From contig JAUSOD010000094.1 in the NCBI GenBank assembly GCA_030656215.1, positions 1-37,068 on the forward strand: DNA of 37,068 bases, in the 5' to 3' direction. The stretch is from Azoarcus sp. (GTDB lineage Bacteria > Pseudomonadota > Gammaproteobacteria > Burkholderiales > Rhodocyclaceae). Positions 1-37,068 of the stretch are shown piece after piece; within the stretch, counting starts at the first letter, position 1; each line of letters starts with the position of its first letter. The notes beneath the pieces are model-generated. The model made no database searches. It saw only the letters and a program-made list of their open reading frames with translations, and was not told the DNA's origin. The position numbers were made by a program, and so were the translations under genes.

Positions 1-120
1 CGCTCCCTCAGACATGCATCGCCTCGTTTCCCCGCTGACACCTTCCCGGACGGCGCTCTCGACAGGCCCGCCCCGGCCTCCCGGATACCTCCCCGACGTT
101 TGCCCTCAACCCGTAAAAAC

Positions 121-897
121 TCAGCGGGTCAGGCGATAGGCCAGTAGGCCCAGCCACTCATGCAGCGCATACCACCCTGCGTAGGCAGCGTGTGCGCTCG
201 GCAGGGCTGGCCACACGTCATCGCTGCCGCCGGGGCGTGGCCCCTGCCATCCCGTCGGGGCCGCAGTCACGACCACGCCCCGCGCCTCGAATTCGGACTG
301 AGCGCGGCGCATGTGCGCAGCATGGGTGACCAGGATGATCCGGTTGACGCCCGCGGCCTGCAACTGTGCGGCCGAGTAACGGGCGTTTTGCCGGGTGTCG
401 AGCGATTCCGCCTCCAGCCACCGTGGCGTGACTCCGAAATCCTCCTCCAGGGTGGCCTTCATCAAGCTCGCTTCGGGCATGTCGCCGCTTGGTGCGCCCC
501 CACTGAGCAGCACCGGCAGGCCGGTTTGGCGCGCCAGACGGGCCCCGTAGCGCAGGCGCTCGAGCGTGTATCGATTCACTGTGTCGCCGCCATACTCGGG
601 GGCGTCGTTGATGCGGCCACCGCCGAGAATCACGATAGCCTGGGCGTCGGCGATGGCAGACTGCGCCAGTGGCTGACGCGGCTCCAGCGGTTCGAGCAGC
701 CAGCCAACAGACGCCGGAGTGATCAACAGCAGTCCGGCCATCAGCCCGACCCAGGCCAGCCCCTTGCCCAGACCTGGCCGGCGCCCCGCAAGCAACAAGC
801 CGACGAGGATCAGCATGAAGGGTAGCAAGGGCGGAAGGATCAGCACCGAGACCAGCTTCTTCAGCCAGAACAGGATCAGCAGGGGGTCGAAATCCAT
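121..897 (-). CDS. ElyC/SanA/YdcF family (DUF218) membrane protein
   Basis: 258 aa. Two hydrophobic segments near the N-terminus (about residues 9-38 and 46-66) are followed by a DUF218 domain (about 84-240) with the family's AIVILGGG strand, an LSGGAP loop and an LVTHAAHMRRA strand. E. coli ElyC, a relative, affects envelope biogenesis; the biochemical activity of the family is poorly defined, so no reaction is assigned. The start at 897 is chosen because an AGGA Shine-Dalgarno sequence lies about 8 nt upstream and the protein then begins directly with the membrane segment. The reading frame extends upstream to 963, but those 22 residues do not look like family sequence. It is divergent from the DUF2802 gene, with about 134 bp between them. 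Confidence 0.8.
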   Translation of the reverse strand: MDFDPLLILFWLKKLVSVLILPPLLPFMLILVGLLLAGRRPGLGKGLAWVGLMAGLLLITPASVGWLLEPLEPRQPLAQSAIADAQAIVILGGGRINDAPEYGGDTVNRYTLERLRYGARLARQTGLPVLLSGGAPSGDMPEASLMKATLEEDFGVTPRWLEAESLDTRQNARYSAAQLQAAGVNRIILVTHAAHMRRAQSEFEARGVVVTAAPTGWQGPRPGGSDDVWPALPSAHAAYAGWYALHEWLGLLAYRLTR

Positions 898-1031
898 TCG
901 TGTTTGTCCTGAGCAGTCGTGACCAGTATTATCGGTCCAATTCAATCCTGCAGTTCCGGGCATATGCCTGCGGGCTGCCAGCGCTTCGATTCATCCTTAA
1001 TCCGGCACTAGCCGTGTGGCGATAACAGACC

Positions 1032-1637
1032 ATGGGAATCCGGCAACTTGTGTGGGCGCTGATTGCAGCGCTGTTGCTCTACGGCGGGTGGCAGATTCTG
1101 CGCTCGCTGACAGCGGGTCGAAGGACGCTCAAGAAGAGCATCGGCGAGCAGAAGCCGGCACCTCCTGTGGAGCAACCGGCCTCATTGCTTGCGACGGTGG
1201 ATGATGAGGACGGAGAGGACGCCGGCGTAGGGGATTTCGATTACGCGCCCGTGCCCGCGCCCTTGCCGCAGCCGCAGCCACAGCCACAGCCACAGCCGCA
1301 GCCACAGCATCCGGGCCCCGACCTGTTCGCGTTCGAGCTCGAGCAGCAGCGCTTGCGCCGTGAGCTGGGCGCCGTACGTGCCGCACTTGATGTGCAGAAG
1401 GAAGAGATCAATGCGCTGCATGATGCCATTCGCCATCTGACCGAGCAGGGGCTTGTCGCCGCACAATCTGCGGAACCGCTCGAACAGAGCGCTTCGCCGG
1501 AGTACAGTGAGGCGCTTGTGCTGGCGCGGCGGGGCCTGTCGGTCGAGGAAATCTCGACCCGCTGTGGCATCACCCGGGCCGAGGCCGAGCTGGTGGTTTC
1601 GCTGGCGGCGCGTGGTGAAGGCGAGGGTGGAGCATGA
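1032..1637 (+). CDS. DUF2802 domain membrane-anchored protein
   Basis: 201 aa. An N-terminal membrane anchor (about residues 5-23) is followed by a low-complexity Pro-Gln linker (around residues 80-93), a Leu/Glu-rich probable coiled coil (about 96-137) and a C-terminal helix-turn-helix-like segment (about 157-195, with GLSVEEISTRCGITRAEAEL) typical of DUF2802. Such proteins are often found near flagellar or chemotaxis genes in Proteobacteria. Here the downstream operon contains fliW, which fits that link. Its stop overlaps the start of the SPOR gene (ATGA), so the two are probably translationally coupled. The molecular role is unknown. The ribosome binding site is weak. Confidence 0.75.
   Translation: MGIRQLVWALIAALLLYGGWQILRSLTAGRRTLKKSIGEQKPAPPVEQPASLLATVDDEDGEDAGVGDFDYAPVPAPLPQPQPQPQPQPQPQHPGPDLFAFELEQQRLRRELGAVRAALDVQKEEINALHDAIRHLTEQGLVAAQSAEPLEQSASPEYSEALVLARRGLSVEEISTRCGITRAEAELVVSLAARGEGEGGA
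1269..1307 (+). repeat. (CAGCCR)n hexamer repeat encoding a Gln-Pro linker
   Basis: Six CAGCCR hexamers and a final CAG lie in frame inside the DUF2802 gene, encoding alternating Gln and Pro from about residue 80. Such a short perfect repeat can change length by slippage in whole dipeptide units without breaking the frame. It probably forms an extended spacer between the membrane anchor and the coiled coil. Confidence 0.9.
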
Positions 1638-2299
1638 GTGCAGCACAGATCGATCCGGTGAAGCTTGAGCGCAAGCGCGCATTGCAGCGCGCCGGACTGG
1701 CGACCGCAGCAGCGCTGGTGCTGCTGATCGGTGTGCTGGTGTTCGAGGACGGACGCGAGCCTGAGACCACTGCTCCCACTGCTCTCACTGCTCCCATTGC
1801 GTCAGATAAGGCGGTTGTCAGCGAGGATCAGGTGCCGCCAAAAACCGGTGTGGAGAATGAGGCGCCAGCGGCGAGTGGTGCTATCAGTGATGCGACCCCG
1901 CCCGGGCTTGCCACATCACCGGCCGTCGCCGTACCCGAGGGTTTAAAGGGCGCGACGGCAGGGAGCGAGGCAGCGGCTCCCGTTGCTGAGAAGGAGCAAG
2001 CAGCCGCGCAACAAGCAACGGAGGTGCCTGTGGTGGCCGCAAAGCCTGCTCCACCGCTCCCGGACGGCTATCTGATCCAGCTCGGGGTGTTTGGTGCAAT
2101 GACTAACGCGGATGCGCTGCGTGCGCAGGTTGAGGCGCGTGGGCTGCCGGTGCGGGTGGAGGGACGGGTGGTGGTCGGGCCGTTCCGTGACAAGGCTGCC
2201 GCCGACGCTGCGCGGGATCGGCTTCGGCGTGAGGGTTTGCCGGCGGGCTTGGTCGTGCCGCCACGTAAAGGCAGCCCTGTGGTACGTGCGGAAAAATGA
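1634..2299 (+). CDS. SPOR domain-containing membrane protein
   Basis: 221 aa. A short cytoplasmic N-terminus and one transmembrane helix (about residues 19-37) precede a long Ala/Pro/Glu-rich periplasmic linker and a C-terminal SPOR domain (about 144-214, beginning DGYLIQLGVF and containing the VVGPF strand). SPOR domains bind glycan strands lacking stem peptides at division sites, so a role in cell-wall or septal biology is inferred. The layout resembles FtsN or DedD, but the sequence does not allow a specific symbol. It overlaps the upstream DUF2802 gene by 4 nt, and fliW starts 31 nt downstream, so the three probably form one operon. Confidence 0.8.
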   Translation: MSAAQIDPVKLERKRALQRAGLATAAALVLLIGVLVFEDGREPETTAPTALTAPIASDKAVVSEDQVPPKTGVENEAPAASGAISDATPPGLATSPAVAVPEGLKGATAGSEAAAPVAEKEQAAAQQATEVPVVAAKPAPPLPDGYLIQLGVFGAMTNADALRAQVEARGLPVRVEGRVVVGPFRDKAAADAARDRLRREGLPAGLVVPPRKGSPVVRAEK

Positions 2300-2330
2300 G
2301 CAGGAAAATCAAACCGGAGGAGAAGAGGAC

Positions 2331-2765
2331 ATGAGAATAGAGAATCCGATGCTGGGCGCAATTGAAGTTTCCGATGACAAGGTGATCGAGTTTCCGGCCG
2401 GACTGCCGGGGTTCGAGAACTGCCATCGTTTCGTGCTGGTACATGAAGAAGGACGTGAGGCCACGGTATTCCAGCTGCAGAGCGCAGATGATCCCGACGT
2501 TGTTTTTTCGCTGACCGGACCGGAGCAATTCGGCATCTCCTACGAGTTCGCGCTGAGCGACGAGGAGGTCGACGCCCTGCAACTGGCTCGTCCGGAGGAT
2601 GCGCTGGTGGCGATCATCGTGCGCAAGGATGGCGACGACCCGGCCACGGCCGGCCTGCGTGCCAACTTCATGGCGCCGCTGGTGATCAACGTCGGTGCCC
2701 GGCGTGGGCTGCAGAAAGTCATCAACAAGCTCGGCTGCGACATCCTCCTGCGCGCTCAAGGCTGA
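2331..2765 (+). CDS. fliW: Flagellar assembly factor FliW
   Basis: 144 aa, normal length for FliW. The N-terminal segment with VIEFPAGLPGFE and the C-terminal NFMAPLVINVGARRGLQ are hallmark FliW sequences. In studied bacteria FliW binds flagellin and the translational regulator CsrA, releasing CsrA repression or flagellin as filament assembly proceeds. The ATG at 2331 is chosen because a GGAGGAGAAGAGG ribosome binding site sits just upstream; the frame is open further upstream but runs over the SPOR gene. No flagellin, csrA or other flagellar genes are nearby, so its partners must lie elsewhere. It follows the SPOR gene by 31 nt. Confidence 0.93.
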   Translation: MRIENPMLGAIEVSDDKVIEFPAGLPGFENCHRFVLVHEEGREATVFQLQSADDPDVVFSLTGPEQFGISYEFALSDEEVDALQLARPEDALVAIIVRKDGDDPATAGLRANFMAPLVINVGARRGLQKVINKLGCDILLRAQG

Positions 2766-2871
2766 GTTTCGGGTCGCGATCGCGTCGGGTGCTGATTGCC
2801 ACCCGGGAGCGGTCTCATCGGACGGCGCGGGTTAAAATCCGCTCCGTCTTCTTCATTTCAGGGATCTGCCA

Positions 2872-3252
2872 ATGACACGTAGTATCGTTTCCACCCCTAG
2901 TGCTCCGGCCGCCATCGGCACCTACTCGCAGGCGGTGAAAACCGGCAACACGGTCTATTGTTCCGGCCAGATCGGGCTCGACCCGGTGTCGATGCAGATG
3001 GTCGAAGGCTTCGAGGAACAGACCGTGCGTGTGTTCGAGAATCTCAAGGCCGTGGCCGAAGCCGCCGGCGGTTCGCTGGCCGACGCGGTGAAACTCACCA
3101 TCTACCTGACCGACCTGTCGAATTTCGCCAAGGTAAACGAAGTCATGTCGCGTTACTTTGCCGAGCCCTATCCTGCGCGTGCCGCGGTCGGGGTCAAGGA
3201 GTTGCCGCGGGGCGCGGTGGTCGAGGCCGATGCCATTCTCGTGCTTGGCTGA
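2872..3252 (+). CDS. ridA: RidA family reactive enamine/imine deaminase
   Basis: 126 aa, the usual length for the YjgF/YER057c/UK114 family. RidA hydrolyses 2-aminoacrylate and related enamine/imine intermediates released by PLP enzymes, giving 2-oxoacids and ammonia. Visible hallmarks are the N-terminal [12 protein letters not shown], the core [10 protein letters not shown], the segment [13 protein letters not shown] and the conserved substrate-carboxylate-binding arginine (R103) in PYPARAAV, followed by the acidic VEADAI. The start has an AGGGA ribosome binding site 8 nt upstream. recG starts 21 nt after its stop, so the two are probably cotranscribed. Deaminase activity is inferred from family membership. 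Confidence 0.92.
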
Positions 3253-3273
3253 CCGTTCGCCGGGCGCGCGAAG

Positions 3274-5352
3274 TTGAGCGAAGCGGGAGGGCTGCGCGCG
3301 CCTGTCCGGGGCTGGCCCGGGGTGGGTAGTCAGCTCGCGGGGCAACTGGCGAAGATCGATCTGCATCGTCAGGAGGATCTAGTCCTCCACCTGCCGCTTC
3401 GTTACGAGGACGAGACCCGGCTGACACCGATTGCCGTCGCCCGGCCCGGCTTTTCGGCGCAGGTCGAGGGCGAGGTGGTGTCTTGCGAGGTCACCCTACG
3501 CCCGCGGCGGCAGTTGCTTGCGCGGGTCAGCGATGCGTCGGGCACCCTGGTGGCACGCTGGCTCAATTTCTATCCTTCGCAGCAGAAGCAACTGGCCGTC
3601 GGCCGGCGCGTGCGTCTGTTCGGTGAAGTGCGCGGTGGCTTCTTCGGCGACGAGATGGTGCATCCGCGGCTGCATGCAGTGGAGCCCGGCGAAGGCTTGC
3701 CCGAGGCGCTCACGCCGGTCTACCCGACCACTGCCGGCGTTGGCCAGGCCACGCTGCGCAAGCTGATCGACCGGGCGCTGCAGTCGGTCGCAGTGGATGA
3801 TCCTCGGTCTGATCCAGTGCCGCCCGCGGTGTGCGCGCGTCTTGGCCTGCCCGGGTTCGCCGATGCGGTGTGCGCATTGCACCACCCCGCACCCGATGCC
3901 GATCCCGCATCCCTCGAAAACCGTGAGCACCCGGCCTGGCGGCGGATCAAGTTCGAGGAATTGCTGGTCCAGCAGTTGTCCCTGCGCCGCGCCTATAACG
4001 CCCGCAGGGCCAAGGGGGCGGCGAGCCTGCCGGCGCGCAGCACGCTGACCCGGGCGCTGCTTGAGCAACTGCCGTTCGGGCTCACCGGGGCGCAGCAGCG
4101 CGCGGTGGGCGAGATCGCTGCCGATCTCGCGGCGGCGCATCCGATGCAGCGCCTGCTCCAGGGCGATGTCGGCAGCGGCAAGACCATCGTCGCCGCGCTG
4201 GCCATGCTGCAGGCGGCCGAGAATGGTTTCCAGGCGGCCTTGATGGCGCCAACCGAGATCCTGGCCGAACAGCACTATCGCAAGCTCGCGGCCTGGCTGG
4301 CGCCGGTGGGGGTCGATATCGCCTGGTTGTCGGGCGGGCGCAAGAAGCGCGAGCGCGAGGCGGAGCTCGGGCGCCTGCAGCGGGGCGAGGTCTTGCTCGC
4401 GGTGGGAACCCATGCCCTGATCGAGGATCCGGTCGTGCTGCCGCGGCTGGCGCTGGCGGTGGTGGATGAGCAGCACCGCTTCGGGGTGCGCCAGCGTCTT
4501 GCGCTGCGCGAGAAGGGGCAGGAGGGCCGGCGGCCGCACATGCTGATGATGTCGGCCACGCCGATCCCGCGGACGCTGGCGATGACACATTACGCCGATC
4601 TCGATGTGTCGGTGCTCGACGAGCTGCCGCCCGGGCGTACGCCGATCCGTACCCGACTGGTGTCGGACGCGCGGCGCGAAGAGGTGATCGGCCGGGTGCG
4701 CGATGCCTGCCTCGCCGGTCGCCAGGCTTACTGGGTGTGTCCGCTGATCGAGGAGTCCGAGGCGCTGCAGCTGCAGACTGCGGTCGACACCTTCGAAACG
4801 CTCTCCGGGGCGCTGCCCGAGTTGCGTGTCGGACTCATCCATGGACGCCTCAAGCCGGACGAGAAGGCGGCTGCGATGGCGGCGTTCGTCGCTGGCGAGC
4901 TACAGGTGCTGGTCGCGACCACGGTGATCGAAGTCGGCGTGGACGTACCCAACGCCAGCCTGATGGTGATCGAGCATGCCGAGCGCTTCGGCCTGGCGCA
5001 GCTGCATCAGTTGCGCGGCCGGGTGGGGCGCGGCACCGCCGAGTCGGTGTGCATCCTGATCTACGCTCAGCCGCTGTCGGAGAATGGCAGAGCGCGGCTG
5101 AAGGTGATCTACGAGAACACCGACGGCTTCGTGATCGCGCGCGAAGATCTGCACATTCGCGGCCCGGGCGAGTTCGTCGGTGCGCGCCAGAGTGGCGTGC
5201 CGCTGTTGCGCTATGCCAGTCTGGAGAACGACGTGGATCTGATCGAGCCCGCGCGCGCGCTGGCCGAGACCCTGCTTGCCACCGATCCGGTGGCGGTCGA
5301 GCGCCTGATGGCACGCTGGATGGGCGGCCGTGAAGGCCTGTTGCGGGCCTGA
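3274..5352 (+). CDS. recG: ATP-dependent DNA helicase RecG
   Basis: 692 aa (E. coli 693). RecG remodels stalled replication forks and branch-migrates Holliday junctions. The N-terminal wedge/OB-fold region (about residues 1-260) contains LHLPLRYEDETRL. The helicase core has Walker A GDVGSGKT (297-304), MAPTEILAEQH, a DEQH box (398-401), MMSATPIPRTLAMTHYADLD, GLIHGRLKPDEK and the arginine-finger motif HQLRGRVGRG. A RecG C-terminal region with DLHIRGPGEF follows. The start is a TTG at 3274 with no strong ribosome binding site, but it aligns the protein to family length. ubiA follows after 9 nt. Confidence 0.97.
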   Translation: MSEAGGLRAPVRGWPGVGSQLAGQLAKIDLHRQEDLVLHLPLRYEDETRLTPIAVARPGFSAQVEGEVVSCEVTLRPRRQLLARVSDASGTLVARWLNFYPSQQKQLAVGRRVRLFGEVRGGFFGDEMVHPRLHAVEPGEGLPEALTPVYPTTAGVGQATLRKLIDRALQSVAVDDPRSDPVPPAVCARLGLPGFADAVCALHHPAPDADPASLENREHPAWRRIKFEELLVQQLSLRRAYNARRAKGAASLPARSTLTRALLEQLPFGLTGAQQRAVGEIAADLAAAHPMQRLLQGDVGSGKTIVAALAMLQAAENGFQAALMAPTEILAEQHYRKLAAWLAPVGVDIAWLSGGRKKREREAELGRLQRGEVLLAVGTHALIEDPVVLPRLALAVVDEQHRFGVRQRLALREKGQEGRRPHMLMMSATPIPRTLAMTHYADLDVSVLDELPPGRTPIRTRLVSDARREEVIGRVRDACLAGRQAYWVCPLIEESEALQLQTAVDTFETLSGALPELRVGLIHGRLKPDEKAAAMAAFVAGELQVLVATTVIEVGVDVPNASLMVIEHAERFGLAQLHQLRGRVGRGTAESVCILIYAQPLSENGRARLKVIYENTDGFVIAREDLHIRGPGEFVGARQSGVPLLRYASLENDVDLIEPARALAETLLATDPVAVERLMARWMGGREGLLRA

Positions 5353-5361
5353 TCCGGTAAG

Positions 5362-6264
5362 ATGCGGCCTGCACCCGAATCCAATGTCGCGCCCATGATG
5401 CTCTCCGACCGACTCCCCCTTTACGCCCGGCTGATGCGGCTCGACAAGCCGATCGGCACCCTGCTGCTACTGTGGCCAACGCTGTGGGCGCTGTGGATCG
5501 CCGCCGATGGCGTGCCGCCGCTGCACATCCTGTTCATCTTCGCGCTTGGCACCCTGTTGATGCGCTCGGCCGGCTGCGTGATCAACGACTATGCCGACCG
5601 CGACTTCGACGGCCACGTCGAGCGCACCCGCAACCGGCCGCTGGCGACCGGGGTGGTGAGCACGAGGGAGGCGCTGCTGCTCGCGGGCGGGTTGTCGCTG
5701 CTCGCCTTCGTGCTGATCCTGCCGCTCAATTCCCTGGTGATCTGGCTGTCGCTGCCGGCACTGTTTCTGGCCGCGAGCTACCCCTACACCAAGCGTTTCT
5801 TCGCCATTCCCCAGGCCTACCTTGGCATTGCCTTCGGTTTCGGTATTCCGATGGGCTTTGCCGCGGTGCTCGGTGAAGTGCCGCCGGTGGCCTGGGTGAT
5901 GCTGCTTGCCAACATCTTCTGGGCGGTGGCCTACGACACCGAATACGCGATGGTGGACCGGCCTGACGATCTCAAGATCGGGATCAAGACCTCGGCGATC
6001 ACCTTCGGCCGCTTCGACGTTGCCGCGGTGATGCTGTGCTACGCGGTGGCGCTCGGTCTGCTCGCGGCGGTGGGCATGGCGACCGGGCGTGGACCGGCCT
6101 TCCACCTCGGGCTGCTCGGCGCGGCCGGGGTGGCCGGCTACCATTTTCTGCTCATCCGCGAGCGTGACCGTGCCAACTGTTTCAAGGCTTTCCGCCACAA
6201 CAACTGGCTGGGCGCGGTGATCTTCGCCGGCATCTTCATCGACGATCTGCTGCGCCGGCTCTGA
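5362..6264 (+). CDS. ubiA: 4-hydroxybenzoate polyprenyltransferase UbiA
   Basis: 300 aa integral membrane prenyltransferase that attaches the polyprenyl tail to 4-hydroxybenzoate in ubiquinone synthesis. Both aspartate-rich Mg/prenyl-diphosphate motifs are present: NDYADRDFD (75-83) and DTEYAMVD (192-199). [20 protein letters not shown] is typical of the family and about eight hydrophobic helices can be picked out. The start is uncertain: the ATG at 5362 gives an N-terminal extension, whereas the ATGs at 5395 and 5398 give about 288 aa, closer to E. coli UbiA (290); none has a convincing ribosome binding site. It lies 9 nt after recG. The next ubiquinone gene, ubiD, is two genes downstream. 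Confidence 0.95.
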
Positions 6265-6299
6265 GCCGGCTCTGAGGCGTCGGACTACTGGAACCCATC

Positions 6300-7124
6300 A
6301 TGCACTTCATGACCGCCCTCAAGGCTGCCTGGCTGCAGCGCAACAGCCTGCTGTGCGTCGGCCTCGACCCCGATCCGGCAAAGTTTCCGCCCCATCTCCA
6401 GGGCCAGCCGGATGCGATTTTCGAGTTCTGCAGGCAGATCGTCGATGCCACCGCGGATCTCGTGTGCTGCTTCAAGCCGCAGATTGCCTATTTCGCCGCG
6501 CGCCGCGCCGAGGATCAGCTCGAAGCCCTGATCGATCACATCCATGCGCGCCATCCGGCCACGCCGGTCGTGCTCGACGCCAAGCGCGGCGATATCGGCA
6601 GCACTGCCGAGCAGTATGCGGTGGAGGCGTTCGAGCGCTTCCGGGCCGACGCGATCACGGTCAATCCCTACATGGGGCGCGATTCGGTCGAGCCTTATCT
6701 CGCATACCCGGACAAGGGCGTAATCCTGCTGTGCCGCACTTCCAATCCGGGCGGCTCCGACCTGCAGTTTCTCGAAGTGGTCGGATCTGGGGTGGGCGAG
6801 AAGCTTTACGAGCGCGTCGCCCGCCTGGTGGCCGAGGACTGGAACGCCAGCGGCAATTGCGGCCTGGTGGTCGGTGCCACCTTTCCTGCCGAAATCGCCC
6901 GCGTGCGCCAGCTCACCGGTGACATGCCGCTGCTGGTGCCGGGCATCGGCGCGCAGGGCGGAGACATCGCTGCCACCCTGCAGGCTGGCCGTACCGGCGC
7001 CGGCGCCGGGCTGATGATCAACTCCTCGCGTGCCATTCTTTACGCCGGCAAGGGCGAGGACTTCGCCGCCGATGCCCGGCGCGTGGCGCTGGAAACGCGC
7101 GACGCTATCAACGCCCACCGCTGA
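6300..7124 (+). CDS. pyrF: Orotidine 5'-phosphate decarboxylase (type 2)
   Basis: 274 aa. It decarboxylates OMP to UMP, the last step of de novo pyrimidine synthesis. The catalytic Asp-Lys-Asp signature lies in [12 protein letters not shown] (D93, K95, D98). LCVGLDPDP at the N-terminus, [12 protein letters not shown] and the phosphate-binding [10 protein letters not shown] fit the long type 2 (mycobacterial/proteobacterial) PyrF subfamily. An alternative start is the ATG at 6309. It lies 35 nt after ubiA, and its stop is only 7 nt before ubiD, so it is probably part of the same transcript. Confidence 0.95.
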
Positions 7125-7131
7125 GGAATGC

Positions 7132-8634
7132 ATGAAATACCACGATCTGCGCGACTTTATCTCCCAGCTTGAAGCCCGCGGCGAACTCAAGCGCATCACC
7201 GTTCCGGTCGACACCCACCTGGAAATGACCGAGATCGCCGATCGCGTGCTGCGCGCAGGGGGGCCGGCCTTGCTGTTCGAACAGCCGCTGACCAAAGGCG
7301 TGCCGCAATCGATCCCGGTGCTGGCCAACCTGTTCGGCACCCCGCAACGGGTGGCCTATGGCATGGGCGAAGAGTTGCAGGGCGGCGACTGGCAGGCACC
7401 GCTGCGCGAGGTGGGCAAGTTGCTCGCCTTCCTCAAGGAGCCGGAGCCGCCCAAGGGGCTGAAGGACGCGTGGGAAAAGTGGCCGGTACTCAAGCAGGTG
7501 CTCAACATGTCACCGAAGGAAGTCCGCTCCGCGCCCTGCCAGCAGGTGGTGTGGGAAGGCGCGGAGGTCGATCTGGCCAGGCTGCCGATCCAGCATTGCT
7601 GGCCGGGCGACGTCGCGCCGCTGATTACCTGGGGGCTGGTGGTGACCCGCGGGCCGCACAAGAAGCGGCAGAACCTGGGTATCTATCGCCAGCAGGTGAT
7701 CGGCGAGGGTGGCAAGGGCAACCGGGTGATCATGCGCTGGCTGGCGCACCGCGGCGGCGCGCTCGACTTTCTCGAGCACCAGCGCGCGCACCCGGGCGAG
7801 CCGTTTCCGGTGGCGGTGGTGCTGGGTTGCGACCCGGCGACCATCCTCGGCGCGGTCACCCCGGTGCCCGATGCGATCTCCGAGTACCAGTTTGCCGGCC
7901 TGCTGCGCGGGGCCAAGACCGAGTTGGTGAAGTGTCTGGGCTCCGACCTGCAGGTTCCCGCCTCGGCCGAGATCGTGCTCGAAGGCGTGATCCACTCCGG
8001 CGACATGGCGCCGGAGGGGCCGTATGGCGACCACACCGGCTACTACAACGAGGTGTCGGACTTCCCGGTGTTCACCATCGAGCGCATGACCATGCGCCGC
8101 GACCCGATCTACCACTCGACCTACACCGGCAAGCCGCCGGACGAGCCGGCCATGCTCGGCCTCGCGCTCAACGAAGTCTTCGTGCCGCTGCTGCAGAAGC
8201 AGTTCCCCGAGATCACCGATTTCTACCTGCCGCCTGAGGGCTGTTCCTACCGCCTCGCGGTGGTCAGCATGCGCAAGCAGTACCCCGGGCACGCCAAGCG
8301 GGTGATGTTCGGCATCTGGAGCTTCCTGCGCCAGTTCATGTACACCAAGTTCATCATCGTGGTCGATGATGATGTGAACATCCGAGAGTGGAAGGAAGTG
8401 ATCTGGGCGCTGACCACGCGCATGGATGCCACGCGCGACACGACCCTGGTGGACAACACCCCGATCGACTATCTCGATTTCGCTTCGCCGGTGGCCGGGC
8501 TCGGCAGCAAGATGGGTCTGGATGCAACAAACAAGTGGCCGGGTGAAACGAATCGCGAGTGGGGGCGTCCGATCGTGATGGACGAAGCGGTGAAGCAGAA
8601 GGTCGATGCGATGTGGGGCGAGCTCGGGTTATGA
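7132..8634 (+). CDS. ubiD: UbiD: 3-polyprenyl-4-hydroxybenzoate decarboxylase
   Basis: 500 aa (E. coli UbiD 497). A prenyl-FMN-dependent decarboxylase that removes the carboxyl group of polyprenyl-4-hydroxybenzoate in ubiquinone synthesis; the cofactor needs a UbiX partner, which is not in this window. Conserved features include [10 protein letters not shown] at the N-terminus, the active-site arginine in NLGIYRQQ (R186), the [13 protein letters not shown] segment with E295 and D300, and near-identity to known UbiD at the C-terminal [11 protein letters not shown]. The start at 7132 has a GAGGA ribosome binding site and matches the canonical N-terminus; the frame is open further upstream, but that part overlaps pyrF. 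Confidence 0.97.
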
Positions 8635-8693
8635 ATTCCTTGCCACTTGTCCGGTAGTGGGCCCTTGAACCCTTCAGCAGGAGAACCCCCGAA

Positions 8694-9113
8694 GTGACTT
8701 ATCCCGATTCCGTACCCGCCCCGCTGCAGGCGGGCCAGCCCTCCGAAAACATGGTCACGCTGGCCCATCTGATCTACGCCCTGCATGGCTTTGCCGTTTT
8801 TACCGGCGTGATCGGTTCGGCGACCATCCTTGGCAGCTTCATTGCCAGCGTACCGTCGATCATCGCGGTGGTGCTCAATTACATCAAGCAGGACGCGGTG
8901 CGTGGCACCTGGCTGGAGAGTCACTTCCGCTGGCAGATCCGTACCTTCTGGTTCGCAGTGCTGTGGGTCATGGTGGCGGTGATGCTGGTACTCACCATCA
9001 TCGGTCTGCCGTTTGCGATGATGCTGCTGATCGGGGCCAGTCTGTGGGTGCTGTATCGCGTGATCCGTGGTTGGTGGACGCTGCTCCAGCGCAACACCCT
9101 GCCCATGTCCTGA
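8694..9113 (+). CDS. DUF4870-like small membrane protein
   Basis: 139 aa, starting with GTG at 8694 behind an AGGAG ribosome binding site 8 nt upstream. About three hydrophobic helices are visible (roughly residues 22-45, 48-66 and 83-125). The segment RGTWLESHFRWQIRTFWFAV between helices is characteristic of a widespread betaproteobacterial membrane family of unknown function related to DUF4870. No catalytic residues can be named. It follows ubiD by 59 bp. Its TGA stop directly abuts the stop codon of the converging dacB gene with no base between. Confidence 0.75.
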   Translation: MTYPDSVPAPLQAGQPSENMVTLAHLIYALHGFAVFTGVIGSATILGSFIASVPSIIAVVLNYIKQDAVRGTWLESHFRWQIRTFWFAVLWVMVAVMLVLTIIGLPFAMMLLIGASLWVLYRVIRGWWTLLQRNTLPMS

Positions 9114-10577
9114 TCAGTGCCCGCCCGCCCACACCCATTCGAGCAGGGCATCCTGCGCGGCTGCGGTGTTGGCCGCTTCGGAGTGATTGACCATCATCAC
9201 CACGACGTGGCGTCGTCCGTCGCGATCGAGAACATAGCCGGCAATGGCGCGGACGCCGTTGAGGGTGCCGGTCTTGATGTGCGCGCGCCCGCGCGCCGGG
9301 CTGTCGAGCAGACGGCGGCGTGCCGTGCCATCCTGTCCGGCAACCGGCAGCGCGGCGATGAACTCCGGCATCCACGGCCGCTGCCATGCGCTTAGCAGCA
9401 ACTGTGCCAGGCTGTCGGCGCGAATCCGTTCGATGCGCGACAGGCCGGCGCCGTTCTCGATGACCAGCCCTCGGGTGTCGATGCCCGCTGCGGCGAGCTG
9501 TCCGACGGCAAGCTGGGCGCCGGCGGCAACCATGTCTACGCCGGGGGTGGGTTGGGTTGCCCCGAGCGTGGCGAGCAACTGGCGTGCGATCACGTTGCTT
9601 GACCACTTGTTCATGTCACGGACCACGTCGGCCAGCGGCGGCGAGTCGTCGCTAAGCAGGGTTTGGGCGCTTGTCACTGCCACGCCGGTGCGCACCGTGC
9701 CCCCGACCTGCCCACCCAGTTCCTTCCATAGGCCTTCCACCAGGGCGAGGCCGTAGTCGGCCGGCGGCAGCGGCGCGGCGCTCCAGGTCTGGGCGCCGCA
9801 ACTTGCAGGAAGACTGCCGCTTAGAACCAGGCGGCGCCCGGGCTCGATGCGGGCCTCGAGATCGCGGTACCAGATGCCGCAGGATGCTCCCGAAGTGGTC
9901 AGACGGTTATCGATGATCACGCCATCAAGTGGCTGTTCGGTGGCGACGCTGACCCCTTCGCTGGCAAGGCGCCCGGGCACGAGCGCCAGTTGCAGGGTGT
10001 TGTAGTGCAGCAGCAAGCCGTGAGGGCCGCTGTTGTAGGGGCGGGTGCCACGGCCGTCGAAGGCATTGGGGTCGTGCGGCGGAAGGGTGAGCGCCGAACC
10101 ATCGAGCACGATGTCGCCTGCCACCGTGCTCACGCCGAGGGCACGCAGCCGACGTAGCAGTTTCCACACGCGCTCGTAGGCCAGTACCGGATCGCCGCCA
10201 CCGATCAGGTAAAGGTCCCCTTCCAGCACGCCGTTGCGCAATACGGCGCCAGTAGCCATGCGGGTCTGCCAGGTATGCGTGGTACCGAGACGCTCGAGTG
10301 CGGCAAAGGCCGTGACCAGCTTCATCACCGAGGCGGGGTTCATCGGCGTGTCGGCATTCACCGACAGGGAAGGCTGGGCGGAATCCACCGGCTGTACCCG
10401 GATTGAGACCGCATCGAGCGGAACCCGGGCTTGTTCGAGTGCGAGGCCGACGCCGACAGGAAGGATGTCTTGCCCGTCGGCGCTCGCCGTGCTTGCGGCG
10501 AGGAGCGCGAGCAGGGTCGTTGTCAGCGCCAGAAACCGGCGGGTAGAGGAATCCGGCATAAGTGGGATGCGTGGCAT
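9114..10577 (-). CDS. dacB: D-alanyl-D-alanine carboxypeptidase/endopeptidase (PBP4)
   Basis: 487 aa (E. coli PBP4 477). A periplasmic class C penicillin-binding protein that trims or cleaves peptidoglycan cross-links. A signal peptide is present (hydrophobic stretch ending near ASTASA). The catalytic motifs are SVMK (S83, K86), SSN (S326-N328) and KTG (K435). The long insertion between the first two motifs is typical of PBP4. The start is uncertain: ATGs at 10577 and 10559 both precede the signal peptide and neither has a clear ribosome binding site; the frame extends upstream to 10655 without family-like sequence. It converges with the DUF4870 gene and diverges from the unknown gene at 10694. 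Confidence 0.93.
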   Translation of the reverse strand: MPRIPLMPDSSTRRFLALTTTLLALLAASTASADGQDILPVGVGLALEQARVPLDAVSIRVQPVDSAQPSLSVNADTPMNPASVMKLVTAFAALERLGTTHTWQTRMATGAVLRNGVLEGDLYLIGGGDPVLAYERVWKLLRRLRALGVSTVAGDIVLDGSALTLPPHDPNAFDGRGTRPYNSGPHGLLLHYNTLQLALVPGRLASEGVSVATEQPLDGVIIDNRLTTSGASCGIWYRDLEARIEPGRRLVLSGSLPASCGAQTWSAAPLPPADYGLALVEGLWKELGGQVGGTVRTGVAVTSAQTLLSDDSPPLADVVRDMNKWSSNVIARQLLATLGATQPTPGVDMVAAGAQLAVGQLAAAGIDTRGLVIENGAGLSRIERIRADSLAQLLLSAWQRPWMPEFIAALPVAGQDGTARRRLLDSPARGRAHIKTGTLNGVRAIAGYVLDRDGRRHVVVMMVNHSEAANTAAAQDALLEWVWAGGH

Positions 10578-10693
10578 GAGGGTTTGAACTCGGAAATGCT
10601 GCAGTGCGGCAGATTGTGCGGATAGAATCGAAGCTTGCGCGGACAGCGGCCGCAAAGCCGCATTCTAGCGACCCTACACAGACGGAATGGACA

Positions 10694-11038
10694 ATGAGTG
10701 GATTTGGGCACTATGCCCGCACAGCAGAGGAACTCGAGCGCGAGATCTTCAAGCGTGGCTTGATGATCGGACTCGATTGGCAGAATCCGGTCATCTTGCG
10801 CAGGTTGGCTTACGAGGCGCTGACCTGTACGGCTGACTGCCGCCTCGGCCTGCTCCGCCACGCGGATGCAACACAGCGCGGCAAGGGTGAATTATTTGCG
10901 TTGTCGGAAATGATGCTTGAAACCATGCGGCAGAGCGCGCTGGTCGGCGTGCATACGCACGGCGGAGTGACCTGGAAGGCCTTTGGCCGAGCCTTGTACG
11001 AAGAGTCCGAGCGTCTCGGGCAAGGCTCCGCAAAGTAA
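10694..11038 (+). CDS. Conserved hypothetical protein, unknown function
   Basis: 114 aa. I do not recognise a domain. It is soluble, has no signal peptide or membrane helix, and looks helical: TAEELEREIFKRGLMIG near the start, a Cys pair in LTCTADCRLGLL, and a C-terminal helix with ALYEESERLG. The start at 10694 is preferred because a GGA-containing ribosome binding site precedes it and the upstream part of the frame overlaps the likely dacB promoter region. Codon use is like that of its neighbours, so it appears to be a real native gene. It is monocistronic: divergent from dacB and convergent with lysA, with a strong hairpin right after its stop. Confidence 0.65.
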   Translation: MSGFGHYARTAEELEREIFKRGLMIGLDWQNPVILRRLAYEALTCTADCRLGLLRHADATQRGKGELFALSEMMLETMRQSALVGVHTHGGVTWKAFGRALYEESERLGQGSAK

Positions 11039-11069
11039 GCCGCCGCGCTGCGTCGAGCAGCGGGCGGCT
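11038..11069. terminator. Terminator-like hairpin between convergent genes
   Basis: Arms AGCCGCC (11038-11044) and GGCGGCT (11063-11069) pair perfectly. An inner stem of GCTGC (11047-11051) with GCAGC (11057-11061) closes on a 5-nt loop. It sits directly at the stop of the hypothetical gene and 18 bp from the lysA stop, so it could serve both strands. There is no clear T tract, so intrinsic termination is not certain. Confidence 0.55.
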
Positions 11070-11086
11070 CTGATTCCGCGGGTCTC

Positions 11087-12349
11087 TCAGGCGAGCGCTT
11101 GCTCCAGCGCGTAAAGCGACTCGATCGATTCACGTTCGCGCACGAGGTGAAGCGCGTTGCCCTCGACGATGACCTCGGCGGCGCGACCGCGGGTATTGTA
11201 GTTGGAGCTCATGGTCATGCCGTAGGCGCCCGCCGACAGCAGTGCCACCAGATCGCCTTCCGCAATTGCCAGGCTGCGGTCATGGGCGAGGAAGTCGCCG
11301 CTTTCGCAGATCGGGCCGACGATCTCGTAGCGTTGTGGCGCCACCGCGCGCTCGGTCACCGCGACCACTTCATGAAAAGCGTCATACAGGGCCGGGCGGG
11401 CGAGGTCGTTCATTGCTGCGTCGACGATTGCGAAGTTCTTCTCTTCGCCCGGCTTGAGGTACTCGACCCGGGTCAGCAGCAGGCCGGCATTGCCGACCAG
11501 CGAGCGCCCCGGCTCAAAGCAGAGCTCCTCGCTACGGCCCTCGAACACCTTCAGCAGCGGTGCCAGGTAGTCCGCCACCGACGGCGGGGTTTCGTCATCG
11601 TAGCGAATGCCGAGTCCGCCACCGAGATCGATGTGGTCCAGCCTGATGCCCTCGGCTGCGAGTTTGTCGACCAGGCCGAGCACCTTGGCTGCCGCTTCGG
11701 CCATCGGTGCGGGGTCGAGCAGTTGCGAGCCGATATGGCAGGCGATGCCGCTGACCCGCAGATGGGGCAGGCTGGCAGCGCGACGATAGAGCGCCAGCGC
11801 TTCGGTGAAGGCGACGCCGAACTTGTTGCTCTTGAGCCCGGTGGAAATGTAGGGGTGGGTCTTGGGATCCACGTCTGGGTTGACGCGCAATGCGATCGGG
11901 GCGCGCTTGCCGATCTGGCCTGCCACTTCGTTCAGGCGCTCGATCTCTGCCGCCGATTCGACATTGAAGCAGCGGATGCCGGCTTCCAGCGCCTGGCGCA
12001 TTTCTGCACGGGTCTTGCCCACGCCGGAGAACACCACCTTGCCGGGATCGCCACCCGCTGCGATGACGCGCGACAGTTCGCCACCCGAGACAATGTCGAA
12101 TCCGGCGCCCAGTGCGGCAAAAACCGATAGCACACCCAGGTTGGAGTTGGCCTTCACCGCATAGCAGACCAGCGCCGGACGGCCCTGCAGTGCGCCACGA
12201 TAGGCGGCAAAGGCATCGCTGAGCGCTGCACGGGAATAAACGTAAGTCGGGGTGCCGAACTGCTCGGCAACGGCGGAGAGGGCCACGCCCTCCAGCAAGA
12301 GCTCGCCCTGGTAGCGGCGCAGGGTCGGAATGGGAAAGGCAGTGCTCAT
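11087..12349 (-). CDS. lysA: Diaminopimelate decarboxylase
   Basis: 420 aa, fold type III PLP enzyme that decarboxylates meso-diaminopimelate to L-lysine. The PLP lysine is K66 in YAVKANSN. Further signature elements are HIGSQ, the glycine-rich DLGGGLGI that binds the PLP phosphate, FEPGRSLV and GPICESGD, whose cysteine and glutamate reach across the dimer interface. Its start ATG overlaps the stop of lptM (ATGA), so it is translationally coupled to that lipoprotein gene. This lptM-lysA pairing next to cyaY is common in Proteobacteria. The gene converges with the unknown gene at 10694. Confidence 0.96.
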   Translation of the reverse strand: MSTAFPIPTLRRYQGELLLEGVALSAVAEQFGTPTYVYSRAALSDAFAAYRGALQGRPALVCYAVKANSNLGVLSVFAALGAGFDIVSGGELSRVIAAGGDPGKVVFSGVGKTRAEMRQALEAGIRCFNVESAAEIERLNEVAGQIGKRAPIALRVNPDVDPKTHPYISTGLKSNKFGVAFTEALALYRRAASLPHLRVSGIACHIGSQLLDPAPMAEAAAKVLGLVDKLAAEGIRLDHIDLGGGLGIRYDDETPPSVADYLAPLLKVFEGRSEELCFEPGRSLVGNAGLLLTRVEYLKPGEEKNFAIVDAAMNDLARPALYDAFHEVVAVTERAVAPQRYEIVGPICESGDFLAHDRSLAIAEGDLVALLSAGAYGMTMSSNYNTRGRAAEVIVEGNALHLVRERESIESLYALEQALA

Positions 12350-12531
12350 TTGATCGGGTTCGGAATCGACTCGGATTTGAAATCGGGTTTGTTATGATTG
12401 TCCGTTGTCTGCCCTGCACCGGCAGGACGGGGCGCCTGGGTTTGCTCGGGGAGATAGAGCGGCCCCTTGATGCCGCAGGCGGACAGGAGCAGTGCGCTGG
12501 TCAGCGCTACCGCGGGAATCATCGCTCGCAT
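12346..12531 (-). CDS. lptM: LptM (YifL-type) small outer-membrane lipoprotein
   Basis: 61 aa. A short signal sequence ends in the lipobox LSAC (C19), followed immediately by GIKGPLYLP, the recognised LptM/YifL signature. In E. coli LptM binds the LptDE translocon and promotes correct disulfide maturation of LptD for LPS export. The remainder is a short Pro-rich, disordered-looking tail. Its stop overlaps the lysA start by 4 nt. It is divergent from cyaY with only 45 bp between the starts. An alternative start is the ATG three codons further in. Confidence 0.88.
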   Translation of the reverse strand: MRAMIPAVALTSALLLSACGIKGPLYLPEQTQAPRPAGAGQTTDNHNKPDFKSESIPNPIK

Positions 12532-12576
12532 GGCCGTTCTTCGATAAAAGACGGAATGCTAACAGAAGGAGTCGGC

Positions 12577-12903
12577 ATGGAAGAATCGGTATTCAACGCC
12601 CTGGCAGAAGCCGAACTGGTGCGCATCGAGGCGGCGCTGGAAGACTGCGGACCGGATCTCGACCTCGAGCTCAAGCAGGGAGGGGTGCTCGAAGTGGAGT
12701 TTGATAATGGCAGCAAGCTCATCATCAATCGTCACGCGGCTGCCCGCGAGATCTGGGTGGCCGCCAAATCGGGGGGATTCCATTTCCGGCCCGAAGGCGG
12801 GAAATGGATCGCGGGTCGCGATGGGGCCGAACTCTATGCCTTGCTGTCTCGTGTGGTGAGCGAACAGTCGGGTGTATCGGTCAGACTGGAAGCCGGCACC
12901 TGA
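12577..12903 (+). CDS. cyaY: Iron-sulfur cluster biogenesis protein CyaY (frataxin)
   Basis: 108 aa (E. coli 106). The bacterial frataxin modulates the IscS-IscU cluster assembly machinery and binds iron through an acidic first helix. The acidic N-terminal helix is visible (AEAELVRIEAALEDCGPD), then GGVLEVEFDNGSKLIINRH and the conserved WVAAKSGGFHF and WIAGRDG strands. The start at 12577 is set by an AGAAGGAG ribosome binding site about 6 nt upstream and by family length. It is divergent from lptM-lysA and converges with the PBP1A gene, whose stop codon begins at the very next base after the cyaY stop. Confidence 0.95.
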   Translation: MEESVFNALAEAELVRIEAALEDCGPDLDLELKQGGVLEVEFDNGSKLIINRHAAAREIWVAAKSGGFHFRPEGGKWIAGRDGAELYALLSRVVSEQSGVSVRLEAGT

Positions 12904-15309
12904 TCAGCGTCGCACCGGGGTCGGCATGCGGTCGATCACCGGTGCCGGCGCCTGCATCTGCGGAACGGGCCTTGGTGCAGGTGCTGGCGGTGCCGGCGGG
13001 ATGGCTTCCTCGGGGGCTTCCAGTGCGGGGCTCGGACTGCCGAACAGCTGTTCGAGCCAGTCCGGCTGGGGCGTCAGCGCCGGGGCCTGGTTTTCAGCAT
13101 AGTAGAAGTCCTCCCGGTTGCCATCCGCGACCGGTGCGCTGCGCAAGCCTTCCGGGCGCGCCAGCCGGGATTCCGGTGCGTCCTTCAGTGCCGTGCGCAT
13201 GTAGTTGATCCAGATCGGCAGCGCTGCAGCGCCCCCGGTTTCACCGCGGCCCATGTTCTTCGGTTGGGAGAAGCCCATCCACGCAATCGCCACCACGTCC
13301 GGGTTGTAGCCGCAGAACCAGGCGTCGAGGTAATCGTTGGTGGTGCCGGTCTTGCCTGCAAGGTCGTTGCGATTGAGCGCGCGCGCGCGGGTTGCGGTGC
13401 CACGTCGAACCACATCCTGCATCATCGAATCCATCAGCCATGCATTGCGCGGGTCGATCACGCGTGGCGCGCTGGTGCCGGCAACCGGCGGGTCGATGCG
13501 TGCAATCAGCTTGCCAGTGCCGTCGTAGATTTCCTTCACTACATACGGGTCGATGCGATAGCCGCCGTTGGCGAACACCGCGTAGCCGGTTGCCATCTCC
13601 CACGGCGTGACCGATCCGGCGCCCAGCGCCATCGTCAGGTAGGGTGGGTGGCGCGCGGAGTCGAACCCAAAACGGCCAATGTAGTCCTGCGCATAATCGG
13701 GCGTGATGTTTTGCAGCAGACGGATTGAAACCATATTCTTGGAACGTGCCAACGCGTCGCGCAGAGTCATCATCCCTTCGAACTTGCCGTCGTAGTTCTT
13801 CGGCTCCCACGCCTGCCCGCCGGTGACGCCGGCGGGGAAATAGAGCGGTGAGTCCTCTACCAGGGTGCCGGGGCTGTAGGCGCGCTCGAGGCCGGCCGAG
13901 TAGATGAAGGGCTTGAAGCTGGAGCCGGGCTGGCGTTGCGCCTGGGTGACGTGATTGAACTTGTTGCGATTGAAGTCGAAGCCGCCGACCAGTGCGCGGA
14001 CCGCCCCGGTGTGAGAATCGATGGAAACGAAGGCTGCCTGTACTTCGGGCAGCTGAACGATCTCCCAACCCTTCTCCCCGGTATCGCGGATGCGCACGAT
14101 TGCGCCGCGCCGGACCCGCCGGGTCTGCGGAGCCTTGTCGGCGAGCATCGGCTTTGCAAGGCGTAGTCCTTCACCCGAGACGGTAAGGGTCTGCCCGCGA
14201 CGAAACACCTTGACCTCGGTGGGAGAAACGCTCAGCACGATGGCCGCCAGCAGGTCGTCGTGATCGCTGACCTCGCTCAGAGCCTCCTCCAGTATCTCCT
14301 CATCCACCCCGCCCGGGGGCAGCTCGATGAAGCTCTCCGGGCCGCGGTAACCGTGGCGCCGATCGTAGTCCATGACGCCCTTGCGCAGGGCTGCGTAGGC
14401 GGCCTCCTGGTCGGCGCGGGTAATCGTGGTGACGATCCTGATGCCGAGCTGGTATGCCTCTTCGCCGAACTGCTCGACTGCGATCTGGCGCGCCATTTCC
14501 GCAACGTAGTCGCCATGCAGCGTGGGCTCGTTGCCATTACGTGCGGCGCTTGCAGTCCGGGTGCGCATGGGCTCCGCAACTGCTTGACGATAGGCGCCAT
14601 CGTCAATGAACCCGGCCTCGACCATGCGCCGCAGCACATACTGCTGGCGCAGTGTTGCGCGTGCCGGATTGACGATGGGGTTGTAGGCCGAAGGGGCCTT
14701 CGGAAGTCCCGCCAGCATTGCTGCTTCCGCAAGCGTGATCTCCGTCAGTGGCTTGCCGAAATATGCCCGCGATGCTGCGGAGAAACCATATGCACGCTGG
14801 CCGAGGAAGATCTGGTTGATGTACAGCTCCAGAATTTGATCCTTGCCGAGGTTGCGTTCGATCTTCAGAGCGAGCAGGATTTCATACAGTTTTCGGTTGT
14901 AAGTTTTTTCGCGCGACAGGAAAAAGTTGCGCGCAACCTGCATCGTGATGGTTGACGCGCCCTGGCCGCGCCCGCCTGAGGTAAGGTTTGCCAGTGCTGC
15001 GCGGGCGATGCCGATCATGTCGATGCCGGGATGTTCGTAGAAACGTTCGTCTTCGGCGGCCAGGATTGCCTGCTTCAGCACGAGGGGAACGTTGTCGATC
15101 TTGACCACCGAGCGCCGCTCTTCGCCGAACTCGCTGATAAGGTGCCCGTCGGCCGTATAGACGCGCAGCGGAATTCGCGGGCGGTAATCGGTCAGTACGT
15201 CGAGCGACGGAAGGTTGGGCCAGGCCAGGATGGAGATCGCCGCCAGTGTGGCGAGACCGAGTGTCGCTAGCGCGGTGAGCGCAGCGACCGGGTAGAGGAC
15301 CCAGCGCAT
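12904..15309 (-). CDS. mrcA: Penicillin-binding protein 1A (class A, bifunctional)
   Basis: 801 aa. An inner-membrane peptidoglycan synthase with a single N-terminal anchor (about residues 5-27). The glycosyltransferase domain (GT51) shows the catalytic glutamate in EDERFYEHPG (E86) and GGRGQGASTITMQVARN. The transpeptidase domain has SSFK (S463, K466), SKN (523-525) and KTG (K653). An OB-like insertion lies between them and a Pro-rich tail (about 740-800) ends the protein. The ATG at 15309 is preferred over that at 15342 because the upstream ATG lies within a TATAAT -10-like element. It is divergent from pilM, as in other Betaproteobacteria and Neisseria, where the symbol ponA is also used. 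Confidence 0.95.
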   Translation of the reverse strand: MRWVLYPVAALTALATLGLATLAAISILAWPNLPSLDVLTDYRPRIPLRVYTADGHLISEFGEERRSVVKIDNVPLVLKQAILAAEDERFYEHPGIDMIGIARAALANLTSGGRGQGASTITMQVARNFFLSREKTYNRKLYEILLALKIERNLGKDQILELYINQIFLGQRAYGFSAASRAYFGKPLTEITLAEAAMLAGLPKAPSAYNPIVNPARATLRQQYVLRRMVEAGFIDDGAYRQAVAEPMRTRTASAARNGNEPTLHGDYVAEMARQIAVEQFGEEAYQLGIRIVTTITRADQEAAYAALRKGVMDYDRRHGYRGPESFIELPPGGVDEEILEEALSEVSDHDDLLAAIVLSVSPTEVKVFRRGQTLTVSGEGLRLAKPMLADKAPQTRRVRRGAIVRIRDTGEKGWEIVQLPEVQAAFVSIDSHTGAVRALVGGFDFNRNKFNHVTQAQRQPGSSFKPFIYSAGLERAYSPGTLVEDSPLYFPAGVTGGQAWEPKNYDGKFEGMMTLRDALARSKNMVSIRLLQNITPDYAQDYIGRFGFDSARHPPYLTMALGAGSVTPWEMATGYAVFANGGYRIDPYVVKEIYDGTGKLIARIDPPVAGTSAPRVIDPRNAWLMDSMMQDVVRRGTATRARALNRNDLAGKTGTTNDYLDAWFCGYNPDVVAIAWMGFSQPKNMGRGETGGAAALPIWINYMRTALKDAPESRLARPEGLRSAPVADGNREDFYYAENQAPALTPQPDWLEQLFGSPSPALEAPEEAIPPAPPAPAPRPVPQMQAPAPVIDRMPTPVRR

Positions 15310-15340
15310 CGTTTGTCCGGAAAAATGGGAGCAGTCGCGC

Positions 15341-15346
15341 ATTATA
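15341..15346 (-). promoter_or_regulatory. Candidate -10 element (TATAAT) of the PBP1A gene
   Basis: On the minus strand this reads TATAAT, a perfect sigma70 -10 box, 31 nt upstream of the preferred PBP1A start. No good -35 hexamer is seen 16-18 nt further upstream, so the call rests on the -10 box and its placement alone. Confidence 0.4.
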
Positions 15347-15405
15347 TAAGGCGGAAACTGATGCGGCCGCCGTAAACCGCGACTGATTCATTTTGATGCA
15401 TTTGC

Positions 15406-15434
15406 TTTACAGCCGGTGCGCTTGTTGCTAGGAT
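15406..15434 (+). promoter_or_regulatory. Sigma70-type promoter of the pilMNOPQ operon
   Basis: TTTACA (15406-15411) and TAGGAT (15429-15434) are separated by exactly 17 nt. The predicted transcription start is near 15441, giving a leader of about 50 nt before the pilM GTG. It is the only good promoter seen in the pilM-PBP1A intergenic region for the plus strand. Confidence 0.6.
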
Positions 15435-15490
15435 TTGAGAGCCTTATTCAGCAACGGCGCGTAACATGAAGAAATTTAAGGGTTTTCTTT

Positions 15491-16567
15491 GTGATTGACT
15501 TCTCAATGTTCGGTTCGAAGGCGCGCCAGCTAGCAGGGCTGGATATCTCTTCATCATCGGTGAAGATGGTGGAGCTTGCGGAAAGCGAGAAGGGAGGCGT
15601 CCGGGTTGAGCGGTACGCAATCGAAGCCCTTCCGCGCGACGCGGTGGTCGATGGCAATATCGCCAACCTTGATGCGGTCACGGAAGGCGTCAGACGTCTG
15701 GTCAGACGGTTCGGCCCCGGCGTGAAGAATGTGGCGATGGCGCTGCCCGCCTCTGCCGTCATTACCAAGAAAATCATGCTTCCGGACGGGCTGCGCGAGC
15801 AGGAAATGGAGCTCCAGGTCGAGTCCGAGGCCAATCAGTACATTCCGTTTGCGCTCGATGAGGTCAATCTCGATTTCCAGGTCGTCGGGCCGGCGCCGGG
15901 CAGTCCGGGCGATGTCGAAGTGCTGATCGCGGCCTCGCGCAAGGAGAAAGTCGAAGACCGCGTTGCGGTGGCCGAGGCCTGCGGCCTCAGGGCGGTAGTG
16001 CTTGACGTGGAGTCGCTGGCGGTCGAGTCGGCGTTTGAACTTGTCAGCCGCCAACTGCCCGGTAATGGCGCCGGCAAGGTGGTGGCACTGATCGATATCG
16101 GTGCGTCGGCAATGAACGTGTCGGTGTTGCGCAATGGAAGCCAGGTCTATTCCCGCGAGCAGGCTTTCGGGGGGCATCAGCTGACGCAGGATATCGCGCG
16201 CCAGTACGGAATGAGCGTGGAGGAGGCAGAGGCGGCCAAACGCTCTGGCAGCCTGCCTGACGATTATGCTCGAGAGTTGCTGCGCCCGTTCATGGACAGT
16301 CTTGCGCTCGAAGTCTCACGCGCCTTGCAGTTCTTTTTCACCTCGACCCAGTACAACCAGGTCGACCACCTTGTGCTTGCAGGCGGTTGTGCCGTCATGC
16401 CCGGCCTCGCGGATGTCGTGGGTGGTCGCACCCAGGTCGATACGGTGGTAGCCAATCCCTTCGTCGGCATGACTTTGTCGTCGAAGGTTCGCCCCAAGAA
16501 CCTGCTGGCTGATGCGCCCTCATTGATGGTCGCGTGTGGCCTGGCCCTGCGGAGATTCGACGCATGA
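15491..16567 (+). CDS. pilM: Type IV pilus assembly protein PilM
   Basis: 358 aa actin-like ATPase-fold protein of the type IV pilus alignment complex. It sits in the cytoplasm and holds the N-terminal tail of PilN. Visible: GLDISSSSVKMVEL (phosphate-1 loop), VALIDIGASAMNVSVL (phosphate-2 loop), EANQYIPFALDEVNLDFQV, and the C-terminal VLAGGCAVMPGL (adenosine motif) and NPFVGM. The start is GTG at 15491 with AAGGG about 8 nt upstream. It is the first gene of pilMNOPQ; its stop overlaps the pilN start by 4 nt. Confidence 0.95.
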   Translation: MIDFSMFGSKARQLAGLDISSSSVKMVELAESEKGGVRVERYAIEALPRDAVVDGNIANLDAVTEGVRRLVRRFGPGVKNVAMALPASAVITKKIMLPDGLREQEMELQVESEANQYIPFALDEVNLDFQVVGPAPGSPGDVEVLIAASRKEKVEDRVAVAEACGLRAVVLDVESLAVESAFELVSRQLPGNGAGKVVALIDIGASAMNVSVLRNGSQVYSREQAFGGHQLTQDIARQYGMSVEEAEAAKRSGSLPDDYARELLRPFMDSLALEVSRALQFFFTSTQYNQVDHLVLAGGCAVMPGLADVVGGRTQVDTVVANPFVGMTLSSKVRPKNLLADAPSLMVACGLALRRFDA

Positions 16568-17145
16568 TCCGGATCAACCTGCTTCCCCATCGGGCGGAAA
16601 AGCGCAAGGAGCGGCGGCAGCAGTTCTACGTTCTCTCTGGCGCGATGATCGTGCTTGGCATGGCGATTGCATTGCTTGTACACACCATTTACGCCGGATA
16701 CATCGAGGGGCAGGAGAGCAAGAACGCCTACCTCAAGGCGGAGATCACCAAGCTGGATGCGGAGATCGCCGAGATCCGTTTGCTGCGACAGCAGATCGAT
16801 GCGCTCCTGGCGCGAAAGCAGGTCATTGAGTCTTTGCAGGGTAGTCGAGCCGAAACGGTGCACCTGTTCAACGAACTGGCCAGCAGGATGCCCGATGGGG
16901 TTTACCTCAAGTCGGTCAGGCAAACGGCGCAGCAGGTCACGCTGGTGGGTTACGCCCAGTCCAATGCGCGCGTGTCGACACTGATGCGCAGTCTTGACGA
17001 GTCTCCGTTCCTCCAGAATCCGGGTCTTGTCGAGGCCAAGGCGGCAACAGTGAATAGCCGAAGGGTGAGCGAGTTTACGCTCAGAATTGGTATCGAACGT
17101 CCCACGGCTGACGCCGTTCAGGCGGGGCAGGGAGGCGGACGATGA
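16564..17145 (+). CDS. pilN: Type IV pilus assembly protein PilN
   Basis: 193 aa bitopic inner-membrane protein. The N-terminal MIRINLLPHR carries the INLLPxR motif that docks into the groove of PilM. One transmembrane helix (about residues 22-44), a coiled coil (about 52-95) and a periplasmic ferredoxin-like domain that pairs with PilO follow. The start at 16564 is fixed by that motif and by the ATGA overlap with pilM. Its own stop overlaps the pilO start by 4 nt. Confidence 0.95.
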   Translation: MIRINLLPHRAEKRKERRQQFYVLSGAMIVLGMAIALLVHTIYAGYIEGQESKNAYLKAEITKLDAEIAEIRLLRQQIDALLARKQVIESLQGSRAETVHLFNELASRMPDGVYLKSVRQTAQQVTLVGYAQSNARVSTLMRSLDESPFLQNPGLVEAKAATVNSRRVSEFTLRIGIERPTADAVQAGQGGGR

Positions 17146-17810
17146 AGAGCAAGGACGTTCTCGCCGAGGTGCGCGGTTTCGATTTTCAGCGTTTTCAGCA
17201 GGATTTCAGAGGGCTGGATCCAAACGATCCCGGTGTATGGCCGCTTGCCCCACGTGTTGCTGTGTTCATTTTTCTTCTGGTGGCGACGGTGGCAGCCGCA
17301 TGGTGGTTCGACTGGAGTGAGCAGGCGCTCGTGCTTGAGCAGCGTCAGGCAGAAGAGCAGCAGTTGCGCCAGGACTGGATCTCCAAAAAGCGTCTCGCCG
17401 TCAATCTCGAGGAGCACAAGCGCCAGCTGGCGGAGATCGATCGTCAGTTCGGGGCCCTGCTCAAGCAGTTGCCCAACCGGGCGGAGATGGACTCCTTGCT
17501 GTCCGACATCAACCAGGCGGGGCTTGGGCGTGGTCTCCAGTTCGAGTTGTTCAAGCCGGGCAATGATCAGATCAAGGATTTTTACGCAGAGATGCCGATC
17601 GACGTCCGGATTACCGGCAGTTATCACGATCTGGGCGAATTCGCCGCAGACGTGGCACGTATGCCGCGGATCGTGACCTTGAATAACATTGCGCTGGATG
17701 CGGCTGCAGATGGCCGGCTCAAGCTCGACGCCAAGGCAGTCACTTACCGCTATCTTGATGAAGACGAGCTGTCGCAACAGCGCAAGGCTGCGCAGGGGGC
17801 CAAGCGATGA
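17142..17810 (+). CDS. pilO: Type IV pilus assembly protein PilO
   Basis: 222 aa. A cytoplasmic N-terminus of about 30 residues with the characteristic LNDPGVWPLAPR-like stretch (here LDPNDPGVWPLAPR), one transmembrane helix (about 36-53), a coiled coil (about 60-105) and a periplasmic ferredoxin-like domain containing MPIDVRITGSYHDLGEF. In studied systems PilO forms heterodimers with PilN and binds the lipoprotein PilP, linking the inner-membrane motor to the secretin. It overlaps both pilN and pilP by 4 nt. Confidence 0.95.
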   Translation: MKSKDVLAEVRGFDFQRFQQDFRGLDPNDPGVWPLAPRVAVFIFLLVATVAAAWWFDWSEQALVLEQRQAEEQQLRQDWISKKRLAVNLEEHKRQLAEIDRQFGALLKQLPNRAEMDSLLSDINQAGLGRGLQFELFKPGNDQIKDFYAEMPIDVRITGSYHDLGEFAADVARMPRIVTLNNIALDAAADGRLKLDAKAVTYRYLDEDELSQQRKAAQGAKR

Positions 17811-18331
17811 AAAAACTGTTGCTACTGGTCAGTTGTGCAGCGCTCGTAGGGTGTGCCGATGATCAGGAAAACATCCAGGCCTGGATGGCGGAGCAGGCCG
17901 CCGGCATGCGTGGCGTGGTCAAGCCTCTTCCCGAGATCAAGCCTTTTCCGGTGGTGGATTACGCAGCTGCCGGCCAGATCGAGCCATTTCTGGCTGCCCG
18001 CATCGAACCCGACTCCGGGCGCAAAGTGGGAGGCGGTGCGCTGCGTCCCAATCTCGACCGTCGTCGTGAGCCGCTGGAGGCCTATCCGCTGGAGACTTTG
18101 CGTATGGTGGGTGTATTGACCCAGGGCAATGCGTCGCATGCGTTGGTACAGGCGGACAAGTCGCTGTATCAGGTCAAGGTGGGAAACTACTTGGGACAGG
18201 ATTTCGGCGTGGTCACTGCGATCAACGAGTCCGCTGTATCCCTTCGTGAATTGGTTGAAGATGTGAACGGTGACTGGGTCGAGCGCACCAGTTCGCTGCA
18301 GTTGCAGGAGCGGCAGGAGGCCGGCAAATGA
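17807..18331 (+). CDS. pilP: Type IV pilus lipoprotein PilP
   Basis: 174 aa. A lipoprotein signal sequence ends at a cysteine in the lipobox LVGC (C16). A disordered linker is followed by a C-terminal beta-sandwich HR-like domain, with LRMVGVLTQGNASHALVQAD and VGNYLGQDFGVVTAI as the recognisable strands. PilP connects the PilN-PilO dimer with the periplasmic domains of PilQ. It overlaps both pilO and pilQ by 4 nt. Confidence 0.94.
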   Translation: MKKLLLLVSCAALVGCADDQENIQAWMAEQAAGMRGVVKPLPEIKPFPVVDYAAAGQIEPFLAARIEPDSGRKVGGGALRPNLDRRREPLEAYPLETLRMVGVLTQGNASHALVQADKSLYQVKVGNYLGQDFGVVTAINESAVSLRELVEDVNGDWVERTSSLQLQERQEAGK

Positions 18332-20430
18332 AAAACAGAATCGGAACGGTGCTGCTCGCAGCCACCATGGTGGTGCTGACGCCCGTGGTCTCGGCCTGGG
18401 CTCAGGATCAGGGGCAGGCGCAGGCAGCAGGGAATCAGATCGAAGCGTTGGAGGTCGCGGAGCAGGGTGGGGCGCTGTTCGTCCGGCTGACCCTGAAGGA
18501 GGCGCTTACGGCGCCGCCCGCCAGTTTCAGTGTGGCCAACCCGGCGCGTATTGCCTTCGACTTCCCGGCAACGGCCAATGCCCTCGGGCGCAACGTGCAG
18601 ACGATCGAACAGGGCGACCTGCGCAGCGCCAATATCGTGCAGGCGGGAGACCGTACCCGGCTGGTGCTCAATCTGATCAAGATGACGCCCTACGACACCC
18701 GAATCGAGGGTCGCAGCGTGATCATTTCGCTTACCCCGATCAGCGCCCAGGCAACCCCGACCCCGGGTGCCCAGGCCTACGCCAATTTTGCCGAGGTTAA
18801 GCCGGCGCTCAGTGGCGGCCAGAGCATTCGGGACATCAACTTCCGTCGCGGCAAGGAGGGTGAGGGACGAGTTGTGGTGCAGCTGTCGAGCGCCCAGACC
18901 GGGATCGACATTCGCCAGCAGGGCGGCAATCTGGTGGTGGACTTCCTCAAAACTTCGCTGCCAGAGCACCTCCGGCGCAAGTCGGACGTCACTGATTTTG
19001 CCACCCCGGTCACCGGTATGCTTGCCCAGCAGTTGGGTGACAACGTTCGTCTGGTGGTCACGCCCAATGGCTTGTGGGAGCACAACGCATACCAGAGCGA
19101 CGACCAGTTCGTACTTGAGGTGAAGCGCGTCATTGAAGACCCGAACAAGCTCGTGCAGGGTACACGCGGACAGTATCAAGGCGAGAAGCTGTCGCTCAAC
19201 TTCCAGAACATCGATGTGCGCTCGGTCCTGCAGGTCATTGCCGACTTCACCAACTTCAACATCATTACCTCGGATTCGGTGCAGGGTAGCCTCACGCTGC
19301 GCCTCAAGGATGTGCCATGGGATCAGGCGCTTGACATCATCCTTCAGGCCAAGGGTCTTGACATGCGCAAGAGCGGCAACGTGATCTGGATTGCGCCGGG
19401 CGATGAGCTTTCCGCACGCGAGAAGCTCCAGCTCGAGTCCAAGGCCCAGATCAGCGATCTCGAGCAGTTGCAGACGGAAAGCTTCCAGATCAACTACCAC
19501 AAGGCCAAGGAGATTTTTGATTTCCTCAAAAGCAAGGACCAGACCATGCTGTCCAAGCGCGGCAGCGTGGTGGTCGACGATCGTAGCAACAAGGTGTTCG
19601 TGACTGACGTCGGGTCCCGGCTGCAGTCCTTGCGCCGCCTGATCACCGAGATCGACGTTCCGCCCCGCCAAGTGTTGATCGAGGCGCGGATTGTGGAGGC
19701 GAACAAGGATTTTGCTCGCGATCTGGGCGTTCGGCTGGGTTATGGCGACAACAAGGCCAAGAACCTGGGGGATGGTGCGCAGATCGGTTTTGGCTCCTCG
19801 GCGCTGGGTAGTTCGGCCAATACCTTCAATCCCGGCTTGGTATCGTCGGGTGGTCTGGTGCCGGCAGCAACTTTCGCGGCCATGAACTTGAGTTTGTTCA
19901 ATCGTTCTGCGACCCGCTTCCTGAACCTGGAGCTGTCGGCGCTGGAGTCCGATCAGCGTGGCCGGGTTATCTCCAGTCCGCGGGTGTTGACTGCAAACCA
20001 GGTGGAGGCGTCGATCGAGCAGGGGACCGAGATTCCCTACCAGGAGGCGACGAGCTCTGGTGCGACCAGCGTGTCGTTCAAGAAGGCAGTGCTGTCGCTC
20101 AAGGTGAAGCCACAGATCACTCCGGACGGGCGGATTCAGCTTCAGGTGCTGGTAAACAAGGACTCCCCGATTTTTGACTCGCGGTTTTCCGTGCCGTCCA
20201 TCAACACCAAGAACTTGAAGAGTGAGGTCCTGGTCGAGAACGGCGGAACGGTGGTGATCGGCGGGATCTACGAGGAGGAACAGAGCACGGCAATCTCCCG
20301 GGTGCCCGTGCTAGGGGAGATACCGGTGCTTGGTGCCTTGTTCCGTACCACCAAGACCATCAATGACCGGAGTGAGCTTCTTGTCTTCATCACCCCGCGC
20401 ATCGTGGCAGATTCGCTGACGCTCAAATAA
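18328..20430 (+). CDS. pilQ: Type IV pilus secretin PilQ
   Basis: 700 aa outer-membrane secretin through which the pilus passes. Order of parts: a signal peptide (about 1-28, cleaved near AWAQ); two AMIN-type peptidoglycan-binding regions (about 35-130 and 160-260); an STN/N0 domain (about 286-360, LSLNFQNIDVRSVLQVIADF); an N1 domain with DDRSNKVFVTD; then the secretin beta-barrel region with VISSPRVLTANQVEASIEQG and the family signature VPVLGEIPVLGALF (about 658-671), ending in ELLVFITPRIV. All canonical parts are present. It is the last pil gene. A strong hairpin starts 24 nt after its stop, before aroK. Confidence 0.96.
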   Translation: MKNRIGTVLLAATMVVLTPVVSAWAQDQGQAQAAGNQIEALEVAEQGGALFVRLTLKEALTAPPASFSVANPARIAFDFPATANALGRNVQTIEQGDLRSANIVQAGDRTRLVLNLIKMTPYDTRIEGRSVIISLTPISAQATPTPGAQAYANFAEVKPALSGGQSIRDINFRRGKEGEGRVVVQLSSAQTGIDIRQQGGNLVVDFLKTSLPEHLRRKSDVTDFATPVTGMLAQQLGDNVRLVVTPNGLWEHNAYQSDDQFVLEVKRVIEDPNKLVQGTRGQYQGEKLSLNFQNIDVRSVLQVIADFTNFNIITSDSVQGSLTLRLKDVPWDQALDIILQAKGLDMRKSGNVIWIAPGDELSAREKLQLESKAQISDLEQLQTESFQINYHKAKEIFDFLKSKDQTMLSKRGSVVVDDRSNKVFVTDVGSRLQSLRRLITEIDVPPRQVLIEARIVEANKDFARDLGVRLGYGDNKAKNLGDGAQIGFGSSALGSSANTFNPGLVSSGGLVPAATFAAMNLSLFNRSATRFLNLELSALESDQRGRVISSPRVLTANQVEASIEQGTEIPYQEATSSGATSVSFKKAVLSLKVKPQITPDGRIQLQVLVNKDSPIFDSRFSVPSINTKNLKSEVLVENGGTVVIGGIYEEEQSTAISRVPVLGEIPVLGALFRTTKTINDRSELLVFITPRIVADSLTLK

Positions 20431-20454
20431 GCCCAACCGGCTGCTGCTACAATC

Positions 20455-20490
20455 GGGGGGCCACGACTCCAGAGGGAGCCGTGGCCCCCC
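20455..20490 (+). terminator. Very strong GC hairpin between pilQ and aroK
   Basis: An 11-bp perfect stem joins GGGGGGCCACG (20455-20465) to its complement at 20480-20490. One A/C mismatch follows, then a 4-bp inner stem (CTCC/GGAG) and an AGAG tetraloop. It begins 24 nt after the pilQ stop. There is no T tract, so it may be a transcript-end stabiliser or pause rather than a full terminator. A GTG at 20481 that could start aroK, and the GAGGGAG before it, lie inside the stem. Confidence 0.6.
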
Positions 20491-20519
20491 GAGCATTTGT
20501 GGACCACGGCGATATACGT

Positions 20520-21050
20520 GTGACTTGTCTGATACTGATCGGCATGATGGGTGCCGGAAAAACAACCGTAGGCCGCGAGCTGGCAAAGCGTCGGCGGATG
20601 CGTTTCGCCGACTGCGACCATGAGATCGTTGCACGCACCGGCGTCACGATTCCGACCATCTTCGAGATCGAGGGTGAGGACGGGTTCCGTCGACGTGAAA
20701 CACAGGCGCTGGACGAACTGACGCTGGAGCAGAATCTTGTGCTTGCGACCGGTGGCGGTGTGGTGCTGGACCCTGCCAATCGGGCGATCCTCGCCAGTCG
20801 TGGGGTCGTGGTTTATCTGAACGTTCCGCCGCAGATATTGTGGGAGCGTACCCGGCACGACCGCAACCGGCCCTTGCTGAGGGTTGAGAATCCACGGCAG
20901 CGTATTCAGGAACTGTACCTGGCGCGTGATCCGCTCTACCGTGAAGTGGCCGATGTCGTGGTCGACGGCGGGCGTGGGAATCCTGGCGCAATGGTGCGGC
21001 AGATCGAGAAGGCGCTGGCTTCACTGGACAAGACCTCATGCGAACATTGA
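20520..21050 (+). CDS. aroK: Shikimate kinase
   Basis: 176 aa P-loop kinase that phosphorylates shikimate at O-3. Walker A is GMMGAGKTT (residues 8-16 with this start); shikimate-binding residues lie in FADCDHEI, the FRRRET segment and ATGGGVV; the lid has HDRNRPLL. I place the start at the GTG at 20520 because the protein then begins two residues before the conserved first beta strand and has normal length (E. coli 173). An upstream GTG at 20481 would add 13 residues, but it lies inside a stable hairpin with its putative ribosome binding site only 2 nt away. The end overlaps aroB by 13 nt, so the two are coupled. Confidence 0.93.
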
Positions 21051-22120
21051 CCGTTGCGCTGGGTGATCGGGCCTATCCGATTCACATCGGGCAAGACTTG
21101 CTCGGCCAGCCCGAACTGATCCTCCCCCATCTCAAGACCCGCCGCGTGGCGATCGTGAGCAATGACGTGGTCGCGCCGCTGTATCTGGAGCGGCTTCAGT
21201 CCGGCCTCGAAGCGCATGGTGTGGCAGTGACCCCGGTGGTGCTGCCGGATGGTGAGGCGAACAAGAACTGGCAGACGCTGAATCAGGTTTTCGACTCGCT
21301 GCTCGGAACACGCTGTGAGCGCTCCACCACGTTGATTGCGCTCGGTGGCGGGGTGGTTGGCGACATGGGGGGGTTTGCGGCGGCGTCCTACCAGCGCGGC
21401 ATGCCCTTCATTCAGGTACCGACCACATTGCTGGCGCAGGTCGATTCGTCGGTGGGCGGCAAGACCGCGATCAACCATCCGCTGGGCAAGAACATGATTG
21501 GCGCTTTTTACCAGCCGCGCCTGGTGCTGGCCGATACCTCAACGCTCAACACCTTGCCACCACGCGAGTTGGCGGCGGGCGTTGCCGAGGTCATCAAGTA
21601 CGGACTGATTCGCGATCCCGAGTTCCTGCTGTGGCTCGAGGCCAATATCGAGCGACTGATGGCGCGCGATCCGGAGGCCCTGGCCTTTGCGATCGAACGC
21701 TCGTGCCGCAACAAGGCCGAGGTGGTGGCGATCGATGAAACCGAGCAGGGCGAGCGCGCGCTGCTCAATCTGGGCCACACCTTCGGTCATGCGATCGAAA
21801 CCGGTATGGGCTATGGGCAGTGGCTGCATGGCGAAGCGGTTGCCGCGGGCACCATGATGGCTGCCGAACTGTCGCGCCGCCTGGGGTGGCTGGGTCCGTC
21901 GGATGTGGCGCGAATCGAGGCGCTATTCCAGCGTGTCGGCTTGCCCGTTACCGGGCCGGTGCTGGGGGTGGAGCGTTATCTCGAGTTGATGGCGCACGAC
22001 AAGAAGGTCGAAGCCGGGCGGCTGCGCCTGGTGTTGCTGCGCAAACCGGGTCAGGCCGTGTTGTGGGGCGATGCGTCGGCGGCGGATATCACGGCTGCGA
22101 TCGAGGCGCGGTGCGCGTGA
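21038..22120 (+). CDS. aroB: 3-dehydroquinate synthase
   Basis: 360 aa NAD- and metal-dependent enzyme that converts DAHP to 3-dehydroquinate, the second step of the shikimate pathway. Signature elements are [26 protein letters not shown], the phosphate-binding [20 protein letters not shown], the first metal ligand in [10 protein letters not shown] and the histidine ligands in [12 protein letters not shown] and LHGEAVAAG. It overlaps aroK by 13 nt, and its stop overlaps the likely dgt start (GTGA). The aroK-aroB pair behind pilQ is conserved in many Beta- and Gammaproteobacteria. Confidence 0.97.
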
Positions 22121-23250
22121 GCACCGTGGCAGGGCTGTCGAGCTACGCCGTTACCGAGGCCAACTCACGCGGCCGTCAGTGGCCCGAGGCGCCGCCCACG
22201 GGGCGCAGCGAGTTCCAGCGCGACCGCGACCGTATCATCCATTCCACCGCCTTTCGTCGTCTCGAGTACAAGACGCAGGTCTTCGTCAATCATGAAGGCG
22301 ACCTCTTTCGTACCCGCCTCACCCACAGCATTGAGGTCGCCCAACTCACGCGCAGCATTGCCCGTGCGCTGGGCCTGAACGAGGATCTTGCCGAAGCGAT
22401 CGCCCTGGCGCATGACCTCGGCCACCCCCCGTTCGGCCATGCCGGGCAGGATGCACTCAATGCCTGCATGAAGGATTTTGGCGGCTTCGAGCACAACCTG
22501 CAGTCACTGCGTACGGTGGATCTGCTCGAAGAGCATTACGCCGCTTTCGACGGCCTCAATCTGACCTACGAGACCCGCGAGGGTATCCTCAAACACTGTT
22601 CCCTGCCGCACGCAGCACGGCTTGGCGAGCTTGGACAGCGTTTCATCAATGGCACTCAGCCGTCGATCGAGGCCCAGCTGGCAAACCTTGCCGATGAAAT
22701 TGCCTACAACAATCACGATGTCGACGACGGGCTGCGTTCCGGACTGATCACGCTCGAACAGCTCGACGCAGTAAGCATCTTTGCCGACCATCGACGTGCG
22801 GTCGAGGCGAAATGGCCTGGGCTCGGCGGGCGCAAGCTGATCCATGAAACGGTGCGTCTCATGGTCAATAGCATGGCCCTGGATCTGATCGCTCAGACAC
22901 GCTCGAACATCGCGGATGCCGGCATCCGGAATCTCGATGACGTGCACGCCGCGCCCCGACTGGTCTCCTATTCCGACGCGCAACTGCCACGATTGCGCGA
23001 TTTGAAGGTGTTTCTGCGCGAGAATCTGTACTGGCACTATCAGGTGCTGCGCATGACCGACAAGGCGCGGCGGATCATCGGCGACCTGTTTTCTGCCTTC
23101 ATGGCCGATCCCAGGCTGTTGCCGCCCCAGTATCAGTTGAAATCCCGTGAAGACAAGGCAAGGGCGATCGCCGACTATATCGCGGGCATGACGGATCGCT
23201 ATGCGATCAAGGAACATCGCCGGCTATTTGCCGTTGGCGAAATCCACTGA
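22117..23250 (+). CDS. dgt: dGTPase-like dNTP triphosphohydrolase (HD domain)
   Basis: 377 aa. HD-domain enzyme that hydrolyses dNTPs to the deoxynucleoside and triphosphate. Metal ligands are visible in THSIEVAQ (H70) and the HD pair of [10 protein letters not shown] (H99, D100), with a third ligand expected in [13 protein letters not shown]. The length fits the shorter type 2 dGTPase-like family rather than the 505-aa E. coli Dgt, so substrate preference may be broader than dGTP. The start is GTG at 22117, overlapping the aroB stop in a GTGA; the frame is open further upstream, but that is antisense-free shadow over aroB. The family's conserved [16 protein letters not shown] follows about 50 residues in. 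Confidence 0.92.
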
Positions 23251-23283
23251 TTTGTCATGGACTTGCCGCAGTGCAAAAAAGTC

Positions 23284-23312
23284 TTGAATCGAGCGTTTTG
23301 CGCGCGTATATT
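23284..23312 (+). promoter_or_regulatory. Sigma70-type promoter upstream of the gltB leader
   Basis: TTGAAT (23284-23289) and TATATT (23307-23312) are separated by exactly 17 nt. The predicted start is near 23319, about 181 nt upstream of gltB and upstream of an intrinsic terminator. I found no comparably good promoter between that terminator and gltB. Confidence 0.6.
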
Positions 23313-23318
23313 CGGTCA

Positions 23319-23398
23319 TCCGTTTGATGTGTTCGTAGCGGTCCGGTAACGGTATTACCGATCGCGCAAGCCGGGGTGCGTGTGCGCCCGGCTTTTTT
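23319..23398 (+). ncRNA. Candidate short terminated leader RNA / attenuator of gltB
   Basis: The transcript predicted from the promoter at 23284-23312 would be about 80 nt. It would contain a perfect 6-bp hairpin (CGGTAA/TTACCG, 23344-23360, 5-nt loop) and end in a complete intrinsic terminator. Beyond it, before gltB, lie two further small hairpins: GCGAC-GAGA-GTCGC (23433-23446, a GNRA tetraloop) and GCCGG/CCGGC (23456-23472). This may be a terminator-controlled leader for gltB or an independent small RNA. I do not recognise a known RNA family, and no uORF with an amino-acid codon run is evident. Confidence 0.4.
23368..23398 (+). terminator. Intrinsic terminator in the dgt-gltB intergenic region
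   Basis: AAGCCGGG (23368-23375) pairs with CCCGGCTT (23387-23394), and the run of six T residues (23393-23398) follows at once. It lies 117 nt after dgt and 101 nt before gltB. It can end dgt transcription and would also end transcripts started at 23319. Confidence 0.8.
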
Positions 23399-23499
23399 GT
23401 GTCCGCGCGGTTAACGAGTGCGGGTTTGAATAGCGACGAGAGTCGCCCGAACAGCGCCGGCAAGCTACCGGCCAACATGTTGTTTCGAGGACAAACGAG

Positions 23500-28173
<4,674 letters not shown>

Positions 28174-28175
28174 AA

Positions 28176-29642
<1,467 letters not shown>

Positions 29643-29665
29643 GTGTGGGTGTTGTCAGCCCTGCA

Positions 29666-29695
29666 GGGCGGCCTTCGGGCCGCCCTTGTTATTTT
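29666..29695 (+). terminator. Intrinsic terminator of gltBD
   Basis: GGGCGGCC (29666-29673), a TTCG tetraloop and GGCCGCCC (29678-29685) form a perfect 8-bp hairpin. The T-rich tract TTGTTATTTT follows. It lies 23 nt after the gltD stop. Confidence 0.9.
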
Positions 29696-29708
29696 CGGGA
29701 GATGAACA

Positions 29709-30464
29709 GTGGAGATGGATGCCAGCGGCTGGGTCGTGACTGCTTTTGCGGTATTGATAACCGGCATCTCGAAATCCGGCCTCGGAGGTTCGCTCGGAGG
29801 GCTGGCGGTGCCGTTCATGTCGATGTGGATCTCCCCGCGCGATGCGGTGGCCGTGATGCTGCCGATCCTCATCGCCATGGACATGGTGGGCATCCGTGCG
29901 TGGCGCGGCAAGGCAGCCTGGGACGAGTTGCGCGTGCTGATTCCCGCCGCGCTGGGGGGCATCGCGTTGGGTAGTGTGGCGTTCGGGGTGATGTCCGATC
30001 GCATGGTGGTGGGCGCGCTGGGGCTGATCTCGGTGCTGTTTGCTGTCGATCGCCTGCTTCGACGCGGAAAGGGGCTGGGGCAGGAGCCGGGGGCAAGCGT
30101 GCCCCGCCTCTGGGCCGGTTTCTGCGGTGCGGGTGCCGGATTCACGAGCACGTTGTCCCATGCTGGTGGGCCGCCGCTGCTGATCTACCTCCTCGGCCGT
30201 GGCTTGCCGCGCGAGCGTTTCGTTGCGACCACAGTGTTCTTCTTTGCCGCGATCAATCTGGCAAAGCTGCCGTTCTACCTGTCGCTGGATTTGTTCAGCC
30301 GCGACACTTTGATGATGTCTTTGCTGTTGTTGCCACTGGTACCACTTGGGGTGTGGCTCGGGATGCGGCTGCTGGCGCGCATCCCTGAGCGGCCCTTCTT
30401 CCTGTTTTCCACTGCCGCGCTGGGACTGTCGGGCGCCAAGCTGTTGTGGGACGCAATCGGGTGA
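29709..30464 (+). CDS. TauE/SafE family membrane transporter
   Basis: 251 aa integral membrane protein with about seven to eight hydrophobic helices. The N-terminal [21 protein letters not shown] and the mid-protein [24 protein letters not shown] are the two repeated family signatures. Members move sulfite, sulfoacetate or other organic anions; the substrate cannot be told from this sequence, and no sulfur genes are adjacent. The start is GTG at 29709 with GGGAG 7 nt upstream; an ATG two codons later is an alternative. It is separated from gltD by a terminator and converges with ackA. Confidence 0.85.
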
Positions 30465-30484
30465 CGGGCGCCGAGCGGCGCCCG
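30465..30484. terminator. Convergent hairpin between the TauE/SafE gene and ackA
   Basis: CGGGCGCC (30465-30472), a GAGC loop and GGCGCCCG (30477-30484) form a perfect 8-bp stem immediately after the transporter's TGA and 8 bp from the ackA stop. No T tract is present. It probably acts on both converging transcripts. Confidence 0.6.
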
Positions 30485-30492
30485 GTCAAGCC

Positions 30493-31677
30493 TCAGAGTC
30501 CGAGCACCTCAACCGTATAGCGCGCGATCATGCCTTCCTCGTTGGTGGGTACCACCGCGACCGCAACCCGGCTGTCGGGGCTGTCGATACGGGAAGCATG
30601 TGCGGCGTTTGCATCGGCATCGATATGGACGCCGATCCAGCCCGACTGCGCAGCAACCTTTTCCCGGACCTGCGCCGCATGCTCGCCGATTCCGCCGGTG
30701 AACACGAGGGCATCGAGCCCGCCTGCCGCCGCCGCCAGTGAACCGAGTTCGCGAGCAATGCGGTAGCAGAACAGATCGACGGCTTCATGTGCTTCCGCTG
30801 CGTCGGAGGCCAGCAGCGTGCGCATGTCCTGGCTGATGCCCGACACGCCCAGCAGGCCGGACTCCTTGTATAGCAGGTTGGTGAGTGCCTTCACCCCCAT
30901 GCCTTTCTGCTCCATCAGGTAGAGCATCACGCCGGGGTCAAGCGTACCGGTGCGGGTGCCCATCATCAGGCCTTCGACCGCGGTGAAGCCCATGGTGGAC
31001 GCCACGCTCCTGCCATCGCGCAGCGCGCACATCGAAGCGCCGTTGCCGAGGTGGGCGATGACCACCGAGCCGTGCGCCCGCTCGCCGATGATGTCGGGCA
31101 ATTGGCGCGCCACGTAGTCGTAAGACAGGCCATGGAAGCCGTAGCGCTTGACCCCCTCGGCGGTGATCGCCCGCGGCAACGCAAAGGCCTGAGCCACGGC
31201 AGGCTGGGTGCGGTGGAAGGCTGTGTCGAAACAGGCGACCTGCGGCACCGCGGGCATCAGGGTGGCGACGGCCCGGACCGCGCGCAGGTTGTGGGGTTGA
31301 TGCAGCGGCGCGAGCGGAACAAAGGTGTCGAGCTCGCGCAGCAGCGCTTCGCTGAGCTTGACCGGCGCGCTGTACAGATCGCCGCCATGGACCACGCGGT
31401 GGCCCGCCGCGGCGATTTCCAGGTCCGGATTATGTGCGGCAAGCCAGTGGAACAAATGGTTCAGGGCGTCGCGATGCTGCTCGCTCTGTTCGCCTAACGT
31501 GGCGACCGGCTCGTGGAAGCGTTCGCCGTTTGCATCCTTGGCGCTCAGTTCAGGCGTGGCGCCAATGCCCTCGATCTGGCCGGACAGTGCCGGCTTGGCG
31601 GCAAGGGTCGGCTCGAGCGGGAACAGCGCAAACTTGAGGCTCGAGGAGCCTGCATTGAGGACGAGAACAGCTTTCAT
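30493..31677 (-). CDS. ackA: Acetate kinase
   Basis: 394 aa ASKHA-fold kinase that interconverts acetate + ATP and acetyl phosphate + ADP. Conserved elements are VLNAGSSSLKFAL at the N-terminus, AGHRVVHGGD (substrate arginine), FDTAFHRT, YGFHGLSYDYV, HLGNGASMCA, MMGTRTGTLDPG and FTGGIGEHA. The start at 31677 is chosen because it gives the canonical N-terminus and its ATG overlaps the stop of the upstream MaoC-Pta gene by 4 nt (ATGA); the frame is open much further upstream, but only as a shadow of that gene. With its partner it forms a phosphotransacetylase-acetate kinase pathway; other short acyl groups are possible. Confidence 0.96.
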   Translation of the reverse strand: MKAVLVLNAGSSSLKFALFPLEPTLAAKPALSGQIEGIGATPELSAKDANGERFHEPVATLGEQSEQHRDALNHLFHWLAAHNPDLEIAAAGHRVVHGGDLYSAPVKLSEALLRELDTFVPLAPLHQPHNLRAVRAVATLMPAVPQVACFDTAFHRTQPAVAQAFALPRAITAEGVKRYGFHGLSYDYVARQLPDIIGERAHGSVVIAHLGNGASMCALRDGRSVASTMGFTAVEGLMMGTRTGTLDPGVMLYLMEQKGMGVKALTNLLYKESGLLGVSGISQDMRTLLASDAAEAHEAVDLFCYRIARELGSLAAAAGGLDALVFTGGIGEHAAQVREKVAAQSGWIGVHIDADANAAHASRIDSPDSRVAVAVVPTNEEGMIARYTVEVLGL

Positions 31678-33086
31678 AGTTTTGATGCCTCGCGTTTGCG
31701 GTGAGCCATGAGTTGAGCGATTGCGCACGAGGCGGCCCGCGTTTCGGCGGTGTCGGCACGGCTGGTCAGCACGATCGGTACGCGTGCGCCAAGTACCACC
31801 CCGGCCATCAGTGCATCGGCAAGGTACTCGAGCTGCTTGGCGACCATATTGCCCGACTCGAGGTCCGGCACCACCAGGATGTCGGCATTGCCCGCCACCG
31901 CCGAGCGGATACCCTTGGTCTTGGCCGCGACCAGGGATACCGCATTGTCGAAGGCCAGCGGGCCGTCGAGCAGGCCACCGGTGATCTGGCGCCGATCGGC
32001 CATCTTGCACAGGGCGGCGGCGTCGATGGTCGAGCGCATCTTGGAGTTCACCGTTTCCACTGCGGCCAGGATGGCGACCTTGGGTTCGGCGAGTCCGAGC
32101 ATGTGGCCGAGGTCGATCGCGTTCTGGATGATGTGGGCCTTGTCCTCCAGCGATGGCAGGATGTTGATCGCGGCGTCGGTGATCATCAGCGGGTGCGGGT
32201 AAGTCGGGACATCGGCAAGGAACACGTGGCTGATCCGCCGCGCGGTACGCAGCCCGGTCGTCTTCGATACCACCGCGCTCATCAGCTCGTCGGTATGCAG
32301 CGAGCCCTTCATCAGCGCCTCGATTCCGCCGTCGCGGCACAGGGCGACGGCGGTCTCGGCCGACGCGTGGCTGTGGGGTACGTCGATGATGCGAAAACCT
32401 TTCAGGTCGAGTCCGAGCTCTTCCGCCAGTGCGCGGATCTTGGACTCCGGGCCGACCAGGATCGGATCGACCAGGCCCGCATGGGCCGCCTGGATCGGCC
32501 CGCGCAAGGACTCGGGATCGCACGGATGCGCCACCGCGATCGGAATGGGCGACATGCCTGCAGTGATCGACAGCAGGTGGCGATAGCGCAGCTCGCGATC
32601 CGAAATCGTGACTTCGGGTAGCACAACGCGCGCGCGAGAGATTTTCTCGGTCGGGGCGGCCACTTCGGCGGTACCGTCGATAACCTTGAGCCCGTCCTGG
32701 TTGACCGCCAGGCAGTCGAGGACCAGGTGATGGTTGTGCTCGTATTTTTCGCGGCAGGTGACCGAGATCGTCAGCGTGTCACCGATGGTGATCGGGCGCC
32801 AGAAGTTCAGCCCCTGCGACACATACACCGTGCCGGGCCCCGGGAACTCGGTGCCCAGGATGGTTGAAATCAGGGTGCTGCCCCACATGCTGTGACCGAC
32901 TACCTCGCGAAACTGGCTCGAGCGCGCGAATTCGGGGTCCACGTGAGTGGGATTGACGTCGCCCGACATGGCCGCGAACAAGTGGATATCTTCGGGACGC
33001 AGGGTCCGCACGAGTTGCGCAAAGTCACCGACCTGAATCTCGTCGAAGGTACGGTTTTGAATGAGCGAATGAACGGCGTGTGCCAT
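31674..33086 (-). CDS. Fusion: MaoC-type enoyl-CoA hydratase + phosphate acyltransferase
   Basis: 470 aa with two enzymes in one chain. Residues about 1-150 are a MaoC/hot-dog (R)-specific hydratase domain with the catalytic Asp-His pair in GDVNPTHVDP (D43, H48) and GHSMWGSTLIS. Residues about 160-470 are a phosphate acetyl/butyryltransferase domain, with MKGSLHTDELMSAV, ITDAAINILPSLEDKAHI, and the C-terminal VVPDLESGNMVAKQLEYLADA. NCBI names this type bifunctional enoyl-CoA hydratase/phosphate acetyltransferase. The start at 33086 has AAGGGA about 7 nt upstream; a second ATG at 33110 is less likely. It is coupled to ackA by a 4-nt overlap, so acyl-CoA could be turned into acyl phosphate and then ATP. 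The acyl length is not known. Confidence 0.92.
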   Translation of the reverse strand: MAHAVHSLIQNRTFDEIQVGDFAQLVRTLRPEDIHLFAAMSGDVNPTHVDPEFARSSQFREVVGHSMWGSTLISTILGTEFPGPGTVYVSQGLNFWRPITIGDTLTISVTCREKYEHNHHLVLDCLAVNQDGLKVIDGTAEVAAPTEKISRARVVLPEVTISDRELRYRHLLSITAGMSPIPIAVAHPCDPESLRGPIQAAHAGLVDPILVGPESKIRALAEELGLDLKGFRIIDVPHSHASAETAVALCRDGGIEALMKGSLHTDELMSAVVSKTTGLRTARRISHVFLADVPTYPHPLMITDAAINILPSLEDKAHIIQNAIDLGHMLGLAEPKVAILAAVETVNSKMRSTIDAAALCKMADRRQITGGLLDGPLAFDNAVSLVAAKTKGIRSAVAGNADILVVPDLESGNMVAKQLEYLADALMAGVVLGARVPIVLTSRADTAETRAASCAIAQLMAHRKREASKL

Positions 33087-33276
33087 AACGTTCCCTTGTT
33101 GTGAGTGCAATGCAGCATATGCATTCTAGCCGCAGGCGTGTTACTAAAGTTGGATTCGGATCAGGAACTGTGCGCTGCAGCACGGTGGTCGTATCTCATC
33201 CGCAACATGGAGCAGGTCACGAAGGGCCCGCAGGCCACATGCTAGAATCGGCTCGGTTATTTTCCTGGAATTCCTC

Positions 33277-34635
33277 ATGGAAGTCGTGATTCTCGCCGCC
33301 GGTCAGGGCAAGCGCATGCGCTCGGTTCTGCCCAAGGTCTTGCAGCCGATTGCCGGCAAGCCGATGCTGACGCACGTACTGGCGGCTGCCCGTGCGCTCG
33401 AGGCGAAGCGCATTTGTGTGGTTTATGGTCACGGCGGCGAAGTCGTGCGCGAGCAACTCGATGCGCCCGACCTGGCATGGGCACGGCAGGAGCCGCAGTT
33501 AGGTACCGGGCATGCGGTGCAACAGGCCTTGCCGCACCTGACCGACGGTGCGCTCGCCCTGGTCCTTTACGGCGACGTGCCGCTGATCGGTGTGCCTACC
33601 CTGACCCGGCTTGTGGCTGCGGCGGGCGAGCGCCGCCTGGGGCTGCTCACCGTGGAGCTCGACAACCCTGCCGGCTACGGGCGCATCCTGCGCGATGAGG
33701 CGGGTCGGGTCGTGCGCATCGTCGAAGAAAAGGACGCCAGCGCAGCCGAGCGCACCGTGCGCGAGGTCAATACCGGCATTCTGGTGGCTCCGGTCGCACG
33801 CCTGCGCGACTGGCTGGGTCGTATCGGTAACGACAACGCCCAAGGTGAGTACTACCTGACCGACATCATCGGCATGGCGGTGGCAGAGGATATCGATATC
33901 GTCACCGTGCAGCCCGACGCCGTGGCCGAAACGCTCGGGGTGAACAGCAAGCAGCAACTGGCCGAGCTTGAGCGCATGCATCAGGCGGCGATCGCCGGAC
34001 GGCTGCTGGACGAAGGTGTGACCCTGATCGATCCGGCCCGGATCGATGTGCGCGGCGAGCTGGTGTGTGGTCGCGATGTCGAGATCGACGTCAATTGCGT
34101 GTTCGAGGGCCGCGTGGAACTCGCCGACGGTGTCACCATCGGCGCCAACTGTGTAATCCGCGACACCCGCATCGGTGCCGGCACCCGGGTGGCGCCGTTT
34201 TCGCACCTCGACAGCACCACCATGGGCGCGGACTGCGTCATCGGTCCCTATGCCCGTACCCGCCCCGGCACCGTTCTGGGCGCGGACGTGCACATCGGCA
34301 ACTTCGTCGAAATCAAGAACAGCGTGGTGGCCGACCACTCCAAAGCCAATCACCTCGCCTATGTGGGCGATGCCGACGTCGGCAGCCGGGTGAATATCGG
34401 CGCGGGCACCATCACCTGCAATTACGATGGCGCCAACAAGTACCGCACGGTGATCGAGGACGATGTTTTCATTGGCTCCGACACCCAGTTGGTGGCGCCG
34501 GTGCGCGTAGGGCGCGGGGCCACGCTAGGCGCCGGAACCACGCTCACCAAGGATGCGCCGGCGGGTCAGCTCACCGTGTCGCGCGCAAGGCAGTTCAGCG
34601 TGGTCGGCTGGAAGAAGCCGGTCAAGAGCAGGTAA
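33277..34635 (+). CDS. glmU: Bifunctional GlmU: GlcN-1-P acetyltransferase / UDP-GlcNAc pyrophosphorylase
   Basis: 452 aa (E. coli 456). It makes UDP-GlcNAc, the precursor of peptidoglycan and LPS. The N-terminal uridylyltransferase domain (about 1-225) opens with [20 protein letters not shown] and has GTGHAVQQA and YGDVPLI. The C-terminal left-handed beta-helix acetyltransferase domain (about 245-435) carries FVEIKNSVV, the [12 protein letters not shown] segment and [17 protein letters not shown]. The start at 33277 fits the family N-terminus; the ribosome binding site is weak. glmS follows after 46 bp. The gene is divergent from the MaoC-Pta/ackA operon across about 190 bp. Confidence 0.97.
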
Positions 34636-34681
34636 ACCGTTCGACAGCGCGCTGTCGGTCAATCCCCGGAGTATCAGCACC

Positions 34682-36508
34682 ATGTGCGGAATCGTCACTG
34701 CAATCGCCACCAATAACGTTGTGCCCATGCTGCTCGAGGGCCTGCGCAAGCTCGAGTACCGGGGTTACGACTCTGCCGGAATCGCCGTCTTGGCGGGCGA
34801 GCTGACCCGCCTGCGCTCTGCCGGGCGGGTTGCCGAACTCGCCGCCCTGGCCGACGCGCGTCAGCTGTCGGCCAACATCGGTATTGCCCACACCCGTTGG
34901 GCCACCCATGGCGTGCCCGCCGAGCGCAACGCCCATCCCCACGTTTCGGCCGGGCTGGCGGTGGTGCATAACGGCATCATCGAGAATTTTGCGTCGCTCA
35001 AGCTCGCGCTGGAAGCGCGTGGCTACGTGTTTTCGTCCGAAACCGACACCGAGGCGATTGCGCATCTGATCCACCACAAGCTCGAATCCACGCCCGACCT
35101 GTTCGAGGCGGTCCGGCTCGCGACCAACGAATTGGTCGGCGCCTACGCCATCGGCGTGGTGTCCGAGGCCGACCCGTTCCGCATCATCGTCGCCCGCCGC
35201 GGTTCTCCGCTGCTGCTCGGGGTCGGTGAGGACGGCATGTATGCCGCATCCGACACTGCCGCGCTGCTGCAGGTCACGCGCAAAGTGGTCTATCTGGAAG
35301 ACGGCGATCTGGCCGAACTGCGCCGCGACAGCTTCCGGGTGATGCTGTCCGACGGCTCGCCGGTCGAACGTGAGATGCATATCTCCAGTCTGTCGGCGGA
35401 CGCGGTCGAGCTTGGCCAGTATCGCCACTACATGCAAAAGGAGATCTTCGAGCAGCCGCAGGCACTGGGCAATACGCTTGAGCTGATTGCCGGCGGCGGA
35501 TCGATCACGCCGCTGCACTTCGGTGCACGCGCGGCGGAGGTTTTCGACGGTGTGAAGCGGGTCCTGGTGCTGGCCTGCGGCACCAGCTTCCATTCTGGCC
35601 TGGTCGCGCGTTACTGGCTTGAAGCGCTGGCGAAGATCCCATGTACGGTCGAGATCGCCAGCGAGTATCGCTATCGTGAATCGGTGCCTGACAGCGAAAC
35701 CCTGGTGGTGGTCATTTCCCAATCGGGCGAAACCGCCGACACCCTGGCCGCGCTCAAGCACGCCAAAGCGCTCGGCATGGAGCGCACCCTGGCGATCTGC
35801 AACGTGCCCGAATCCGCCATCGTGCGCGAGGCGGCGCTGCGTTTCATTACCCGTGCCGGCCCCGAGATCGGGGTGGCGTCCACCAAGGCCTTCACCACCC
35901 AGCTCGCTGCGCTCGCGCTGCTGACCCTGTCGCTGGCAAAGATCAACGGTCGCCTGTCGGAGACCGAAGAAAACGGTCACCTTATCGCCTTGCGCCACCT
36001 GCCGGTTGCGGTGCAGAAGGTGCTCGAACTGGAGCCGGAGATCGAGCGCTGGGCACAGCGCTTTGCCACCAAGGAGCATGCGCTCTTCCTCGGTCGCGGT
36101 CGGCACTGGCCGATCGCCATGGAAGGTGCGCTCAAGCTCAAGGAGATCTCCTACATCCATGCCGAAGCCTACGCCGCGGGCGAACTCAAGCACGGACCGC
36201 TGGCGCTGGTTGACAAGGACATGCCGGTGATCGCGGTGTCGCCCGCTGACGAACTGCTGGAAAAACTCAAGTCCAATCTGCAGGAGGTCCGCGCCCGCGG
36301 CGGCGAACTCTACGTGTTCGCCGATGCCGGCAGCGAGATCCCGGAGTCGGAAGGGGTGCACATCCTGCACCTTCCCGAACACTACGGCATGCTGTCGCCC
36401 GTGCTGCATGTGATTCCGCTGCAATTGCTGTCATACCACGCAGCCCTGGTGAAAGGCACCGATGTCGATAAGCCGCGCAATCTGGCAAAAAGCGTTACCG
36501 TTGAGTGA
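34682..36508 (+). CDS. glmS: Glutamine-fructose-6-phosphate aminotransferase
   Basis: 608 aa (E. coli 609). It makes glucosamine-6-phosphate from fructose-6-phosphate and glutamine. The Ntn glutaminase domain starts with C2 (MCGIVTAI) and has the glutamine-binding HTRWATHG. Two sugar-isomerase (SIS) domains follow (about 285-420 and 455-595), with [10 protein letters not shown] and the phosphate-binding [12 protein letters not shown]. The C-terminus ends in the canonical [13 protein letters not shown]. The start at 34682 is fixed by the N-terminal cysteine. The 3' end of the gene is the classical TnsD recognition region of attTn7, and a Tn7-like end lies just after it. No glmS ribozyme-like leader is expected or seen. 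Confidence 0.98.
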
Positions 36509-36531
36509 GCAGGTCAGACGCGGTGTTTTGG
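36471..36531 (+). other. attTn7-like target: glmS 3' end and insertion point
   Basis: The last codons of glmS (about 36471-36506, encoding [11 protein letters not shown]) match the DNA that TnsD recognises in E. coli, including CTGGCAAAA and GTTGAG. The transposon-like TGT begins at 36532, leaving 23 bp after the stop codon. In E. coli Tn7 inserts about 25 bp past the glmS stop. If a 5-bp target duplication exists, its copy here would be TTTGG (36527-36531); the other junction is outside the window. Confidence 0.55.
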
Positions 36532-36541
36532 TGTTCCTTGC

Positions 36542-36597
36542 CAATAAAGTCGAAAACGTGGCAATAAAGTCGAAAACATGGCAATAAAGTCGAAAAC
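36542..36597 (+). repeat. Three 20-bp-period direct repeats (TnsB-site-like)
   Basis: The 16-bp core CAATAAAGTCGAAAAC is repeated without mismatch at 36542-36557, 36562-36577 and 36582-36597, with 4-bp spacers GTGG and ATGG. The period is exactly 20 bp. It is AT-rich compared with its surroundings. The Tn7 right-end repeat CAATAAAGTCTTAAAC differs at only two positions. The likely role is multiple transposase binding. Confidence 0.9.
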
Positions 36598-36612
36598 TCA
36601 CGGCGCGCAGCT

Positions 36613-36871
36613 GGACACCCAAATGACTTGAGGATGGCTTCGCTGGTTCGAGGCAACCTTCGGCGGCGCACGACGTTGGCCGAAGAACAGTGACTGGAGG
36701 CCGATCGTCCGCGTTTGGGCCTGACCTGTCGGTCGGGTTGCATCAGATGAGCGGCGGCAATGCGCCACAGACCTGCCGGCCAGCGCTCACGCTCAACCAA
36801 CGACCGGTCTCGCCATCCTCGAACTCACCCTTCCGACCCAATGCAGCCATCGAGCTTTGTGGAAAGCAGTC
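36613..36871. other. No supported gene between the repeats and the attC-like site
   Basis: All six frames were considered. Short open frames occur on both strands (the longest about 100 codons, minus strand, running into glmS), but their composition is Arg/Ser/Pro-rich, as expected of random GC-rich sequence, and none resembles TnsA or another transposition protein. I see no promoter, terminator or RNA gene here. Confidence 0.5.
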
Positions 36872-36943
36872 GCTCAACGCTCGCGGTGAGCGGCTGCGGC
36901 GAGCGAATGCGAGCCAGCGGTCCGCTCCACCGCGCAGTTGGGC
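36872..36943. other. attC-like integron recombination site
   Basis: 72 bp bounded by GCTCAAC (36872-36878, fits RYYYAAC) and GTTGGGC (36937-36943, fits GTTRRRY). Between them CGCGGT (36882-36887) pairs with ACCGCG (36929-36934), and GAGCGG (36888-36893) with CCGCTC (36922-36927). One unpaired base (C36928) separates the two right-hand arms, as in folded attC sites. The central 28 nt would form the variable loop. Both strands satisfy the box consensus, and the side and identity of the extra base do not settle the orientation. No integrase gene or second site is visible. A REP-like palindrome is the alternative. Confidence 0.42.
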
Positions 36944-37068
36944 GACTCCTGCAACAATGGCGCCGCCGTCACGCTACCCCTCGCGGCCGCTGACGGCGAA
37001 GGGCGTGAGGCCTCGCCAACGCTGCTCACGCGGGCTTGAGGAACACGCCCTGAACGTACGCGATCCGC

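Follow-up and report, generated by a model that had tools for sequence, protein, structure and literature searches.

A likely Tn7-like right end at attTn7 beside glmS in an Azoarcus sp. genome, and related ends across its order

The attTn7 site is a standard landing site for gene insertion into bacterial genomes. The closest described system is Tn7, an attTn7-inserting element encoding TnsABCDE; the available text of PMC2918618 gives its insertion distance from glmS and locates a TnsD site of 36 bp at that gene's 3' end. Dual tniQ-tnsD loci are described in the available part of PMC10293859, and Tn7-like elements with defence or integron cargo in PMC8649781, a survey which, in the part available, scans around tnsB.

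The window analysed here, a stretch of 37,068 nucleotides that forms the end of an Azoarcus sp. contig (C69 of genome G000; G, C and L labels are our own handles for genomes, contigs and loci), shares with Tn7 a TGT-N7-CAATAAAGTC terminus, a right-end site period of about 20 bp, and a right end that faces glmS about 20-25 bp after the stop codon. It differs from Tn7 in having three sites with GTCGAAAAC where Tn7 has GTCTTAAAC, and in the lack of tns genes in the readable 471 bp and of TnsA, TniQ and TnsD family matches in the assembly (PF08722, PF06527 and PF15978, the families searched genome-wide). The bases at 36532-36597 are very probably a Tn7-like right end at attTn7, belonging to an element that is likely non-autonomous or decayed and moved in trans. 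The right end itself is well supported because many relatives show a narrow glmS distance and a fixed orientation, most two-ended relatives have asymmetric left ends, one exact target duplication was found, and relatives carry TnsD or TnsA/B/C/TniQ/TnsD genes with the same or a near-identical motif.

The right end beside glmS

The features of the window are as follows.

34682..36508, forward strand: glmS, the host gene with attTn7 at its 3' end (reading frame; tblastn of relatives)
36473..36508, forward strand: terminal 36 bp of glmS, expected TnsD binding region (placed from the site length in the available text of PMC2918618)
36527..36531, forward strand: TTTGG, candidate 5-bp target duplication (near copy alone)
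36532..36597, forward strand: very probable Tn7-like right end of 66 bases, with a TGT terminus and three predicted TnsB sites in an array
36543..36557, forward strand: predicted TnsB site 1, AATAAAGTCGAAAAC
36563..36577, forward strand: predicted TnsB site 2
36583..36597, forward strand: predicted TnsB site 3
36598..37068, forward strand: readable interior of the element, 471 bp, without detected Tns homology (tblastn, 20 Tns queries)
36872..36943, forward strand: tentative attC-like (integron cassette) palindrome, GCTCAAC ... GTTGGGC (ad hoc attC scan)
36923..37068, no strand assigned: 146-bp stretch with 99% identity to the end of contig C70

The glmS frame comprises 608 codons and a stop, with the chosen ATG start at 34682 and the TGA at 36506-36508. 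The stop is separated by 23 nt (36509-36531) from the terminus, which reads TGT (36532-36534), TCCTTGC and then CAATAAAGTC from 36542. The sequence-only reading had claimed a TGT-N7-CAATAAAGTC terminus 23 bp past the glmS stop, followed by three exact copies of CAATAAAGTCGAAAAC at a 20-bp period, and the coordinates bear out both points (36508 and 36532 for the spacing; copies starting at 36542, 36562 and 36582). The window has two marks of a Tn7-like end, a TGT terminus with an array of predicted TnsB-type sites about 20 bp apart and an insertion about 20-25 bp downstream of glmS with the right end towards the gene. The 37-kb window has a single TGT-N7-CAATAAAGTC match and none of 100 dinucleotide shuffles has any, and the 16-mer CAATAAAGTCGAAAAC has three exact occurrences in the 5.08-Mb, 113-contig assembly, all of them here (reversed control pattern, 0). 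A second, far copy of TTTGG was not found; the contig stops at 37068.

The likeness to the Tn7 right end, which that reading had pointed out, holds on the G142 element, whose TnsB matches the solved Tn7 TnsB (7pik) over its whole length with 1604 bits and whose end beside tnsA reads TGTGGGCGGACAATAAAGTCTTAAAC.

In published Tn7 work (available parts of PMC2918618, PMC8649781 and PMC10293859) insertion proceeds from TnsD on glmS through TnsC to TnsAB at the end arrays, and by analogy the same route may have been followed at the window end. A TnsD-type protein would bind the 3' end of glmS and recruit TnsC, while TnsB would bind the AWTAAAGTCGAAAAC arrays of the two ends, the right end with three sites 20 bp apart and the left end with a second site about 68 bp in. 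The transposase would then insert the element, its right end towards glmS, at a distance of 23 bp from the stop. Movement could be driven in trans by a helper such as a G546-type TnsA/B/C-TniQ-TnsD element, and a cargo island would follow in the window genome.

Related ends in the family and order

Tandem site pairs with at most two mismatches were present in 12 of 121 family genomes, including that of the window. Eleven of the twelve places lie directly 3' of glmS; the twelfth, in G374, is on a 15.6-kb contig without any glmS. An order-wide scan of 399 genomes with a slightly wider tandem-pair pattern matched 10, or 9 when the genome of the window is excluded, and in these nine the pair was directly 3' of glmS six times and elsewhere three times (G330:C2, G201, G231). 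The sequence-only reading had named repeats at many loci unrelated to glmS and without Tns genes as evidence that would tell against it, and this is seen in small part, with 4 of the 21 tandem-pair places (G374, G330:C2, G201 and G231) having no adjacent glmS in the fetched DNA and no Tns gene being detected in most of the two-ended elements described below.

A looser test, requiring a pair of AWTAAAGT sites with similar tails and a spacing of about 20 or 40 bp, no more than 110 bp from the glmS stop, was positive in 9 of 77 usable glmS loci (80 fetched) and in 5 of 29 relatives, the latter a set ranked by DNA likeness to the window and so biased. The same test gave no match in control window-strands further downstream (0/986 and 0/340, 1326 together), on the reverse strand of the same stretches, or in shuffles (0/3850 and 0/1450, 5300 together). 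Among 23 loci chosen for possessing ends, the first site lies 33-41 nt after the glmS stop in 22, including L202, L203 and L301, whose Tns genes belong to other motif families; the exception, G344, has an extra site-like match ahead of its TGTTCC.

Ends of this general form are found in more than one lineage. The tnsA-bearing elements of G312 and G330:C3 have TGT and AATAAAGT repeats with a 20-bp period directly after glmS, and the tails that follow AATAAAGT differ by lineage (for example CGAAAAC, CGTAAAC, CTGTCGG, GTGACACC and TTCTTTCC). Lineage-specific tails at one place fit the expectation that several Tn7-like families home to one site. Within the genus, the motif is missing from two of four genomes (G003 carries another type, G004 none).

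Some loci have more than one end-like site. In L058 a single glmS is followed by end-like sites of two types, with CGTAAAC and CTGTCGG tails, and in G142 a further end-like site lies 266 bp from the Tn7 end (L142, 2110 and 2376), the Tn7 end itself being more than 1 kb from glmS. The doubled sites in L058 and G142 are perhaps the result of successive insertions. Away from glmS, inverted end-like sites about 630 bp apart were seen in L172 (G043:C1:4346376-4347003) and are possibly a miniature element; a tRNA-like appearance of these sites, noted by eye, received no support from ARAGORN. Plasmid searches with the tail and the end array returned matches to glmS regions, a single match of 50 bp in pTha01 and others at chance level, and an exact tandem-pair scan of viral contigs returned none.

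Eight two-ended relatives could be delimited, seven with one end at glmS.

G412: 3.6 kb, one end at glmS
G368: 6.6 kb, one end at glmS
G334: 5.6 kb, one end at glmS
G002: 7.6 kb, one end at glmS
G013: 1.9 kb, one end at glmS
G260: 9.3 kb, one end at glmS
G370: 11.9 kb, one end at glmS
G330:C2: 10.2 kb, no glmS adjoining in the fetched DNA

At the right ends, sites lie at 0 and 20 bp, often at 40 bp too. Left ends have a wider layout, with sites at 0/69/123 in G334 and at 0/68 in G260, G330:C2, G368 and G370. The G412 left end (0/54) is near the spaced layout, unlike the five of eight whose second site lies at about 68 bp, while the second copy in G002 (0/20) and the single site in G013 do not match a left-end layout. 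In G368 and in G412 the inner site is weak, with four mismatches to the motif. Read by eye, G260 has an exact 5-bp target duplication (CTTAT/CTTAT), the 5-bp flanks of G412 and G370 agree at four of five positions, and no target duplication was found in the other five elements (G368, G334, G002, G013 and G330:C2).

These data bear on whether the repeats might be a host feature of the glmS 3' region, such as a terminator decoration or a regulatory repeat. A terminator-like hairpin follows the repeats in several relatives (by eye), and in G002 the second copy and its hairpin sit after another gene, as a host feature might. We consider this very improbable, given that the site pair is absent from 68 of 77 glmS loci, that inverted left-end partners have a different spacing, that one element has an exact target duplication, and that TnsD is encoded inside the G370 and G229 elements.

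Transposition genes and the remainder of the element

The motif family is tied to Tn7-like machinery through G546, G370, G229 and G412:C47. The left end on contig G546:C24 carries the motif of the window (CGAAAAC tail; sites at 0/68/123) and is made up of AWTAAAGTCGAAAAC sites, and the contig encodes TnsA, TnsB, TnsC, TniQ and TnsD, the last with the family mark PF15978 (3e-48). This contig stops about 300 bp past the tnsD start and the right end lies beyond it; no element combining this exact motif at glmS with a full Tns set was seen end to end. In G370, bounded by a near variant of the motif, tnsD (PF15978, 2.7e-58) starts 316 bp in from the glmS-side right end; the window differs in having no tnsD there. 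G229 has a TnsD fragment (PF15978, 1.9e-27) just inside its right end, and an end in G412:C47 (0/67/120) lies beside a partial TniQ frame. In contrast to G546, the G337 contig with a full Tns set yielded no such end motif. G546 and G337 both combine TnsA/B/C with TniQ as well as TnsD, and so belong with the dual tniQ-tnsD loci of PMC10293859.

Twenty Tns queries from G142 (Tn7), G312, G546, G337 and G370 (tblastn, E 1e-3) found nothing in seven of the eight two-ended elements, and in the eighth, G370, no Tns match besides TnsD. In the genome of the window the same queries found none in the parts searched of C25 (first 14 kb), C70 (last 7 kb) and C75 (first 19.5 kb). The TniQ profile (PF06527) matched 0 of 14 control genomes yet 15 of 26 genomes of a later set, indicating that the TniQ search does work. 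Some of the TniQ loci, for example G260:C2, look by their gene order like Tn5053-type tni operons and not Tn7-type ones.

The readable interior of the window element has no tns genes of an autonomous element, most of the element being beyond the contig end, and Rfam found nothing in the tail. The 146-bp sequence common to the ends of C69 and C70 is the likely cause of the contig break. On C70 (L136, 6871-7016 and 6204-6795) a gene for a BrnT-type toxin, overlapped by an HTH/MqsA-like antitoxin frame, lies upstream of the 146 bp.

Two candidates for the left end were rejected. At C25:2350 there are two inner-type sites 54 bp apart with the terminal site absent, and the conserved flank of C25 lies more than 1 Mb from glmS in G001, G002, G003 and G030 and on another contig in G004 and G013; at C75:12715 there is a single site with two mismatches and no TGT. 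The C25 site pair (L204, 2350-2404) lies beside a penicillin-binding-type transpeptidase-domain protein (2755-3555) that is class D beta-lactamase-like by eye, in a stretch unmatched in six relatives.

The sequence-only reading had proposed that a Tn7-like element, possibly with a cargo island, begins here, and had suggested looking for Tns genes and an inverted end. The right end at attTn7 stood. An element with a cargo island is putative in the window genome: the readable DNA stops about 470 bp in, no left end was found beside the genes that adjoin glmS in relatives, and the assembly is negative for TnsA, TniQ and TnsD. The genes that follow glmS in G003 and G004 lie on C75 in this genome, and no inverted end was found next to them in the first 19.5 kb of that contig.

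The same absences would be expected if the window held a solo right end, the scar left after loss of most of a Tn7-like element, which is a sub-case of the decayed state. Six relatives (G001, G011, G333, G337, G344 and G398) likewise have a right end at glmS and no inverted site with at most two mismatches in the roughly 11-29 kb scanned downstream. However, with its three perfect sites and intact TGT the end looks fairly young or maintained, and the attC-like DNA just inside it resembles that of the two-ended G334 element; we consider a solo end possible but less likely than not. The window element is probably a stripped-down passenger without its own transposition genes, non-autonomous or decayed, since it shows no tnsD at the position occupied in G370 and the assembly has no match to the three Tns families.

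An end of an IS21-type (istA/istB) element was also considered. IS21 ends can bear several short terminal repeats, and the G334 island holds istA and istB. These genes are inside the G334 element, with GGGTCAGTT repeats on the istB side (by eye, one side only), so that the sole istA/istB pair appears to have other termini; an IS21 element with the repeats of the window at its other end, which the sequence-only reading had named as evidence against itself, was not encountered. No istA/istB pair with AWTAAAGTCGAAAAC-type ends as its own termini was found, no other IstB match was present among the subset of island ORFs scanned, the IstB matches of the window's own genome are on C106, C35, C44 and C82 and none is on C69, and the repeats track glmS. 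An IS21 origin is accordingly extremely improbable.

Cargo and islands without tns genes

The palindrome at 36872-36943 is the only match of the ad hoc attC scan in the window; its fold has a z of -2.5, and 2 of 200 shuffles fold as well. It can be aligned with a G334 site, with two of the three copies found within the G398 island and with one on the Thauera plasmid pTha01, with a common GTTRRRY box. The attC label is tentative because the aligned G334 and G398 sites fail the same scan, which found none in 12 other loci, including L199 and L200, attC-like by alignment. Such attC-like sites were seen in L199 (1178-1242), L200 and L326 (about 2500-2600), with a common leader CGACCC..GCAGCC..GAGCTTT..GAAAGC. 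The distance from the right-end terminus inward to the site is about 340 bp in the window and about 270 bp in G334; further copies are in the G398 island, and one is on plasmid pTha01.

Some related passengers in other bacteria appear, from their sequence matches, to carry anti-phage defence genes. G260 cargo has BilA, BilC and BilD matches (L235, 16132-18889 and 10552-15731), G002 has a PDC-S06 candidate, and G387 has a PDC-S05 candidate 1.2 kb inside its right end, its left end not being seen. Three large proteins of the G546 element partially match mad6, mad7 and mad8, with other PADLOC families scoring higher for two of the three. PADLOC gave no match for the other proteins tried (two from G260 and one each from G002, G412 and G334). 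The G260 element, with Bil, an exact duplication and no detected tns gene, also has two identical transposase genes arranged as an inverted pair.

The Bil and MADS-like matches and the attC-like sites in the cargo of some relatives resemble the Tn7-like elements with defence and integron cargo in the available part of PMC8649781; in contrast to those, the putative elements without tns genes would fall outside its tnsB-anchored scan. The right end is of an already known kind, and the set of islands without tns genes is possibly the new point; a literature search, with subscription journals mostly outside it, found no paper on natural Tn7-like elements lacking tns genes. We regard as evenly balanced the proposal that Betaproteobacteria of this order host attTn7 islands without tns genes, defined by nothing but their shared asymmetric ends, with machinery supplied in trans, and defence genes and cassettes as cargo, to which surveys anchored on tnsB would be blind.

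Natural Tn7-like ends at attTn7 could matter for gene insertion at that site, through target immunity. Should elements that lack tns genes prove common, counts of mobile defence islands at glmS would be too low, and the fixed end architecture would offer a way to find elements that have no transposase gene at all.
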